Origin: Mobiluncus curtisii subsp. curtisii ATCC 35241
GTDB taxonomy: Bacteria > Actinomycetota > Actinomycetes > Actinomycetales > Actinomycetaceae
Assembly: GCF_000146285.1 (NCBI RefSeq)
Contig: NZ_GL385912.1
Span: forward strand, 1,410,336-1,474,335
Direction of reading: 5' to 3'
DNA: 64,000 nt
The position numbers and the translations under genes were made by a program. Positions 1 through 64,000 of the stretch are shown here, piece by piece (positions within the stretch are counted from its first letter, which is position 1; each line of letters starts with the position of its first letter). The notes under the pieces were generated by a model. That model saw only the letters and a list, made by a program, of their open reading frames with translations, was not told the DNA's origin and did no database searches.

Positions 1-682
1 CACGCCATCGAGGCAGTTGCAGGAACCCGACCTTTTTTCCGGCAATAGCCAGGGAATCCCGACGATATTCCAGATAGCCGGCAAAGAAAATTGCCAGCAA
101 AATCTTGGCAAATTCGTTGGGTTGAAGCGTGAGTCCCAAAATTCGTAGGGAAATATCGGCACCGTTGACGGTTTGACCCAGTCCCGGAATCTTGGTGGAA
201 AGCATCAGTAAAACAGCGACAATCAACGCCGGCCAGGCGAATTTTCGCAGGCTGCGATGATCCCTGAAAGCCAGCAGGGTCAGAATGACCACCACGAGGG
301 AACCAATCATGAAAACGACCTGGCGTTCATTGTTGACCTGGGTCAGCATGGCGTTGCGGATCGCGTTGGAACCGGTGGTGTCAGCGCGGTGCTGATAGTA
401 CAGGTCCAGGCGGGAAATCATTGCCAGACCAATTCCGTTTATGGCTAAAGCTACCGGCATGATGACCGGGTCAGCGTAGGGCGCCAAAAATCGTATCGCC
501 ACGTGCGCTACGATTCCTCCCCCAGCGATAGCGGCGCAATACCAGTACCACACCTGGGGAGCTTCCGGGTGGGAGACCATGATTGAGAGGTAGCCTCCGA
601 CTCCAATCGCGATTGCCAGGATGAGCAACACCAGCTCAGAGCGACGTCCGGATCTGGCAGGATACTGCACAATGGTAGCCAT
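1..682 (-). CDS. rodA: RodA/FtsW-type SEDS protein, N-terminal part (runs off the window)
   Basis: This is the N-terminal ~227 residues of a SEDS-family peptidoglycan glycosyltransferase, an integral membrane enzyme of cell elongation or division. The ATG overlaps the pstP stop by one base (TAATG). The translation gives several hydrophobic helices separated by short loops, and the segment GADISLRILGLTLQPNEFAK resembles the conserved SEDS stretch ending in QP-E-AK. The gene enters the window from pstP and its C-terminus lies beyond base 1. In mycobacteria the order fhaA-fhaB-pstP-rodA-pbpA-pknA-pknB is standard, so pbpA and Ser/Thr kinases are expected just outside the window (inference). FtsW rather than RodA cannot be excluded from this fragment; the symbol rests on synteny. 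Confidence 0.85.
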   Translation of the reverse strand, partial: MATIVQYPARSGRRSELVLLILAIAIGVGGYLSIMVSHPEAPQVWYWYCAAIAGGGIVAHVAIRFLAPYADPVIMPVALAINGIGLAMISRLDLYYQHRADTTGSNAIRNAMLTQVNNERQVVFMIGSLVVVILTLLAFRDHRSLRKFAWPALIVAVLLMLSTKIPGLGQTVNGADISLRILGLTLQPNEFAKILLAIFFAGYLEYRRDSLAIAGKKVGFLQLPRWR

Positions 683-2010
683 TACTGGTTACCTCCAGCA
701 GTATTTCCGTCATCATCCGTTGACGTGGTTGCCTCTGTTGGTGGTGTTGTCGGGTTCGGGTTCACAAGTTTCCGTGTGGGCTTTTTCGCTCCCTTAATCA
801 TGCCGGTGTCTCGCCAAGACGCGATTAGCGCACGGGCTTCCTCACGACTACGCAGGGAAATGCTCTTTTCCAGGCGCTGCTGGATGACCGGTGCCAAATC
901 GGAATTGCGTACTCCCAGACCTTCGACAGGGTGATACAAATCCCACGTGCCGATGGACTGATTAATCCCCCTAAACAGGGTAACTTCGCCGTGATTCACA
1001 CCGAGAAAGTATTGTGTTTGAGTCCAGCCATAGGAAAACCAAGCACCGAACCCCAAACCTGCCAGAATCACCAGCGTCAAAAATATGCCGATGAACCAGC
1101 CCCGCCGGGTCATCTTGCGGGGATCTTTCGGGGTGCGAGTGGCAAATTCGTCCTGCTCCAAAGGCTTCCCCCGGCGTAGCATCGCGGCTTTCTCAGCGGG
1201 AGTGGCTTCACTGATACTGGCTCCGGCAGGGCGAATTGAGGCTGCTCCGACGATTTGCGGAGCGGTGGCAGTCAGTTCCTCATCAGAATCCACCACGTCG
1301 GCAATCACGCAGGTCACATTGTCAGGAGCGCCACTTTTGAGTGCCAAACCGACCAGTTCTTCGCAGCAGCTTTCAGGCGTTTCTCCTTCCGCGAGAACGG
1401 TAGAGATAGTTTCTGCGGAAACGACCCCGCTCAGCCCGTCTGAACACAGCAACCAGCGATCCCCCACCACTGCTGCACGCACGGACTCGTCCAGAGTCAC
1501 GTCACCTTCTGAATCCCCCAAAACTCGCAACAAAACGGAACGTTTCGGGTGGTGTGCCGCCTCCTCCGGCGTCAGCTCGCCCGATTCCACCAGGTACTGT
1601 ACAAAAGAATGATCTTTCGTCACCTGGGTCAACTCGCCATCCCGCAACAGATAGGCTCGAGAGTCACCCACGTGAACCATTGCCATCTTGTTGCCCGAAC
1701 GTAAAATCGCCACACAAGTGGTGCCCAGTCCCTGTAACTCCTCGTGACTGCCAGACAGTTCCACCAAATCTCGGTGAGCTTCTCCAATGGCATCACGCAG
1801 CAAATTCAACAAGTCATCAGCAGCGTGGGAATCCGCATCCAGCGGTGCCAAATGCGCCACTGCCACCGAGGAAGCAATGTCACCCCCAGCGGGACCACCC
1901 ATTCCGTCAGCCAGCACCAACAGATGCGGTCCGGCATAACCGGAATCCTGATTGTTTTTCCGAACCAAACCGACGTGTGAACGAGCCGCATACCGCAATT
2001 GGATTGACAT
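682..2010 (-). CDS. pstP: PP2C-type Ser/Thr protein phosphatase PstP
   Basis: A 442-residue metal-dependent phosphatase that reverses PknA/PknB-type phosphorylation. Residues 1-240 carry the PP2C motifs: NNQD near 19, ADGMGG near 37, GDSR near 122, CSDGLSG near 201 and GAPDNVT near 242. A transmembrane helix (FIGIFLTLVILAGLGFG) lies near residue 315, followed by an extracytoplasmic tail ending in a Thr/Pro-rich stretch. The frame is open 42 codons further upstream, but the ATG at 2010 gives the family-typical MSIQLRYAARSHVG start and a 4-nt ATGA overlap with fhaB, indicating translational coupling. Operon fhaA-fhaB-pstP-rodA. Confidence 0.95.
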   Translation of the reverse strand: MSIQLRYAARSHVGLVRKNNQDSGYAGPHLLVLADGMGGPAGGDIASSVAVAHLAPLDADSHAADDLLNLLRDAIGEAHRDLVELSGSHEELQGLGTTCVAILRSGNKMAMVHVGDSRAYLLRDGELTQVTKDHSFVQYLVESGELTPEEAAHHPKRSVLLRVLGDSEGDVTLDESVRAAVVGDRWLLCSDGLSGVVSAETISTVLAEGETPESCCEELVGLALKSGAPDNVTCVIADVVDSDEELTATAPQIVGAASIRPAGASISEATPAEKAAMLRRGKPLEQDEFATRTPKDPRKMTRRGWFIGIFLTLVILAGLGFGAWFSYGWTQTQYFLGVNHGEVTLFRGINQSIGTWDLYHPVEGLGVRNSDLAPVIQQRLEKSISLRSREEARALIASWRDTGMIKGAKKPTRKLVNPNPTTPPTEATTSTDDDGNTAGGNQ

Positions 2011-2474
2011 CAGCGCAGCTCCACTATGGTTTGTCCGAAGCGAACCGGAGTGTGTGCGCTGAGCGGGGTGGGAGAAGTAATCCGTACTCCTCCCACGACA
2101 GTTCCGTTGGTGGAGCCCAAATCCTCTACAAACCACTGACCGTCTTGCGGATAAATCCGGGCGTGTTGAGCCGAAGCGTAGTCATCATCCAGCACCAAAG
2201 TCGAAGTGGGGGCGCGTCCCACGATGACCGGTCTATCGGTGAGCTGCAAGGAAGACCCGGTCAGAGGACCTTCGGTGACCAAAAGCGTCGAGACAGCGGC
2301 ATCACGTTTCCTTGGTTTACGACCTTTTGCAGGCTTCGAGGATTTGGCTTGGTCGCGGCGCGTGACCACCGTACCGTAGATGTCACGACTCAAAACCAGG
2401 ATAGAACCGCCCACCAAGAGCCACAGTAAAGCCAAGTATCCCAGGCGCAGTAAAGAAAAACTCAGTTCATTCAA
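2010..2474 (-). CDS. fhaB: FHA-domain protein FhaB (FipA-like)
   Basis: A 154-residue protein with an N-terminal membrane anchor (LGYLALLWLLVGGSILVLS, about residues 11-29), a basic linker, and a C-terminal forkhead-associated domain with VGRAPTSTLVLDD, SAQHARI and DLGSTNGT motifs. FHA domains bind phosphothreonine, so the protein probably recruits partners phosphorylated by the kinases of this locus. In mycobacteria its counterpart FipA links FtsZ and FtsQ. The start is a TTG at 2472-2474; no ATG is available in this frame before the membrane segment. It overlaps pstP by 4 nt and follows fhaA by 16 nt. Confidence 0.9.
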   Translation of the reverse strand: MNELSFSLLRLGYLALLWLLVGGSILVLSRDIYGTVVTRRDQAKSSKPAKGRKPRKRDAAVSTLLVTEGPLTGSSLQLTDRPVIVGRAPTSTLVLDDDYASAQHARIYPQDGQWFVEDLGSTNGTVVGGVRITSPTPLSAHTPVRFGQTIVELR

Positions 2475-2490
2475 CGGCTCGCCCCTAGTC

Positions 2491-3345
2491 TCACGATTCT
2501 CGCGGTGAGGCGGCTTGTCGCCAGAAAATCATTTTGACCCGACCTGCCGTCACTACGTTGCGATCCAAGAGAGTTGCCTCGTTGACGCGGTTGCCCTCTA
2601 CAAAAGTTCCATTCGTGGAGCCCAAATCGCGTAGCACGTAGTTAGTGCCGACCTGGACGATTTCAAAATGTTGATGGGACACTCCAGAATCGTTCAATGT
2701 GATGTCCACATTGTGTCCCCGTCCCACCACAGTACGTTCTCCCACCAGCAGGTAGGTTTGTCCCCCTACTACTTCCAACAACGGCTTTTGCTCATGCCTC
2801 GCCAAAAGTTCGGATTCCGCAGGATTGGTTGTGTCACTGAGGTGTGCTGGGGCAGCAGGAGCAGCGGATTCCAGTGGTTTCCACGCCAAGTCCTCTCTGG
2901 CGGGCGCTTGCGTTGGTGCGGGGCGCGGCTCGAGATTGGCAGAGGAGGGTGGTACTGCTGACTGAGCTGGCGTTCCTGGTTCCATGCTGGAGACTGGACG
3001 TGCCCCGGAGACGGAACGAGCCCTGACTTCCAAGCGACGCTGTTCCGGATTCAGCGGGGTAAATTCGACATACACCGAACCGGTCAAAGAGTAATTCTGC
3101 TCAGTGGCGTAAGCGTTGGCGTCGCGCACAAATTCTTGCAACAAGGCTTCTTTACCCCACTGTTCAAAGGCGGCATCAGTTTCTGGGGTGAGGGAAATCT
3201 CAAAATAATTAGGTGCCACTGTGCGTTCGCGAGACATCGGGGTAGCGCCTCGATCCATGGCTTGGCGGATGGCCTGAGTCACGTCTATAGGTTTGTCCGT
3301 ACCGGAACGTTGCAGTTTGGATTTCACGCGGTCAAAGAACTCCAA
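2491..3345 (-). CDS. fhaA: FHA-domain protein FhaA (DUF3662 plus FHA)
   Basis: First gene of the signalling operon. The N-terminal ~115 residues match the DUF3662 module, a ~90-residue Pro/Ala-rich linker follows, and the C-terminus is an FHA domain (VVGRGHNVDITLND, VSHQHFEI, DLGSTNGTFVEGN). In mycobacteria FhaA binds the phosphorylated MviN pseudokinase and tempers peptidoglycan synthesis. Two TTG codons can start it. I chose the one at 3343-3345 because AAGGAGG stands 5 nt before it and the protein then opens LEFFDRVKSKLQ, as in the family. The upstream TTG at 3372 would add nine residues and has no clear ribosome-binding site. Confidence 0.88.
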   Translation of the reverse strand: MEFFDRVKSKLQRSGTDKPIDVTQAIRQAMDRGATPMSRERTVAPNYFEISLTPETDAAFEQWGKEALLQEFVRDANAYATEQNYSLTGSVYVEFTPLNPEQRRLEVRARSVSGARPVSSMEPGTPAQSAVPPSSANLEPRPAPTQAPAREDLAWKPLESAAPAAPAHLSDTTNPAESELLARHEQKPLLEVVGGQTYLLVGERTVVGRGHNVDITLNDSGVSHQHFEIVQVGTNYVLRDLGSTNGTFVEGNRVNEATLLDRNVVTAGRVKMIFWRQAASPRES

Positions 3346-3447
3346 AACCCCCTCCTTCCTCAGGGACGCCAACAGTTAAGACAGTCTGGGGCAATTCTAA
3401 TGGCAGAACCAGTGTAATTCGTTATTGAACCATCGGACCAGGAATTT

Positions 3448-4221
3448 TTAGCGGTGATCCACGACCCTGGTAAAGAAGTCTCCAATGGCCTGCAAAACAA
3501 TGACGATAACGCCGATAACGATGAGCGAAACCAGCAGAGTATCGGCTTGGTAACGCGAGTAGCCATAATTAATTGCCAGAGAGCCCAAGCCTCCCCCACC
3601 AAAAGCCCCGGTAATCGCGGAATAGCCGATGATGGTGATGACCAGCACGGTCGTGGATTGAATCAAGGCGGGAAGTGCTTCGCGGACCTGTACGCCCCAC
3701 ATGATTTGGCGGCGGCTGGCACCCATCATTTGGGCGGCTTCAATCTTGCCGGCATCCACACCCATGATGTTGGATTCAACCAGACGAGCAAAGAAAGGCG
3801 TGGCGCCGACAATTAGCGGGACACAGGCAGGTTGCCAGCCGATTGTGGTTCCTACCACCAGGCGCGTAAACGGGAGAATGAACACTGCCAAAATTAAGAA
3901 CGGGAGGGAGCGTCCCAGGTTCACGATGAATCCCAAAATCCGATTCACTGTGGCATTGGGGGTCAAACCGGTTTTCGCTGTGGAAACCAGAAACAGCCCC
4001 ACTGGCAGACCAAATAGCACTGTAAACAGAGACGATACGACGGTCATTGCCAGGGTCTCCAGGGTGGCAGGAAGCATCTCTCGCGTGATTGCGGGGTTGT
4101 CAAACCAAGTTGGATCTCCAGGTCCAGCGGGAACAATAGATTGTGCTGATGCCGCGACAAAGTTCACCTGGTTTACTAAATCAGCGTTGTAGGGCAGCAG
4201 GGTGGGCAGGAGTTCCAGCAT
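3448..4221 (-). CDS. metI: Methionine ABC transporter permease MetI
   Basis: A 257-residue inner-membrane permease with about five predicted helices and the binding-protein-dependent transport loop EAAQMMGASRRQIMWGVQVREALP, which contacts the ATPase. With MetN it imports D/L-methionine or derivatives. It follows metN with one base between stop and start, so the two are co-transcribed. The N-terminus is somewhat longer than the usual ~217 residues, with a hydrophilic stretch before the first helix. The substrate-binding partner MetQ is not adjacent; a metQ gene lies 44 kb away at 48659. Confidence 0.93.
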   Translation of the reverse strand: MLELLPTLLPYNADLVNQVNFVAASAQSIVPAGPGDPTWFDNPAITREMLPATLETLAMTVVSSLFTVLFGLPVGLFLVSTAKTGLTPNATVNRILGFIVNLGRSLPFLILAVFILPFTRLVVGTTIGWQPACVPLIVGATPFFARLVESNIMGVDAGKIEAAQMMGASRRQIMWGVQVREALPALIQSTTVLVITIIGYSAITGAFGGGGLGSLAINYGYSRYQADTLLVSLIVIGVIVIVLQAIGDFFTRVVDHR

Positions 4222-4222
4222 T

Positions 4223-5272
4223 TTAGATTTCCTCCTCCGAGTTCAAAGCATCTCCCGGTCTGACGTTCGCATACACACCCTTGGCTCGCATCGCTGCAAT
4301 CAGACCATTCATGTTTTCCGCCGAAACCGCTAAAGCTAGCCGTCCGACCTGGGTATTTCCTACAGTTTCAAACGTTCCGGCGGCAATATCCGCCCCTGCA
4401 GCAGCAACCATAGACATCACTGCAGACCCGGTAGGCTTGCCCGGATTGGAGTTGAAGGCAATGTCCACCAGCGTCGCCGGTTTACCGTTCAGCACCGGCT
4501 TGCTCTTAACTTGCGGTCGGGGAACCAAGTCAAGCGCTAAACGGCTTTCTGGCTCGGTCAAGATGTCCTCAACTGTGCCGGTTTGGATAATCTTGCCATG
4601 TTCCAGCAGAGTGACGGAATCACAAATTTCGCGCACCACCGCCATCTCGTGCGTAATAATCACCACGGTGACCCCCAAACTTTCGGAAAGGTCACGAATC
4701 AGATGCAGGACCTGACTGGTGGTTTCTTGATCTAGCGCCGAAGTTGGTTCATCACATAACAGAACCTGAGGACTGGTGGCCAGACCACGAGCAATGCCGA
4801 CCCGTTGCTTTTGACCTCCGGAAAGCTGGGAGGGATAGGACGAGGCGCGTTCCTCCAGACCTACCAAGCGCAGTAGCTCCATGACTTTTTCCTTGCGCTT
4901 GCCGTGGGGTACACCAGACAGATAGAGAGGATAGGCGACATTTCCCGCTGCCGTGCGTGAATCCAGCAGGTTCGCAGCCTGGAACACCATCCCAATCTTG
5001 CGTCGTGCTTGACGCAATTCCGCCTCGCTCAAGGCGGTCATTTCTTGACCTTCAAGAGTGATGGAACCTGTGGTGGGTTTCTCCAACGCAGTCAAGCAAC
5101 GAATTAAGGTGGATTTGCCGGCACCGGATTGTCCGACGATGCCGTGAATGGAACCTTTGCCTATGGTCAAGTCAATGTTGTCCAGGGCATGAACGGTTCC
5201 GTCCGCAGCGGACTTCACATTATAAATTTTACTAACCCCGCTCAGGGTAATCATCGGCTCGCTTGTTTTCAT
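4223..5272 (-). CDS. metN: Methionine ABC transporter ATP-binding protein MetN
   Basis: A 349-residue ABC ATPase with Walker A GQSGAGKST, Q-loop, signature LSGGQKQR, Walker B VLLCDEPT and switch His (ITHEM). The C-terminal ~90 residues form a NIL domain (VDIAFNSNPG to ANVRPG), the module that binds methionine and inhibits transport allosterically in the E. coli homologue. The frame is open 23 codons upstream, but ATG 5272 (MKTSEPMITLSGVSKIY) fits the family; ATG 5254 is an alternative. No SAM riboswitch could be recognised between tRNA-Arg and the gene. Confidence 0.93.
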   Translation of the reverse strand: MKTSEPMITLSGVSKIYNVKSAADGTVHALDNIDLTIGKGSIHGIVGQSGAGKSTLIRCLTALEKPTTGSITLEGQEMTALSEAELRQARRKIGMVFQAANLLDSRTAAGNVAYPLYLSGVPHGKRKEKVMELLRLVGLEERASSYPSQLSGGQKQRVGIARGLATSPQVLLCDEPTSALDQETTSQVLHLIRDLSESLGVTVVIITHEMAVVREICDSVTLLEHGKIIQTGTVEDILTEPESRLALDLVPRPQVKSKPVLNGKPATLVDIAFNSNPGKPTGSAVMSMVAAAGADIAAGTFETVGNTQVGRLALAVSAENMNGLIAAMRAKGVYANVRPGDALNSEEEI

Positions 5273-5434
5273 CGCCTTATACCTTATCGGATTTTGTGGT
5301 AGTCCCCGCAATAGCGTCCGTCTAGGGCTGATGGATGGCAAGTGAGCCTGTCAGCCCGAGGTCTCCGGCACTAATCGAGGGCGTTAAATGAGTCTTCCCC
5401 GGTCCGCTGGATCGCAGCGGATTCCGGGGAACAG

Positions 5435-5507
5435 CGCGCCCGAAGGGACTCGAACCCCCAACCTTCTGATCCGTAGTCAGATGCTCTATCCATTGAGCTA
5501 CGAGCGC
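5435..5507 (-). tRNA. tRNA-Arg (anticodon ACG)
   Basis: A 73-nt cloverleaf on the minus strand. The acceptor GCGCTCG pairs with CGGGCGC (one G-U), the anticodon stem TCTGA/TCAGA closes the loop CTACGGA, and the T-loop is TTCGAGT. CCA is not encoded. The A34 needs deamination to inosine to read CGC and CGA; the enzyme, TadA, is encoded at 47340. Confidence 0.97.
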
Positions 5508-5588
5508 TTCGGTCATTAAGTTTAGCCCCAACCTACGCGATTCCCCAAATCGGCATTCTCCGGGCAAAAAATGTAGAGAAATCTGGCT

Positions 5589-6188
5589 TTATTCAAAGCG
5601 ATTCCAAGAAGTCAGTTTGTCGGCATCGGTGATTTCCCGCAATACTCGGCAGGGGTTACCGAGGGCTACGCAGTTATCGAGGATATCTTTAACGACGATA
5701 CTGCCCGAACCGATGACCACGTTGCTGCCAATGCTCACCCCTGGCAGAACCTGTACAGCGGCTCCAATCCACACGTTGTCACCCACGGTAATGCTGTGGC
5801 CGTACTCCAAACCTTGGTTACGCCTCTCGTAGTCAATCGGGTGACCAGCTGTGTGAAACCCGCAGTTCGGAGCAATGAAAACATTGTCGCCGAAGGTAAT
5901 TCGGGCACAATCCAACATCACCGTGTTGTGGTTGGCGTAAAAGTTTTCCCCGATTTCTATGTTGTAGCCGTAGTCACACCAAAACGGGGCGGTTATGGTG
6001 AAATGTTGCCCGGTTTTGCCCAAGAGTTCCCGCATCAGCAGGTGTTGGGCGTCGTGGCCAGAAGGTCGAATTTGGTTGTATTCCAGGCACAAGTCTTTGG
6101 CATAATCCCTTTCACGGCAAAGGGTGGGGTCTCGGTCTGCTTTGTAGAGCATCTGATTCAGCATTTTTTCTTTTTCAGTTAAATTCAC
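5589..6188 (-). CDS. Maltose/galactoside O-acetyltransferase family enzyme
   Basis: A 199-residue left-handed beta-helix acetyltransferase of the Maa/LacA (NodL) group. It would transfer acetyl from acetyl-CoA to a sugar hydroxyl in the cytosol. The N-terminal mac domain (EKEKMLNQMLYKADRDPTL, then a Tyr-rich stretch) is followed by hexapeptide repeats (IEIGENFYAN, ITFGDNVFIAP, ITVGDNVWIGA, VSIGSNVVIGSGS). The catalytic-type His lies in HTAGHP. The length is normal for the family (180-200). It stands alone between tRNA-Arg and a TSUP transporter, and the exact sugar acceptor cannot be read from sequence. Confidence 0.9.
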   Translation of the reverse strand: MNLTEKEKMLNQMLYKADRDPTLCRERDYAKDLCLEYNQIRPSGHDAQHLLMRELLGKTGQHFTITAPFWCDYGYNIEIGENFYANHNTVMLDCARITFGDNVFIAPNCGFHTAGHPIDYERRNQGLEYGHSITVGDNVWIGAAVQVLPGVSIGSNVVIGSGSIVVKDILDNCVALGNPCRVLREITDADKLTSWNRFE

Positions 6189-6303
6189 CAGAACTCCTTT
6201 GTGCTGGGCGGATAGATTGACAGGCTGTCGTGGTGAACGATTCTGTGCCTACAGTGTAGAGCACCCGCAGAACCGAGAACGAGACCACACCGGTCTTGTG
6301 ACA

Positions 6304-7050
6304 TTAGGGCAGACCGGGAAAGCACACGCTGATGATGACCCGCAGAGCCCCAAATGTTGCCAGCGCCAATGCTAAGTTACGAGCCCACTGGGGTTTGACG
6401 AATTTTTTCAGCCACCGCGCAACGACGGTGCCGACCAGGATAGCCCCCAAGATAGCGGCAATCGTGGGTGCGGGCAGGGAAGTGAGCACGGCGTTTTGCC
6501 CACCAAACCAGACTTTGCTGGTGACCACAATGACGTTGAAACACAGGAACAGTGGCTGCAAAGTAGCCGCAAATTCTCGCTGTGTCCACCGGGTAGTTTG
6601 CGAGTAAGCAGCCATAACCGGTCCAGATTGAGCTACCAGGGCACTCATCATGCCCCCCAGAAAACCAAAAATCAGAGACCCCGAAAATACCGGTATTGCC
6701 CGAAAACGAGGCGCAAAAATGGAAAAGAACACCATGGCCAGCATGATGATTCCCACAAAAATTGAGAAAGTCCGATCCGGTACGAACCGCAGTGTGACGA
6801 CGGTAGCGAACAGCGCCGGCAGAGCGCTGAACATCAACAGGCGAAAACGATACCAGTTAATATCCCGAAAACCGGTCACGAACAGCAGCAACGTAACTAA
6901 GCCACCGCAAATATTTCCCCACAAGATTCCATAGTGAGCACCCGCTGCCACCACCAAAACCGGGACGGCAATCATGCCAAAACCCATCCCAGCCAAGCCT
7001 TGTACGCAGGTACCCAGTAAAACTACCGCAGTCAGGAGGACCAATTCCAT
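6304..7050 (-). CDS. TSUP-family (TauE/SafE) membrane transporter
   Basis: A 248-residue polytopic membrane protein with about eight hydrophobic helices arranged as two related halves, opening with the family-like VVLLGTCVQGLAGMGFGMIAVPVL. TSUP proteins move organosulfonates, sulfite or small organic acids, usually outward. The length is normal. It is the last gene before the sugar-acid cluster on the same strand, so export or uptake of an organic acid is possible, but no residue fixes the substrate. A 142-nt gap separates it from the kinase gene upstream. Confidence 0.88.
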   Translation of the reverse strand: MELVLLTAVVLLGTCVQGLAGMGFGMIAVPVLVVAAGAHYGILWGNICGGLVTLLLFVTGFRDINWYRFRLLMFSALPALFATVVTLRFVPDRTFSIFVGIIMLAMVFFSIFAPRFRAIPVFSGSLIFGFLGGMMSALVAQSGPVMAAYSQTTRWTQREFAATLQPLFLCFNVIVVTSKVWFGGQNAVLTSLPAPTIAAILGAILVGTVVARWLKKFVKPQWARNLALALATFGALRVIISVCFPGLP

Positions 7051-7192
7051 TACTTCACTATATCCCCTGTCACCGGACCTCCATCAGGGCCCTTGATTAC
7101 AGCTGTGGGAATCCGAGTGGACGGGTACACGATACGATACAAGGTCGGGAACATATCAAAAGTTAGAAATCTGTGCGAACCAGCTGGAGGCG

Positions 7193-8614
7193 TTACCGAT
7201 TGGCGTTATCGCGGTAAGCCTCCAGATAGCGTTGATATTTCTGATCCATGATTTCCGCATATTCTTCCTGTGGGACGATTTCCTCACCCACCGGAGGCTC
7301 GTAATCCTCCAAAGAGAGGGTGTTATCCAGCAGGTACGCCCCCCATAAGGCGGCTCCCATCATGGAGTTTTGTTTCACTAGGCAGGGAGTCAGGGTGTGT
7401 CCAAACACGTTAGCTGCCAACTGGGACCAGATGTTGGTGTGGAGGATTCCCCCCGAGATGAGGATGCGCTCAGGTTCTCCGTTCAGTTTGGTTATGGCGT
7501 CGTAACACTGTTTAAGGTTAAACAACACCCCTTCCAACACGGCTTGGTAAGTCTGCTTGAAATCGTGTTTCGAGGTCATACCCACGAAACCGCCCTTGCG
7601 TTTATCTCCCCAGCCGGGATTACGTTCTCCAAAAATGAAGGGGAGAAAGATTGGTGTATCGGCAGCGTAATCCATTCCCGCTTCGAGTTCATCGTAAGTG
7701 GTAGGGCGCAGCGATAAACCTTTAAACCAATCCACCGTGTTGCAGGCACCCGCTGTTGCGGCCCCGGAAATCCAACTCTTGGGTCCGATGTAGCACCAGG
7801 TAGACATATCCGGGTGGAATTGTGGTTGCGGAGACGTGACTCGCAAAGCTCCGGACGTCCCCACTGACAGCGTCATTTGCCCTTCACGCAAGGCGCCCGA
7901 ACCAAGCTGATTTAGAGACCCATCGGACATGGCGGGAACCACAGGAATTCCTGCCGGCAAACCCAAACTGGCGGCAGCTTGGGCAGAAAGTGGCGCGTGA
8001 TAGTCGTTATCGACAATTTCCGGAAGCTGCGAAGGCTCGAGATTAATCACCGCTAACAGCTTCGGATCATATTCTCCCGTGGTGATATTAACCAGTCCGG
8101 AACCGGACGCCATACAGCGAGACACTTTGATGTTCCCGGTCAAGCGGTAGAAGTTATAGGTGGCTTGACCCATGGTGATGTAGGTAGAAATGTTGTATCC
8201 CTCTTCCTTAAGGAAAGCAAGCTTAAAGAAGGGATAGATGGCGTTGGGATAGCCCCCGGTGAGATTATAATAATCCCTGGTCAGCTGGGGTTTGCGGCGG
8301 AAAGCCTCAGCCTGATCAGAAGCCTTGGTGTTTGACCACTGCATGATGGGGGTCACCGGATCCAAATTGGAGTTGAACAATCCTACGGAATGCCATACCC
8401 CAGAAAGCACGATGATGTCGATGTCGGTCCTCCCGCGCAAGAGTTTTTTGGCTACCGCTAGGCTCGCTTCGTAAACCACCATGGGATCATGCTGGGTCAA
8501 ATCGTTACCCATGGGCGGATAGAAAGAATTTTCGACAGTGAAATCTTTCTTTTCCGTGTCATAAATCATCGCTTTGGCTGAACTGGTCGATGATTCAATC
8601 ACTAAAACATTCAT
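7193..8614 (-). CDS. gntK: FGGY-family carbohydrate kinase, probably gluconokinase
   Basis: A 473-residue FGGY kinase (two actin-like domains). The N-terminal phosphate loop is VLVIESSTSSAKAMIYD, the hinge region has PAMSDGSLNQLGSGAL, the adenosine motif is LSVGTSGALR, and the C-terminal domain has ILISGGILHTNIWSQLAANV. The DG-NLG and GTSGA pattern resembles FGGY gluconokinases (GntK of Bacillus type). Neighbours convert L-idonate or ketogluconates to gluconate and oxidise 6-phosphogluconate, so phosphorylation of gluconate is the best-fitting role (inference). Other aldonates or pentuloses remain possible. The start ATG at 8614 is followed by the canonical first strand. Confidence 0.82.
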   Translation of the reverse strand: MNVLVIESSTSSAKAMIYDTEKKDFTVENSFYPPMGNDLTQHDPMVVYEASLAVAKKLLRGRTDIDIIVLSGVWHSVGLFNSNLDPVTPIMQWSNTKASDQAEAFRRKPQLTRDYYNLTGGYPNAIYPFFKLAFLKEEGYNISTYITMGQATYNFYRLTGNIKVSRCMASGSGLVNITTGEYDPKLLAVINLEPSQLPEIVDNDYHAPLSAQAAASLGLPAGIPVVPAMSDGSLNQLGSGALREGQMTLSVGTSGALRVTSPQPQFHPDMSTWCYIGPKSWISGAATAGACNTVDWFKGLSLRPTTYDELEAGMDYAADTPIFLPFIFGERNPGWGDKRKGGFVGMTSKHDFKQTYQAVLEGVLFNLKQCYDAITKLNGEPERILISGGILHTNIWSQLAANVFGHTLTPCLVKQNSMMGAALWGAYLLDNTLSLEDYEPPVGEEIVPQEEYAEIMDQKYQRYLEAYRDNANR

Positions 8615-8678
8615 CGCGCACTCCTAAAGGTCACGGCTGATTTCAGTATATCGGCAGTCGTTAGCGCGGTGTTCAGAT

Positions 8679-9653
8679 TCAGGAAACCGCCTCAGCAGCC
8701 AGATTAGTTACCGATTCTCCTGCTAAAGCCCGCAAGAGATTGTCTACTGCGCCCCTCGCCATGCGGATTCGACTTTGCACCGTTTGCGCGCCACTGTGCG
8801 GAGTCGCGATGACATTCGAAAAGCGGAATAGCTCATGTTCAGGTGAGGGCGGTTCCTGCTCGTAGGCGTCCAAAGCAAGACCGGCGAGCTGACCGGCTTC
8901 CAGGGCCACGACGGCGGCGGACTCATCGATAATCCCCCCTCGTGAAGTATTAATCAAAAATGTGCCGGGAGACATGAGACGAAACATCGAGTCATCAAAT
9001 AAATGCTCGGTCGCAGGCGTGAGAGGCAGGTGCAGCGAAATGAAATTGCTCTCACGCACCAGTTCAGCCAGCTCCACGCCTTGCACCGTCGGGTCGGTGT
9101 CAGGGTCGAAAAACGGGTCATAAACCAGCACTTTCATTTCCAGACCCGTGACCAGACGGCGCAGAGCCCGCCCGATGGAGCCGTATCCCACGATTCCCAA
9201 AGTAGCTTGAGATAACTCTGTGCCTACCACCCGCAACCATTGTCCCCGCCGTGTTGTTTCGTTCAACTGGGAGACGTGGCGTGCCAGGGTAAACATGCTG
9301 GACAACGCCATCTCGGCGACCGCGGTGGAATTGGCGCCTGGAGTGTTGGTTACGATGACTCCGTTGTCGCCCGCAGTGCGCAAATCGACCCGATCAACCC
9401 CCACGCCATACCGAGAAATCACTCGCAAGTCAGGGAGCTGATTTAAGACCGGCGTTGAAAAATCGTCCAAACCTGCCAAAACTCCCACGCAATCTCGCGC
9501 GGCTTTGACCAGCTGATCCGCGTCAAGTGGCTTGCCTGACTGGTTATAGGTGACTTCGTAGCCACTTTCTTCCAAGAGTTTGCGGGCAAACTTCAGTTCG
9601 GCAGAGGCAAAAGAGGTGGGGGTTACTAATAATTTTTGCAGGTTGTTCTTCAT
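8679..9653 (-). CDS. D-isomer-specific 2-hydroxyacid dehydrogenase, possibly a 2-ketogluconate reductase
   Basis: A 324-residue NAD(P)-dependent dehydrogenase. The Rossmann motif GIVGYGSIGRALRRL lies near residue 150. Catalytic candidates are Arg in NTSRGGIIDE, Glu in YEQEPP and His in ATPHSGAQT. The family includes phosphoglycerate dehydrogenase, glyoxylate reductase and 2-ketoaldonate reductase (GhrB/TkrA). Because it is paired with a gluconokinase-type gene and faces a gluconate permease/idonate operon, reduction of 2-ketogluconate to gluconate is the most attractive role (inference). It lacks the C-terminal ACT/ASB domains of long SerA forms. Confidence 0.8.
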   Translation of the reverse strand: MKNNLQKLLVTPTSFASAELKFARKLLEESGYEVTYNQSGKPLDADQLVKAARDCVGVLAGLDDFSTPVLNQLPDLRVISRYGVGVDRVDLRTAGDNGVIVTNTPGANSTAVAEMALSSMFTLARHVSQLNETTRRGQWLRVVGTELSQATLGIVGYGSIGRALRRLVTGLEMKVLVYDPFFDPDTDPTVQGVELAELVRESNFISLHLPLTPATEHLFDDSMFRLMSPGTFLINTSRGGIIDESAAVVALEAGQLAGLALDAYEQEPPSPEHELFRFSNVIATPHSGAQTVQSRIRMARGAVDNLLRALAGESVTNLAAEAVS

Positions 9654-9942
9654 GGTGTTCTCCGTGTCGAGTCAGTAGCCCCAGTCCGTCGGGCATCTTA
9701 AAACATCCTAGTTCCATATTGTTTATTGCGGGTCTGTCCGCAGGATCTCTGTGAGTGCACACTGGAAAGTCGCATTATCTGCACCTGGGCAGTTATTCCG
9801 ACCCAAAGCATCACGCTTTACAGTAGACTTTTGGTACATATCCGCTGCTAGTCACTACCAACAGAGCCTTTCGTGAGGATTATGGGGTGGCCGGCGGTCA
9901 ATAACAAGTGAGAGTTTGCTCTATGTTCAAAGGAGAGTTTAG
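9654..9942. promoter_or_regulatory. Divergent promoter region of the sugar-acid cluster
   Basis: This gene-free stretch of 289 nt separates the leftward kinase/dehydrogenase pair from the rightward gntP-idnO-idnD-gnd operon, so both promoters must lie here. An inverted repeat TTGGTA (9831-9836) / TACCAA (9856-9861) is visible and could be half of an operator, but it is short. AAAGGAG stands ahead of the gntP ATG. A 72-codon minus-strand reading frame across the region has no convincing features. No regulator gene is linked. Confidence 0.45.
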
Positions 9943-11349
9943 ATGCAACCATTTGAGATAGAAGGTTGGACCCAAACCATGGGGACATTACCGTTGCTCG
10001 GCATAGCGGTAGCTGCAATAGCCCTGATTTTGGTCCTGGTCATTGTATTCAGGCTTCATGCTTTTCTGACCTTGGTATTGGTCAGTTTCCTCACGGCTAT
10101 CGCTACCGGTCTGCCCCTGGATTCAGTCGTGGGGGCGATGAAAGATGGCTTTGGAGGCACTCTTGCCTCAGTTGCGTTGCTGGTTGGCTTAGGTGCCATG
10201 CTCGGCAAGATGGTTGAGCAATCCGGAGGCGCAAAGGTACTGGCAGATGCCATGATAAATATCTTTGGTGAGAAACGTGCCCCTCTAGCTTTGGGCGTGG
10301 CGTCCCTGATTCTGGGCTTTCCTATCTTCTTTGATGCGGGCTTGATTGTGATGCTGCCGATTGTGTTCGCAGTTGCGAAACGCCTGAAGGGTTCGATTAT
10401 TCTCTACGCGATTCCTACGGCTGCCGCTTTCTCAGTGATGCACGTATTCCTGCCGCCGCACCCCGGTCCTGTTGCCGCAGCCGAGTATTTCCATGCCAAC
10501 ATGGGTTTGGTGATGCTGCAAGGTTTCATCATCGTTATTCCGACTTTTATTCTCTCTGGTTATCTGTGGGCTAAATTCATCGCTCCGCGAGTCCAGGTTG
10601 AGGCTTCGCATGTGTTCGGGAACGTCTCGGATGATGAGCTTCCCGATAATCCCCCTTCGGTGGGCACAATCATCGCGTTGCTGCTGCTCCCGGTGCTGTT
10701 GATTTTCATGAACACCGGGTTCTCGACCCTGACTAAAGTGGGGATTGTCAGCGGTGACGCTGACTGGGTGAAGTTCCTCATCACTCTGGGCGATACCCCC
10801 ATTGCGTTGCTGATTTCGACTCTGGTTTCGATTGCGGTGCTCGGTGGCAAAATCACTAAAGACAAAACCGTCCTCGAAAAGGTGGTTGATTCCGCGCTGG
10901 GACCGATTTGTTCGGTGGTGCTCATTACCGGCGCTGGTGGCATGTTCGGCGGGGTTCTGCGGGCTTCGGGAATCGGCGACGCACTGGCTAAATCTATGGA
11001 TGATTTGGGTATTCCGCTCTTGCTGGCTGCGTACCTAATTGCGGTGGCTCTGCGTCTGGCACAAGGGTCTGCCACGGTAGCGCTGGTGACGGCGGCTTCA
11101 CTGTTGGCGCCGGCGGTTGAACAGGCAGTATCCGCTGGTCAGCTTTCGCCGTGGGGTGTGGTCTGTATCACTATGGCTGCCTCCGCTGGTTCGGTGTTTG
11201 CTTCACACGTCAACGATTCTGGTTTCTGGCTGGTTGGTCGATTAACGGGCATGGATGTAAAGACCACTCTGAAGGTGTGGACCGTGCAACAGCTTCTCGA
11301 ATCAGTTATCGGTTTCGCTATCGCGGCGTTGCTCTTCATATTTGCCTAG
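9943..11349 (+). CDS. gntP: Gluconate/H+ symporter, GntP family
   Basis: A 468-residue polytopic membrane permease with about 12 hydrophobic helices. GntP-family features include FGGTLASVALLVGLGAMLGKMVEQSGGA, FDAGLIVMLPIVFAVAK, LPPHPGPVAAA, and near the C-terminus RLAQGSATVAL and ASHVNDSGFWLVGRL. Members import gluconate, idonate or related sugar acids with protons. A strong AAAGGAG precedes the ATG. It heads an operon with idnO, idnD and gnd; together they form a route from external L-idonate or gluconate to ribulose 5-phosphate. Confidence 0.93.
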   Translation: MQPFEIEGWTQTMGTLPLLGIAVAAIALILVLVIVFRLHAFLTLVLVSFLTAIATGLPLDSVVGAMKDGFGGTLASVALLVGLGAMLGKMVEQSGGAKVLADAMINIFGEKRAPLALGVASLILGFPIFFDAGLIVMLPIVFAVAKRLKGSIILYAIPTAAAFSVMHVFLPPHPGPVAAAEYFHANMGLVMLQGFIIVIPTFILSGYLWAKFIAPRVQVEASHVFGNVSDDELPDNPPSVGTIIALLLLPVLLIFMNTGFSTLTKVGIVSGDADWVKFLITLGDTPIALLISTLVSIAVLGGKITKDKTVLEKVVDSALGPICSVVLITGAGGMFGGVLRASGIGDALAKSMDDLGIPLLLAAYLIAVALRLAQGSATVALVTAASLLAPAVEQAVSAGQLSPWGVVCITMAASAGSVFASHVNDSGFWLVGRLTGMDVKTTLKVWTVQQLLESVIGFAIAALLFIFA

Positions 11350-11369
11350 AAAGCGGAGTCAGGAAAATC

Positions 11370-12137
11370 ATGTGTAATTGGTTCGATATTTCTGGTCGAG
11401 CCGCCCTGGTCACCGGGTCCAACCGGGGACTAGGGCTGGCTCTGGCCACTGGATTAGCAAAAGCTGGGGCGCGGGTCACTTTGCAGGGTCGGGATGCCAC
11501 GAAAGTTTCCCAAGCAGCCCAGCAGTTATCTGAGTCACTGGGAGTTCCGGTCGGGCACCTGGTTTTTGATGTCACTGATGCCCAGGAGGCCGAGCAGGTC
11601 CTCAATGACTTTATGGACAGTGAGGGCACACCAGACATTCTGGTCAACAACGCTGGCATCCAGCGTCGTCACCCCATCACCGAGTTCCCTACTGAAGAAT
11701 GGGACGCGGTCATCAGCACGAACCTTTCTTCTGTGTTTTATGTGACCAAACCCGTAGCGCAACGCATGGTGGAGCGAGGTAGTGGCAAGGTCATCATGGT
11801 CGGTTCCGTGCAGTCACGGCTGGCGCGACAGACCATTGCCCCATACTGCGCCTCTAAAGGCGGTGTCGCGATGTTTGCCCAAGGGCTTGCTGCGGATTTA
11901 TCGCGCTACAACATTCAAGTCAATACGCTCTCTCCCGGATACTTCGCTACCGAGATGAACACGGACTTGTGGCAAGACCCGCAGTTCGATGCTTGGCTGA
12001 AAGCCCGTACTCCAGCTGGGCGTTGGGGAAAGTTCGACGAGCTAATGGGGACGCTCATATATCTGTCCTCGGAGGCGTCGAATTTTGTTACCGGACAAAA
12101 TATTTTAGTCGATGGAGGAATGACCAGCGTGGTCTAG
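11370..12137 (+). CDS. idnO: SDR dehydrogenase, gluconate 5-dehydrogenase (IdnO-like)
   Basis: A 255-residue classical short-chain dehydrogenase with TGSNRGLGLA cofactor loop (about residue 16), NNAG, and YCASK catalytic Tyr/Lys. It should reduce 5-keto-D-gluconate to D-gluconate with NAD(P)H. The open frame extends 73 codons upstream into gntP; I chose ATG 11370 because it gives the normal MCNWFDISGRAALVTGSNRG opening 20 nt after the gntP stop. The gene sits between the permease and the idonate dehydrogenase, as in gluconate/idonate operons. The closeness to 2-deoxygluconate dehydrogenases leaves some substrate uncertainty. Confidence 0.88.
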   Translation: MCNWFDISGRAALVTGSNRGLGLALATGLAKAGARVTLQGRDATKVSQAAQQLSESLGVPVGHLVFDVTDAQEAEQVLNDFMDSEGTPDILVNNAGIQRRHPITEFPTEEWDAVISTNLSSVFYVTKPVAQRMVERGSGKVIMVGSVQSRLARQTIAPYCASKGGVAMFAQGLAADLSRYNIQVNTLSPGYFATEMNTDLWQDPQFDAWLKARTPAGRWGKFDELMGTLIYLSSEASNFVTGQNILVDGGMTSVV

Positions 12138-12167
12138 ACCGGTCGAATGTCACAGGGAGGTAATCGG

Positions 12168-13208
12168 ATGACTGAAATGAAACAAGTGCGTATCAACGCC
12201 AAGGAAGAAATGGAATCTTGTGGCGCACCTCGCCCGAAACCCGGTGAGGGTCAGGTCCTCGTGAGGGTAGCATGGGCGGGTATCTGTGGCTCGGATTTGC
12301 ACTACTTTTTCGATGGACAAGTCGGCGCCTTTAAACTGCGTGAACCGTTGGTGCCGGGTCATGAAATTGTAGGCATCGTCGCCGAAGATCCGTCTGGGAC
12401 CTATGCGCCAGGAACGCCGGTTACCCCTCATCCGGCCACCTTTGGTCAGCCCCAAGCTGCCTACAGTGATTCACCGCATCTGTGGCCTGGGGGAGCCTAT
12501 CTCGGTTCGGCATCCACTTGGCCACACACCCAGGGAGGTATGAGCGAGTACATCTTGTTACGGCTGGACCAAATCCATGCTTTGCCGCCGAATTTGCCGC
12601 TCAAGCGCGGGGTGCTTACCGAGCCTTTGTGTGTCGGTTTACATGCCCTGCACCGGCTCCAGGCAGCTACCGGTTGGCAGGATTTGAAGGGTCGAAACGT
12701 GGCAGTGATTGGAGCGGGTCCGATTGGGCTGCTGGCTGCTGGTGCGGCAAAGAGCCTCGGGGCGACAGTTAGCTGTATTGACGTGCAGGACGCACCTTTG
12801 CGGCGAGCTCAAGCTCTGGGAGTTGACCAGGTATATAACTCGACTGTGACTGAACCCGAGGCGGGAGCTTTCGACGCGGTTCTGGAATGCGCGGGCGCGT
12901 TCCCTGCCATTTCCCAAGCCTTCCAGATTTGCCGTCCTCGTGGCACGGTGGTGCAGGTGGGAATGGTTCCCGCGATAGATGGACCGGTGAATTTGGCACC
13001 GTTGACCTCCAAAGAAATCACATACTTGGGGACTTTCCGTTTCCTGGACGAAATCGATCAGGCTTTAGAAATCCTGGCTAATTCTCCGCAATTGGAATCC
13101 GTCATTACGCACGAGTTCAACGCCGACGAAGCTGAACGGGCATTCCACACTGCCAAAGACAGTGCTGCGTCCGGCAAGGTGATCGTCAACTTGTGGTTCG
13201 AGGAGTGA
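12168..13208 (+). CDS. idnD: Zinc-type alcohol dehydrogenase, L-idonate 5-dehydrogenase-like
   Basis: A 346-residue MDR enzyme. The catalytic zinc set is visible as Cys in WAGICGSDLHYFF and His-Glu in PGHEIVG, and the Rossmann motif is VIGAGPIGLLAAG. The segment YLGSASTWPHTQGGMSEY resembles the corresponding part of IdnD. It would oxidise L-idonate to 5-ketogluconate, the substrate of the preceding gene. The lobe that normally holds four structural-zinc cysteines (after residue ~85) has none here; the stretch reads TPHPATFGQPQAAYSDS. GGGAGG 7 nt before ATG 12168 decides this start over the longer frame at 12147. Confidence 0.85.
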   Translation: MTEMKQVRINAKEEMESCGAPRPKPGEGQVLVRVAWAGICGSDLHYFFDGQVGAFKLREPLVPGHEIVGIVAEDPSGTYAPGTPVTPHPATFGQPQAAYSDSPHLWPGGAYLGSASTWPHTQGGMSEYILLRLDQIHALPPNLPLKRGVLTEPLCVGLHALHRLQAATGWQDLKGRNVAVIGAGPIGLLAAGAAKSLGATVSCIDVQDAPLRRAQALGVDQVYNSTVTEPEAGAFDAVLECAGAFPAISQAFQICRPRGTVVQVGMVPAIDGPVNLAPLTSKEITYLGTFRFLDEIDQALEILANSPQLESVITHEFNADEAERAFHTAKDSAASGKVIVNLWFEE

Positions 13209-13214
13209 ACACGA

Positions 13215-14654
13215 ATGACAGGGAAGGCAGATGTGGCAGTAATCGGAACCGGTGTGATGGGTCGTTCTCTGGCGCGTAACTTCGCGCGTCACGGACACAC
13301 CGTCGCCCTGTTTGACGTTGCTCCCGGACGGGCTGCTCAGGTAGCGCAAGAGCACAGTGCGGAAGGAAACTTTATCCCCGCCCAAGACCCGGCGGAGTTG
13401 GCCCAGTCGATGTCAACCCCACGGGTAGCAATTTTGCTGGTGCCAGCGGGAGAACCAACTGACCAGGCTATCGACATGCTCTGCGAAGTTTTTTCCGCTG
13501 GAGACATCATCGTGGACATGGGCAACTCTTTCTATGTTGACACCGAACGTCGGGAAAAGTTGGTTACGCAGCGAGACTTGCATTTTGTCGGCTGCGGAAT
13601 TTCCGGTGGGGAATCCGGGGCTCTCAACGGGCCTGCCATCATGCCTGGTGGTGCCCAAAAGGCTTACGAGAGGCTCGGACCCCTGTTGGAATCTATTTCG
13701 GCTCAGTATCAGGGCGAGCCCTGCTGCACCTGGGTAGGTCCCGGCGGGGCGGGACACTATGTGAAAATGGTCCATAACGGGATTGAATATGCCGATATGG
13801 AGCTGCTCAGTGAGGCTTACCAGCTGTTGCGCTACCGAAACGGAATGAGCCCCAAGGAAATCAGCGAGGTGTTTTCTCGATGGAATGAGGGACCGCTGCA
13901 TTCCTATCTGTTGGAAATATCTGCCGATATTTTGCAGCATACTGATGCAAAAACTCACCAGCCTTGCATCGACATTATTTGTGATGAGGCAGGTCAAAAG
14001 GGAACTGGCTCGTGGACAGTGCAAAACGCGTTGACGCTTGGGGCTGGCTCGACCATTATTGCGGCAGCTACTTTTGCTCGGGCAGTATCCTCGCAAAGGG
14101 TTCATCGTGACTTGGCGCGTGGGGTCTTAGGGGAGTGGGTTCCTGACACGGCACCTGGTGGGTCAGACTTACTGGATAATCTGGAAAAAGCCGTCTATGG
14201 AGCGAAAATCGTGGCGTACTCCCAAGGGCTATCTCAAATCAGGACCGCCTGTAAGGAATACGGTTGGACGGTCGACCTGGCTAAATTGGCGAGTATTTGG
14301 CGCGCCGGCTGCATTATCCAGGCGCAGCTCCTGCAAGACATTATGGAAACGTATCAGGATGGTGATTTTGACACCCCGCTGTTGCTGAAGCCAGCCATCA
14401 GCGCCGTGATTAAGGATGCTCTGCCTGCGTGGCGCGCTGTAGTCAGCGACTCCATCAAGGCAGGGATAGCCTTGCCTGCTCTCAGCGCTGGCTTGGCATA
14501 CTTAGATTCCTTGCGTTGCCCATCTCTGCCGACGGCTCTGGTACAGGCTCAAAGGGACTTTTTCGGGGCCCATACCTATCGTCGGCGAGATTGCGAGGGA
14601 AGTTTCCATACCAGATGGGAGAACCCGCAACGTCCGGAGATAGCGCTTTCCTAA
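13215..14654 (+). CDS. gnd: 6-phosphogluconate dehydrogenase, decarboxylating
   Basis: A 479-residue enzyme converting 6-phosphogluconate and NAD(P)+ to ribulose 5-phosphate and CO2. The N-terminal dinucleotide fold has VIGTGVMGRSLARNFARHG; the active-site helix is GPGGAGHYVKMVHNGIEY; the C-terminus carries the phosphate-binding RRDCEGSFHTRW. Full length for the long (dimeric) type. It begins 6 nt after idnD, closing the operon that brings idonate/gluconate into the pentose phosphate pathway. Its presence inside a catabolic operon suggests induction by gluconate, separate from any housekeeping copy (inference). Confidence 0.95.
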   Translation: MTGKADVAVIGTGVMGRSLARNFARHGHTVALFDVAPGRAAQVAQEHSAEGNFIPAQDPAELAQSMSTPRVAILLVPAGEPTDQAIDMLCEVFSAGDIIVDMGNSFYVDTERREKLVTQRDLHFVGCGISGGESGALNGPAIMPGGAQKAYERLGPLLESISAQYQGEPCCTWVGPGGAGHYVKMVHNGIEYADMELLSEAYQLLRYRNGMSPKEISEVFSRWNEGPLHSYLLEISADILQHTDAKTHQPCIDIICDEAGQKGTGSWTVQNALTLGAGSTIIAAATFARAVSSQRVHRDLARGVLGEWVPDTAPGGSDLLDNLEKAVYGAKIVAYSQGLSQIRTACKEYGWTVDLAKLASIWRAGCIIQAQLLQDIMETYQDGDFDTPLLLKPAISAVIKDALPAWRAVVSDSIKAGIALPALSAGLAYLDSLRCPSLPTALVQAQRDFFGAHTYRRRDCEGSFHTRWENPQRPEIALS

Positions 14655-14718
14655 TAGTAACGAGAAGTTAACGTGGTTCACCTATTTGGGGAATGTAATA
14701 TGCAGTTCGGGGTGGTTT

Positions 14719-15345
14719 TCAGCGAGTTGCCGCAATCTCTAGGGTCGCAGCAGCCCGAGCGGTAATCTCGCTGAAATCACCCTGAGCAATGAGCTGTCTA
14801 GTGGCAATCCAAGAACCTCCGCAGGCTGCCACCTGTGGGTGAGCCAGATACCGTGCCAGATTTTCTATTGAGATACCACCGGTCGGGACAAACTGCATCT
14901 GCGGGAATGGGCCTGAAAGGGCAGAAATTACCGGCAGTCCACCGGAGGCTTCTGCGGGAAAAAACTTAACGTATCGCAAACCTGAGTTGAGGGCTTTCAT
15001 CAGCCAAGAAGCATCGGTAGCGCCCGGCAAAACAGGCACTTTGTTAGCCTGGCAGTAATCCACAATGTCCTGATCGTAACCAGGCATGACCAAGTATTTG
15101 GCACCGGAGTCTACGGCAGTTCGAGCTTGATCCAGATTTGTGACGGTGCCCGCACCCACCAAAATATCGCTGTGCTGGGACATTTGCGCGATAGCTGAAG
15201 CTGCTGCAGTGGTACGGAAAGTTACTTCAGCTGTGGTGATACCTCCTGCCAGCAAAGCATCCGCTAAGGCGCCAGCGTCTTTTGCGTCATCCAGGACAAC
15301 CACCGGAATGACCGGATTTCTCTTGATAACCGCATCTATATCCAT
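14719..15345 (-). CDS. eda: KDPG/KHG aldolase (Eda)
   Basis: A 208-residue class I aldolase cleaving 2-keto-3-deoxy-6-phosphogluconate to pyruvate and glyceraldehyde 3-phosphate. The Schiff-base lysine is in YVKFFPAE, the Glu in AEVTFRT, and the phosphate-binding GAGTV and PTGGIS loops are present. It converges on gnd. No edd (6-phosphogluconate dehydratase) or KDG kinase is in the window, so the source of KDPG is not shown; it may come from glucuronate/galacturonate breakdown or an edd elsewhere. The start ATG at 15345 has GGAGGAAT before it. Confidence 0.93.
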   Translation of the reverse strand: MDIDAVIKRNPVIPVVVLDDAKDAGALADALLAGGITTAEVTFRTTAAASAIAQMSQHSDILVGAGTVTNLDQARTAVDSGAKYLVMPGYDQDIVDYCQANKVPVLPGATDASWLMKALNSGLRYVKFFPAEASGGLPVISALSGPFPQMQFVPTGGISIENLARYLAHPQVAACGGSWIATRQLIAQGDFSEITARAAATLEIAATR

Positions 15346-15628
15346 CGTGATTCCTCCTGAGTCTTTTGAGCAGTTGCCAGCTGATTAATTGTTCTGACGA
15401 ACGTAAATGTCAATAAGTGTTGGAACACTGCCCGCGTAAAAACCATCACTACGCATTTTAAGATTTTATGACCTGAAAAATGACCCTAATCATGCCAGAA
15501 TACACAGGGCGAGGGTGTTGTTTTGTGGTGTTTCGCCTGAAACGACCAAGTGTGGTCGGTTCTTAACGGCTTCACTGTTTGTCGCGGCGACTCATGCAAG
15601 CGTTGCTTGCTGCCGCCCGCGCCGGTGA
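15346..15628. other. Non-coding stretch between eda and tRNA-Ser
   Basis: Nothing gene-like could be supported here. The stretch holds the eda upstream region and GCAAGCGTTGCTTGC, a short perfect inverted repeat beside the tRNA-Ser T-arm copy. Open frames crossing it also cross the tRNA and are artefacts. Confidence 0.5.
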
Positions 15629-15677
15629 ACCGGGGGTTCGAATCACTCGCGGAGGGCGAGGGATTCGAACCCCCGGT
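15629..15677. repeat. 22-bp inverted repeat copying the tRNA-Ser T-arm
   Basis: Bases 15629-15650 and 15656-15677 are reverse complements with one mismatch (A15645/G15661) around a GGAGG centre. The right arm is the T-arm and 3' part of tRNA-Ser(UGA); the left arm is an inverted copy just outside the tRNA 3' end. No other part of the left flank resembles a tRNA. Confidence 0.85.
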
Positions 15678-15734
15678 GAGTTTCCCCACAACGGTTTTCA
15701 AGACCGTCACATTCGGCCGCTCTGTCAGCCCTCC
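15650..15734 (-). tRNA. tRNA-Ser (anticodon UGA)
   Basis: An 85-nt type II tRNA on the minus strand. Acceptor GGAGGGC/GCCCTCC, anticodon loop CTTGAAA, long variable arm, T-loop TTCGAAT and discriminator G. CCA is not encoded. The T-arm is copied in inverted orientation immediately 3' of the gene. Confidence 0.97.
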
Positions 15735-15828
15735 ATGTGCGTTAAACGTGGTATTGATTCTATCAGGTGTGAGCTAAAGCGCCGACTTTTGGAAAATTCG
15801 ATGAAATTTCGCTAGAGTTAAAACCCTT

Positions 15829-15914
15829 GGAGACGTGGCTGAGCGGCCGAAAGCGGCACCCTGCTAAGGTGTTAGGGGCTTTGCCCCTCGCAGGTTCAAA
15901 TCCTGTCGTCTCCG
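15829..15914 (+). tRNA. tRNA-Ser (anticodon GCU)
   Basis: An 86-nt type II tRNA. Acceptor GGAGACG/CGTCTCC, anticodon loop CTGCTAA, long variable arm with GGGGC..GCCCC, T-loop TTCAAAT and discriminator G, followed by encoded CCA at 15915-15917. A strong hairpin terminator follows at once. Confidence 0.97.
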
Positions 15915-15919
15915 CCAAT

Positions 15920-15950
15920 CCCGCGTCACCTGGGGTGACGCGGGTCTTTT
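15920..15950 (+). terminator. Intrinsic terminator of tRNA-Ser(GCU)
   Basis: A perfect 11-bp stem CCCGCGTCACC (15920-15930) / GGTGACGCGGG (15934-15944) with a TGG loop, followed by TCTTTT. Confidence 0.93.
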
Positions 15951-16061
15951 CATACTACTTGACGGTCTCAGTTCTTTTTCTTGGGGCGTCTGCCTCCTCA
16001 GTTCAATTGCAGATCGATAATTCCTTTCAGTTTTGCCGGAGATTCGAGATAGTCTTGGACT

Positions 16062-17483
16062 ATGCGTCGTACCAAAATAGTCTGCACCCTCGGTCCAGCC
16101 ACCAATTCGGAGGATCAGATTCGTTCCTTGATGCGAGCCGGAATGAATGTGGTGCGTATCAATCGTTCCCACGGCACTCAAGCTGAGGCGGCTGCGCAAA
16201 TTAACTTAGTGCGCCGAGTTGAGAAAGAATTTGAATATCCTGTGGCTGTCCTGGTTGACTTACAGGGACCCAAAATTCGCCTGGGAACGTTCGTGAATGG
16301 TGTAGAAAATCTCCTTCCGGGTCAGGATTTCACCATTACCACCCGTGACGTCCCAGGGAATGCCAACATCGTCTCCACGACTTTCCAGGGGCTACCCGGT
16401 GACTGCCATCCCGGTGACGTGCTCTTGATTGACGACGGTAACGTGCAAGTTAGGGTCACTCGCGTTGAAGGCGAGGACGTAGTGACAAAAGTTGAGGTAC
16501 CGGGAAAAGTATCGGACCATAAAGGGTTGAACCTGCCAGGTGTGGCCGTCTCCGTACCGGCTCTTTCCGAAAAAGACGAAGACGACTTACGCTGGGCGCT
16601 GACCCAGGACGTTGACTATATTGCTTTGTCATTTGTGCGTAGGGCAGATGACCTGGATGACGTACACCGAATTATGGATGAAGTCGGGCAGCGTATTCCG
16701 GTTATCGCCAAAATTGAAAAACCCCAGGCTGTAGATAATCTACCGGGGATTATTCATGCCTTTGATGCCATTATGGTGGCTCGTGGCGACCTCGGGGTGG
16801 AAATGCCACTGGAGGAACTTCCCACCGTTCAAAAGAGAGCGATTGAATTGTGCCGTGCGGAGGCTAAACCGGTAATAGTGGCGACTCAAGTGCTGGAATC
16901 TATGATTCATAATGCCCGTCCCACCAGGGCAGAAGCCTCAGACTGTGCCAATGCGGTGTGGGATGGGGCTAGCGCGGTCATGCTCTCAGGCGAGACAGCG
17001 GTGGGCTGCCATCCCATTCAATCCGTGGAAACGATGGCAAAAATTATCGAATCCGCCGAAGAGCTAGGTATGCGCCACTTCGCGAAACTTAAGGACGGCG
17101 ACCTCGATTGGGAATCCATCATCGCGCGACATTCAGTATTGATTGCGAAGTCAACAAATTCTAAGTTCGTGGCGGCTTTCACAAATTCCGGAGCTACAGC
17201 TCACCGGCTAGCTCGGTTACGCTCCACGATACCTTTGTACGTGTTCTGCTACCACGAACGAGTCCGTCGTCGCTTAGCACTGGAATGGGGAATTCAAACC
17301 TATCCAATTAAGATGGCGCAGCGACTCTATCCGATGATTCATGATGCAGAAGATATTTTGCTCGAACGCGGTATAGCCGAACGAGATCAGGTTGCCGTGT
17401 TTGTCGGAGGTCTCCCCCCGGGGCAAGAAGGGAATACCAATTCTATCCGCTTGCACCGGGTCGGTTCCTACAAAGATGTTTGA
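16062..17483 (+). CDS. pyk: Pyruvate kinase
   Basis: A 473-residue glycolytic enzyme making pyruvate and ATP from phosphoenolpyruvate and ADP. It starts with the canonical RRTKIVCTLGPAT, has VRINRSHGT, the catalytic IAKIEKPQAVDN, MVARGDLGVEMP, ATQVLESMI, and a C-terminal allosteric domain. A -10-like TAGTCT (16050-16055) ends 6 nt before the ATG and no Shine-Dalgarno is close, so the mRNA may be leaderless (inference). It stands alone, downstream of tRNA-Ser(GCU) and its terminator. Confidence 0.97.
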   Translation: MRRTKIVCTLGPATNSEDQIRSLMRAGMNVVRINRSHGTQAEAAAQINLVRRVEKEFEYPVAVLVDLQGPKIRLGTFVNGVENLLPGQDFTITTRDVPGNANIVSTTFQGLPGDCHPGDVLLIDDGNVQVRVTRVEGEDVVTKVEVPGKVSDHKGLNLPGVAVSVPALSEKDEDDLRWALTQDVDYIALSFVRRADDLDDVHRIMDEVGQRIPVIAKIEKPQAVDNLPGIIHAFDAIMVARGDLGVEMPLEELPTVQKRAIELCRAEAKPVIVATQVLESMIHNARPTRAEASDCANAVWDGASAVMLSGETAVGCHPIQSVETMAKIIESAEELGMRHFAKLKDGDLDWESIIARHSVLIAKSTNSKFVAAFTNSGATAHRLARLRSTIPLYVFCYHERVRRRLALEWGIQTYPIKMAQRLYPMIHDAEDILLERGIAERDQVAVFVGGLPPGQEGNTNSIRLHRVGSYKDV

Positions 17484-17604
17484 TTCCATTAATTGACGTG
17501 GTTGATGTAACTAACCTGCCGAAACGCAGCGAGATGCACAGCTTTTGCTGACCGGAACTGGTTAAAGCAACCGTGTGGCAGCTGGGGCGTAACGCTTACA
17601 ATGG

Positions 17605-18933
17605 CTATTCCCACAGAGCCTTGTGGTGTTCGGCGCTAAGCGGATGATCTAAATTACCTTGGGCAATGGCGGCAGCCGCGGAAGGGGCATTCGGCAAACG
17701 CGGGGTCAACAGCACACTCACTGAATGATAGATATCGGGGGCTCCGGGCCATACGGTGTCATCTGGGAGGTTATTGGCATTGAGCTCCCCGACCCAGTAG
17801 CCGTCAGCATGAATGACGTATCCCTCCAAATAGTCCCACCAACGGTAGTAAAGCTCAAAGTAAGGCTCCAGTTCTTCCGCAGTGGCGCCCTGTTCACGTA
17901 ACGCAAAAGCTAGGGATACTACAGCCTGGAGAGCTTCCGTAAGTACCCAAGTAAAGCGTTGACGCATCAAAGGTTTACCGTGATAGTCCACGGTAAAGGA
18001 AATTCCACTGTGGCCGTCCTTGCACCATGAATCGGCAGCTGTCCGGTCAAAAATCTCTCGTGCTACTTGCAAATAATCTTGCGGTGGTTCGAGACCGTTC
18101 TTTTGTAAAGCGGCAGCTACCTGGACAATTCTTCGTGACCAGCCAAAATTGTGCCCGACATTGATTCCATAGGGTCGGCGCGGGTCGGCAGGGGTGCCGA
18201 CATTGTAGTTTCGATCCAGATTCCAATCTCCATCGAAGTGCTCTGGAACGCGCCAATTATTGTTTCGCGCTTGCTCCATGGCAAAAGAAACAATCCGTGC
18301 AGCTCGTTCAATCCACTTTTTGTCTTGGGTGGCATCGGCTACGGAGAGGAATGCTGACACGGCGTGCAAGTTTGAGCTCATGCCGTGATAGTTCTCCATC
18401 TCAGAAAAGTCCCGCTTAAAGGTTTCGTTTACGCGACCGTTTTCTTCGTTCCAAAAGTACTTCTCTTCGACTGTGATAGCTTGCTTCAACAGCTCTTTAG
18501 CACTGCTGACATGGGTTAACGAGGCGGCAGCGGCAGCTTCTAAAAGGTAGGACATAGCTCGCGCGCTTTTCCGATTCCCTTCTGTACCCGCAGGAATACC
18601 GGGCGCATTTGTTAACTTTTGGTGTTCTTGAATCGGTTCAATCAACGAAAACCAGCCGTCATAATCAGGGTCTTTGAATGCGTTGCTGATGGATTGAATT
18701 CCGTGTTCGCATCTACGCAGAGAACCGGGGATTCCCAATAGCGACGCGATGGCGTAAATGTAGGTGGATCGAGCTGTTAAATCCAGCTCCACAGGTTTCG
18801 TATCATCCACGCTGCCGTCACTACGAATGTACCCAAAACCGCCGTGAATGTAAGCATGTTGACCGTATTCCAGCACTGTTTGCATGTGATTTCCAAGCCA
18901 ACGAACATGTTCCGTGGAATCGAATCTTGGCAT
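17605..18933 (-). CDS. AGE-family sugar isomerase (mannose isomerase/YihS-like)
   Basis: A 442-residue (alpha/alpha)6-barrel enzyme of the N-acylglucosamine 2-epimerase superfamily. The opening HVRWLGNHMQTVLEYGQHAY-HGGFGYI followed by DLTARSTYIYAIASLLGIPG resembles aldose-ketose isomerases such as YihS and bacterial mannose isomerase more than true GlcNAc epimerases. His-rich catalytic positions appear in GHNFGWSRR and in MRQRFTWVLTEALQA. It would interconvert mannose or a related aldose with fructose-type ketoses in the cytosol. No partner genes are linked, so the physiological sugar is open. Confidence 0.85.
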   Translation of the reverse strand: MPRFDSTEHVRWLGNHMQTVLEYGQHAYIHGGFGYIRSDGSVDDTKPVELDLTARSTYIYAIASLLGIPGSLRRCEHGIQSISNAFKDPDYDGWFSLIEPIQEHQKLTNAPGIPAGTEGNRKSARAMSYLLEAAAAASLTHVSSAKELLKQAITVEEKYFWNEENGRVNETFKRDFSEMENYHGMSSNLHAVSAFLSVADATQDKKWIERAARIVSFAMEQARNNNWRVPEHFDGDWNLDRNYNVGTPADPRRPYGINVGHNFGWSRRIVQVAAALQKNGLEPPQDYLQVAREIFDRTAADSWCKDGHSGISFTVDYHGKPLMRQRFTWVLTEALQAVVSLAFALREQGATAEELEPYFELYYRWWDYLEGYVIHADGYWVGELNANNLPDDTVWPGAPDIYHSVSVLLTPRLPNAPSAAAAIAQGNLDHPLSAEHHKALWE

Positions 18934-19110
18934 TGCTAACCCTCCTCACGAGCCTTAGATACAAAATTTTACCCGTTGCTTTGCAAGTTTTTCGGATTTT
19001 GGTTGAATCTGCAACAGTTTCAATGAAGTGTGAGGCGATAGCTCATCCCCGGCTCGAGCGACTCACAATCAATGCGTGTTTGATGGGTTACCGGAGGGAC
19101 AGTAAGGGTT

Positions 19111-19980
19111 TTATAGTCCCATTACTTGCGCGAGAGCTTCCAGAACTGCGCCCGCACCTTCTTTAGTGTCCGGCAGGGTAGTGGCGGCAGCGGCGGATTT
19201 CACTTCGGATCGGGCATTTCCCATGGCTACTCCGTAACCAGCAGTCTGCAGCAGGGGAATGTCGTTACCTCCGTCTCCGATGGCAATAGTGTGACCCAAG
19301 TCAACCCCTAAATTCTCGCATACAGTGGTAAGGCCACGACCTTTTGAGGTTCCCGGAGGATTGATGTCCAGCCAGGAACGCCACCCAATCGCGTGTTCCA
19401 CCCCGGTAAAATCAATTCGCTTCATGGTCTGATGAAATTCCTCGTTGTGTAACCGGGGCTCACGAATCACCACTCGGGAGACTGGAGTCGCCAAAAGTGT
19501 ATCGAGGTCTTGCACTTCCAGGGTTTCGCGCAGTTCTCCGGGCGGGAAACGCTTGGATACGCGAAAACCGAGAGGACTATCTTCCACGCCAATGCAGGCG
19601 TCGGGAAGAATCTGCAGCACCCGAGATACGATTGACCGAGGGTCGAAAGTGTATTGGTTGGTCAGAGTGTAACCGTCAGTTCGCGTATAGTGACCGACCA
19701 AGGAGCCATTAGCGCTGGCAATCCAAGCGCTTTCCAGTTCCAGCTCCTCCACCACTGGCAGGGTAGCGGGAACGGAACGTCCCGTGGTGATGCAGATATG
19801 AACTCCACCAAGTCGGAGCCGATCGGCGTATTCCTTCACTTTTGGATAGATTTGCTGTTCAGGGGTGACAATTGTGCCGTCAATATCCAGAGAGACTAAC
19901 ACCTCGCGGGGGTTATCGGGCAAGCCCATCAACCCCATCGCGATGGCGTGACGTGTAACCTGCTCGGCATACTCGCCCAA
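19111..19980 (-). CDS. HAD-superfamily hydrolase, Cof subfamily
   Basis: A 289-residue cytosolic phosphatase. Motif I is SLDIDGTIV near residue 30, motif II ITTGRS near 64, Lys in motif III near SKGRGL, and motif IV GDGGNDIPLLQTAGYGVAMGNA near 235. The Cof/type IIB cap between motifs II and III is present. These enzymes dephosphorylate sugar phosphates, pyridoxal phosphate or flavin mononucleotide; the substrate is not readable. The TTG start at 19980 has GGAGG 5 nt ahead of it, following serS by about 46 nt, so the two are probably co-transcribed. Confidence 0.88.
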   Translation of the reverse strand: MGEYAEQVTRHAIAMGLMGLPDNPREVLVSLDIDGTIVTPEQQIYPKVKEYADRLRLGGVHICITTGRSVPATLPVVEELELESAWIASANGSLVGHYTRTDGYTLTNQYTFDPRSIVSRVLQILPDACIGVEDSPLGFRVSKRFPPGELRETLEVQDLDTLLATPVSRVVIREPRLHNEEFHQTMKRIDFTGVEHAIGWRSWLDINPPGTSKGRGLTTVCENLGVDLGHTIAIGDGGNDIPLLQTAGYGVAMGNARSEVKSAAAATTLPDTKEGAGAVLEALAQVMGL

Positions 19981-20026
19981 AAAAACCTCCGAAATTGGGT
20001 TAATTCCTGATAAAAAGCTAAATCAC

Positions 20027-21316
20027 CTATTTACCTGGTTTACTGATAGGCTCCAATACTTCCAATCCACCGAGGTAGGGGCGCAATCCAGCCGGAACCC
20101 GCACGGAACCATCGGCTTGTTGATGGTTTTCTAAGATAGCCACAATCCAGCGTGTGGTTCCTAACGTCCCGTTCAAAGTGGCGCAGACCTGCGGTTTGCC
20201 TTCCGTGTCACGGTAACGAATCTGGAGGCGGCGAGCTTGGAAAGTCGTGCAGTTAGAGGTGGAAGTAACTTCCATAAATCGATTCTGGGTGGGCAGCCAA
20301 GCTTCGCAGTCAAACTTTTGCGCCGCACTGGAACCGAGATCCCCAGCCGCGGTATTGATAATCCGATAGGGCAGCTCCACCTTAGCGAGCATTTCGCGCT
20401 CCATGTTGAGCAGCTTTTGATGTTCCTCAACAGCGTCCTCCGGTTTGCAATACGAGAACATCTCGACCTTGTGGAACTGGTGGACGCGAATAATCCCGCG
20501 AGTATCTTTACCGTAGGAACCAGCCTCGCGCCTGAAACAAGCTGACCAGCCGGTGTAGCGTTTGGGACCGGCAGAAAGGTCGATAATCTCATTGGTGTGA
20601 TAACCCGCTAGGGCGACCTCAGAAGTGCCGGTCAAATAAAGGTTATCGGCGGGAAGATAGTAAATTTCGTCCGAGTGTTCGCCCAGGAACCCCGTCCCAC
20701 TCATCGTTTCTGGGGACACCATGCACGGTGTAATCATCGGGGTGAACCCGTGTGCAATCGCAGTGTCCAAGGCGGCGTTGAGAATAGCCAGCTCCAGGCG
20801 GGCACCCACGCCTTTCAAGTAATAAAAACGTGCTCCCGAGACTTTTGCCCCCCGGTCAGTGTCGATGGCATCCAAGCCGATGCCCAAATCCAAGTGATCT
20901 TGTGGAGTGAAACCCTCCGCGGTGAAATCGCGAATGGGTGCGCCTTCTTGGCTCAGCACTTCATAATCGTCTTCGCCGCCGGAAGGCACCCCGTCCAAAA
21001 TCAGGTTTTCCAATACCATCGCGGCTTTCTTGGCTTCTTCTGCGGCTTGATTAGAGGCTTCTTCCAGAGCTTTGACGTTTTCGCTCAGCTTTTTTGCTTG
21101 TTCCAGCAGAGCGGGGCGTTCCTCTTTCGAAGCACTGCCAATCTGCTTGGAGAAAGCTTTTTGCTCGGCGCGCGCGGTTTCAAAAGCGGTTAGCGCCGCC
21201 CGACGTCGTTCATCAGCGGCTAGGGCCTGGTCTACAGTCGCGGGGTCGTTGCCTCGAGCTAACTGAGAGGCTCGCATCGGTTCCGGATTGTCTTTCATGG
21301 CACGCAAATCAATCAT
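20027..21316 (-). CDS. serS: Seryl-tRNA synthetase
   Basis: A 429-residue class II aminoacyl-tRNA synthetase. The N-terminal half is the long tRNA-binding coiled coil (residues ~30-105, Glu/Lys/Ala-rich); class II motifs 2 and 3 appear as [25 protein letters not shown] and [18 protein letters not shown]. It charges the three tRNA-Ser species found in this window. The frame opens at 21358, but ATG 21316 gives the canonical [13 protein letters not shown] -10-like TATGCT ends 6 nt upstream and no ribosome-binding site is present, consistent with a leaderless mRNA. Confidence 0.96.
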
Positions 21317-21387
21317 GTTTAAAGCATAACCGTTTTGCGCCGCATCTTTAGGTAACATCGCTTCTCTGGTGAACTCACACAGCGTGA

Positions 21388-21705
21388 CGGGAGATAACCT
21401 CTTTCATTTGGGCTGCCGTAGCGAAATCCAGAATTCACCTTAGCGGCGAAGATTTAAAGAGACTTCGTGAGGAAAGATTTCTGGGTTGCTTGCGCGCTGA
21501 ATGCCCCGAACTGTCTTCGGTCGTGACTCGTAAAGGACGTCGCGCTTTTGTCCTGGGTAGTGATGTTTCGGGAAAAATTAGGGAAATTGAGTTGATAGAT
21601 GTGGTGCTGACGGGCTGTTGTCTGCAAATAATCATCGTGAAACAGGGCAATTTCGACAAAAATCGGTATGATTTTAACCATGCAGACAAAAGCCAAGCCC
21701 CCTAG
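21388..21705 (+). other. Open stretch without a start codon, possible gene remnant
   Basis: A 105-codon plus-strand frame opens after a TGA at 21385-21387 and has only one internal TTG (21490) as possible start. Its translation (for example LSGEDLKRLREERFLGCLR, then RKGRRAFVLGSDVSGKIREI) has the charged/hydrophobic texture of real protein. I do not recognise it, and it overlaps the beginning of the next gene. It could be a decayed 3' gene end or chance. Confidence 0.3.
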
Positions 21706-22255
21706 TGCGCCTTCGCTCCCGATGCCGGGTCGTACAGGTAACGGTGCGCGTAAACCGATTAAGCGTTCGTATAAACCGCTTCCCACTACGCGTTACCTAG
21801 TCGCTGGCTTGACCGCGATTATTGTCAGCATGGGCTTGATTGCCGGGGCGATGAGCTCGACCAACACTTTTGACACCAGACCTTGGGATCCATCTCAAGA
21901 AATGCACTGGGATCCGTTCGAGCATCACATGATTGCTGGTTTGGATGTGGGCTCGCTCAGTGAGGCGGGGCGTCGTACTTCGGAGGCGATTAAACCAAAG
22001 AAGGGCGCAACTCCTACAGAAACAAAGACACAGACGGAGCCGGAGAAAACTCCTGAGGCGGGTGCGTCAGAGTCGCCGGCGCAACCAGAGAATCCTTCTT
22101 CCACTGTGGTACAGACTTTTGCGGTTCCGGGAGCACCTCAGGAACCGACCGCGTCTGAAGCCCCTGCAGGACCCCCGCCACCCGTGGCAATGGGTCCCAC
22201 TTCTAAGGACTCTCCAGTTGACCGGGTTCACGAGGTTGCGGTCCCAAAAGCATAA
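21680..22255 (+). CDS. N-terminal half of a split surface membrane protein
   Basis: A 191-residue product (12 nt longer if ATG 21668 is used) with a basic Pro-rich start, one transmembrane helix (YLVAGLTAIIVSMGLIAGAM, about residues 40-60), then a Thr/Glu/Pro-rich extracellular linker. It stops at TAA 22253-22255. The -1 frame continues open into the 692-codon frame that follows, and CCCAAAA lies just before the stop. Such a signal anchor plus linker is what the downstream extracellular domain lacks, so I read the two frames as one gene. A -10-like TATGAT ends 7 nt before ATG 21680. Confidence 0.6.
   Translation: MQTKAKPPSAPSLPMPGRTGNGARKPIKRSYKPLPTTRYLVAGLTAIIVSMGLIAGAMSSTNTFDTRPWDPSQEMHWDPFEHHMIAGLDVGSLSEAGRRTSEAIKPKKGATPTETKTQTEPEKTPEAGASESPAQPENPSSTVVQTFAVPGAPQEPTASEAPAGPPPPVAMGPTSKDSPVDRVHEVAVPKA
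22243..22249 (+). promoter_or_regulatory. Candidate -1 ribosomal frameshift site CCCAAAA
   Basis: In the upstream frame the codons are GTC CCA AAA GCA TAA, so C-CCA-AAA fits the X-XXY-YYZ slippery pattern. Slipping back one base enters the frame of the 692-codon gene. ACCGG (22258-22262) can pair with CCGGT (22303-22307) around a small CCCCA/TGGGG hairpin (22278-22290), 8 nt after the slip site. Confidence 0.45.
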
Positions 22256-22311
22256 CTACCGGTGCGTCTTCATCTGTCCCCAGTCTGGGGGGTGGCTTCG
22301 GTCCGGTTGGC

Positions 22312-24390
22312 ATGGCTCCCCAAGTGAGTCGCGCACCTCTGTTAGTGTTGTTGGGCGCACAATGGCGATGGGATGACAATTCCCTGGCAGACTCCGAGTT
22401 ACGTCAGCTCCTGGAAAGCTCTACGCGTGCGAATTCAGTGGTGCGTACCAAAGCAAATACCACTAATCCGACTGCCGGATTTCGTGCTTTGGCTACGGGA
22501 AACCGCATGGGTACGAGTGCAGACGGATGGAGCTTGGGCGAGGCAGTGCTAGACTCCGGCGCGAACTTGCGTCTATTTGGCGACGGAGCTGCGGCTGGAA
22601 TGGGGTTTATTCATCCCGGTTCGTCCGGAACTAAGCTTCCCGATTCTCTGATATTTTCGCCTGCCGCAAGTTATCGCGGTGCAAGCCCGGAAGTATTTGC
22701 TGATTTACTCAGTCAGGTCATGTCTCCCAGCACGGTAGTTGTGGTCGACATGAGGGTGTTTCCCCGTCATCTCCAGGCTCAAGTACTCCGTGCCGCCTGG
22801 CAGCGCGGTGACGATTTGGGCTGGAACACTATCATCGCCTCAATAGCAGATGATAAACCGGCAACAAATAAAGAATCTGATGTTTACCTAATTGACAATT
22901 CTGCGCCCCAAAAAACTATTGTCCCGCGAGGAAATCCCAGACTGCAGGTGTTCGCGGCTCGCGGTCCGCAGTTCGGGGACGGGGGTGCGATTTCTGCTTC
23001 TACCCACCGATCGGGATGGGTGCAAACTGCTGACTTAACTGCCACTATCTTGGATTATGTTGGTGCCGAAAAACCCATGTGGGTGCAAGGCTCCACTATC
23101 AGTACTGGGAATGCGGTCACCGTGAAGTTTCTCGCATCAGCAGCGCGACGAGCCGCAATGATTCGCAGCATCCAGATTTGGTTCCTTCCAAGTTTGGGAG
23201 TGGCAGTGGCGTTGCTGCTTATCGCCGCGGTTTGGACGTTGAATCGTCGCACGCATCCCCGGCTGGGCGAGAATTGGGCACAGCCCCGGATGTTACTGGG
23301 ATTTTGGCGAATGACTGCAACCTTTGCCGCGCTTATCCCGGCAATGGCGTATTTGATGAATTTGGTGCCGTGGTGGGAACTCGGACCGGATGACACAGAC
23401 GTAGCTGCCACCAGCTACCTGTGGCTAGGATGTCTGCTCCCGGTATTCCTGAGTGCCTTAGTAGTAATCGTCTGGAGTGCGCTGGGCTTAAATTCACTCC
23501 TCGGACCTCTCTTTATAATAAGCGTATCATCGCTGATAGTAGGGATACTTGACCCCTTAATTGGTTCCCCTATGGTGCTGGATTCTATTATGGGGCTGCA
23601 ATCGACGGTCGGGGGGCGCTTCTTTGGCATTGATAATGTCATGTTCGCGGTCCTCGCCACCGGTGCGCTCACCTTGACTACGGTCGTCTACGGGCTGGGA
23701 GAGGAACGCAAACAAACTAATATCTCGCAAAAGTCCTTAATAGTAGTGTTGTCGCTCATGGCGAGTGCAATTGTTTTCTTAGATGCAGCACCGGGTTTAG
23801 GGGCAGATTTTGGGGGCACGCTGGCTCTGATTCCCGGTTTTGCCATCCTGTTCTTAAAATTCGACCGGAAACCTATCACAGTCCTGTCATCTGCGCTGAT
23901 AGCCTTATCAACAATTGGTGTGGCAGCTATATTTGCTTATTTCGATTGGTTGCGTCCCGTTGCGGAACGGACCCATTTAGGTAACTTTATTGATACGCTC
24001 ACTCAAGGTCGAGTGTTGCCGGTACTCCTCAACAAATCCACCATGGTGTGGAATGCAGGCTGGCCGGTATGGCTTATTATCTGCGTCATCCTGGCTATTT
24101 TGCTGGCTATGGGGATTATTCTGGCTCCGCTGTTCGCCAATATGCGCAATCCTTACCGCCGTGATTATGGCTGGTTATGGGGAAGTGTCGGTGCTAAACT
24201 CCACCCCGAAGGAATCACTTGGAATCACGCCGAAAGAGCCTTATTTATCGCATGGCTTACCACTATGGTGGTGGGAATGCTGCTTAATGATTCCGGAATT
24301 CTGCTGGGGCTGGCGGGAGCCGCCGTCATGTTCCCGGCGATTTTGGCTCAGGGATGTCACAAGTTTCTGATTGACCAACCTCAGCAATAA
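22312..24390 (+). CDS. Polytopic membrane protein with N-terminal extracellular domain (downstream part of the split gene)
   Basis: A 692-residue frame counted from its first ATG; the same frame is open back to about 22243. Residues 1-270 form a soluble domain starting PLLVLLGAQWRWDDNSLADSE, with ATGNRMGTSADGW and a C-terminal TADLTATILDYVG segment that recalls alkaline-phosphatase-like actinobacterial exoproteins. About ten transmembrane helices follow. Read from ATG 22312 the soluble domain would have no signal sequence, and no ribosome-binding site is placed well for that ATG. Function is not recognised; a role at the envelope, near the glycosyltransferase and pgm genes, is only suggested by topology. 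Confidence 0.7.
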   Translation: MAPQVSRAPLLVLLGAQWRWDDNSLADSELRQLLESSTRANSVVRTKANTTNPTAGFRALATGNRMGTSADGWSLGEAVLDSGANLRLFGDGAAAGMGFIHPGSSGTKLPDSLIFSPAASYRGASPEVFADLLSQVMSPSTVVVVDMRVFPRHLQAQVLRAAWQRGDDLGWNTIIASIADDKPATNKESDVYLIDNSAPQKTIVPRGNPRLQVFAARGPQFGDGGAISASTHRSGWVQTADLTATILDYVGAEKPMWVQGSTISTGNAVTVKFLASAARRAAMIRSIQIWFLPSLGVAVALLLIAAVWTLNRRTHPRLGENWAQPRMLLGFWRMTATFAALIPAMAYLMNLVPWWELGPDDTDVAATSYLWLGCLLPVFLSALVVIVWSALGLNSLLGPLFIISVSSLIVGILDPLIGSPMVLDSIMGLQSTVGGRFFGIDNVMFAVLATGALTLTTVVYGLGEERKQTNISQKSLIVVLSLMASAIVFLDAAPGLGADFGGTLALIPGFAILFLKFDRKPITVLSSALIALSTIGVAAIFAYFDWLRPVAERTHLGNFIDTLTQGRVLPVLLNKSTMVWNAGWPVWLIICVILAILLAMGIILAPLFANMRNPYRRDYGWLWGSVGAKLHPEGITWNHAERALFIAWLTTMVVGMLLNDSGILLGLAGAAVMFPAILAQGCHKFLIDQPQQ

Positions 24391-24406
24391 CCGCTCAGTC
24401 CGGAGC

Positions 24407-25261
24407 TTATTTCAGGCAGTAAACCTCACCCGGCTGCTGTTTATTCGCTGCGGACAGACGGAGCCGTAAGGGAGCTCGAACGTGGCGCACGAAGCGTGCC
24501 GCGGAGGCGAGAAACACGTCGCGGAATTGACTTAAACGGTGACGGTATCCTGCCATATCGTTGCCGGTTGCGCGATGTGTTAGGTCGCAGGGAACTTCTT
24601 GCACCGAGTAGCCCTTAACCAAAAGGTCGATGGTCATGCCGGTTTCCACACCCCACTTATGGGCTAAGGGTAGGCAATCGAAAAAGGCTTCTGCGTTTAG
24701 GCAACGTTGTCCGGACAGTGGTTGGAGTGGCTCCCATCCCGTCGCCCAGCGAATAGCTCGACGCGATAAACCAGTCACAAAACCGTGACCGCCGGCACCG
24801 GCTTGGCGGGGCAGGGCAGCTATGGCGCAATCCGTACGCCCCTGCATCACGGCCTCGACCAGAGGAAAAGTCTGGGCGGCAGAATCTCCCAAGTCCGCGT
24901 CCAGGAACAGAATGAGTCGTCTCGGTCCATCCTCAGGGTCACGCATAGCCACGACCTTTGCGCCGGTTTCCATAGCGCTAGCCTTACCGCGGTTGACAGA
25001 ATGGCGTACCACGACAGCACCGGCGCTGCGAGCAGCTTCACCCGTGTTGTCGGTAGACCCGTCATCAATTACGACAAATAAATCCGCTCGTGGTAGTGCC
25101 TTGGAGGCGCGAATTGTAGCGCCAATCGAATCGCCTTCGTCCTTGGCGGGGATAACCACCGCGACTTTCTGGTCCGGATGGGGAACGGCTGCGGCGGAGT
25201 TCTCGCTGTTTTCCATGTCAGTTTCAGGCACGTGTGCAATTTTAAGTCCTAATTTAGCCAA
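24407..25261 (-). CDS. Family 2 glycosyltransferase
   Basis: A GT-A fold transferase with VAVVIPAKDEGDSIGATI, VIDDGSTDNTGEAA, and LFLDADLGD as the metal-binding DxD element. It resembles polyprenyl-phosphate glucosyl/glucosyl-3-phosphoglycerate-type GT2 proteins of actinobacteria and lacks transmembrane helices. The TTG at 25261 or ATG at 25216 may be the start; the extra N-terminal residues are not conserved-looking. It converges with the split membrane protein gene and is divergent from pgm, which supplies glucose 1-phosphate for nucleotide sugars. Acceptor unknown. Confidence 0.85.
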   Translation of the reverse strand: MAKLGLKIAHVPETDMENSENSAAAVPHPDQKVAVVIPAKDEGDSIGATIRASKALPRADLFVVIDDGSTDNTGEAARSAGAVVVRHSVNRGKASAMETGAKVVAMRDPEDGPRRLILFLDADLGDSAAQTFPLVEAVMQGRTDCAIAALPRQAGAGGHGFVTGLSRRAIRWATGWEPLQPLSGQRCLNAEAFFDCLPLAHKWGVETGMTIDLLVKGYSVQEVPCDLTHRATGNDMAGYRHRLSQFRDVFLASAARFVRHVRAPLRLRLSAANKQQPGEVYCLK

Positions 25262-25344
25262 ATGCGAGCTTTTAACACCCGAAGTTTATGGATTTTGCCA
25301 GCTAAATTCCCCTCTCAGTACGAAAATAATGAAACAATAAGGCT

Positions 25345-27009
25345 ATGCATGCACGAGCTGGAAAACTTGCCAAACCGGAAGATCTCATCAATGTTGATGA
25401 AGTTATTGGTGCTTACTATGACCTGGAACCCGATGTAAACGAGCCTGCGCAGGCGGTCTCATTCGGAACTTCGGGTCATCGTGGATCATCTCTGGACCGC
25501 GCTTTTAACGAGGCTCATATCGTCGCTACCACGGCTGCGATTGTTGAATACCGTCAATCGCAAGGTTATGACGGTCCTCTGTTTATCGGTCGCGATACGC
25601 ACGCACTGTCCGAGCCAGCATGGCGTACCGCTCTGGAAGTGCTCGCGGGTATGGAAGTGCGCACGCTCACGGATGCGCGCGATTCATTTACTCCTACGCC
25701 CTCCGTGTCTCACGCTATTCTCAAGGCTAATGGGGCGGGTACTCCGGGAGGAGTGCGGCTTACGGGTGCTGGTTTGGCTGACGGCATCGTCGTTACCCCC
25801 TCGCACAATCCACCTCGTGATGGTGGCTTTAAATACAATCCGCCCAGCGGGGGACCTGCCGATTCAGCCGCGACTTCCTGGATTGCTAATCGTGCCAACG
25901 AGATTTTGCGCCAAGGGTGGCGTTCCGTACCGAGGAACCCGCATCCTGAACAATCGGATTTCATCGGGAAAACAGATTTTCTGCCGTCGTACGTTGACTC
26001 ATTAATTGACGTGGTTGACGTGGAGGCAATTCGGTCCGCCGGAATTCGTATCGGGGCTGACCCCCTGGGTGGCGCTTCGGTAGACTACTGGGCTGCCATT
26101 GCTGAACGCTACGGATTGAACCTGACGGTAGTGAACGAAAAGGTCGATCCGCGCTGGTCATTCATGACTTTGGACTGGGACGGCAAGATTCGGATGGATT
26201 GTTCTTCGCCTTATGCGATGGCTTCACTGCGTCGGGTGATGGAGGGCGGCTCGGCTCCTTACGATATTGCGACTGGAAATGACGCCGATTCTGACCGTCA
26301 TGGCATCGTCACTGCCGACGGTCTGATGAATCCGAATCACTATTTAGCGGTGGCAATTGAGTATCTGTTTACGCACCGTCCCCACTGGGCGCAAGGCTGT
26401 GCCGTGGGTAAAACTCTGGTGTCCTCGGCATTAATCGACCGAGTAGTTGCCGATATGGGACGCAAACTTGTCGAGGTTCCCGTCGGTTTCAAGCATTTTG
26501 TGCCGGGATTGTTGAATGGAACCATTGGTTTCGGCGGTGAAGAGTCTGCTGGCGCATCTTTCCTACGCAAAGACGGTACGGTGTGGACCACGGATAAGGA
26601 CGGCCTGATTGCCGCTCTGTTGGCATCCGAAATTCTTGCAGTCACCGGTAAGACTCCTAGCGTTCTGCACCAAGAACAGGTTGCTCGGTTTGGTGCCTCT
26701 GCCTATGAGCGGGTTGACGCTCCCGCCACCAAGGCGGAAAAAGCTAAACTCGCGGCGTTGGCGCCGGAAGACGTTGCGGCTTCGACCTTGGGCGGGGAAC
26801 CGATTGTAGACCGTTTGGTAAAAGCTCCGGGCAACCACGCACCTATCGGCGGGCTGAAAGTCACCACCGAGAACGCCTGGTTTGCCGCGCGACCCTCCGG
26901 CACCGAAGATATTTATAAGATTTATGCCGAATCCTTTAAGGGTCCCGAGCATCTGCAGACTATTCAGGAAGAAGCAAAACAGGTAGTCGCCCAAGCTCTG
27001 GCGAAGTAA
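25345..27009 (+). CDS. pgm: Phosphoglucomutase, alpha-D-glucose phosphate-specific
   Basis: A 554-residue phosphohexomutase interconverting glucose 1-phosphate and glucose 6-phosphate. The phosphoserine loop is [16 protein letters not shown], the metal loop [14 protein letters not shown], the sugar-recognition loop [12 protein letters not shown], and the C-terminal phosphate-binding loop [13 protein letters not shown]. Length and domain order match the bacterial Pgm of the E. coli type. AACAAT ends 6 nt before the ATG with no nearby ribosome-binding site, again suggesting a leaderless transcript. It links central metabolism with cell-wall polysaccharide synthesis. Confidence 0.96.
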
Positions 27010-27030
27010 GCCGTATTTCGGTGCGATTAC

Positions 27031-27762
27031 CTAACATTTCGCGAGGGCAGAGAGTAGCGCGGCTTTTTCCGGGGCGGTAACCGTCAGGTTCCATCGGTAC
27101 TTGATGTCGATTTGCTGGCGGGCATAGGCGCAACGAAAGTTACGGTTTGATGGCATCCAGGCATCAGCCGAGGCGTCGGATTTCTGTTGGTTCGCCGGTC
27201 CGTCTGCAGCTAGAAGTACGCTCGGATCGTTCGCGTAAGCCTCCCGCTGTGCTTTCGTCCAAGCCCAAGCCCCGGACTTCCACGCATTGCCCAACGCTAC
27301 CACGTGGTCAATCTGAACTTTACGTCCCGGTGGCGTCTCAAATTGCATAGTTTTGCCGGTGTAGGGATCGTGGAAGGTTCCTCCGGTGAGTCGGCAAGGC
27401 TTGGCGCTATCGTCAAAACGCGGGGATTGAAAATCTCGAGCCAAAATGTCCGCTCTGGTATCACAACCGTTGCCGTCGGGATCCATCCATCCAGCTCCGA
27501 ACAAATCTCGCTGATACCCATCGGGGCCTGCGTCTTTACGAACCTTCAGGGCACACAGTTCATGCAGAGAACCGCCGATAGTAGTGCCGTTGGTGGAACT
27601 GGAGGGGCAGCGTAACCCGGGGGTGGGAAAATTTGCCAGATTCGGACCTGCTCCAGGCCAGAGTGCCCACCAAACCAGTGCCGCGCAGCCAATCAAGACA
27701 AAGTCGCCTACACTAGCTCGGCGTATCGGCTTTGATGACTCGAAATTAGAGAAAGCGCTCAC
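27031..27762 (-). CDS. Membrane-anchored/secreted HNH endonuclease family protein (DUF1524-like)
   Basis: A 243-residue protein with an N-terminal hydrophobic helix (VLIGCAALVWWALWPGAG, about 22-40) and an extracellular nuclease-like domain. The pattern DPDGNGCDTRADILARD, KVQIDHVVALGNAWKSGAWAW, then a downstream Asn/Lys element fits the secreted DUF1524/HNH family common in actinobacteria, with the DH pair as likely metal site. The GTG start overlaps the stop of the preceding gene by 4 nt (GTGA), so the two are coupled. Extracellular DNA degradation or nutrient scavenging is the plausible role. Confidence 0.88.
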   Translation of the reverse strand: MSAFSNFESSKPIRRASVGDFVLIGCAALVWWALWPGAGPNLANFPTPGLRCPSSSTNGTTIGGSLHELCALKVRKDAGPDGYQRDLFGAGWMDPDGNGCDTRADILARDFQSPRFDDSAKPCRLTGGTFHDPYTGKTMQFETPPGRKVQIDHVVALGNAWKSGAWAWTKAQREAYANDPSVLLAADGPANQQKSDASADAWMPSNRNFRCAYARQQIDIKYRWNLTVTAPEKAALLSALAKC

Positions 27763-28622
27763 TTCTCAAGTGTGGTGCCGGAGTCACCGTTATCGCTATC
27801 CTTTTCGGTTTCACCTGTGGAAAACTTGTTTTTCCACAACTTCTTTGTCTTAGCATCTGGATATTCCCCACGGGCAAGTTGGCGGGCTCGTTGCGCTGCT
27901 TTCCACTGCTGGTGCGTCATGGAAATCGTCCACTCGTGAGTTTCAGGAAGCACCCAGCGCCGCCAGGAAGCCAAAACCGTGAGGATGGAACCAACCAAAA
28001 TCGCTGCCACCAAGCCGGTCATGGGGTAGCCAAGTTTATAGAAAGCGGCATCTGCGCTCGCAGCGAGGATTGCCGGAATGGCATAAAGGCTGCTCCCTCC
28101 AAAAACCATCGGCACATTGCCTGCGGCGATGTCACGTATCATCCCTCCGCCGATGGCGGTGATGACGCCCATCAGGATGGATGGAATCACATCGAATCCC
28201 AAGCTCAGTGCTTTTTGAGTGCCGGTGCCAGCCCAAATCCCCAGCACCAAGCCATCAAACAAAAGGAGGGTCCGACGTGACCACTTGCCATCAAATTTCC
28301 ACAACCCTGCCACTAACGCTCCAGCCAAAGCCATAGTCAGATAAAATTTGTCGGTCAGGGCGACCGGAGGGGCATTATTCAGCATGAGGTCGCGGACGAT
28401 GCCACCACCCAGCGCGGAAACAACCGCCAATACTCCGAATCCAACCAGGTCAAAATGCTTTTGACGAGCTAGTCTGCCTCCGAGGATGCCATTGAGTAAA
28501 ACGCCGGTAATGTCTAGAGCTCGAAACATGTCGGGCAAGAGACTGCTGAAGGAAATTTGCGCTAATACAGTATTAGTCATGGGAAACAGAACAACGCTGC
28601 AGGGAAATACGGCACTTAGCAT
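27759..28622 (-). CDS. TRIC-type cation channel family protein (UPF0126/YadS-like)
   Basis: About 270-287 residues with seven hydrophobic helices built from two similar halves, each with the conserved GGG-RD motif (ALGGGIVRDLMLNNAPP and AIGGGMIRDIAAGNVP), followed by a basic cytoplasmic tail (~60 residues). Prokaryotic TRIC homologues are trimeric monovalent cation channels. ATG 28622 has TAAAAT ending 6 nt upstream; ATG 28580 (MTNTVLAQ) is an alternative. It is the first gene of a two-gene unit with the HNH protein. Confidence 0.88.
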   Translation of the reverse strand: MLSAVFPCSVVLFPMTNTVLAQISFSSLLPDMFRALDITGVLLNGILGGRLARQKHFDLVGFGVLAVVSALGGGIVRDLMLNNAPPVALTDKFYLTMALAGALVAGLWKFDGKWSRRTLLLFDGLVLGIWAGTGTQKALSLGFDVIPSILMGVITAIGGGMIRDIAAGNVPMVFGGSSLYAIPAILAASADAAFYKLGYPMTGLVAAILVGSILTVLASWRRWVLPETHEWTISMTHQQWKAAQRARQLARGEYPDAKTKKLWKNKFSTGETEKDSDNGDSGTTLEK

Positions 28623-28753
28623 CCCAGCATTTTACCCGAGACGCGACGAAAGTTTTTCTAATAACCGCCAACATTACGAATCTAGGCTGCTGAGTTACGA
28701 AAAACGTGTTTCTTAATCTGATATCGGTTCGATAAACCGGGAGTCGACCGAAC

Positions 28754-30028
28754 TTACAAAGACAATGCGCCGCCCGCGGCGAGACCTAAGAGATAAGTGA
28801 CGACGGCGGCGCCTATACCGATAGCAGCTTGTCGCAAGGCTCGCAAAAACGGCGGTTTGCCGGACAGAATACCGATGGTCCCGCCAATCATCAACAGAAT
28901 GAGTCCAACCAGGATGACCGCGGCGCAAATGGCGGGAATTCCGCCGAATCCCAGGAGAAAAGGAATCAAGGGTACGAACGCCCCGAGAGTGAATGCCAGG
29001 AAAGAGGACACGGCTGCCTGAGAACCGGAGCCAATGGCTTCCAGCTCGCTAGTGGGAGCATTATCAAAGGCTAATGCGAAAGCATTGTCAGCTATCTCTG
29101 TGGGGCTATCGGTTGACGTTTTTGACGCACAAGGGGTGGTCGTGTCGTTTCCTGCCGAAGTTTTTTGGTCCGGGGATTCGTCTCCTTGACCAAGGTCCTC
29201 TGGGTGGTCGGGAGAAACTGCTTTAGCTTGCGTGCGTGACTGCAGCTGTGCGTCAATGGTTTCCAACGCTAAAACCGCGTGTATGGCAGCGTCTTCGGGA
29301 TTTTCACCACGAGCCATGAACAGAAGTTTTAGCTCATTAGCAGCACGATCCAACATGGGCAGACGTTGTTTCACATCTGGGTTGGGTAGTGAAGATTCCA
29401 ATAACTCGCGTTGAGATGTGATGGAAATGAATTCACCCGCACCCATTGACAGAGCTCCTGCCACCAATCCCGTCAGTCCCGTGACCAAGACTATTGATAC
29501 CGGTACGCCCGTACCCGCAATACCCGCCACGAGAGCGAGATTGGAAACTAACCCATCGTTGATTCCGAAAACCATAGCGCGAGCTCGCCCGGAAAAACGG
29601 GCTCGGGAGCGGGCTGCTAAAGCGCGCACCACCTCGGAATGTAGATGCTCGTCCGCTGCCATTTGCGGGGTGGCGTCCGCATCGACATCGTAAGTGCCAC
29701 GTTCTTCGGAACGCTGCATCATCGCCAAGACGAAAATCGATCCGATTTTGATTGCCAGCTCTTGCAACAGCCTAATGTACCAAGGACTGTGTGGGGCAGG
29801 CTCAGCGTAGGGACCGAGATGTGCCAGCCAGTAATTCTCATGACGCTTTTCGGCATCTGCCAGCTCTAACAGAATCTCGCGATTCATACCGTAGCGTTTT
29901 TTAGCGATGGCACGGTAGATTTTAGCTTCGTCACGTTCCTCGGCGAGATAGCGCCGCCAGCGCTTAATTTGTTCCGGCGTGGGGTCGGGGAGGCTGTGTG
30001 CGTTCATGTACTGTGTTAGTCTCTCCAC
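28754..30028 (-). CDS. Ferritin-like/VIT1 fusion iron or manganese transporter
   Basis: A 424-residue fusion. Residues ~15-140 form a rubrerythrin-like four-helix domain with Glu/His ligands (EERDEAKIYRAIAKK, EKRHENYWLAHLGPY). Residues 150-424 form a VIT1/CCC1-type transporter (FGINDGLVSNLALVAGIAG, SMGAGEFISITSQREL, C-terminal SFLAFTLGAFVPLIPFLLG). Such proteins (MbfA type) export Fe2+ or Mn2+. The cytoplasmic metal-binding helix region is broken by a ~70-residue Ser/Thr/Asp-rich insertion (roughly 255-325), which I have not seen in ordinary members. The gene is followed 9 nt upstream by a small membrane-associated protein. Confidence 0.88.
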   Translation of the reverse strand: MERLTQYMNAHSLPDPTPEQIKRWRRYLAEERDEAKIYRAIAKKRYGMNREILLELADAEKRHENYWLAHLGPYAEPAPHSPWYIRLLQELAIKIGSIFVLAMMQRSEERGTYDVDADATPQMAADEHLHSEVVRALAARSRARFSGRARAMVFGINDGLVSNLALVAGIAGTGVPVSIVLVTGLTGLVAGALSMGAGEFISITSQRELLESSLPNPDVKQRLPMLDRAANELKLLFMARGENPEDAAIHAVLALETIDAQLQSRTQAKAVSPDHPEDLGQGDESPDQKTSAGNDTTTPCASKTSTDSPTEIADNAFALAFDNAPTSELEAIGSGSQAAVSSFLAFTLGAFVPLIPFLLGFGGIPAICAAVILVGLILLMIGGTIGILSGKPPFLRALRQAAIGIGAAVVTYLLGLAAGGALSL

Positions 30029-30037
30029 CGGCTCGGG

Positions 30038-30421
30038 CTAGGCGACAATCTTTCCATCAATAATGACATGCCCGTCTTTATCTCGGGTAACACCGTCTCT
30101 ATCAGTTGATGTAGTTGACGAGTGAGGAGAGCGACTCGCGGTTCCCTCAGCATTGGCAAACCCTGCCCAAGAGGCGTTTCCTCCCGCATTTAGCTGGCTT
30201 TTAAGGTTTTCTGCCAACTTGTCGACGAGTTTAGCTCCCTGCGTGCGCAAGATGTCGTTTAATTTTTCTGCGGCTATCTTGCGGGCGTCCGTGACACTTT
30301 CGGAATTAGCAATTTTGGCTGCAAAGCCTTTCACGTTGCTGAATTGCTTTTCATTCATCCGCAATGCCAGTGCGGCTCCAGCCCCCAAACCAGCCAGAAA
30401 CAGCCACTTGCCTTCAGACAT
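30038..30421 (-). CDS. Small membrane-associated protein of unknown function
   Basis: A 127-residue protein with an N-terminal hydrophobic segment (WLFLAGLGAGAALAL), an amphipathic alpha-helical middle rich in Lys/Ala (possible coiled coil), and a polar C-terminus with DRDGVTRDKDGHVIIDGKIVA. I do not recognise it. ATG 30421 is chosen over the frame start at 30469 because GGAGG lies 8 nt before it. It precedes the VIT1-like gene by 9 nt on the same strand, so the two are likely co-transcribed. Confidence 0.7.
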   Translation of the reverse strand: MSEGKWLFLAGLGAGAALALRMNEKQFSNVKGFAAKIANSESVTDARKIAAEKLNDILRTQGAKLVDKLAENLKSQLNAGGNASWAGFANAEGTASRSPHSSTTSTDRDGVTRDKDGHVIIDGKIVA

Positions 30422-30484
30422 TGCACACACCTCCGAAAAACTTCGCGCAACAATTCTACTGTTTGCCAACCCTTCGCGCCAAAG

Positions 30485-31468
30485 CTAGATTGGAAGGGAA
30501 GTGGCTTTTCCGGCACGAGACAGTACATCAGCTACGAAAGCAGAAGCCACTGTGGTCTTGCCCTGGGTCAGAGCGCTAGCCAAATCAAGAGCTTCCAAAA
30601 TCTTAGCCTGAGCTCCTGCCAAGCGAGTTTTGGCGACAAAATCTAAGTCCTCGCGCAGTGGCAGCGTGAGGGATTCCAAACCGAAATCCCCTGCGATTCC
30701 CACGACAACTTCTGATTGGCTGGGTAATTTAGCCCGCATCAACACCAGGGTTTCCAGGGCGGCTTCCAAATTGGTTCGCTCGCTGCTTTTGGCGTCAATA
30801 ATTTTGCCGACTACGCGCTGACATGCCAGATATTTCAGCTGTTCACGACGTGGCTGGGTGCCGTTGAGAAGGTCTAGCGAGACGGTTTCGAATGCGCTGA
30901 TAATCCCATGATTCTGGGAATGCAGGGTTCCGGGCAAAACACTTAATCCTGGATGCAGACCAGCGTCAGCGGCGTGTTGGGCAACCTGGATTAGTTGCGG
31001 ATTCAGGTTTTCCCCCCGCACCTCGATTTCGATGCCGTACCAGCCGTTATCCGCCAAGCGTGACAGCAGTGTGGCACAAGTTTGGGGATTCTCCAGAACT
31101 TCCGGGGCGCTCACTTCGGCTCGCAAAGCCCTGCTCAGCTGGAGAGAAGCATCGTCCAAACAAAAAAACTCAGACCATGAATCTGGGTCAGTAACGGGAA
31201 TTCTCACTCCGATTTCGCCGCGTTGAGCAGGCACTCCGAGCTGCAGTTCCAAGCGTAGGGCAGTGGCAAAAGCGGAGCTAACATACACGGTGTCGCCCAA
31301 GGTTTGACTCAAAAGTTTGGCATTTTGCCACGGCAGAATAGGCACCTGAACCGGGAGGAATTGGGAAAAATCCGAGGCGGGAACGAGTGGTGCGCGCAAG
31401 CTGGCGGCATCGGATGGTTCCGGGGGGTGGTTCGGCGTCGAGTTACTCACGCCTCTATTCTCTCGCAT
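30485..31468 (-). CDS. Hypothetical protein, possibly a TIM-barrel fold
   Basis: Up to 327 residues, cytosolic, alternating beta/alpha texture (YGIEIEVRGENLNPQLIQVA, then HPGLSVLPGTLH, ETVSLDLLNG). The family is not recognised. The barrel-like alternation and the closing helix-rich segment suggest an aldolase/isomerase-type fold, but no catalytic signature could be named. GTG 31450 is an alternative start. It is upstream of the small membrane protein on the same strand with a 63-nt gap and divergent from hrpA. Confidence 0.6.
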   Translation of the reverse strand: MRENRGVSNSTPNHPPEPSDAASLRAPLVPASDFSQFLPVQVPILPWQNAKLLSQTLGDTVYVSSAFATALRLELQLGVPAQRGEIGVRIPVTDPDSWSEFFCLDDASLQLSRALRAEVSAPEVLENPQTCATLLSRLADNGWYGIEIEVRGENLNPQLIQVAQHAADAGLHPGLSVLPGTLHSQNHGIISAFETVSLDLLNGTQPRREQLKYLACQRVVGKIIDAKSSERTNLEAALETLVLMRAKLPSQSEVVVGIAGDFGLESLTLPLREDLDFVAKTRLAGAQAKILEALDLASALTQGKTTVASAFVADVLSRAGKATSLPI

Positions 31469-31551
31469 TCAAGGGCTGTTGCGGAGTAACCCGGAAAGGT
31501 TGCCCGCTGTTAGGTGAAGTTTGCGTCGTCCTTGCCTAAAATGAGTGAGTT

Positions 31552-34500
31552 ATGTCCCTAGAGTTGTCCTATCCTTCCGATTTGCCCCTTAGCGAGGCTC
31601 GACCGCGGATTCTGGCTGCACTGCGCCAGCACCAAGTCGTCGTTATCAGCGGGGCCACCGGGAGCGGTAAGACCACACAATTGCCGAAAATGTGCCTGGA
31701 GGTCGGCAGGGGCACGCGGGGCATGATTGGGCACACTCAGCCTCGCCGTCTGGCAGCCCGGACTGTAGCTTCGCGAATTGCCTCTGAATTGGGTCAATCA
31801 CTAGGCTCCACGGTCGGCTACCAGGTGCGGTTTCGCCAAACCTTGGGTCCCGAGACGCAAATTAAACTGATGACTGACGGGATTTTACTGGCAGAAATCA
31901 GCCACGATCCGCTGCTGAAACAATACGACGCACTGATTATTGACGAAGCTCACGAAAGGTCTTTGAACATTGACTTTATCCTGGGCTATTTGCAGCGCCT
32001 AGTAGTGAAACGCCCTGATCTGTTGGTGATTATTACTTCTGCCACCATTGATTCCGAACGCTTCGCCACGGCTTTTGGTCCGGATACCCCCATTATTGAA
32101 GTTGCGGGTCGAACGTATCCGGTAGAAGTCAGGTACCGTCCATTGGTTGACATAGATGACGGTGAATCGGGTGCGGGTGACGACTCTGAAGAGACTTCCG
32201 TGATAACGGAACCCGGGGAGATTGACCAAGTTACCGGCATCTTGCGCGCCGTGGATGAACTTTGCCGGGAAGGTCCGGGCGATATTTTGGTGTTTTTAGC
32301 GGGAGAGCGTGATATTCGCGACACTGCCCAAGCCCTGCAGGGACATTTGGGGCGCCGTTACGTGGCTCCCGGTCAACGGACCTCAGTTCCGGGAGCGGTA
32401 GAAGTATTACCGCTCTATTCTCGGCTCAGCGAGACGGGGCAAAAGCGCGTTTTTGCCCCGCATCCATATCGGCGGGTCGTTCTCGCCACGAATGTGGCTG
32501 AAACCTCTTTAACCGTTCCGGGCATAATTTACGTGGTTGACCCTGGTGTGGCGCGAATTTCTCGATATTCAAACAAGACTCGCGTGCAGCGTCTGCCTAT
32601 TGAACCCATTTCGCAAGCCTCTGCCAATCAACGGAAAGGGCGCTGCGGGCGAGTGGCTCCGGGGGTGTGCATACGCCTGTATTCCGAGGCGGATTTCTTG
32701 TCTCGTCCCGCTTACACCGAGCCTGAAATTCAGCGAACTTCCCTGTCCTCAGTGATTCTGCAGATGGCAGCCCTAGGATTGGGTGAAGTTGCGGATTTTC
32801 CTTTCCTGGATCCGCCCTCGCCCCGCTCCATTACGGATGGGGTGACGGAACTCAGCCAGCTGGGAGCGTTGGATACCCGCCAGAAGCCCGCTCGACTCAC
32901 CCGTCTGGGGCGTAAACTTTCCCGATTCCCACTCGACCCGCGCTTGGCTCGCATCCTTGTCGAAGCGGATCATCTCGGAGTCATCGACCTCGCGGTCGTG
33001 GTTGTGGCGGCGTTGGCGATGCAAGACGTGCGGGAGCGACCCACAGAGCGCAAAACTGAGGCTGACCTCGCTCACGCTCGTTTTGAAGACGAGCGTTCGG
33101 ATTTCTTAGGTTATCTGAAACTCTGGAGTTACCTGCAAGACCGCATCGAGATGCTGTCTGCCAGCGCATTCCGCCGGTTGTGCAGCCGGGAGTTCTTTCA
33201 TTTTCTCCGGGTACGCGAGTGGATTGACCTGGTGGCGGAACTTCGTGGAATGTGCCGTGAAGTTGGGATAAAAACTCAAGAAATCACAGAAATAAACCTT
33301 GACCAGGTTGACGTTGAGAGACTCCATCAAGCCATTTTGAGTGGAATGCTCACCCAAATTGGATTCTGGTCAGAGACGAAACGGGAATATCGTGGGGCAC
33401 ACGGAACCCGATTCGTGGTCTGGCCGGGTTCGGGGTTGAGTCGTAAGCACTACGACTGGGTTATGGCTGCTGAGTTGGTGGAAACATCGCGACTGTTTGC
33501 CCGGACAGTGGCAAAAGTTGAACCCGAGTGGATTGAACGGGCGGGACGCTACCTGTTGACACGGACATATTTTGATTCGTACTGGTCCACACGTTTTGGA
33601 TGCGCCATGATTCACGAGCGCGTCAGCCTGTTTGGGATGGTTCTCAGTGCGGATCGTTCCCTCCCGTTAGCGTCTTTGCGCGATACTGTGGTGGAAGGGA
33701 CGCCGGCCCGGGCTCTGGCGCGGGAATTGTTTATTCGTCATGGAATTGTGCGCGGGGAATGGCGTTCTGTCTATCCATTTAGACAGGAAAATCAACGCCG
33801 ATTAGAGATGGCTGCCGAAGCGCGACGGCGACGCCAAATTCCTGGCGAAGTCGATCCTTATTCCTTGGAAAAATGGCTGGAGACGCGCATTGACCCCGCC
33901 GTTACCTCCGGAGCTACTTTCGAGGCGTGGTGGAAAGATCAGCGCCTTAAGCATCCCGATTGGTTGGAATACCCTTGGGATTTATTGGTCCCAGATAACG
34001 GCGAAAATGCCGAACAATTCCCCGATTTTTGGCAAGCCGGTGAGCACCTGTTGCCACTGGCATACACGTTTTCGGGCAAACGCGGACCGACCCCAGAAGT
34101 GGCTAATCGCCGCAACGCGTCCGGTTCAAAAGGGAAAAAATCACCGAAAACTACTGAACGCGAGATTGACACGGTTGACCTTCCAGAGGGAGTCACCATC
34201 ATCATTGACGAGGCAATCTTAGAGTCTGTAAATTCCCAAGGCTTCGATTGGCCGATTCCCGGAGCCCTGCGAGATTACCTTTTGGCCTGCGTCAAAGCCC
34301 TGCCTAAAGCTGTGCGGAAGTACGTGGTGCCCGCGGCAAACTTTGTGGATGAAATCTTGCCCCGCTTTGAGCAGTTTGTAAACGAGCCACTTCAGGAACG
34401 ACCCATCTTTGACGAAATCTTTGCCCAGGGCGTAACCGCGTTCCGCCACGTCGATCTAACCGAAACGGACTTGGTCGCCATGCATGCAGCTATGGAAGAA

Positions 34501-35379
34501 AGCCAGCGAAACCATTTCGCGATTGTGGGTCGCGGTGGAAAAGTTCTGGCATTGGGGGATGATTTTCAAGCTCTCCGTGACCGTTTAATTGTGAAAACCA
34601 CGCAAGAACAAGGCAAAGTCTGGGCGCAACAGGAAGCCGAAAAAGCCAAAGTTGAGCGACCCAGAGATTTTGCCCAGCAGCTCAGTCAAACGCTGTGCCT
34701 CACGGAGACGCGAGTGTCGACTCGGTGGCGAGGGGCAGAAGCGGCGGCGCTAGCAGCGTCTCCCTACCCCTCCACTTCTGCCTTGATTGCTGCGGCGCAA
34801 AGCGCGGCGGGTCGAGCTCTGGTGGAAGAATACCTGGCGGAAGGGCATCCTCTCACCGACGATACCGACCTAGCCAAGCTGCGAGAATGGGCTATTGACC
34901 GCTACGAGGACCAGGTTTATCGAATTCTGCAAGCAGTTGCGTCCGCGATGCAAGCGCAAGGTGAACTTGAACAGCAGTTAAGAAATGCTACGGGTCCCTC
35001 TCTAACTGCCACAAAAGCAGATATTGTAAACCATGTAAACCAATTGGTTGGCGGTGACTTCCTGGCGAGGACCTCTGCCAAATGGTTGCCTCAGCTGGCG
35101 CGTTATCTGCGCGCGGATACTTTGCGACTGGACAAAGCTCGACGTAACTCCGCAGGTGATACCCAGTTAGCGGCGCGTTTTGCAGAAGTCACCACGGCCT
35201 TTGACGCGGCGGCGACGGCAGTGAAGGCGCGACCCTTTAACGCTGATACACATCGCCGTTTACAGGAACTGCGTTGGCTGCTGGAGGAGTACCGGGTCCA
35301 GACTTTTGCGCAGCAACTGGGCACCATTGAAAAAGTCTCTGCCAAACGTATAAATAAGCAAATCTCGGCTCTTAAATAA
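31552..35379 (+). CDS. hrpA: ATP-dependent RNA helicase HrpA
   Basis: A 1275-residue DEAH-box helicase. Motif I is SGATGSGKTTQLPK (about residue 34), motif II DEAH near 128, motif III TSAT, motif V ATNVAETSLTVPG and motif VI QRKGRCGRVAPG. The helicase-associated and OB domains follow, then the long DUF3418 C-terminal region typical of HrpA. The length is normal for the family (~1300). HrpA-type enzymes resolve stalled ribosomes/mRNA. A TAAAAT at 31537-31542 precedes the ATG. Three copies of the TTNACNNRGTTNAC 14-mer lie within the gene. Confidence 0.95.
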   Translation: MSLELSYPSDLPLSEARPRILAALRQHQVVVISGATGSGKTTQLPKMCLEVGRGTRGMIGHTQPRRLAARTVASRIASELGQSLGSTVGYQVRFRQTLGPETQIKLMTDGILLAEISHDPLLKQYDALIIDEAHERSLNIDFILGYLQRLVVKRPDLLVIITSATIDSERFATAFGPDTPIIEVAGRTYPVEVRYRPLVDIDDGESGAGDDSEETSVITEPGEIDQVTGILRAVDELCREGPGDILVFLAGERDIRDTAQALQGHLGRRYVAPGQRTSVPGAVEVLPLYSRLSETGQKRVFAPHPYRRVVLATNVAETSLTVPGIIYVVDPGVARISRYSNKTRVQRLPIEPISQASANQRKGRCGRVAPGVCIRLYSEADFLSRPAYTEPEIQRTSLSSVILQMAALGLGEVADFPFLDPPSPRSITDGVTELSQLGALDTRQKPARLTRLGRKLSRFPLDPRLARILVEADHLGVIDLAVVVVAALAMQDVRERPTERKTEADLAHARFEDERSDFLGYLKLWSYLQDRIEMLSASAFRRLCSREFFHFLRVREWIDLVAELRGMCREVGIKTQEITEINLDQVDVERLHQAILSGMLTQIGFWSETKREYRGAHGTRFVVWPGSGLSRKHYDWVMAAELVETSRLFARTVAKVEPEWIERAGRYLLTRTYFDSYWSTRFGCAMIHERVSLFGMVLSADRSLPLASLRDTVVEGTPARALARELFIRHGIVRGEWRSVYPFRQENQRRLEMAAEARRRRQIPGEVDPYSLEKWLETRIDPAVTSGATFEAWWKDQRLKHPDWLEYPWDLLVPDNGENAEQFPDFWQAGEHLLPLAYTFSGKRGPTPEVANRRNASGSKGKKSPKTTEREIDTVDLPEGVTIIIDEAILESVNSQGFDWPIPGALRDYLLACVKALPKAVRKYVVPAANFVDEILPRFEQFVNEPLQERPIFDEIFAQGVTAFRHVDLTETDLVAMHAAMEESQRNHFAIVGRGGKVLALGDDFQALRDRLIVKTTQEQGKVWAQQEAEKAKVERPRDFAQQLSQTLCLTETRVSTRWRGAEAAALAASPYPSTSALIAAAQSAAGRALVEEYLAEGHPLTDDTDLAKLREWAIDRYEDQVYRILQAVASAMQAQGELEQQLRNATGPSLTATKADIVNHVNQLVGGDFLARTSAKWLPQLARYLRADTLRLDKARRNSAGDTQLAARFAEVTTAFDAAATAVKARPFNADTHRRLQELRWLLEEYRVQTFAQQLGTIEKVSAKRINKQISALK

Positions 35380-35462
35380 GCAAATCATCCCACCCTGCCC
35401 CAGATTAAAAAGAGTGCATCATTAATTCTATAAATGCTTACTACCTGCACCAAGAGGCTTAT

Positions 35463-36488
35463 CTAACGACGTGAATCCCCGAACCATCCTTTGAATAGGC
35501 TGTAAAAATTAGCGTTTCCGTAACTGGAACATTCCCCAGGGTTTCCGCTCAGCAAATCAGCATCTGGCTGATACGGCGTGTAGTTGTACAACGCCGCAGT
35601 AGCCTGATTAGCCAAAACCACCGGAGCTGAGCCGCAGCTCGCTTGCGGGGAGTAAGGAATATCATTGGTTATCCCGGCGTGGAAAGGAAATTGCGCGGGG
35701 TTTTGCCGATACCGCTGAAACTGCGCCGCAGCGTAATAAACCTGAGTCCCGAAACCGAAATATTGCGGGTCGCAATCCGCGCCATCGGGGCAAGCAAATC
35801 CTGTTGCTACCTCGTAGCTGCGCGGGGACAATCTTTCGTCAGACGCGGTCAGCAGCCCTTGTTCCTTTTGTAACAAGACCAGCAGTACTTGGGGATTGAT
35901 TTTGCATGATTGGGCGGTTTTATAAATGATTGCTCCCGCTGATTCCCCAGGTGCTCCTTGATAGCCTTCGCAGCGTGGGGAAGCGGGAATGTCCATAGTG
36001 TCCTCGGTGTAGTCCGCTAGGCAGGGAGCGGAAAGACTCACACACCCGGCGTTCTGGTTGCGGATAAAGTTCTCTATGTCCGCTTGGGTCATGGATTGAT
36101 AATCATAGAAAACGGTGTCGGAGATGATGTTTCCAGGGTCAAAGCCAGACAGATTCAGCGCAGGAGCTACCGGTCCAGTCGCCGTTGGGGTAGTCGGTTG
36201 CGCCGTATTGGCAAAGAAATGAATTCCCGCTGCCGTCAGGGCACCGCCCAAACCGAGCGCAATCAGGGCTATTCCCAAGATTGCTAACAGAGCGCGAAAG
36301 GCTCCACCTTTGCGTGGTTTTACCGGTACATAAGTGCTTGTGGGCGGGTAACTCCTCAGGGAGTGACGCGAGGGCATTCTTGCGGACACCTCATCATCGT
36401 AACCTACCTGCCGGGATGGAGCGCGGGGAGGGGCTGTTAGACTGAGAGTTAGCGAATTCATTTCGATTGAAGCGAACCGAGGATACAC
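35463..36488 (-). CDS. Membrane-anchored extracellular protein, paralogue of the protein at 37191
   Basis: Up to 341 residues. A basic cytoplasmic tail is followed by one transmembrane helix (FRALLAILGIALIALGLGGA, about residues 85-105 of the longest form) and an extracellular domain of ~220 residues with FDPGNIISDTVFYDYQSMT, an NPQVLLVLLQKEQGL motif, GFACPDGADCDPQYFGFGTQVYYAA and NQATAALYNYTPYQPD. This domain occurs in many actinobacterial secreted proteins; the Gln-Lys-Glu motif suggests a lysozyme-like or glucosaminidase-like hydrolase (inference). Starts at GTG 36488, ATG 36461 or ATG 36377 (GAGGTG ahead) are possible. Conserved Cys pairs suggest disulfides. Confidence 0.75.
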   Translation of the reverse strand: MYPRFASIEMNSLTLSLTAPPRAPSRQVGYDDEVSARMPSRHSLRSYPPTSTYVPVKPRKGGAFRALLAILGIALIALGLGGALTAAGIHFFANTAQPTTPTATGPVAPALNLSGFDPGNIISDTVFYDYQSMTQADIENFIRNQNAGCVSLSAPCLADYTEDTMDIPASPRCEGYQGAPGESAGAIIYKTAQSCKINPQVLLVLLQKEQGLLTASDERLSPRSYEVATGFACPDGADCDPQYFGFGTQVYYAAAQFQRYRQNPAQFPFHAGITNDIPYSPQASCGSAPVVLANQATAALYNYTPYQPDADLLSGNPGECSSYGNANFYSLFKGWFGDSRR

Positions 36489-37157
36489 ATGGTCCAGACT
36501 TTCTCCGGCACCCTAGATGAATTGCTCAGCGATTTGGCTACGGAACTAAAAGATTTGTCTGATAACGGACGTGTCTTGCGGATGGTGGGCTTCACCGGCG
36601 CTCCTGGAGTCGGAAAGTCTGAAGCCGTTACCAGATTGACGCAGCTGCTGAACGGATACGTCAGGGGTACGCAACCCCTGCTAGCAGGCATTATTCCGAT
36701 GGATGGATTCCACAAGTCAAACGAAGTCTTGCAAGCAGAGGGTCTCAGTGAATATAAGGGGCGTCCGGATACCTTTGATGTGGTGGGCTACCTGATGGCT
36801 TTGGATCGGGCTCACGATGCCAAAACGGTCGTGTACGCGCCCGGATATGACCGTCAACTAGGTCAGGCTGTCGCGGCGCGTTACAAAGTAGAGCGAGAAG
36901 GTGTGGTGCTTACGGAAGGTAACTACTTGGCGCTGCAAGACGGAGCATGGTCCTTGGTCCGGGAGGCAATTGACCTGCTGATTTATTTGGATGTGCCGCC
37001 GGAAGTGACACAGACCCGCTTGGTTGCTCGGCATACGCAGCACGGCAGAACACCGGAACAGGCGCTCGCGTGGGTACGGCGAGTTGACGAACCAAACCGG
37101 CTGTTGGTTCAGAGCTCGAAAGCGCGAGCAGACCGCGTCTGGAACCTGTCCGAATGA
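36489..37157 (+). CDS. Nucleoside/nucleotide kinase family P-loop protein
   Basis: A 222-residue cytosolic kinase of the uridine kinase/pantothenate kinase-like group. The P-loop is GFTGAPGVGKSEA near residue 36, the substrate loop is IIPMDGFHKSNEVL, and the lid region has RHTQHGRTPEQALAWVRRVDEPN. Proteins of this type (YggC/FrcK-like) phosphorylate nucleosides, fructose or other small alcohols; the substrate cannot be read. Its ATG directly adjoins the GTG of the divergent gene, so their promoters overlap the coding starts. Confidence 0.82.
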   Translation: MVQTFSGTLDELLSDLATELKDLSDNGRVLRMVGFTGAPGVGKSEAVTRLTQLLNGYVRGTQPLLAGIIPMDGFHKSNEVLQAEGLSEYKGRPDTFDVVGYLMALDRAHDAKTVVYAPGYDRQLGQAVAARYKVEREGVVLTEGNYLALQDGAWSLVREAIDLLIYLDVPPEVTQTRLVARHTQHGRTPEQALAWVRRVDEPNRLLVQSSKARADRVWNLSE

Positions 37158-37190
37158 GTGAACCAGGTTAACTAATTACAGCATGATTGG

Positions 37191-39080
37191 TTAGTGTAAA
37201 CCTGACTTAGTAGCAGCTACCACAGCGTCAACCGTATCGGGGTGCACCGCTCCCAAACCGCCCAGAGCGATAATCGTGTTGGGATGCAAGCTGCCCAGAT
37301 AGTTCGCTACCGGAGCGGGAGCTTGGTTGGTGCGGGAGGGCACCAGCAAAACTGGACCATCTCGCAAAGCCCCAGCCACCAAAGCATCGGCGAAATTATC
37401 GCCGCGAGCAATGTAAGCCACGTAATTACTCGAAATTGGTGAACCTCCCTTGTCCTGCCGTGCTATCGCGGGATAAGCGTAAGCCGCTATAGTCGCAGCG
37501 GTGCCGTAGCGATCCGCCCCTGCCAGGCGAGAGACGCTAGCTCCCGATTCTGCTGCGATGGTAGTCAAAGCTTCCTGCGGGAGTGCGCCGGGTCCACCCA
37601 AGCCAACCACTTCGGAAATATGCAGGTCAGATACTTCAGAAGCGACGTACTTCCACGTTTCGGGGTCGCGCGGGTTGACCATCAACACCGGTCCATCGCT
37701 CAGAGTACCCCCCACGACTGCATCGGGAGAACCGGTACCGTCGCTGCCCACACCATCGGCAATATAAATCCGTTTCGCACCTTGTGGGAATGCTTGGTGA
37801 GAGATTGCGATAGCCGTGGCGTAGCGATCTGGACCGTAAATCCGCGAAGTCTCACGTCCCTGTGCCGCAGCAGCCAGCACTTCGTCAGGAATCGCTCCAG
37901 GACCGCCTAAAGCCACTACCGTTTTAGCTTGCAGCCGGTTGATTTCTGAGGTGAGGGCAGCCGGGAGCGGACGGTCAACCGGAACCAGCAATACTGGTCC
38001 GTCAGTCAAAATACCGCCTGCTAGAGCATCAATAGGCTTATCGGAACGAGCCAGATAAACCCGATCAGAACCACCGGCAAAAGCCCGCGCAGAGATTCCC
38101 ACGGCGGTCTCCGTGCGGTCAGCTCCCGAAATCCGCAGCGACGGAACCGCGCTGGCAGAACCAGTGGAACCGAACCAAGAGGTAAAGAAGCGGTAGAAAT
38201 TGCGGTTTCCGTAGCTGGAACACTTGTCTCCCAGACCACCCCCAGCCGCTAGAGCCGCTGCATTCGGCGTGTACGGAGTGTAGTTGTACAGTCCTGCCGT
38301 TGCCTGGTTTTCAATGAAAACTGGGGTAGTTCCGCACTTGTAAGAGCCATCTGAGTTCCGCGATGGGTGATACAGCAGATTATTGACTCGCCCGGCGCGA
38401 TGACGGAACTTTTCCGGGTGATGCTGGTAGTAGTGAAAACGGTGCGCCGCTCGATAAAGCTGGTTAAAGAACCCGTAGTACTGGGTGTTGCACGGAGCAG
38501 TGTCCGGACAACCGTACCCCATGGCCTTCTGGTAGTTCGACAGTTTCAAAGACTTTCCGGAACGAGTCAACAAGCCCTGTTCTTTTTGCAAGGTGACGAG
38601 AAGAACTTGCGGATTGACTTGGCAAGCCTGGGAAACTTTCCAGATAATCTGGGCGGCGCTTTCCCCTACGGCTCCTTGATAAGCTGCCGGGCAATAGGCG
38701 TCTGCGGGACGGTCCGGGGTGCTTTCCACATAGTCTTTCAAACAAACAACGGTGACAGGTTGAGGTTCACCATTAGGACCGGGAACGGTATCAACACCTG
38801 GCACGCAGGCGCGTCCTTGTGTGTTCAAGAACTGCTGAATCGCGTTGGGGTCCATAGTGTTGGGGTTGTAAAAAACTTCATCGGAAATAATCATTCCGGG
38901 GTTAAACCCTACGACCGCGGAGGTGGGCTCGGATTCCACCGTGGGGGTGGTGTCCGAATCCTGTCCGTATGCCGGACTCAAACCGGAACCGGCGAAAACC
39001 AGACCTGCCAGCGCGGAAACTGCTAAGCAGGTACCACCCAAAAGACGAAACAGGTGTCGTTCGCCGTGAAGTTTTTTCAC
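37191..39080 (-). CDS. Secreted protein with hydrolase-like domain and three cell-wall-binding repeats (PF04122)
   Basis: A 629-residue secreted protein. Signal peptide about residues 1-40 (MKKLHGERHLFRLLGG, hydrophobic core, AYGQD). Residues ~60-290 hold the same domain as the neighbour: FNPGMIISDEVFYN, NPQVLLVTLQKEQGL, GYGCPDTAPCNTQYYGF, NQATAGLYNYTPYTPN. Residues ~310-629 are three cell-wall-binding type 2 repeats (ADRTETAVGISARAF, PDRYATAIAISHQAF, ADRYGTAATIAAYAY, each with a DALV/DGPVLLV strand). GTG 39080 with GGGAGG 6 nt upstream decides the start; the longer open frame begins at 39278. The repeats anchor the protein to wall polymers, so it probably acts on the cell surface. Confidence 0.85.
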   Translation of the reverse strand: MKKLHGERHLFRLLGGTCLAVSALAGLVFAGSGLSPAYGQDSDTTPTVESEPTSAVVGFNPGMIISDEVFYNPNTMDPNAIQQFLNTQGRACVPGVDTVPGPNGEPQPVTVVCLKDYVESTPDRPADAYCPAAYQGAVGESAAQIIWKVSQACQVNPQVLLVTLQKEQGLLTRSGKSLKLSNYQKAMGYGCPDTAPCNTQYYGFFNQLYRAAHRFHYYQHHPEKFRHRAGRVNNLLYHPSRNSDGSYKCGTTPVFIENQATAGLYNYTPYTPNAAALAAGGGLGDKCSSYGNRNFYRFFTSWFGSTGSASAVPSLRISGADRTETAVGISARAFAGGSDRVYLARSDKPIDALAGGILTDGPVLLVPVDRPLPAALTSEINRLQAKTVVALGGPGAIPDEVLAAAAQGRETSRIYGPDRYATAIAISHQAFPQGAKRIYIADGVGSDGTGSPDAVVGGTLSDGPVLMVNPRDPETWKYVASEVSDLHISEVVGLGGPGALPQEALTTIAAESGASVSRLAGADRYGTAATIAAYAYPAIARQDKGGSPISSNYVAYIARGDNFADALVAGALRDGPVLLVPSRTNQAPAPVANYLGSLHPNTIIALGGLGAVHPDTVDAVVAATKSGLH

Positions 39081-39148
39081 TTTTGCCTCCCAGTGGAATC
39101 GAAAAAACAGACTCGCGACAACTAGGATACCTTTTCGCGCGGAAAACC

Positions 39149-39898
39149 TCACGAAAAGGTCTTGGATTTGACCATTCGGTCCGCTAGCTCCATGACATGA
39201 TTCCAGGTGCCACGCAATTGACGCTGCGCCGCGGCGGAAGGCCAGATTCGTCCAGCGCGACGTTCTCGCGCTACCCATTGACAGTAATAAGCCACGGTAG
39301 CGCCCTTACCAGTGTCATGGCAGTGTGTTAAAAATTCGGCACCAGCACGCAGGTAAGTCTCATCGGTGAACTTTAGTGAGCCCCGCGAACGACCTCGTTT
39401 GGAGGTCATCAGTCCCATGTTGCGCAGTGCCTCGTTCCACGAGCCGCCACACCGCTTGGTGATGGTTTGGCAGGTCGGGGGCCAGCGCACCATGCCCTGC
39501 GAAGAATACACCCCCCGGCTGGTGATGTCCTGGGTACGCAGACGTTCATAGACCGCAGCGGGGATGGTGGTTTCCTGGTGATCGCGGGCACGCTTCTTTG
39601 CCAGCACGATACGCGGCCAGACCTCGTCAAAAGAGGGAAAAATATAGCTTTCCTTTTCCGCGCCGAGTTCTTTGTCTGTCGCCTGCTGGGTCTTAACGAC
39701 TTCGCATTCGTCAGCCAACACCTGAGCCAGCTCAGTCTTCATTTGAGAATCAATCTTTAACTTGGCTGCCCAGTATTCAATCATATCGGCTGGGAACCGT
39801 TTCAGCTCACGGTCGATTTCGTCCTGATAACGCAGAGAAAGCACATACCACAGACCGGCTTCCACGGCCGCTTGGGACAAGATAATTTGGCGAGACAA
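39149..39898 (-). CDS. Protein with homing-endonuclease-associated-like repeats, no nuclease domain
   Basis: A 249-residue cytosolic protein. Residues ~110-165 (IPAAVYERLRTQDITSRGVY to GGSWNEALRNMGL) and 175-240 (FTDETYLRAGAEFLTHCHD to RGTWNHVMELADR) look like two copies of the helical repeat that accompanies HNH homing endonucleases, ending in GSWNEAL and GTWNHVM. No HNH or LAGLIDADG motif is present. Such repeats bind DNA, so a DNA-binding or regulatory role is possible. TTG start at 39898 with GAGGTG 8 nt upstream. It is isolated between the cell-wall protein and nrdF. Confidence 0.6.
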   Translation of the reverse strand: MSRQIILSQAAVEAGLWYVLSLRYQDEIDRELKRFPADMIEYWAAKLKIDSQMKTELAQVLADECEVVKTQQATDKELGAEKESYIFPSFDEVWPRIVLAKKRARDHQETTIPAAVYERLRTQDITSRGVYSSQGMVRWPPTCQTITKRCGGSWNEALRNMGLMTSKRGRSRGSLKFTDETYLRAGAEFLTHCHDTGKGATVAYYCQWVARERRAGRIWPSAAAQRQLRGTWNHVMELADRMVKSKTFS

Positions 39899-40088
39899 GA
39901 ATTACACCTCAATTGTATTGGAATTAGCCACTGTATTCTAGCAAATTTGAACGCTAGTCACAGAATAACATTCACAAAGTAAATGCACACCACTTCCGCA
40001 ACGGCACGGGAATGGCTAATTACTAACAAGAATACTCTCAACCGTGATATTTCGTGGAGTTACTGTTAGATTCATTCTCGAAGAAAAC

Positions 40089-41072
<984 letters not shown>

Positions 41073-41100
41073 TTAAGTAGTATTTTTAGGTTTGCGCAAA

Positions 41101-41116
41101 GCGTGAAATATCACGC
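41101..41116. promoter_or_regulatory. 16-bp inverted repeat upstream of nrdF
   Basis: GCGTGAAATATCACGC is an inverted repeat (arms GCGTGA/TCACGC) 44 nt before the nrdF start. A partial relative, CCGTGATATTTCGTGG, lies just downstream of nrdF at 40042-40057. It does not fit the NrdR consensus. Confidence 0.5.
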
Positions 41117-41264
41117 GAAACTGACTTTCCCAGTCTATCCTGTGGAACCGAGGTTTCAATTTCAGATACAAAAAACCGGGGGAAGACTAGGGTAGAAACA
41201 GCAGTAGACTAACTCAACGTTGAGGATGCACAGACAGACTAAAAATGTTTGAAGGCAAGAAATA

Positions 41265-42170
41265 GTGGAAGACTCAGATTTGATTCGCTTGGCTACTCAG
41301 CTGCCGGTGTCGCAGCTGGGAGATCAGTTGCTGCATCTGCAGCCCGGATCCAGGCTGGGTTTATATCTGCTGGAACTTTCTAACCAGTCGATTACCCCCG
41401 CGATGGTGGCGACCGCGGAACAAGCGTTAAACCGACCGCTAGCCTGGATTTTGTCCCAGTTGCGGAAAAGTTGCGCGGGTTTGGATATGCAGGATTTTGT
41501 GGAATTGGTGCAGCATCCCGGTCCGGATTTGTTGGACTTTGTGCTGTCCGGAGATGTCTCCCTCCCAGATCATTCCGATGACGCTGATTTGGCAGCAGGT
41601 GAGTATATTTCTTCCGCGGTTTCTCCACAATCGCCCCGTCGCGAACAGGATAATCTGGTACAGATTAAAGCCGCCCGACCTCATCCCTCGCTGGATGCGA
41701 ACCATCTCCCCGATGAATTTGTGGATGCCCTGTCGAGCTCTTTGCAAGCCTATTTCCTCATGGCAGTGAAGTCGAAACTCATCAACTTAGTTGGTTCCCA
41801 AGTCATGCTTTCACTGATGGGTATCCGTCAGCTGCGGTCGCCACAGCCTATCTTGCCGATGGTGGCTTTCGCTTTGAGCGACAGTGACGAAGATGAATTT
41901 TTCCTTCGTCTCATAATTGGGGCTCTAGCTCAGGCTTTCGCCAGTTGCGACTGGGCAGAGTCGACTGACCCGCGAATGGTGGCAGTCGACCTGTTGCACG
42001 AGATGGGACAGGATGCGACTCCGGAGGCGGTGGGTGAAGCCGTGGAGGTATTCAATAATTTCCTGTTTTCAGCAGGCTGTTTGAACTCCCGTGGCGAGGT
42101 CGACCTGCGGGCGCACACTCCGATAGTGCTGTTGCAATACCTGGTTTCAGAGGCTCTCCAACCCAAGTAA
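41265..42170 (+). CDS. Hypothetical protein inserted between nrdF and nrdE
   Basis: A 301-residue acidic cytosolic protein. Residues 1-100 are Leu-rich and helical (LIRLATQLPVSQLGDQLLHL), 100-150 form a polar linker, and 150-301 are helical again (FVDALSSSLQAYFLMAVKSK to YLVSEALQPK). No family is recognised. GTG start at 41265 with AAGG upstream. It runs opposite to the nrd genes, so it interrupts the usual nrdE-nrdF adjacency. A strong bidirectional terminator follows. Confidence 0.7.
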   Translation: MEDSDLIRLATQLPVSQLGDQLLHLQPGSRLGLYLLELSNQSITPAMVATAEQALNRPLAWILSQLRKSCAGLDMQDFVELVQHPGPDLLDFVLSGDVSLPDHSDDADLAAGEYISSAVSPQSPRREQDNLVQIKAARPHPSLDANHLPDEFVDALSSSLQAYFLMAVKSKLINLVGSQVMLSLMGIRQLRSPQPILPMVAFALSDSDEDEFFLRLIIGALAQAFASCDWAESTDPRMVAVDLLHEMGQDATPEAVGEAVEVFNNFLFSAGCLNSRGEVDLRAHTPIVLLQYLVSEALQPK

Positions 42171-42197
42171 GATACGCAGATTACCCATTGTTAGAAA

Positions 42198-42240
42198 GGA
42201 CTCCCCGGTTGACGCGGTTCACGCCTCAACCGGGGAGTCC
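42198..42240. terminator. Bidirectional terminator between the 41265 gene and nrdE
   Basis: A perfect 15-bp stem: 42198-42212 (GGACTCCCCGGTTGA) pairs with 42226-42240 (TCAACCGGGGAGTCC). The 13-nt loop contains the end of a TTNACNNNGTTNAC copy. It lies where two genes converge; U-tracts are weak on both sides. Confidence 0.75.
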
Positions 42241-42264
42241 CCGTATATAAGCAGTCAGAAAGAC

Positions 42265-44409
42265 TTAGAGCATACAGCTGACGCAGCCCTGCACTTCGGT
42301 GCCTTCCAAGGCAGCTTGGCGCAGGCGGATGTAGTACAGCGACTTGATACCTTTGCGCCAGGCGTAAATCTGGGCTTTGTTTACGTCACGAGTTGTAATC
42401 GTGTCCGGGAAGAACAGGGTCAAGCTCAGTCCCTGATCCACGTGTTTCGTGGCTTCCGCATAGGTATCAATAATCTTTTCGTACCCGATTTCGTAAGCAT
42501 CCTGATAGTAGTCAAGGTTGTCGTTGGTCATGTAGGGAGCGGGATAGTACACTCGACCAATCTTGCCTTCTTTGCGAATCTCAATCTTGGACGCGATGGG
42601 GTGAATCGATGACGTTGAGTTGTTGATATAAGAAATCGATCCGGTGGGCGGAATCGCCTGCAAATTTTGGTTATACAGACCGTCACGTTTGATGTCTGCG
42701 GCTAAAGCCCGCCAATCTTCCGGGGTCGGCAGGTGGATTGAGGACTTCTCGAACAGCTCGCGAACTTTGGCGGTTCTTGGCGTCCAGTCTCCCTGAAGGT
42801 ACTTTTCAAAGTATTCGCCACTGGCATATTGGGAACGTTCGAAACCTTCAAAAGTGACGCCACGCTCTACTGCCAAGGCATGAGACGCCTTGAGGGCATA
42901 GAACGCCGTAGCGTAAAAGTACATGTTTGTGAAGTCCAGACCTTCATCTGAACCATAGAAAATCTGGTTCTTTGCCAGGCAACCGTGCAGGTTCATTGCT
43001 CCCAAACCGATTGCGTGTGACATCGAGTTACCGCGCTGAATAGTCGGCACGCATCCCACGTTCGTCAGGTCCGACACCGCGGTCAAAGCGCGAATCGCGA
43101 CGTTGATAGATTTTGCAAAATCCGGGGATTCCAAGGTCTTGGCGATGTTCATGGAACCCAAGTTGCAGGAAATATCCTTGCCGACCTTTGCGTAAGACAG
43201 GTCCTCATTTAGCACGGAAGGCTCGGACACTTGGAGGATCTCGGAGCACAGGTTCGACATGATGATGCGCCCATCAATCGGGTTTGCCCGGTTTACGGTG
43301 TCCTCGAACACGATGTAGGGGTAGCCGGACTCGAACTGGATTTCTGCCAGAGTTTGGAAAAACTTGCGGGCGTCAATCTTTTTCTTGCGGATGTTGGGGT
43401 TATCAACCATCTCTCGGTACTTTTCCGTGACGGAAATATCGCTGAAAGGCACCCCGTAAACCCGCTCTACATCGTAGGGACTAAACAGGTACATCGGTTC
43501 CTTGTTGCGTGCTAGCTCAAAGGTGATGTCGGGAACCATCACGCCCAGGGACAGAGTCTTGATGCGGATTTTTTCGTCCGCATTCTCGCGTTTGGTGTCC
43601 AGGAAAGACATGATGTCAGGGTGGAAAGCGCTGATGTAGACCGCTCCGGCGCCTTGACGTGCCCCCAGTTGGTTTGCGTAAGAAAATGAATCTTCCAGCA
43701 GCTTCATCACCGGAACCACGCCGGAGGACTGGTTTTGAATCTTTTTGATTGGCGCGCCCGCCTCGCGCAGATTCGTTAGCAGCAAAGCGACGCCACCCCC
43801 GCGCTTGGACAGCTGCAGCGCAGAGTTTATTCCCCTAGCGATGGACTCCATATTGTCTTCCAGACGCACCAGGAAACACGAAACCATTTCTCCGCGGGCT
43901 TTCTTTCCCGCATTGAGAAAAGTGGGAGTGGCGGGCTGGTAGCGTCCCGCAATGATTTCCTCCATGATGTCTACTGCCAGCTGTTCGTCCCCACGTGCCA
44001 GGTACAACGCCACCATACACACGCGATCCTCGAAGCGCTCCAGGTAACGCTTGCCATCGAAAGTCTTTAGCGTGTACGAGGTGTAGTACTTGAACGCCCC
44101 CAGGAAAGTCGGGAACCGGAACTTGTGACTGTAGGCCTTTTCATACAGGGACTTGATGAATTCGAAGCTGTATTGTTTGAGGGTGTCTTCCTCGTAGTAG
44201 CCCTCCTCAACCAGGTAGTCGAGCTTTTCTCGCAAATCATGGAAGAACACCGTGTTCTTGTTTACGTGTTGCAAGAAGTACTGACGAGCCGCTTCTCGGT
44301 CTGAGTCGAACTGGATTTTCCCGTCCTCGCCATAAAGGTTCAGTTTGGCATTTAGCGAGTGGTAATCGTGTTCGGCGTCGAGGAATTCGTCCTCCTGAGT
44401 GTCGGTCAT
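42265..44409 (-). CDS. nrdE: Class Ib ribonucleotide reductase large subunit NrdE
   Basis: A 714-residue R1E catalytic subunit making deoxyribonucleotides. Redox Cys in [10 protein letters not shown], further active-site region [15 protein letters not shown], and a C-terminal CVSC pair (QGCVSCML) that takes electrons from NrdH. The N-terminal ATP-cone of class Ia is absent, as expected for Ib. ATG 44409 overlaps the nrdI stop as ATGA; the frame is open to 44466 but that would run into nrdI. Operon nrdH-nrdI-nrdE under NrdR boxes at 45353-45400. Confidence 0.97.
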
Positions 44410-44852
44410 GACTCCGGTGACGCCGGGGAGTCCAAATCCGCTTGCTGAGAGTGTAGGTTCGCCCAAAATTCTTCCAATCCTTTTCTGACTGCAGTTACAT
44501 CTTCCGGGGTTCCCAACAGTTCAAACTTGTACAGGAAGGGAACCTTGAGTTTATTAGAAAGCACTTTGCCGGCGATGCAGTAAGCTTCGCCGAAATTGGT
44601 ATTTCCGCTGGAAATTACGCCGCGGCACAAGTTGCGGTTGTGTTCAATGTTCAAAAACTTGATGACCTGTTTGGGAACCGCTTTGCTGATGTCTCCTCCG
44701 CCATAAGAAGGCACCATGAGCACGTATTCCTCGTCAACCAGTAAAGGTTCAGTTCCGGGGCGTATCGGGATACGCAACGCTGGAACGCCGACACGTTCTA
44801 CGAATCGTTTGGTGTTTTCAGTTGCAGAGGAAAAATAAACCAATAACCCCAC
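44406..44852 (-). CDS. nrdI: NrdI flavodoxin-like maturase
   Basis: A 148-residue flavoprotein that supplies oxidant to assemble the Mn-tyrosyl cofactor of NrdF. The FMN phosphate loop [15 protein letters not shown] lies at residues 6-20, and [10 protein letters not shown] plus [14 protein letters not shown] are family-like. It overlaps nrdE by 4 nt. It is separated from nrdH by 131 nt that contains a GGAGTGG/CCACTCC hairpin (44924-44944). Confidence 0.95.
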
Positions 44853-44983
44853 GGTCTTGCCTTACTTCGATGCGTTTCTTTTAGTGGATTCACAAGGTGC
44901 GCCGGTCGCGCTGTGGGGGTGGCGGAGTGGCACGTCCCCACTCCACGCTGGGGGAGCGCAACGAGCGAACCGAGATGCCGTGA

Positions 44984-45229
44984 TTAGATAGCAGCGGCGA
45001 GGGCGGTAACGGCGAGAGCTTTGATTTTATCGGGACGGAATCCTGACCAAGCATCATCTCCGGCAAAAACAACGGGAGCCTGCTGGAATCCCAAGCTCTT
45101 GATGTGATCGAGAGCGTTGACATCCTCGGTCAGGTCTACGGTTTCGTAGTCCAGACCCTGCTTGTCCAAAGCGCGCTTCGTTGCGTTGCACTGAACACAG
45201 TTAGGCTTCGTGTAAAGAGTGATACTCAT
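44984..45229 (-). CDS. nrdH: Glutaredoxin-like protein NrdH
   Basis: An 81-residue redoxin with the CVQC active site (residues 11-14) and the FRPDKI loop seen in NrdH proteins. It is reduced by thioredoxin reductase and re-reduces NrdE. It is the first gene of the nrdHIE operon; GGAGG stands upstream, and a promoter and paired NrdR boxes lie at 45317-45400. Confidence 0.96.
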   Translation of the reverse strand: MSITLYTKPNCVQCNATKRALDKQGLDYETVDLTEDVNALDHIKSLGFQQAPVVFAGDDAWSGFRPDKIKALAVTALAAAI

Positions 45230-45316
45230 CTTAAGGCTTCCTCCGCATATCTCCCAGTGTGTAATCCTCCCAGCGGTATCTTCGTGGACCGCAAAAGGGA
45301 AAACTACAACGTTGTT

Positions 45317-45345
45317 ATTCTATCAGCACCGAAAAGTCCTGTCGA
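45317..45345 (-). promoter_or_regulatory. Promoter of nrdHIE
   Basis: On the minus strand TCGACA (45345-45340) and TAGAAT (45322-45317) are separated by exactly 17 nt, matching a primary sigma-factor promoter. It is about 90 nt upstream of nrdH, and the NrdR boxes lie just upstream of the -35 element. Confidence 0.7.
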
Positions 45346-45352
45346 GTTCAAA

Positions 45353-45400
45353 ACACTACACCTTGGGGGCGGGCGTGTCTACTACCACTACATGTAGTGG
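45353..45400. promoter_or_regulatory. Two NrdR boxes
   Basis: Box 2 (45385-45400, ccaCTACATGTAGtgg) is near-perfect against the NrdR consensus acaCwAtATwTwgtgt and forms the centre of a 22-bp palindrome. Box 1 (45353-45368, acaCTACACCTTGggg) is weaker. Their spacing is 32 bp, about three helical turns as in known NrdR sites. They would repress nrdHIE when (d)ATP is abundant. Confidence 0.82.
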
Positions 45401-45596
45401 TAGGTTTTTCTTTAGTGCATCCTGTGGACAAGTCTGATTTCAGCTGTGGACGAGATTGTGTATAGCTGTGTTAGCCCACGTAGTAAGGCTAAGTTACACG
45501 GCTGTAGTTATCCACAATCTGTGCAAAAGCGATCTTTTGAAAAATGATAGTCACGGCGTGTCGCCATACTTTCGGGGAAGCTATAGAATTTTGGCT

Positions 45597-46064
45597 ATGG
45601 AAATCGAGAAAACCAATGTGGAATCTTTTCAGCTTGATCACACTAAGGTAAAGGCTCCGTTTGTGCGGGTAGCGCACCAGGAGACTTTGCCCGGTGGGGA
45701 TGAGTTCATCAAGTACGATGTGCGGTTTTGCCAACCCAACGTGGAGCATCTAGACATGCCGGTGGTGCATTCTTTGGAGCACAGCATGGCAGAACATATG
45801 CGCGACCATACGGACAAACTGCTGGATTTCTCTCCGATGGGCTGCCAAACAGGCTTTTATGCGATGACCCTAGGTATTCAGCCGGAAGAATTTATGTCGA
45901 TATTACAGGCAACCCTGGTTGACATAGTTAACATGAATGAGGTTCCGGCAGCAAATGAAGTGCAATGTGGTTGGGGGAAAAGCCACAGCCTGGCAGGAGC
46001 ACAAGCCGCAGCGCAAAAGATGCTGGACCACAGGGAAGAATGGGGTCGCATCTATTCGCACTAA
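45597..46064 (+). CDS. luxS: S-ribosylhomocysteine lyase LuxS
   Basis: A 155-residue iron/zinc enzyme that cleaves S-ribosylhomocysteine to homocysteine and DPD, the autoinducer-2 precursor. The metal motif HSLEH and catalytic Cys in GCQTGFY are present, as is CGWG-KSHSL near the C-terminus. The open frame starts at 45456, but ATG 45597 gives [21 protein letters not shown] ends 7 nt before it, suggesting a leaderless transcript. It converges with mtnN, which makes its substrate. Confidence 0.96.
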
Positions 46065-46098
46065 ATTTGAAATTCGGTAACGTCTCAAGAACGATGCG

Positions 46099-46863
46099 TT
46101 ACATAACTTCCTCCGGTTCGCGCAGCCCTAACAGGCACAGCGCTACCAGGAAACTTAGGCGGGCGACATCTCCCGCTCGGGAGTAGTTCTCTGCCGCCGC
46201 TTCAGGTCCGCACAAATCACTGATGCCACGGATCGCGAGGAAGGGGACCTCAACTCCGTAAGCGACCTGCGCCAGAGCTGCTGACTCCATATCGACTGTA
46301 ATCGCCTCGGGATAACTTTCTCGCAGCTGTAAAGCAGTCTCGGTGCCCACAAACTGATCGGCAGAAAGAAATTCCCCGCTGCGGGTGCGCGACCCTGCCA
46401 GTCGTGTGGGCAGAGCATGAAAACGACCTAACAGGTCTCCATCAGCTAAATAACGTTCGGGCATTCCCGGAATCTGACCCAAGGCGTAACCAAACTCGCG
46501 CGCGTCGGCGGTAGAAAACAGACAAGATGAGGCTGCGACTACGTCCCGGACTTGTGAATTCGCATCCAAACCGCCAGCTGAACCGCAGCTAAAAATGTAG
46601 CGCGGGGAAACATATGCTAGGGCAGCCGCCAGTGAACTGGCAGCGTTGACCAGACCAATCCCGGTGGTCAACAAGGCAACCGTGGCATCCTCAATCTGGA
46701 GCAGTTGCAAGCTACCTTTCGCTCCCAGACGCACCAGATTTCCCCCGCCTTTAGCCAAATCCCACAGTGGAGCTGCTTCGTCCTCCATCGCGGCGGTGAT
46801 GATAGCCAAAACCGGAATGCGAGCGGGGGGCAGGGGAAGATTTAGGTCGCGGTCGACTGACAT
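46099..46863 (-). CDS. mtnN: MTA/SAH nucleosidase
   Basis: A 254-residue phosphorylase-fold hydrolase that removes adenine from S-adenosylhomocysteine and methylthioadenosine. It shows ITAAMEDEAAPL, GSAGGLDA, the VDMESAALAQVAYG catalytic Glu region and IRGISDLCG. It sits tail-to-tail with luxS, so together they run the SAH detoxification/AI-2 route. An N-terminal extension of ~15 residues precedes the first strand. Confidence 0.92.
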   Translation of the reverse strand: MSVDRDLNLPLPPARIPVLAIITAAMEDEAAPLWDLAKGGGNLVRLGAKGSLQLLQIEDATVALLTTGIGLVNAASSLAAALAYVSPRYIFSCGSAGGLDANSQVRDVVAASSCLFSTADAREFGYALGQIPGMPERYLADGDLLGRFHALPTRLAGSRTRSGEFLSADQFVGTETALQLRESYPEAITVDMESAALAQVAYGVEVPFLAIRGISDLCGPEAAAENYSRAGDVARLSFLVALCLLGLREPEEVM

Positions 46864-47166
46864 ATCGAGCCTTTCGTGTGGCTGGTGGAAAAATCAGGAA
46901 ATTCCAAGAATCCCGAATCAAAATTGTAGAGCATATTTGGGGCACCCTGCAGATTTCGCGTTTCCCCAACCCGCTCCGATGGTTTACCGAGGGTGTTAAG
47001 AAGCGGTGAAGAACTTCAAAAAATTGCCGTGTTTGCAACTCTATCGGCAGGTTAAACCTGTCAGTCTGCACGTTGGCAGCGCCCCGGATGAGCGTCCGGG
47101 AAACGCGGGAAGATTTCGCCCGCAACTTCATGATAAAATCATGGCTCGTGCTGAAAAGCGCGACTT
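46864..47166. other. Non-coding region upstream of mtnN and tRNA-Ser(CGA)
   Basis: The stretch holds the mtnN promoter side and the tRNA promoter. A CCCGGA/TCCGGG hairpin lies at 47083-47100, and TAAAAT at 47134-47139 is a -10 candidate 27 nt before the tRNA. Reading frames crossing it also cross the tRNA and are not real. Confidence 0.45.
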
Positions 47167-47251
47167 GGTAGAGTGTCCGAGCGGCCGAAGGTGCAGCACT
47201 CGAAATGCTGTGTGGGGCAACCCACCGTGGGTTCAAATCCCACCTCTACCG
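47167..47251 (+). tRNA. tRNA-Ser (anticodon CGA)
   Basis: An 85-nt type II tRNA. Acceptor GGTAGAG/CTCTACC, anticodon stem CAGCA/TGCTG with loop CTCGAAA, long variable arm, T-loop TTCAAAT, discriminator G. CCA is encoded at 47252-47254. Confidence 0.97.
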
Positions 47252-47339
47252 CCATTTTGCTGGGGTAACATTTCGCGGTGCCCGGTCACAAATTAAGTTT
47301 CTGTGGAGACAAAGTTTCGTTCTGGCGTTGCATCCAGGT

Positions 47340-47882
47340 TTACCTGCGCTCTCCAAAAAACGCTTTCAACAGCGCCTTTATCCGAGGCTCGTCCACTCCG
47401 CCTTTAACTTCAACCTGGTGGTTGAGTCGGCTATCGCGCACTACATCGCGGATAGACCCGCAGGCGCCAGCTTTCGGGTCCCAAGCTCCGAAAATAAGCC
47501 GTGAGATGCGGGCGTTCACGATGGCTCCGGCACACATCGTGCAAGGCTCCAGCGTCGCGACCAAGGTGCAACCCTTGAGATTCCAACGCTCCAGCCGACC
47601 CGCGGCTTCTCGTAAAGCCACAATTTCCGCGTGAGCGCTGGGATCGTACGGTGGATTTTCGCGCTGGTTCAGCCCCAATCCCGCTACTATCCCCTCCGGG
47701 GTTAACACCACGGCGCCGACCGGAATGTCCCCAGCCCGACCTGCCTTCTGGGCTAATCTATATGCAGTGTCCAAGGCACGCACCTCTGCGGAGGACAAAC
47801 CATAAGCCGCGCCCCCGCCTTGTGAATTCACCAAAAAATCATCGGAACGGTTGGGAACAGGGGAAATATTGGAGAAAACCAT
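47340..47882 (-). CDS. tadA: tRNA-specific adenosine deaminase TadA
   Basis: A 180-residue zinc deaminase that converts A34 of tRNA-Arg(ACG) to inosine. The zinc/catalytic motifs HAEIV and EPCTMCAGA are intact. The N-terminus is ~25 residues longer than usual. TAGAGT ends 6 nt before the ATG with no Shine-Dalgarno, so the mRNA is probably leaderless; the divergent upp has the same arrangement in the same 67-nt gap. Its substrate tRNA gene lies at 5435. Confidence 0.93.
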   Translation of the reverse strand: MVFSNISPVPNRSDDFLVNSQGGGAAYGLSSAEVRALDTAYRLAQKAGRAGDIPVGAVVLTPEGIVAGLGLNQRENPPYDPSAHAEIVALREAAGRLERWNLKGCTLVATLEPCTMCAGAIVNARISRLIFGAWDPKAGACGSIRDVVRDSRLNHQVEVKGGVDEPRIKALLKAFFGERR

Positions 47883-47949
47883 AAAGTAACTCTAACCGAC
47901 CCGAGTGAACTTGACGCGAGACGGGGTCCTTTCGCGGTAAGTTAACACC

Positions 47950-48585
47950 ATGCACTTATATGTTGCGGATCATCCGCTGATTAACCATAAATTGACCCTG
48001 TTACGCGACAAGAACACCCCGTCGCCGATGTTTCGTCAGCTCGTGGATGAGCTGACGACTTTGCTGGCCTACGAATCAACCCACAATGTTCGGGTGGAAA
48101 CGATAGATGTAGAAACCCCTCTGACCAAAACGCAAGGTCAGATTTTGGCAGACCCGCGTCCCATCGTGATTCCGATTTTGCGTGCCGGCTTGGGGATGCT
48201 GGAAGGCATGACTCGTTTGCTGCCAACTGCGGAAGTCGGATTTTTAGGAATGAAACGCGATGAGGAAACCCTCGCAATTGAAACCTACGCCAACCGGTTG
48301 CCCAGTGATTTATCTGGGCGGCAGTGCTTTATCGTCGATCCGATGTTGGCGACGGGCGGAACCTTGGTGGCAGCTATCAACTACGTGTTGGAACGTGGTG
48401 CTCGCGATGTCACCTGCACGTGTATCCTTGCTGCTCCCGAGGGAATTAAGGTCGTGACCGACGCGGTGGGGGACCGGGCGGACGTGTCAGTTGTTGTGGC
48501 TGGGGTAGATGACCATCTGAACGATGATGCCTATATCGTGCCGGGTCTGGGCGATGCCGGAGATCGTCTCTACGGGCTGGTTTGA
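47950..48585 (+). CDS. upp: Uracil phosphoribosyltransferase
   Basis: A 211-residue enzyme making UMP from uracil and PRPP. The PRPP loop is [17 protein letters not shown], and the uracil-binding end [15 protein letters not shown] is present. TAAGTT ends 6 nt before the ATG. It works with the uracil permease at 52020 in pyrimidine salvage. A strong terminator follows. Confidence 0.96.
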
Positions 48586-48602
48586 ACCAAATTTATTAAT
48601 AA

Positions 48603-48646
48603 AAAATTGCTGGCGACCAAGGAAATACTTGGTCGCCAGCAATTTT
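48603..48646. terminator. Bidirectional intrinsic terminator after upp and metQ
   Basis: A perfect 19-bp stem, 48603-48621 with 48628-48646, loop GAAATA. A-tract and T-tract flank the stem on both sides, so it can serve both convergent genes. Confidence 0.95.
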
Positions 48647-48658
48647 AGCTAGCTATTC

Positions 48659-49489
48659 TCAGAACGCCGGGATGACCGAGCGATCCTTCCAGGTGTCCTC
48701 AATGTACTTTTTCGTCACATCTGAATGCAGCAGCTCGTCAAGCTTCTTAATGTCCTCGAGCTTCTTCTTTTCGTCAGCGCGCCACACTAGGACGTTTACT
48801 GCCGGGTTGTCTTTCGGATCCTCCAAGACCAATGCGTCAGCAGGGTTCAAGCCCCCACCTTGCGCGAAGTTGCCGTTGATGACGGCAATATCCACGTCAG
48901 GCAGCAGGGACGGTTCAGAAGCACCATCAACTTCGGTGAACTGGAAACCGTGAGGGTTAGCGTCCGGCTTAGCCTTGACATTCACGACCGAGAGGTCCTT
49001 GATGCCCTTTAACTGCAGCAGATTGTTGTCCTCTAGCAGTTTGAGCTGACGTGCCTGGTTCGACGGGTCATTGATGATGGCAATCTTGGCGCCATCTTTG
49101 AGTTCGTCGAGACTCTTAATCTTGCTGGAAAAAATGCCCATCGGCTCCAAGTGGATGCCCTTGCCGGCAGTGAACTTATAGCCACGAGATGCCGATTGCT
49201 CCTCGAGGTAGGGTACCGTCTGGTAGTAGTTGGCATCGATGTCGCCAGATTTCAAAGCCTCGTTGGGCTGGATGTAATCAGAAAATTCCTGAACTTTAAT
49301 GGTGATTCCAGCCTTCTTCGCAGCGCCGGAGTCCTGCAGATACTGCAGAATTTTAGCGTGCGGAGTGGGAGAAGCGCCTACGGTCAAAACGTTTGCGTCA
49401 GAGGTGCCGCCTCCGCCACAAGCAGTTAACGAAATAGCTAGAGCACTCGCGCCTAAAACTGCGACGGCACGAGCCATAAATTTGTTCAT
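48659..49489 (-). CDS. metQ: Methionine-binding lipoprotein MetQ
   Basis: A 276-residue NlpA-family substrate-binding lipoprotein. Lipobox LTAC at residues ~21-24 after a hydrophobic signal sequence; then VGASPTPHAKILQYL and TKYIEDTW, typical of MetQ. It should deliver methionine to MetNI, encoded 44 kb away. GGAAGGGG stands ahead of the ATG. It is a single-gene unit with its own terminator. Confidence 0.93.
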   Translation of the reverse strand: MNKFMARAVAVLGASALAISLTACGGGGTSDANVLTVGASPTPHAKILQYLQDSGAAKKAGITIKVQEFSDYIQPNEALKSGDIDANYYQTVPYLEEQSASRGYKFTAGKGIHLEPMGIFSSKIKSLDELKDGAKIAIINDPSNQARQLKLLEDNNLLQLKGIKDLSVVNVKAKPDANPHGFQFTEVDGASEPSLLPDVDIAVINGNFAQGGGLNPADALVLEDPKDNPAVNVLVWRADEKKKLEDIKKLDELLHSDVTKKYIEDTWKDRSVIPAF

Positions 49490-49614
49490 GATGTCCCCTT
49501 CCTCGAGCTCAAGTTAATAATGAAAGGATAGTAAAGATTTGGGAATTAAGAAAAAGCCCGGCGAAACCAACTGTAAAACCGGATGCTGGGCAAGACCGGG
49601 AAACCCCGTAAACG

Positions 49615-49698
49615 TGCGCGAAAGGGGAGTTGAACCCCTACCCCATCACTGGGACACGGACCTGAACCGTGCGCGTCTACCAATTCCGCCACTCGCGC
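49615..49698 (-). tRNA. tRNA-Leu (anticodon CAG)
   Basis: An 84-nt type II tRNA on the minus strand. Acceptor GCGCGAG/TTCGCGC, anticodon stem CACGG/CCGTG with loop TTCAGGT, long variable arm, T-loop TTCAACT, discriminator A. A GC-rich stem with a T-run at about 49551-49600 may terminate it. Confidence 0.96.
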
Positions 49699-50030
49699 GT
49701 GTGCGGTCGTTTACAAAAACAACGCCATAAAAAGATACCTAAACTATGTCAGTTCGGCAAATTTTAGGATTTATCTGCAGGAGTTGGCGTGATGGAGACT
49801 GGTATCGTCTGAAAATTTCTTGAGGGGAAGGTGTTGAAAATCCTCCATGAATCGAGAGTTATCTGGTTAAGTTGAGTTGCTTGGAGGGCAAACTCGACCC
49901 TGTAATCTGGCAGTTGATTGAGAAATACGGGGAAAGTTTAATTCTTCTTTACAGAATCATGCGCCCGTATCTGTTTCAACCTTGTACAATGGTTCCTAGT
50001 TATTTGTATTTCTAGGAGGATTGCGGGTTT
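49699..50030. other. Intergenic region before the 50031 gene
   Basis: No gene could be supported. It should hold the tRNA-Leu promoter (leftward) and that of the next gene; TACAAT about 45 nt before the ATG is a -10 candidate and AGGAGG lies 11 nt before the ATG. Confidence 0.4.
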
Positions 50031-51503
50031 ATGACTGGCGTAAACGTGCCCGGCAGCGGTCAGGGAGGCAGACCTGCGCCTAAACCTGCAAATGCCAACC
50101 CAAACTTGGTTTCTTTGGGAGACACTCCCTCCGGAGCGGTTCCGCTTGATTCCGTAGCGGTACCCCTGGACTCGCAAGCAATCCCTCCCCAGGGCTACGC
50201 CGGCGCTCCCAATAACGGCAATTTAGTTTCCTTAGGTGAAGGAATGGGCGGTGCGGTACCCCTGAATGGTGCCGGCGACTTCTACAGCGATCAGACGGTG
50301 CCGCTCAACGGAGAACCTAGCGGTATGGACGGCGTGATGGGAATGCCGCCAGCCACACCGATGGGTATGCCAGCGTACGATCCGAACAGTCAGTCTCTGG
50401 ATCCGAACGCTTACGCTGGTTATGGTTACGGGAATTCCAACATGGTTCAGCCGCCTTATTCTGGCGGTCAGATGCCCGTCTCTGACGGCTCTGGGTATCC
50501 GGATTATTCAGGATACCCAGTACAAAACCCACCGAATGCTCCGGGTCAGTTCGGAGCTTTTCCCATGCAACCAACGGGATACCCCCCGATGGGAGCGCCC
50601 GCTCCTCAATATGAACCCGAACCTATGGATCCGCGCTTGGTGGCGCAGCGCGCTGAGGAACAGCATCCTGATTTGCAGGATATTCGTACCCGTGTGCCCT
50701 TTAATATGCCGACTTTAGGATCCGACCAATCCGCGGTGGTCGGACGGGCTTCCCGGCGTAAAAAGCGCGATTCCGGTCAAAAGGAAAACAAGTCCGAAGG
50801 CGTGCTGGGGAATCTGACTCTGCCTGGCGATCCAAATGCGGGTCTGTCCCTAAAGGAACTGTTGGGTCAACCGGTGTCAAATATGGCGGCGGTGACGATT
50901 CTGAGCCCGAAGGAAATCGAAGATTCTGACGGTCTGCAAATGCGAGCCGTAGGTCTGGCCGTGGGTGCGGTACCCGAAGTGGATGCCCGCTATGAGATTC
51001 CTTACATCGCGCGTGAACACCCGTCGTATTACACCGGGTATGAAATCAGCTTGATTATGGAGTCTATCCGCGACCCTGAACATGCCCGCCAAGTGCTGGC
51101 TCGTATCGTCGCGATTCCGAGATGGATTCGCTGGGTAATTTCCCTGTTTGGTGGCGTCTGCGGGGCGGCCGTATCCGCTTTGAACGCTTTCCTTTCCTTG
51201 ATTGCCTTTACCGTCTTGATGTCGATTGTGCTGCTTTTCACCTATTCTTTTGCCAGTCGTATCGGTTCCGGACGTTTCTATGATCCGACCGGATACAAGG
51301 TGATTTGGCTAGGGTCATTTATGCCTATCGGTTTGCTGTCCGCCATTATCGTGGCGCGCTCGATGGTGGGACAGCCCTGGCTGGCTTTTATTGCCTTTGT
51401 TATCACAACGATTTGCGGTATCGTCTGGATGACTTGGATTCAAAGCTTCCAGGTGCGCCGTCTGCTATCCTCTGAAATTCCAGACGAGCCAGCTGACGAG
51501 TAA
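50031..51503 (+). CDS. Membrane protein with repetitive Pro/Gly-rich N-terminus
   Basis: A 490-residue protein of unknown function. Residues 1-210 are Pro/Gly/Tyr/Met-rich and repetitive; NLVSLGDTPSGAVPLDS and NLVSLGEGMGGAVPLNG are two imperfect copies. Residues 205-230 (DPRLVAQRAEEQHPDLQDI) resemble the leucine-rich-variant motif found near N-termini of many actinobacterial proteins. A cytosolic domain at 265-360 and four hydrophobic helices (370-480) follow. The low-complexity part is likely cytosolic. A membrane-shaping or scaffold role is only a guess. Confidence 0.7.
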   Translation: MTGVNVPGSGQGGRPAPKPANANPNLVSLGDTPSGAVPLDSVAVPLDSQAIPPQGYAGAPNNGNLVSLGEGMGGAVPLNGAGDFYSDQTVPLNGEPSGMDGVMGMPPATPMGMPAYDPNSQSLDPNAYAGYGYGNSNMVQPPYSGGQMPVSDGSGYPDYSGYPVQNPPNAPGQFGAFPMQPTGYPPMGAPAPQYEPEPMDPRLVAQRAEEQHPDLQDIRTRVPFNMPTLGSDQSAVVGRASRRKKRDSGQKENKSEGVLGNLTLPGDPNAGLSLKELLGQPVSNMAAVTILSPKEIEDSDGLQMRAVGLAVGAVPEVDARYEIPYIAREHPSYYTGYEISLIMESIRDPEHARQVLARIVAIPRWIRWVISLFGGVCGAAVSALNAFLSLIAFTVLMSIVLLFTYSFASRIGSGRFYDPTGYKVIWLGSFMPIGLLSAIIVARSMVGQPWLAFIAFVITTICGIVWMTWIQSFQVRRLLSSEIPDEPADE

Positions 51504-51567
51504 TTTAGTCGATTCGTCGACTAGCGACCACCCTGAACCGAGGTTGGGACGCCGCGGTTAATCGAGA

Positions 51568-51924
51568 CTAAAACGGGACCACAGTCACCGTAACTTTAGT
51601 GATTACCCAAGCTAGGAACCACACTGTACCCCAGCCTATAGACAGGAAAGACAGACCGAATGCGGCACGCAGCAGTCCGTCTCCAGGTTGGTGCTCCGAC
51701 GAGAGCGTACGCACTCGCAGCAATCCACCAGCTAGGACCGCCACGATGAGGGCAGCAATTGAAAGAAACACTGGCACCAGGAAACTGATAAGGGAAACGA
51801 CGAACAATGTAATGACTACACCAGGAATTTTTTGGGCGGAGTCAGTGTAACCAGGTTGGGAAAAAACCTCTCGTGGGTTGACCTTTTCCAGGTCGGGGAA
51901 ATCCGAAACATAGGCGTCGCTCAC
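51568..51924 (-). CDS. Small membrane protein of unknown function
   Basis: A 118-residue protein with a 35-residue hydrophilic N-terminus and three hydrophobic segments (VVITLFVVSLISFLVPVFL, IAALIVAVLAGGLL, GWGTVWFLAWVITKV). It resembles DUF4190-like small actinobacterial membrane proteins in layout but is not identified. It is divergent from the uracil permease gene. Confidence 0.6.
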   Translation of the reverse strand: MSDAYVSDFPDLEKVNPREVFSQPGYTDSAQKIPGVVITLFVVSLISFLVPVFLSIAALIVAVLAGGLLRVRTLSSEHQPGDGLLRAAFGLSFLSIGWGTVWFLAWVITKVTVTVVPF

Positions 51925-52019
51925 CCGTTTAGCCTAGCGCAACAGGCGTTTTTTTGCGCGCCGGGGGGCGTATTAGGATGGGAGGGACAAATTCGGGAGT
52001 CTGCAAGGAAGGACGAAAC

Positions 52020-53444
52020 ATGTCAGAAACGAAAACCAGTAATTTCAAGTGGAAATTGCATGGGGACGGCAAGCGTATCTCTACCGGTGAGGTAGTTCAG
52101 CCCAACGAGCGTCTGACATGGCCACGCACGATAGGTATCGGAGCCCAGCACATTGTCGCAATGTTCGGGGCGACTTTCCTGGTGCCGCTGCTGACCGGTT
52201 TCTCTCCCGCAACCACACTGTTCTTTACGGGTTTGGGAACCATCCTGTTTATTCTCATCACGTCCGGACGCTTACCTTCGTATTTGGGTTCGTCCTTTGC
52301 ATTGATTGCTCCGATTGGTGCGGTGACCGGTTACGTTTCGGGTGGTGGCGCTCCCATTGACTCGGACAAGATGGCTCTGGCTCAAGGTGGAGTGATTTCT
52401 GCCGGTGCGCTGCTGCTGCTGGTTGGGGTGCTGGTTCATTTTGCTGGTGCAGCCTGGATTGACCGCATCATGCCACCGATTGTGACCGGGGCAATTGTGT
52501 CTTTGATTGGTTTCAACCTGGCACCTTCGGCGTGGAACAACGTCAAGCAGGCTCCCGTGACCGCTACCGTGACCATCTTGTCCGTCCTGTTGATTACCGT
52601 GCTGTTCAAGGGCATTATCGGACGTTTGTCGATTCTGATCGGGGTGCTTATCGGCTATGCGACCGCGGTGATTCGCCACGAAGTAAACTTTGAAGCCATC
52701 AGCAAAGCTGACTGGGTAGGTTTCCCGTCATTCCACGCCCCGACCTTTAGCCCCGCCCTGCTGGGTTTGTTCCTTCCGGTAGTGTTGGTCCTCATTGCTG
52801 AAAACGTGGGGCATGTAAAGTCCGTGTCCGCTATGACTGGTCAGAATCTCGACGATTTGACCGGTCGGGCTTTGATTGCGGACGGTCTGTCCACCATGAT
52901 TGCCGGTAGCGGTGGCGGTTCTGGTACCACTACCTACGCGGAGAACATTGGGGTTATGGCAGCGACTCGGGTCTATTCCACCGTGGCATATATCGTTGCC
53001 GCTATCGGGGCTTTGGCTTTGTCGATGCTGCCCAAGTTTGGTGAAATTATCGCCACCATTCCGCCAGGGGTTCTGGGTGGAGCCGCCACGATTCTGTACG
53101 GCATGATTGGGATGCTGGGAGTGCGTATCTGGGTCCAGAATCAGGTAGATTTCGCTGACCCGGTAAATCTGAATACCGCCGCGGTGGCGATGGTGATGGC
53201 TATCGCGAACTACACTCTGGTAGTCGGTGACGTGAAGTTCGAAGGTATCGCGATGGGTTCTTTCGGAGCCATCGTCATGTACCACGTCATGCGGGCGATT
53301 TCTAACCTGCGTGGCACGAAGCTTGAGCAAGCCTCCCCGGCTTCTGCACCAGCTGGTACAGAACTGCATTCAGAGGCTTATTCTAAGCGCCATGCGGATC
53401 AAGAAATCCGGGCTGCCCAAGGAAGAAGCGATGCCCAGGATTGA
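52020..53444 (+). CDS. uraA: Uracil/nucleobase permease, NCS2 family
   Basis: A 474-residue NCS2 transporter with about 14 hydrophobic segments. Diagnostic features are GAQHIVAMFGATFLVPLLTG, GSSFALIAPIGA, ALIAENVGHVKSVSAMTGQN and DGLSTMIAGSGGGSGTTTYAENIG with the substrate-binding Glu. It imports uracil with protons for Upp. The frame opens at 51954, but ATG 52020 with AAGGA upstream is the natural start. It overlaps the next gene by 14 nt. Confidence 0.93.
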   Translation: MSETKTSNFKWKLHGDGKRISTGEVVQPNERLTWPRTIGIGAQHIVAMFGATFLVPLLTGFSPATTLFFTGLGTILFILITSGRLPSYLGSSFALIAPIGAVTGYVSGGGAPIDSDKMALAQGGVISAGALLLLVGVLVHFAGAAWIDRIMPPIVTGAIVSLIGFNLAPSAWNNVKQAPVTATVTILSVLLITVLFKGIIGRLSILIGVLIGYATAVIRHEVNFEAISKADWVGFPSFHAPTFSPALLGLFLPVVLVLIAENVGHVKSVSAMTGQNLDDLTGRALIADGLSTMIAGSGGGSGTTTYAENIGVMAATRVYSTVAYIVAAIGALALSMLPKFGEIIATIPPGVLGGAATILYGMIGMLGVRIWVQNQVDFADPVNLNTAAVAMVMAIANYTLVVGDVKFEGIAMGSFGAIVMYHVMRAISNLRGTKLEQASPASAPAGTELHSEAYSKRHADQEIRAAQGRSDAQD

Positions 53445-54036
53445 AGCAAAGGACCTGATAGGTCAGGGTGATTCCAAGGAGATACGCGTCAAGCGGCGGC
53501 GCCGCACCCTGGCTCGCCAAACCGTGATTTTTGGCTGGATTGTTCTAGCCATGGCAGCGGTTCTAGTGGTTTCTTTGCCTTTTGCGATGGGTCTGGTTTC
53601 TCTGCCTTTTGGTAATTCTTTCGTTTTGTCCGAGGAAGCCAAGGCGAAAGCCCCGCCATGCACCCCGAAAGGAAAGCCGGTTTCACTCAAGGGCGTGACG
53701 GTAAACATATTCAACGGATCTTCCCAAAACGGTCTGGCTACGCAAACAGCGCAGCGGCTGAAAGAATTCGGGGTTAAGGTCAACGTAGTTGGTAACTCGC
53801 CAGATTCCTATGCTGGGGCGGCTCGGATTAACACCAGCAAGAAAAATATTGCGAAAGCATTCTCTTTGGCGCGGGCTCTGCCAGAAGCTGATGTCAGGAT
53901 TGATTTGAATCGTGGCGCAGAGATTAACATCCTGCTGGGAGAACAGTTCCAAGGGGCGCTCGCTATGGATAATCTTAGCGACGGCGACTTGGGACCCTAT
54001 CCGCAAGCACCGAAAAATTGTCAGGAACTTGACTAA
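53431..54036 (+). CDS. LytR C-terminal domain protein
   Basis: A 201-residue protein: basic cytosolic N-terminus, one transmembrane helix (TVIFGWIVLAMAAVLVVSLP, about 30-50), then an extracellular LytR_C domain (VTVNIFNGSSQNGLATQTAQRLKEFGVKV to INILLGEQFQG). The domain is common in cell-wall-linked actinobacterial proteins; its ligand is unknown. AAGGA precedes ATG 53431 inside the end of uraA. Confidence 0.85.
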   Translation: MPRIEAKDLIGQGDSKEIRVKRRRRTLARQTVIFGWIVLAMAAVLVVSLPFAMGLVSLPFGNSFVLSEEAKAKAPPCTPKGKPVSLKGVTVNIFNGSSQNGLATQTAQRLKEFGVKVNVVGNSPDSYAGAARINTSKKNIAKAFSLARALPEADVRIDLNRGAEINILLGEQFQGALAMDNLSDGDLGPYPQAPKNCQELD

Positions 54037-54196
54037 AATTCCCGTGGATAACGCAGTACGCCTTGGAGAATCTGGGAAATCCACGCGATAGATAATCAAT
54101 TAAGATTGGAGTGGCATGTTTTTAGCTATGCTTGAAACTAGATTTATCACCAATCGATACGAAGAATACAGGTAAGACCAGTGAAAGGGGAACGGC

Positions 54197-55009
54197 GTGG
54201 GGTTGTTTTCTAAGAGCAGACCCGATACCAACGGTCCGGTTCGTCCCTATCTTAAAAGTTTTGCTGGCTGGGAAGCGCCCTCGACATTCGCCACCGTTGA
54301 GGATTCCCTCGAACTGCAAGACGATTTTGCGGCACTGTTTGCCGAATATAACGTGGACGATATTCACGGCGCGGAGTTTGACGACTGGGCTTATCTGGTG
54401 CGAGACAGAAACAACTCCGATGATTACGCGGCGGTTTGTGTGTGGGTGAAAGGTCACTTTGTGGGCTATTTGGATCACGCTACCGCCGGTAAATACGTGG
54501 TGGAGCTAAATGGTTTGGACTCCCAGGAACTCAATCTGGTGGTGCCTTGCCACCTGTGGGCGCAGCGCACTAAATCACGGTTAGCAAATCGTGTCACCTT
54601 GAGCTTGCCGCCCGTAGGCGGTGTGGGGCCGGTAAATCAGTTCCCGAAAAAAGCCTTCACCATCTTGCCTCCGGGGGAAGAAATTCCTTTGGAAGACTAC
54701 GATGACCACATCGCTCCGCTGCACCCGTATATTTCCACGGGCAAGACGGTACCCGTAGCTCTGTGGATGCAAGAGGATAAAACCGGTCTGGGAGCCTATC
54801 TCGACAAGAAAACATATATCGGGCGAGTTCCAGACCGTGCTGCCGAGCTAATCGCGCCCCTGGTACGGATTGCGGTGGCGCATAAACTTATCCCGATTGC
54901 TCGCGGGATGCTGACTGGCTCAAACATTCGTAACGACCTAACTATTGTCACGGGGGATACCCGTACGGTGGGTTCTCACTGGAATCCGACCCATGACGGT
55001 GGCAAATAA
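54197..55009 (+). CDS. Hypothetical cytosolic protein
   Basis: A 270-residue protein with no signal or membrane segment. Beta-rich N-terminal half (AAVCVWVKGHFVGYLDHATAGKYV) and a second half with GKTVPVALWMQEDKTGLGAYL and RVPDRAAELIAPLVRIA suggest two related domains, faintly like HIRAN folds, but I cannot assign it. GTG start with AAAGGGGA upstream. It closes the region before the ECF operon. Confidence 0.7.
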   Translation: MGLFSKSRPDTNGPVRPYLKSFAGWEAPSTFATVEDSLELQDDFAALFAEYNVDDIHGAEFDDWAYLVRDRNNSDDYAAVCVWVKGHFVGYLDHATAGKYVVELNGLDSQELNLVVPCHLWAQRTKSRLANRVTLSLPPVGGVGPVNQFPKKAFTILPPGEEIPLEDYDDHIAPLHPYISTGKTVPVALWMQEDKTGLGAYLDKKTYIGRVPDRAAELIAPLVRIAVAHKLIPIARGMLTGSNIRNDLTIVTGDTRTVGSHWNPTHDGGK

Positions 55010-55318
55010 GCCATGAACATTTCGCAGAGAGTCTAACCCTATATTTTAGAAATACTGGGGTTGACCGGATGCTGTGTTTCTATCTTAAGTACAACCATAT
55101 TAGACCCGAAACAAACCGGTAATGGAGATACCTTAGAACTATCGGCGGGGATTTGAGCGCAGAGTTGTTCACAAAGTTTGACACTGTGAATTGTGTGTAA
55201 AAACGTCGTTAAAAAGGTAATAAGTGTCATGTACAGAAAAGCTGTACAGCAAAACCGTTGACTTGTATATTCGGTACAAGTAACTTATTTTCATCGCAGT
55301 TTTTGTAAAGGGGCAAAA
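55010..55318 (+). promoter_or_regulatory. Promoter and operators of the ECF operon
   Basis: TTGACT (55258-55263) and TAACTT (55281-55286) are 17 nt apart. Inverted repeat ACTTGTA/TACAAGT (55261-55267/55275-55281) fills the spacer, and a second, TGTACAG/CTGTACA (55230-55236/55242-55248), lies just upstream. Both share the TTGTA/TGTACA core, as expected for autoregulation by the GntR protein encoded next. The remaining ~200 nt before 55230 shows no gene. Confidence 0.65.
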
Positions 55319-56074
55319 ATGGTCAACACGTCACCTCCAGTATATGAACAAATTGCTGAGGTCATACGTCGGCAGATTCATGACGGTGATTACCTCGTGG
55401 GAGACAAGTTGCCCTCTGAGAATGAACTCTGTGAAATTCATAAAGTGGCACGTGGAACAATCAGAAGAGCGATAAATGGATTAATCGCGGAAGGTTTGCT
55501 GGAATCTGAGAAGGGCAAAGGAACATTTGTCACATCGCCCGAAAGTAAAACTTTATTGTGGAATTTTGGTTCACTAACAGACCGCCTCAATGATACTTCC
55601 GAGCGTGCCCTAGCTAAAGTTCTGGAGCAGACCGTCGTGATTCGTGGAAATAGGAAAATGTTGAGATTGAAACGCTTGCGCTCTATTGAGACGGAAAATA
55701 CGGTAATACCAATCAGCCTTGACATTTCGTTTCTTCCCGTAGACCTGCTTCCAGGTATCGAAAAGTACGATTTTGAAGATGAGTCTATCTATCGCATCTT
55801 GAGGGAAAAATACAATCGGAATCCGACCCAATCTCTTGTTTCACTAAAAGCCAGGATAGCAGATCAGGGCACAAAGCGGATTTTGAAAGAATTGCCCAGC
55901 ACTCGCTGTTTATTACATGCTACTGGCGCTACCTACGATAATGTTCATGTTTGCATTGAGGAAAGCGAGATTACCTATTCTTCTCGAGTGCAGGCAGTTA
56001 TGCACATCGATCATCACAATGGATATACTAAACCACTACAAATGACAAAGGAGTTACATCATGTCCATGAATAA
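55319..56074 (+). CDS. GntR/HutC-family transcriptional regulator
   Basis: A 251-residue repressor-type protein. Residues 5-75 form the GntR winged helix (IRRQIHDGDYLVGDKLPSENELCEIHKVARGTIRRAI, wing GKGTFV); the rest is a UTRA ligand-binding domain typical of the HutC subfamily. First gene of the ECF operon; the inducer is probably the transported compound or its phosphate. Noticeably more A+T-rich than the genes to its left. Confidence 0.88.
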   Translation: MVNTSPPVYEQIAEVIRRQIHDGDYLVGDKLPSENELCEIHKVARGTIRRAINGLIAEGLLESEKGKGTFVTSPESKTLLWNFGSLTDRLNDTSERALAKVLEQTVVIRGNRKMLRLKRLRSIETENTVIPISLDISFLPVDLLPGIEKYDFEDESIYRILREKYNRNPTQSLVSLKARIADQGTKRILKELPSTRCLLHATGATYDNVHVCIEESEITYSSRVQAVMHIDHHNGYTKPLQMTKELHHVHE

Positions 56075-56675
56075 AATGAATAAAATGACAATCTATTTAA
56101 TACCAGTTGCGATAGCGCTTAATATTGTTGTTTCGCAAATTGTATTTGCGCTGAAGCTTCCCATTTGGTTGGACTCTATCGGGGTCGTTCTTACGGCAGT
56201 GATTTGTGGATTCTGGCCTGCCACTATCGTCGGTGTGCTGACCGGAGCAGCCTCCCTGATAACAAACCCCTCCAACATATTTTACATTCCTTTATTTGTC
56301 GTCACCGCCGGGGTAGCCGCTTTACTGGCTCGTAAGCACGGATATTCGTCCTTCCTTCGTTCTCTCCTGTCAGGTATTTTAAATGGGCTAGCAACTGGTA
56401 TTACGGGGTCTCTTATTACGATTATGGTCTATGGTGGTCTCTCTTCAACCGGAACTGGAATCATTGCTGGACTGCTGCGCCAGGTTGGCGCCCCAAACTG
56501 GACTGCTGCTATGGCAGCCGGGGTATCGGGTGATATTACCGATAAAGTTTTGACTGCTTTGATTGTGTTCTACATACTGATTGCGCTGCCCCAGCGCACA
56601 CTTGCCAAATTCCCTCGTGGAGAAGCCTATTTGCTCACCCGCGAGAAAAAACAATCAGATAAAGACTCTGAATAG
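56061..56675 (+). CDS. ECF transporter substrate-binding (S) component
   Basis: A 204-residue integral membrane protein with about six helices and no soluble domains. The layout FALKLPIWLDSIGVVLTAVI, PSNIFYIPLFVVTAGVAALLA and the small-residue-rich helix GITGSLITIMVYGG match S components. It overlaps the regulator gene by 14 nt and has AAGGAG ahead of ATG 56061. The ligand is not readable; it is not clearly ThiT, RibU, BioY, FolT or PanT. Confidence 0.82.
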   Translation: MSMNKMNKMTIYLIPVAIALNIVVSQIVFALKLPIWLDSIGVVLTAVICGFWPATIVGVLTGAASLITNPSNIFYIPLFVVTAGVAALLARKHGYSSFLRSLLSGILNGLATGITGSLITIMVYGGLSSTGTGIIAGLLRQVGAPNWTAAMAAGVSGDITDKVLTALIVFYILIALPQRTLAKFPRGEAYLLTREKKQSDKDSE

Positions 56676-56683
56676 GTGTTGAT

Positions 56684-57490
56684 ATGGCACAGGTTGAGGA
56701 GATTTCCAACGATATTAGGCGCTTCGTTTTTCACCCGAGAAAAACCCATCGCTACCAGCACATTAATCCCGTAGTAAGGTTTCTAATACCTCTGGTTCTC
56801 ATGGCGGGTGTGCTGGCAAGCGGGGACCCCTTAACCTTCTATATCTTCACTGGGTTAAATATCGCCGCTGCAGCAGCTTTGCAAGTGTTGATACTGTTTT
56901 GGTCTCGATTCTGGAAGATTGCTCTCACAGTGTCGATATTTACCTTAGGGGTCCGGGCTTTTTTTGAATACGGCGATCACGTCGTATTCAATGTTGGACC
57001 CCTAGCTGTTACGCAAGAAGGGTTGGCATCGGCTAATTGGTATGTAGCAATGCTTCTTGCTGTATGCGCTCCCCTGGTACTGCTCACATCGATTCTGTCT
57101 TTGCAAGATTTGTCTCATGCCTTGGAGCTACTTGGGGCGCGGCGCCAAGTCTGTTATGTAGTAATCAATTCAGCGAGATTGATTCCTGAGCTTGCCACTC
57201 GAGGGAAAGCTGTGCGTGATGCGCAGCGTTCCCGTGGGATACAGGTTGAGGGTAGTCGTCTGGTTAAGCTAAAAGCTGTTCTGCCCACGATTGCCCCCCT
57301 GGTCCTCTCCGCGCTGTCAAGTGTGGAAGAACGAGCCGTTGCCATGGAGGTGAGAGGAGCTAGCATCACCGAAATTAAAGGGACCCGTTTGATTCCTCAA
57401 GATAAGATTTCCGGATTCGGGTACTTGGGTATTTTCGTTGCAGCTTTACTCTCGGTGTTTATTGGAATAGGAGGACGTCTGCTTTGGTAG
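56684..57490 (+). CDS. ECF transporter transmembrane (T) component
   Basis: A 268-residue CbiQ/EcfT protein with about five hydrophobic helices and the Ala-Arg-Gly coupling region seen as RGKAVRDAQRSRGIQVEGSR and VEERAVAMEVRGA, which contact the two ATPases. It joins the S component to the ATPases. It starts 9 nt after the S gene and overlaps ecfA1 by 7 nt. Confidence 0.88.
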   Translation: MAQVEEISNDIRRFVFHPRKTHRYQHINPVVRFLIPLVLMAGVLASGDPLTFYIFTGLNIAAAAALQVLILFWSRFWKIALTVSIFTLGVRAFFEYGDHVVFNVGPLAVTQEGLASANWYVAMLLAVCAPLVLLTSILSLQDLSHALELLGARRQVCYVVINSARLIPELATRGKAVRDAQRSRGIQVEGSRLVKLKAVLPTIAPLVLSALSSVEERAVAMEVRGASITEIKGTRLIPQDKISGFGYLGIFVAALLSVFIGIGGRLLW

Positions 57491-58326
57491 TGGCAATAAA
57501 AACTACGCAGGTAGCGGTTAAGCATCCCTTAGCGAAAACCTGGGCATTGGAAGATATCAATTTGAATTTGGAGTCTGGAAAAGTTTACGGATTGATGGGG
57601 GCTAATGGTTCTGGAAAAACAACATTATGTAACACGCTAAAGGGACTCATTCCAGGTGTCCTTGGCGGCGAAGTAAAAGGTAAAATAGAGATTTTCGGTA
57701 AAGACCTGAACGGACTGTCGCAACGAGAGTTGGTTGAAACTATCGCTTTGGTCTTTGAAAATCCATACACCCAGTTGACAGGTACGTGCCAGACGGTTGT
57801 CGAAGAGATTGCCTTTGGGCTTGAGAACCTGGGTTGGGAACGCGAGCGCATAATTGAGCAAACCGCACGCGTGATATGCGATATGGATTTGCAAGACCTT
57901 GCGTTTAGAGACCCCCTGGAGTTGTCCGGTGGGCAGAGACAAAGAGTCTCTGTTGCCGCGGTGATGGCTATGGATACCCCGGTTATTGTTATTGATGAAC
58001 CCACTTCTCAGTTGGATCCTGCAACCACAGAAATGATTTTCGCTGCTATTACGAAAATGAAGGACGCCGGAAAAACCGTGCTTCTCTGTGAAAATAAAAT
58101 TGACCAATTGGTAGAAATTGCGGACGAAATAATCATTTTAGATAACGGAAGGGTTTACACTGCAGGGCAACCCGGTGAAGTACTATCACGAGCCAAATCC
58201 GATGGGCTTCACTGCGGTTTCCCGGAACTATTTACGTTATCTTCGGGTTTAAATGTCTCACCTAGATGGATTACATTCGCGCAGGCTAAAGCATCTGTCA
58301 ATACGTATGTTGAGGAATGGCAATGA
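57484..58326 (+). CDS. ECF transporter ATPase A1
   Basis: A 280-residue ABC ATPase with Walker A GANGSGKTT, Q-loop (FENPYTQL), intact signature LSGGQRQRVSV, Walker B VIVIDEPT and D-loop (QLDP). The C-terminus is typical of EcfA. TTG start at 57484 with GGAGG 9 nt upstream, overlapping the T gene. It pairs with the next gene as a heterodimer. Confidence 0.9.
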   Translation: MVVAIKTTQVAVKHPLAKTWALEDINLNLESGKVYGLMGANGSGKTTLCNTLKGLIPGVLGGEVKGKIEIFGKDLNGLSQRELVETIALVFENPYTQLTGTCQTVVEEIAFGLENLGWERERIIEQTARVICDMDLQDLAFRDPLELSGGQRQRVSVAAVMAMDTPVIVIDEPTSQLDPATTEMIFAAITKMKDAGKTVLLCENKIDQLVEIADEIIILDNGRVYTAGQPGEVLSRAKSDGLHCGFPELFTLSSGLNVSPRWITFAQAKASVNTYVEEWQ

Positions 58327-59135
58327 TTAATTGTGACCACGTTGAATACTGTTATCCGGGTGGGACTCGGGCTCTCACAAGCGTATCCCTCAAAATAGAA
58401 TGCGGAGAGTGCGTTGCACTCATAGGGCAAAACGGAGCTGGTAAAAGCACCCTGTCGAAGCTACTGAACGGACTAATCCGACCTACCTCCGGAACTATTT
58501 ACTTAGAAGGGCAAGATACCTCAAATTATCGAACCGATGAAATAGCACAGCGCGTAGGATACGTGTTTCAGAATCCCGATGATCAAATTTTTTCTAAAAC
58601 AGTACACGAAGAATGTGAGTATGCGCTCAAGCGTCTAGGTGTAGAACAAACTGAAAGGGAAGAGAGAATCACCCAGGCTCTGAGCGTATGTAACTTACTG
58701 GAAGAAGCAGAGACTAATCCACTAGATTTGCCCCTTGCGCAGCGTAAGTTTGTCGCAATAGCTGCGGTGCTTGCTATGGACCCTAATTATGTGATTCTGG
58801 ATGAGCCAACCGCCGGACTGGATGAGTTAGGTCGACGGGATTTAGTCGCCATTATGCAATGGGCCAGTAATGCTGGTAAGTCCGTAATCGCAGTTTCGCA
58901 CGACATGCGCTTCGTTATTGAAAATTTTCCGAGGGTTGTGGTGATGAGCCAGGGTGGCATAATCAGTGATAATTCTGTAGCAGATGCGTTCTCCAATGAT
59001 CAAGTCTTGGCAGAGGCGAAGTTAACCGTCCCCCCTGCGGTCCAAATATCTCGGCACGCCGGCGCGCCTAAAGAGTTATTACAAATGGATCAAATTTTCA
59101 ATTGGTGCAAAGACTTCTTATATCGAAAATCATAA
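58317..59135 (+). CDS. ECF transporter ATPase A2 with degenerate signature motif
   Basis: A 272-residue ABC ATPase with Walker A GQNGAGKST, Q-loop FQNPDDQIF, Walker B YVILDEPTAGLD and switch His (VSHDM). Where LSGGQ is expected it reads LPLAQRKF, so the signature is altered while A1 keeps its own. This gives one canonical and one degenerate ATP site in the heterodimer. Overlaps A1 by 10 nt. Confidence 0.9.
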   Translation: MAMINCDHVEYCYPGGTRALTSVSLKIECGECVALIGQNGAGKSTLSKLLNGLIRPTSGTIYLEGQDTSNYRTDEIAQRVGYVFQNPDDQIFSKTVHEECEYALKRLGVEQTEREERITQALSVCNLLEEAETNPLDLPLAQRKFVAIAAVLAMDPNYVILDEPTAGLDELGRRDLVAIMQWASNAGKSVIAVSHDMRFVIENFPRVVVMSQGGIISDNSVADAFSNDQVLAEAKLTVPPAVQISRHAGAPKELLQMDQIFNWCKDFLYRKS

Positions 59136-59164
59136 ATTTATCCATTTAGAAAGGCATTAACAAC

Positions 59165-59923
59165 ATGATGCAAACTAAACAGAATCTACTCGGTAACTGG
59201 CCCGGAAACGGTGAAAAACTCTTGCTAGGGATGATTCATTTAAAAGGTAATGAAATAGACGATATCTATTCCCGTGCCGTACGCGAGTGCGACATATATG
59301 CTCGTGGCGGATTTGATGGCGTAATAGTTGAGAATTATTTTGGCACTATAGACGACGTTCGCTATTGTCTGCCGCGGCTACAAGACAAGTTCCCTCAGCT
59401 TTATGTCGGTGTTGATGTGATTTGGGATAACGATAAGAGCTTCGATTTAGCTGTCGAGCACCAGTTGCCCTTTATCGAGCTTGATTCTCTGGCAGGACAA
59501 CTCCCTCCTCAAGAGGAGCCGCAATTTGAGGAACGTATCCGTTGGTGTCAGGAAAACTCACCTGCCGTAATTCTTGGAGGAGTCAGACTTAAGAATCAAC
59601 CCGTTCTCAGTGGAAATCCGCTCGAGGTAGATTTAATGCTTGCCAAAAAACGTGGCGATGGAGTCATTGTTACGGGAGTGGATACGGGAGTTGAAACCGA
59701 GCTTTCCAAGATAATTCAATTTCGAGAAATCATAGGTGACTTTCCACTGTTGGTCGGCGCTGGCGTAAATGAGAAAAATTGCACGGAGCAGTTGACAATC
59801 GCCGATGGTGCCATCATCGGGTCCTCACTCAAACAAGGAGGAAACGCTAAAGGTGATTTGGAAATGGATAGAGTCGAACGATTAGTTACGGCAGTTAGAG
59901 CATTGCGGGGAAAGGTAAAGTAA
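59165..59923 (+). CDS. BtpA/SgcQ-family TIM-barrel protein
   Basis: A 252-residue cytosolic protein of the BtpA family, whose members include cyanobacterial BtpA and E. coli SgcQ. Family-like pieces are LLGMIHLKGNEIDDIYSRAV, GGFDGVIVENYFGT, DGVIVTGVDTGVETELSKI and PLLVGAGVNEKNC with GAIIGSSLKQGG. The fold is close to ribulose-phosphate-binding barrels, so cleavage or isomerisation of a phosphorylated sugar or nucleoside is plausible. Sits between the ATPases and the cupin/kinase genes. Confidence 0.82.
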   Translation: MMQTKQNLLGNWPGNGEKLLLGMIHLKGNEIDDIYSRAVRECDIYARGGFDGVIVENYFGTIDDVRYCLPRLQDKFPQLYVGVDVIWDNDKSFDLAVEHQLPFIELDSLAGQLPPQEEPQFEERIRWCQENSPAVILGGVRLKNQPVLSGNPLEVDLMLAKKRGDGVIVTGVDTGVETELSKIIQFREIIGDFPLLVGAGVNEKNCTEQLTIADGAIIGSSLKQGGNAKGDLEMDRVERLVTAVRALRGKVK

Positions 59924-59924
59924 C

Positions 59925-60428
59925 ATGAGCAAGCGGTTAGTAGTCGGAAAAGATGACGTGTCGAAATGGGGGATAGCACTACTTTTTTCACCAGGAAGCG
60001 ATTCTGTCGTGGTCACTAACGGTGATGGATGGCATGACTTTAAGAGCGCTGCGAAGATTTCAGACGGTGCAGTCAATCTTGCTATGACGCAAGTTAGTGT
60101 CCTGCCGAAACGGATTGAAAGAATGGAGAGACATGACCATACAAAGGAAACTCTTTGTCCTACCAATCATTCGATAGTGCTAGGGGTATGCGCGAAAGAA
60201 TTTGATGTCCCCGAGACTGACCAATGTGTGTTGTTGGAAATTCCCTGTGGAACTGCCCTTGTTATGGATAAAGGAACCTGGCATTCGCCATGCTTCGGGG
60301 TTAGCGAGCCAACCCAGTACTACTGGATTGCTACCTCGGACCCTCGTTTTCCGTCAGAGTGGATACCGTTAGCAGGCGGTAGCTTGGAGACATACATGGA
60401 GACGGAAAGTGATTCTGATGTCCTCTGA
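59925..60428 (+). CDS. AllA-like cupin (ureidoglycolate lyase family-like)
   Basis: A 167-residue protein. IERMERHDHTKETLCPTNHSIVLGVC and VMDKGTWHSPCFG match the ordering in ureidoglycolate lyase and its cupin relatives, including the two His-bearing stretches. No allantoin genes are nearby, so a different substrate is likely. It begins 1 nt after the BtpA-like gene and overlaps the kinase gene by 20 nt. Confidence 0.7.
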   Translation: MSKRLVVGKDDVSKWGIALLFSPGSDSVVVTNGDGWHDFKSAAKISDGAVNLAMTQVSVLPKRIERMERHDHTKETLCPTNHSIVLGVCAKEFDVPETDQCVLLEIPCGTALVMDKGTWHSPCFGVSEPTQYYWIATSDPRFPSEWIPLAGGSLETYMETESDSDVL

Positions 60429-61362
60429 CGAGCTAGGAGATTCACTTGAAACACAGTTCGAGAACGGGGGTGCTATCTGTTTCATCGGTGAACCCGTTCT
60501 TGACATATATATAAATCTTGACCATTGGCCGAAGCTGGGGGATAAGGCATGTCTGCTGAGTCAAGAGACCTTGCCTGGAGGAACAGTAGCTAATATGGCA
60601 GTCAATGCCTCTTGGTTAGGGCTAAAGACCCGCATGATCGGCTGTCTAAAATCCGGAGAAATCAGCGACCAGCTGATAAAAGACTTAAATGAGCATGGGG
60701 TTAACACCGACTTCATTTCCTTGACTACCGACGCGCCTGACCCTGTCTGTTACGTCTTTTTAACTGAAGGAAGTAATGTGGCAGCGTACCCGGATCGTTC
60801 AAGGGAAAAGCTGTTTTTAGATCAGGAGAGCCTAGAAACGATTTCAAAATCAAGAGTGGTGTGCTCGACACCTGAAAAACTGAGAAGAATATGTAATCAT
60901 GATGATTTTCTGCAATCGATTCGTAAGGTGAAGCGTTCAGGGGGGCATCTGGTGCTTGATATAGATACCGGCGCAGAATTCGATGCTAAACACCCTCTAG
61001 AAACAGAGGCTTCCATAGTAATTATGAATGAGTTTGGGGCTGAGCGTCTATTTGGCATGAACTGGGAACAGCTATCTTCACGACTACCAGACCAATCTCC
61101 CGACATTAAATCCGTATTTACATGCCCGGATATTACTCTGTTCGTAACCGGGTCAGAAAAGGGCGTGTGGACTTACAGAGATGGATGGCGCCTGTGGGAG
61201 GTAACTCCCGCTCCGGTAGTAGATCCGACCGGGGCAGGAGATGCTTTCGTTGCCGGAATCGTTACTGGTATAGCACAAGGTTATTCCTTTGAACGTTGCG
61301 TTTTGCAGGCGTTAGACTGTGGTAAGCAGGCGGTGGGAATAAAGGGTGCCCGATTACGCTGA
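60409..61362 (+). CDS. PfkB-family carbohydrate/nucleoside kinase
   Basis: A 317-residue ribokinase-type enzyme. N-terminal substrate-binding GEPVLDIYINLDHWPKLGDK and LPGGTVANMAVNASWLG; the C-terminal anion hole and catalytic Asp are in DPTGAGDAFVAGIVTG. It phosphorylates a hydroxymethyl group of a sugar or nucleoside-like substrate. GTG 60409 (GGAG 7 nt upstream) or ATG 60418. Last gene of the operon. Confidence 0.88.
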   Translation: MILMSSDELGDSLETQFENGGAICFIGEPVLDIYINLDHWPKLGDKACLLSQETLPGGTVANMAVNASWLGLKTRMIGCLKSGEISDQLIKDLNEHGVNTDFISLTTDAPDPVCYVFLTEGSNVAAYPDRSREKLFLDQESLETISKSRVVCSTPEKLRRICNHDDFLQSIRKVKRSGGHLVLDIDTGAEFDAKHPLETEASIVIMNEFGAERLFGMNWEQLSSRLPDQSPDIKSVFTCPDITLFVTGSEKGVWTYRDGWRLWEVTPAPVVDPTGAGDAFVAGIVTGIAQGYSFERCVLQALDCGKQAVGIKGARLR

Positions 61363-61418
61363 TTAGCTGGACTATTCGCAAATAAACTGATTATGCAGCG
61401 GTTATCCTAAGTTGCATA

Positions 61419-61493
61419 ATGGTGGTCTCTGCCACCAACCCTTGTTACGGGCTTTTGACCTGTAACCCGAGCAACGAAAATATATTTTGGTAA
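61419..61493 (+). CDS. 24-residue leader peptide ahead of the MFS exporter gene
   Basis: ATG 61419 opens a 24-codon frame, beginning MVVSATNPCYGLLTC and ending ENIFW, with its TAA at 61491-61493. It contains an 8-bp hairpin (GTTACGGG 61444-61451 / CCTGTAAC 61459-61466). The stop codon directly adjoins the left arm of the next stem. No Shine-Dalgarno is evident. It has the build of a ribosome-stalling leader for drug-induced efflux. Confidence 0.5.
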   Translation: MVVSATNPCYGLLTCNPSNENIFW

Positions 61494-61532
61494 CTCCCTG
61501 TCAGAGCCTTAACCTAGTGTTCCGACAGGGAG
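61494..61532 (+). terminator. Terminator-like stem between leader ORF and MFS gene (attenuator candidate)
   Basis: CTCCCTGTC (61494-61502) pairs with GACAGGGAG (61524-61532), 9 bp with a 21-nt loop, followed by ATTGTTTC. A ribosome at the leader stop codon would cover the left arm. Other stems lie upstream: ATTATGCA/TGCATAAT (61390-61420) and GGTGG/CCACC (61421-61436). It may instead be a plain operon terminator. Confidence 0.5.
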
Positions 61533-61566
61533 ATTGTTTCGATTGAAATGAAGGAGTGAAAAATCC

Positions 61567-62979
61567 GTGGACAGCGTGGAAGCAACGGGACGCAACGAGA
61601 AGTCATCTGAGAACCAGGGGAATAACTATCTCAGCGGTTACCTAGCAGCCTGGTTTAAAATCATCGCAACCGGCATGATTACCCTGGTTGCTTTTGAAGC
61701 TATTGCGGTCAACACGGCCATGCCCTTCATTGTGGACCGCTTGGACGGCAAAAACCTGTTTGCTCTGGCTGCCGGGATTTCCATGTCCACGCAGTTAATT
61801 ACTACCGCCCTCGCCGGGACTTGGGTCGATACCAGGGGTCCAAAACCGGTAATTTACGTGGGTATTGCTGCTTTCACTGGTGGATTGCTGGTGGCGAGTT
61901 TCGCCCCGAACATTTGGTTCGTCGTGGTGGGGCGCGCGGTTCAGGGCTTGGGTGGCGGTTTGCTCATTGTGCCTCTCTATGTGATGGTCGGTTCCTACGT
62001 CTTACCGCACAAGCAGCCAGCTTTTTTTGCGGTTTTTGCTATTGCCTGGGTGGTCCCTTCCCTGGTCGGACCGCTGGTGGCGGGGTTCCTGGTGGACTAT
62101 GTGCATTGGCGTTTTGTTTTCGGGATTTGCCCCATCCTGTTCCTGGTGTTTTTCCCGTTGCTGTGGCCAAAATTCCGCCAATTTCCCCAGCTACACGACC
62201 CGGTTCCGTTTCGCCCCTCGCCTCGACTGCTGTGGGGTTCTATCTTTAGCGGCATTCTGATTGGTACTCTGCAGGTCATTTCCGGGGTGGAACGAGAGAC
62301 TGTCTCCCCGATATTCATTGTTGCGGCTTTAACCTTGACCTTGGCGCTGTTCTTTGCGGCTCGTCCCATCCTTCCTTCCGGGACTTTCCGAGCAGTTCGC
62401 GGAGTTCCCGCCACGGTGGCGATGCGGGGACTATTGAACGGTACTTTCGTCACTGTAGATCTCTACCTGCCCTTGCTGCTGAAAGAAATTCACGGTTGGG
62501 GTCCCACCATGGCTGGTCTGTCGATGACAGTTTCATCTATTACTTGGGCATTTAGTTCGTGGATTCAAGGGCGGATTGTGGATCCGGCGCATCGTCGCTG
62601 GCTGATTTTCATCGGTCCGATTATCGAAATTTTTGGCACGTTGGTGGTGCTCCTGGCGGTTGTGCCAGGTTTCAGTCCCTGGTTTGTGTTGGTGGGTTGG
62701 GCCATAGCTGGTTCGGGGCAAGGTTTGATTTTCCCGCTGGCCACGGTTCATGCCCTCTCTCTGACTCCGGCTCAACGTCACGGTGAGGTTTCCGCAGCCT
62801 TGAACGTAGCCGACACGCTGGCGGCTGCCGCGCTGGTGGCGTACGGCGGAATCACCTACGCTACGACTCTCTTTTTAGGACCTTGGGCGTTCGCTGCCAC
62901 GATTGGTTTGATGGTGGTGATGATGTTCGTCCAATTCTGGGTCGGTACCAGGATTTTTGAGTCTTCTTCGCACAAGTGA
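61567..62979 (+). CDS. MFS exporter, probable drug efflux (DHA2-like)
   Basis: A 470-residue transporter with about 12-14 hydrophobic helices. It shows NTAMPFIVDRL, the loop motif GTWVDTRGPKPVI, and VVVGRAVQGLGGGLLIVPLYV plus the antiporter-like SLVGPLVAGFLVDY. GTG start with AAGGAG 10 nt upstream. The structured leader ahead of it suggests induction by translation inhibitors, hence export of such compounds (inference). Confidence 0.85.
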   Translation: MDSVEATGRNEKSSENQGNNYLSGYLAAWFKIIATGMITLVAFEAIAVNTAMPFIVDRLDGKNLFALAAGISMSTQLITTALAGTWVDTRGPKPVIYVGIAAFTGGLLVASFAPNIWFVVVGRAVQGLGGGLLIVPLYVMVGSYVLPHKQPAFFAVFAIAWVVPSLVGPLVAGFLVDYVHWRFVFGICPILFLVFFPLLWPKFRQFPQLHDPVPFRPSPRLLWGSIFSGILIGTLQVISGVERETVSPIFIVAALTLTLALFFAARPILPSGTFRAVRGVPATVAMRGLLNGTFVTVDLYLPLLLKEIHGWGPTMAGLSMTVSSITWAFSSWIQGRIVDPAHRRWLIFIGPIIEIFGTLVVLLAVVPGFSPWFVLVGWAIAGSGQGLIFPLATVHALSLTPAQRHGEVSAALNVADTLAAAALVAYGGITYATTLFLGPWAFAATIGLMVVMMFVQFWVGTRIFESSSHK

Positions 62980-63032
62980 GGTGCTATAGTTTGTTGTGAG
63001 GCTAGGTTTTTGTTGATTGGAAGGATTGGAAG

Positions 63033-64000
63033 ATGGGTGCTTTCCTCGCTTTGTTCGAAAATGTGCTGACTTTGGCGGTTATTGTTGTCATCGTCCTGGC
63101 GTTGCTCATCATAGGTGGAATGTTCTTTGTGGTGAAGCAACAGACTAACTATGTGATTGAACGTTTCGGTAAATATCACAAGGTTGCACTGCCCGGTCTG
63201 CGGATGAAGATTCCGTTCGTGGATCGGATTGCGAAAAAGGTTCCGCTGCGTATCATGCAGCTGGATTCCGTGGTGGAAACTAAAACGAAAGACAACGTGT
63301 TTGTCACGATTCCGGTTTCGGTGCAGTATCAAGTACAAAACGTGGTTGATTCATTTTATCGTTTAGCCAATCCGGAACGTCAGATTCAGTCTTACGTCTA
63401 CGACCGGGTGCGTACCTCCCTGGCGAAACTAGACCTGGATGAGGCGTTTTCTTCGAAAGATCAAATCGCCCAAGATGTCGAAACGACTTTGGCTGCTGCC
63501 ATGAACGCTTATGGTTTCGCCATCATCAATACCCTGGTGACAGACATCAATCCGGATCCGACGGTGCGCGCGTCCATGAACTCGATTAATGCTGCTCAGC
63601 GGGAGCGCGAGGCAGCGGTTTCCCTGGCGGAAGCCGAGAAAATTAAGACTGTGAAACAGGCTGAAGCCGATGCAGAATACAAGCGCTTGCAAGGTGAAGG
63701 TATCGCGGCTCAGCGTAAAGCTATCGTCGATGGCTTGGTCAGCCAGTATGAAGCGTTGCGCGACGCCGGAATTGGAGCCGAAGCGCAAGAAATGCTGCTG
63801 TTGACCCAGTATTTCGATACATTGCAGGAAGTCGCGAAAGCCTCTAATACTCAGACGCTGATGCTGCCGTCCAACCCTGGTGGGGTCAGTAACGCGATGG
63901 AGGAACTGCGCAACTCGCTGTTCGCCGCCACTCGTGCCGCGGATCAAAAGCCGAAGACCGCGGTACCGCCGCGTTCGCGTACCGTACCCACAACCTCAGC
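63033..64000 (+). CDS. SPFH/stomatin-family membrane protein, C-terminus beyond the window
   Basis: The first 322 codons of an SPFH protein: N-terminal membrane segment (LTLAVIVVIVLALLIIGGMFF, residues 12-32), SPFH/band-7 domain (QQTNYVIERFGKYHKVALPG to DINPDPTVRASMNSINAAQ), then an Ala/Glu-rich coiled coil (REREAAVSLAEAEKIKTVKQAEADAEY). Such proteins form oligomeric membrane scaffolds. It follows the MFS gene by 53 nt on the same strand; a GGAAGGATTGG region precedes the ATG. Confidence 0.92.
   Translation, partial: MGAFLALFENVLTLAVIVVIVLALLIIGGMFFVVKQQTNYVIERFGKYHKVALPGLRMKIPFVDRIAKKVPLRIMQLDSVVETKTKDNVFVTIPVSVQYQVQNVVDSFYRLANPERQIQSYVYDRVRTSLAKLDLDEAFSSKDQIAQDVETTLAAAMNAYGFAIINTLVTDINPDPTVRASMNSINAAQREREAAVSLAEAEKIKTVKQAEADAEYKRLQGEGIAAQRKAIVDGLVSQYEALRDAGIGAEAQEMLLLTQYFDTLQEVAKASNTQTLMLPSNPGGVSNAMEELRNSLFAATRAADQKPKTAVPPRSRTVPTTS

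Follow-up and report, generated by a model that had tools for sequence, protein, structure and literature searches.

The window, the whole stretch of 64,000 nucleotides that was analysed, contains a group of eight genes at 55319–61362 on the forward strand. The reading frames are all intact, co-directional and tightly packed, with spacing that ranges from a 20-bp overlap between the cupin and PfkB genes to a 29-bp gap between the A2 and BtpA genes. Profile searches identified the products as a GntR-UTRA regulator, the S, T, A1 and A2 components of an ECF importer, a BtpA-family TIM barrel, an AllA-like cupin and a PfkB kinase, confirming the preliminary description of a regulator, a full ECF importer and three enzymes encoded by closely spaced or overlapping genes. 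The GC content of the operon is 46.7%, compared to 53.6% for the remaining window and to a minimum of 51.3% in 98 operon-sized windows placed to its left at steps of 500 bp, in agreement with the higher A+T content relative to the left flank that had been described. The S component was found in one of four genomes of the genus, and the A+T-rich composition together with this patchy occurrence suggests that the operon was gained horizontally.

The first gene (55319–56074, +) encodes the GntR-family regulator with a UTRA effector domain (PF00392, 71.8 bits; PF07702, 53.6 bits), which fell under the cut-off of every NCBIfam family among the 25 listed. Upstream of gntR, at 55230–55248 (+), lies a candidate operator, TGTACA-N7-TGTACA, an inverted repeat with 7-bp arms of which the 2.15-Mb genome contains no other exact occurrence. 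With one mismatch the pattern occurred at three places in the genome compared to one for a reversed control pattern, and with two mismatches it occurred twice in the window compared to 1.1 expected, so that only the exact copy stands out. Comparable inverted repeats precede gntR in loci L034 (9-bp arms) and L050 (8-bp arms), and none was called ahead of gntR in L035, L036 and L037. The scan found no + strand terminator after the PfkB gene, the region giving 4 terminator-like sites compared to 6.8 in shuffles, and among known RNA elements in the window tRNAs alone reached the gathering threshold.

The S component, the substrate-binding membrane protein (56061–56675, +), gave its best NCBIfam match to the CD3073-family ECF S model NF045596, with 94.3 bits against a curated cut-off of 180, and a weak Pfam match to ECF_trnsprt (17.2 bits, cut-off 30.7). 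By these scores it appears distantly related to the CD3073 family and is not a member by the cut-off. The T component, the transmembrane coupling protein (56684–57490, +), matched CbiQ (PF02361, 57.4 bits, cut-off 25) and contains two Arg-Gly motifs, SRG near position 183 and VRGA near 224. The ATPases A1 (57484–58326, +) and A2 (58317–59135, +) both contain Walker A and B motifs, A1 with the consensus signature LSGGQ and A2 with the degenerate signature LPLAQ. ECF ATPase models were the best profile matches for both, although below the equivalog cut-offs (TIGR04520, 184.6 of 315 bits for A1; TIGR04521, 230.4 of 330 bits for A2). Judged by these profiles, the S, T and two ABC ATPase components together are an ECF-type ABC importer with a dedicated module.

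The gene neighbourhoods of 30 other S regions from 27 genomes were read, which were the stronger matches from 52 matching genomes among 348; one strong match (G525) and most weak ones were left out, and the Actinomycetota were covered by four regions, with six other matches of at most 42 bits left out. In a tree of S components those adjoining BtpA, that of the window and five others, formed one clade with a support of 100/100, which sits in a wider group at 83/91, a support that is not strong. Nucleoside hydrolase, ribokinase or nucleoside phosphorylase genes flank many of the related S components. Apart from the BtpA-linked proteins the S group comprises 15 rows, of which nine have a neighbour encoding a nucleoside hydrolase or phosphorylase and six have none. 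Neither a nucleoside-cleaving nor a TudS-like neighbour was found in 11 of the 30 other S regions, these being from one phylum. Because the window S component groups with S components that often lie beside such nucleoside enzymes, a nucleoside- or glycoside-like compound is the best-supported ligand class. The findings also suggest that an orphan group of ECF substrate-binding proteins has ribosides as its ligands, and we know of no proven ligand for the CD3073-type S family. A search for a residue distinguishing BtpA-linked from nucleoside-linked S components was uninformative, with only position 18 (I versus V) and a C-terminal Gly differing.

The BtpA-family phosphate-binding-type TIM barrel (59165–59923, +) matched PF03437 with 94.1 bits (gathering cut-off 30) and the BtpA/SgcQ subfamily model TIGR00259 with 91.5 bits, under the cut-off of 153.4, which would place it on a divergent branch relative to that model. 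The predicted structure (pLDDT 93) matched HPS, KDPGal aldolase, GGGP synthase, HisF, TrpA and PRAI structures with Z scores of about 18–21. The 60 matches listed, out of 82 to solved structures, contained no chain named BtpA. Since many phosphate-binding TIM barrels, judged from the families listed, fall within 2–3 Z units, no single reaction can be selected from the fold. The phosphate-binding segment is akin to those of OMP decarboxylase and TrpA, and barrel positions such as E56, K143, T174 and K223 hardly vary across 51 aligned rows, as expected of an active site. In predicted fold and phosphate-type segment BtpA resembles phosphosugar TIM-barrel enzymes. BtpA/SgcQ proteins are present in bacteria and archaea, and two haloarchaeal plasmid BtpA genes had no co-directional kinase or importer adjoining.

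The AllA-like cupin (59925–60428, +), a predicted sugar ring-opening or mutarotase enzyme, matched PF04115 (Ureidogly_lyase) with 32.3 bits (cut-off 23), while the best score among the NCBIfam ureidoglycolate lyase equivalog models was 26.9 bits against a cut-off of 230. The predicted structure (pLDDT 90) matched AllA structures with Z scores of 14.7–16.1, the highest being AllA of P. putida, and the next family was DUF4867 with a Z score of 14.1. Residues E68, H70, E75 and H120 are invariant in 26 aligned rows. The metal site of the DUF4867 cupin SqvB comprises two histidines and two glutamates, E97, H99, E103 and H150 (PMC11968277). In a weak alignment (E 0.012) the first two of these are matched by E68 and H70, E75 is shifted by one residue from E103 and H120 is opposite H150. 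A role as mutarotase or ring isomerase was proposed for DUF4867/SqvB, and a DUF4867 protein tested in the same paper gave no mutarotation of SQ or SF (PMC11968277). Given that AllA and the DUF4867/SqvB family are its closest matches among solved structures, ring opening is a likelier role for the cupin than breakdown. Plain ureidoglycolate lyase activity was demoted on the equivalog scores, the DUF4867 fold match and the absence of the cupin from some BtpA-PfkB loci (L050, L051 and L090). The PfkB/ribokinase-family kinase (60409–61362, +; PF00294, 116.8 bits, cut-off 25.8) has D32, N62 and TGAGD at 274–278 invariant in seven aligned rows. It scored under the cut-offs of the ribokinase model TIGR02152 (77.9 of 299.65 bits), the fructoselysine 6-kinase model NF007321 (54.6 of 247 bits) and a pseudouridine kinase model (18 of 540 bits).

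The surroundings of BtpA were surveyed in 60 loci of the window subfamily, excluding the window itself and defined by an A1 score of 250 bits or more, a limit chosen after the scores were known. These were drawn from a single pattern-based scan in which 94 relatives were confirmed and 80 kept; the 81 sources examined were the 60 loci, the window, 19 loci below 250 bits and L099, in which no BtpA ORF was called. An amino-acid-type ABC importer was present in 40 of the 60 loci, many of them closely related Rhizobiales and not independent, with the cupin in 40 of 40 and PfkB in 38, the two misses (L048 and L058) being on contigs of 7.8 and 4.0 kb. GntR was found in at least 28 of these 40, the ORF caller favouring long antisense frames in high-GC DNA. 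The importer belongs to an amino-acid family and its binding protein, in our reading, keeps the carboxylate-binding Arg, with Gly at the position where amino-acid binders have Asp. Six loci contained an ECF importer, with the T gene and PfkB in all six and the cupin in four. Mannose-family PTS genes, with PTS domains checked in one locus, occurred in seven loci with no cupin and a sole PfkB, a separate gene in L087 of 41 bits; two of the seven lie near contig ends (L084, on a 3.3-kb contig, and L052, ending 0.7 kb after BtpA), so that these absences are partly blind. The PTS of the E. coli sgc operon belongs to a different PTS family. In the remaining seven loci no importer was recognised by the markers, the cupin was absent and PfkB was present once. 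Some BtpA genes of the subfamily (L045, L046, L047 and L049) had neither importer nor kinase, and one more, in L203 on an 8.2-kb contig, had PfkB on the opposite strand and no importer that was recognised.

Individual loci gave further detail. L090 has the order S-T-A-A-PfkB-BtpA with a nucleoside hydrolase 6 bp downstream of BtpA, and L051 has M24-type and GH32/68-like neighbours, which fit a glycoside. Among distant loci, L209 contains PfkB, BtpA, an RbsA-type ATPase, permease, binding protein, AllA-like gene, sugar-binding regulator and TAL/FSA gene in this order, L205 has a D-ribose pyranase gene, above cut-off, 2.6 kb after BtpA, and L206 has PfkB-BtpA followed by a PnrA/Bmp importer, the ATPase of which had a putative B6 transporter as its best-matching model (439 of 670 bits). 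A gene set private to the source genome was rejected given its presence in many other loci, while urea or guanidine enzymes accompanied BtpA in part of the loci only, so that a link with them was kept as a rival reading. Because BtpA, cupin and PfkB recur across several phyla together with very dissimilar importers, the trio appears to be a genuine nutrient pathway that awaits characterisation.

On balance we slightly favour an operon, controlled by the GntR protein, for the import and catabolism of a riboside-like or ribose-like compound. The compound would be imported by S-T-A1-A2, a transporter type assigned by homology with a ligand class suggested by the S group, and its sugar ring would be opened or mutarotated by the cupin, as proposed for DUF4867/SqvB. 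PfkB, from its family and conserved residues, would then phosphorylate a sugar hydroxyl, and BtpA would isomerise, epimerise or cleave the phosphorylated product into pentose-phosphate metabolism. A PTS phosphorylates its substrate during import, and PTS loci keep BtpA but lose the kinase and cupin, which places BtpA after phosphorylation and implies that its substrate is probably a phosphorylated sugar-like compound. The interpretation in the preliminary description is partly supported. Its glycoside- or nucleoside-like ligand agrees with the class best supported by the neighbours of related S components, phosphorylation by the kinase ahead of the barrel is favoured by the sugar PTS that replaces importer, kinase and cupin, and the gene set is conserved well beyond the source genome. 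No described pathway with this set was found in the literature searched either, a literature with subscription journals mostly outside its coverage. The breakdown role given to the cupin was not retained, considering its nearest folds and its absence from some BtpA-PfkB loci. Several observations count against a riboside- or ribose-like compound: the 94 of 180 bits of the S component, the S regions and rows with no nucleoside-enzyme neighbour, the amino-acid-family importer of 40 loci, the neighbours of L051 that fit a glycoside, the negative DUF4867 assay, the BtpA genes without importer or kinase, the partly blind PTS loci and the B6-like ATPase of L206.

The S group would also suit a kinase that 5'-phosphorylates an intact modified nucleoside, with BtpA as a nucleosidase or lyase that releases ribose 5-phosphate and base in a pseudouridine-like manner. 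Another cleaver would be required because the window operon has no nucleoside hydrolase, and the phosphate-binding segment of BtpA and the PnrA/Bmp-type importer of L206 also agree with this. However, BtpA would be redundant beside the nucleoside hydrolase of L090, free sugars are better suited to the sugar PTS and the ribose-type ABC importer of L209, a ring-opening cupin is left without a role and the pseudouridine kinase score is low, making this explanation unlikely. A fructosyl- or ribulosyl-amine (Amadori compound), imported by ABC, ECF or PTS systems, ring-opened by the cupin, phosphorylated by a kinase like fructoselysine 6-kinase and cleaved by BtpA as deglycase, would account for the amino-acid-type importers and mannose-family PTS and for the weak fructoselysine 6-kinase similarity. 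PRAI is the family of an Amadori isomerase, and a PRAI-like barrel lies between ATPase and PfkB in L030, L210 and L211, which have related S components. The ribokinase model nevertheless scores above the fructoselysine 6-kinase model, the binding protein appears to lack the Asp that binds the amino group and the S relatives point toward nucleosides, and we regard an Amadori compound as quite unlikely.

A genuine ureidoglycolate-lyase-like activity of the cupin, in the degradation of a ureide or glycosyl-urea whose sugar part is left to BtpA and PfkB, is highly improbable. PF04115 is above cut-off, agmatinase-family genes adjoin part of the alphaproteobacterial loci, and allophanate hydrolase and isochorismatase-type genes lie near typical BtpA genes on Rhizobium leguminosarum or Salipiger plasmids, but the agmatinase and allophanate genes are inconsistent across loci, the equivalog scores are far under cut-off and three BtpA-PfkB loci have no cupin. 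BtpA could also act on the importer or kinase in regulation, as a chaperone or in assembly. E. coli SgcQ is described with PTS-chaperone-like features (PMC13343008), and a cyanobacterial BtpA is required for the initial step in tetrapyrrole synthesis according to a title cited in PMC11433714. The active-site-like near-invariant residues and the persistence of BtpA beside unrelated importers argue against such a non-enzymatic role, which we judge very improbable. The same two literature items weaken a broader proposal, in which BtpA/SgcQ proteins as a family would isomerise, epimerise or split phosphosugars and the operon would be one form of a widespread, undescribed pathway that salvages a modified riboside or an unusual sugar resembling ribose. 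This proposal is put forward tentatively, at less than an even chance. If true, it would give BtpA/SgcQ a first enzymatic role in catabolism. The trio and its interchangeable importers fix the probable place of action of BtpA and limit the ligand class, narrowing its role to a short list of enzyme assays.

When the operon was compared with known systems, the E. coli sgcABCEQX operon resembled seven of the subfamily loci in pairing PTS genes with a BtpA-family member, SgcQ, while it lacks the ECF importer, cupin and PfkB of the window; a tie to unusual carbohydrate or pentitol chemistry, with no known substrate, has been proposed for it (PMC13343008). Sulfoglycolysis with DUF4867/SqvB (sulfo-SFT and sulfo-EMP2) places an AllA-related cupin in a sugar pathway (PMC9594981, PMC11968277). 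The likeness extends to the transaldolase/FSA-family gene of L209, although the window operon contains no SQ isomerase or sulfosugar enzyme and its cupin is of the PF04115 type and not DUF4867. CD3073-type ECF operons, in which S-T-A-A genes are accompanied by IUNH, RbsK, uridine phosphorylase or TudS-like genes, have an S component and ECF layout akin to those of the window, but the window S component scores under the family cut-off and BtpA, the AllA-like cupin and PfkB take the place of the nucleoside hydrolase or phosphorylase. In pseudouridine catabolism a PfkB kinase is followed by a glycosidase. Ribose and pseudouridine catabolism (RbsD-RbsK, or PfkB with one further enzyme) differ from the window in that the second enzyme here is BtpA and the kinase is under the ribokinase and pseudouridine kinase cut-offs, yet they follow the same logic of import, ring opening, phosphorylation by PfkB and entry into pentose phosphate metabolism, a likeness that extends to the D-ribose pyranase gene of L205.

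The eight open reading frames at 55319–61362 (+) follow one another in series, never more than 29 bp apart, and some of them overlap. Profile searches identified them as a GntR-UTRA regulator, the S and T components of an ECF transporter, two ECF ATPases, a BtpA-family protein, a cupin of the ureidoglycolate lyase family and a PfkB kinase, which establishes the gene families and the completeness of the operon and confirms the gene list and coordinates of the preliminary description. The A+T-richness noticed previously was also borne out, the GC content of the operon being 46.7% compared with 53.6% in the rest of the window. The S component was detected in one of four genomes of the genus, that of ATCC 35241 itself (2.15 Mb). 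BtpA matches at an E-value of 1e-3 were obtained in 8 of 213 genomes of the family, which as grouped for the search also includes a genome matching Varibaculum cambriense and two matching Actinomyces records; the matches were strong (E < 1e-100) in four, its own included. Because of the low GC content and this patchy distribution of the S component and BtpA, a horizontal gain of the operon would fit the data. An ORF resembling a uracil/xanthine permease, read by eye, lies approximately 2 kb upstream at 51954–53444.

The inverted repeat TGTACA-N7-TGTACA at 55230–55248, upstream of gntR, is a candidate operator for the GntR protein. A single exact copy of the repeat is present in the genome, and copies with one mismatch were found at three places compared with one for the reversed control pattern, no clearer than the control. 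A similar repeat precedes gntR in the comparison loci L034 and L050 and was not called before gntR in L035, L036 and L037. The first ECF ATPase retains LSGGQ or LSGGE wherever its signature was read, while the ABC signature of the second (58317–59135) is degenerate, LPLAQ. Degenerate signatures are also present in the second ATPases of L030, L034, L035, L037, L050, L090, L158, L166 and L167, examples from outside the window being VPFAI, VPYST, IPYPI, LPYSK, LNFSE, LSLSD and LSSVE. Judged from these motifs, this branch of ECF importers may have one inactive ATP site.

A BtpA alignment, used to scan species genomes, gave 80 loci, each of which was scored with profiles of the three enzymes. The BtpA subfamily of the window, defined by a score of at least 250 bits (a threshold chosen after the scores were known), comprised 60 loci, the window excluded. 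Amino-acid-type ABC importer genes were present in 40 of these; all 40 contained the cupin and 38 contained PfkB, the two exceptions (L048 and L058) both lying on short contigs. These loci came mostly from Alphaproteobacteria, with others from Arthrobacter, Propionibacteriaceae MAGs and one Thermomicrobiales MAG, and three annotated plasmid copies had the gene order permease, ATPase, binding protein, GntR, BtpA, ureidoglycolate lyase, carbohydrate kinase. An ECF importer was found in six loci (Varibaculum, two Actinomyces, Lentibacillus, Gottfriedia and one Lachnospiraceae MAG), with the T gene and PfkB in all six and the cupin in four. Mannose/sorbose-family PTS genes were found in seven loci, two of them near contig ends; none had the cupin by profile and one had PfkB (L087, a separate gene of low score). 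In another seven loci no importer was recognised by the markers used, and among these the cupin was found in none and PfkB in one. One of the seven, L051, contains by eye a polyamine-like ABC set with an SBP_bac_8 binding protein, and a protein with a creatinase N domain and one resembling GH32/68 adjoin its BtpA and PfkB. Neither cupin nor PfkB was detected with the profiles used in 19 lower-scoring BtpA loci. A separate search of 348 genomes from the phylum of the Lachnospiraceae MAG gave BtpA at an E-value of 1e-15 in seven and above 250 bits in two; in the new one of these two, L203, PfkB is on the opposite strand and no importer was recognised on the short contig. The trio therefore occurs with ECF and with amino-acid-type ABC importers in other genomes, which establishes its conservation and the exchange of importers and disposes of the possibility, raised at the outset, that the set is not conserved beyond this genome. 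One Actinomyces operon (L036; L028) contains a second A2-BtpA-cupin copy, and that of Lentibacillus kapialis is followed (L037:11667–14452) by genes resembling those for ribokinase and eIF2B/ribose-1,5-bisphosphate isomerase and by another BtpA, this one typical.

The S component of the window is distantly CD3073-like, scoring 94.3 bits against a cut-off of 180. Matches to the CD3073 model were present in 52 of the 348 genomes, and 30 regions around them, from 27 genomes, were read. A TudS-like putative desulfidase gene accompanies the S component in 11 of the 30 (L146–L156; one tested exceeds the CD3072 desulfidase cut-off), suggesting import of thiolated bases or nucleosides. A nucleoside hydrolase or phosphorylase is present in nine, one region has both kinds of neighbour, and 11 have neither. 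The four Actinomycetota regions read contained a nucleoside hydrolase in three cases and a TudS-like gene in one. Among the neighbours scanned, two kinases exceeded the ribokinase cut-off (L158 and L167), and RbsD exceeded its own in L031. In a tree of 37 S components the six linked to BtpA formed one clade (100/100) within a group of 21 that was not strongly supported (83/91), nine of whose other 15 members have nucleoside-cleaving neighbours. In L090, from the BtpA-linked clade, a nucleoside hydrolase shares one run of genes with PfkB and BtpA. More distant BtpA loci echo the riboside/ribose theme in part: L209 reads PfkB, BtpA, RbsA-type ATPase, permease, binding protein, AllA-like protein, sugar-binding regulator and TAL/FSA family protein; L205 has a D-ribose pyranase over cut-off 2.6 kb after BtpA, and a further ABC ATPase; in L206 PfkB-BtpA is followed by a PnrA/Bmp-type binding protein, an ATPase whose nearest model is that of a putative B6 transporter, and permeases; and L204 holds dihydropyrimidinase, DeoC and BtpA on one 9-kb contig, not in one operon. 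Because of these S relatives, the L090 run and the distant loci, the best predicted ligand class, though not a proven one, is a riboside or ribose-like sugar. Against this, the importer of the 40 ABC loci belongs to an amino-acid family. In three of 121 genomes from the family of genome G077 (L030, L210 and L211), a LacI-type regulator, S, T, ATPase, a PRA-isomerase-like barrel, PfkB and a nucleoside hydrolase occur together, with the barrel in the position held by BtpA in the window.

Because the PTS loci keep BtpA without the kinase and cupin, and the PTS phosphorylates its sugar in the course of import, the simplest account is that BtpA probably acts on a sugar-like substrate once this has been phosphorylated. 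The BtpA model (pLDDT 93) gave best Z-scores of approximately 18–21, to hexulose-phosphate synthase, KDPGal aldolase, GGGP synthase, HisF, tryptophan synthase alpha and PRA isomerase, several entries being designed cages built on one aldolase. The predicted fold agrees with a phosphorylated-sugar substrate and does not select a specific reaction, and similarity to solved sequences does not extend beyond the C-terminal region of OMP decarboxylase and TrpA. A more typical BtpA lies immediately before an FGGY sugar kinase in four Rhizobium and Salipiger plasmids and not directly before one in two haloarchaeal plasmids. The four plasmid loci (L176–L179), a different type of BtpA operon, have the pair beside sugar ABC genes, three also with SDR and DeoR genes. 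Counting against an enzymatic BtpA, one report describes E. coli SgcQ as PTS-chaperone-like and sgc mutants as growing normally on 190 carbon sources (PMC13343008). At L047:3445–4809 a subfamily BtpA gene begins approximately 6 bp after a KptA/Tpt1 RNA 2'-phosphotransferase gene, possibly a link to RNA- or NAD-derived ribose phosphates.

The cupin model (pLDDT 90) matched AllA of P. putida best (Z 16.1), then other AllA structures and the DUF4867 protein of B. megaterium (Z 14.1). The latter is described as a 2His-2Glu metalloprotein of sugar gene clusters proposed as a mutarotase or ring isomerase, for which the authors detected no mutarotation of SQ or SF (PMC11968277), and ring opening is also proposed for it (PMC9594981). 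Residues E68, H70, E75 and H120 of the cupin are invariant in 26 aligned rows. No cupin was found by profile in L050, L051 and L090, and this absence is compatible with a step that, like mutarotation, can proceed without an enzyme as well.

We propose that the ECF importer takes up a riboside- or ribose-like compound, whose ring the cupin would open; PfkB would then phosphorylate it, and BtpA would isomerise, epimerise or cleave the product, which could then enter pentose-phosphate metabolism, the order of these steps being the one we infer. As the preliminary description had supposed, no paper on the set was found in the literature searched, outside which most subscription journals lie. The protein families are already known, while their combination and pathway are undescribed in that literature, and we rate the operon as a probable form of phosphorylative sugar or nucleoside salvage.
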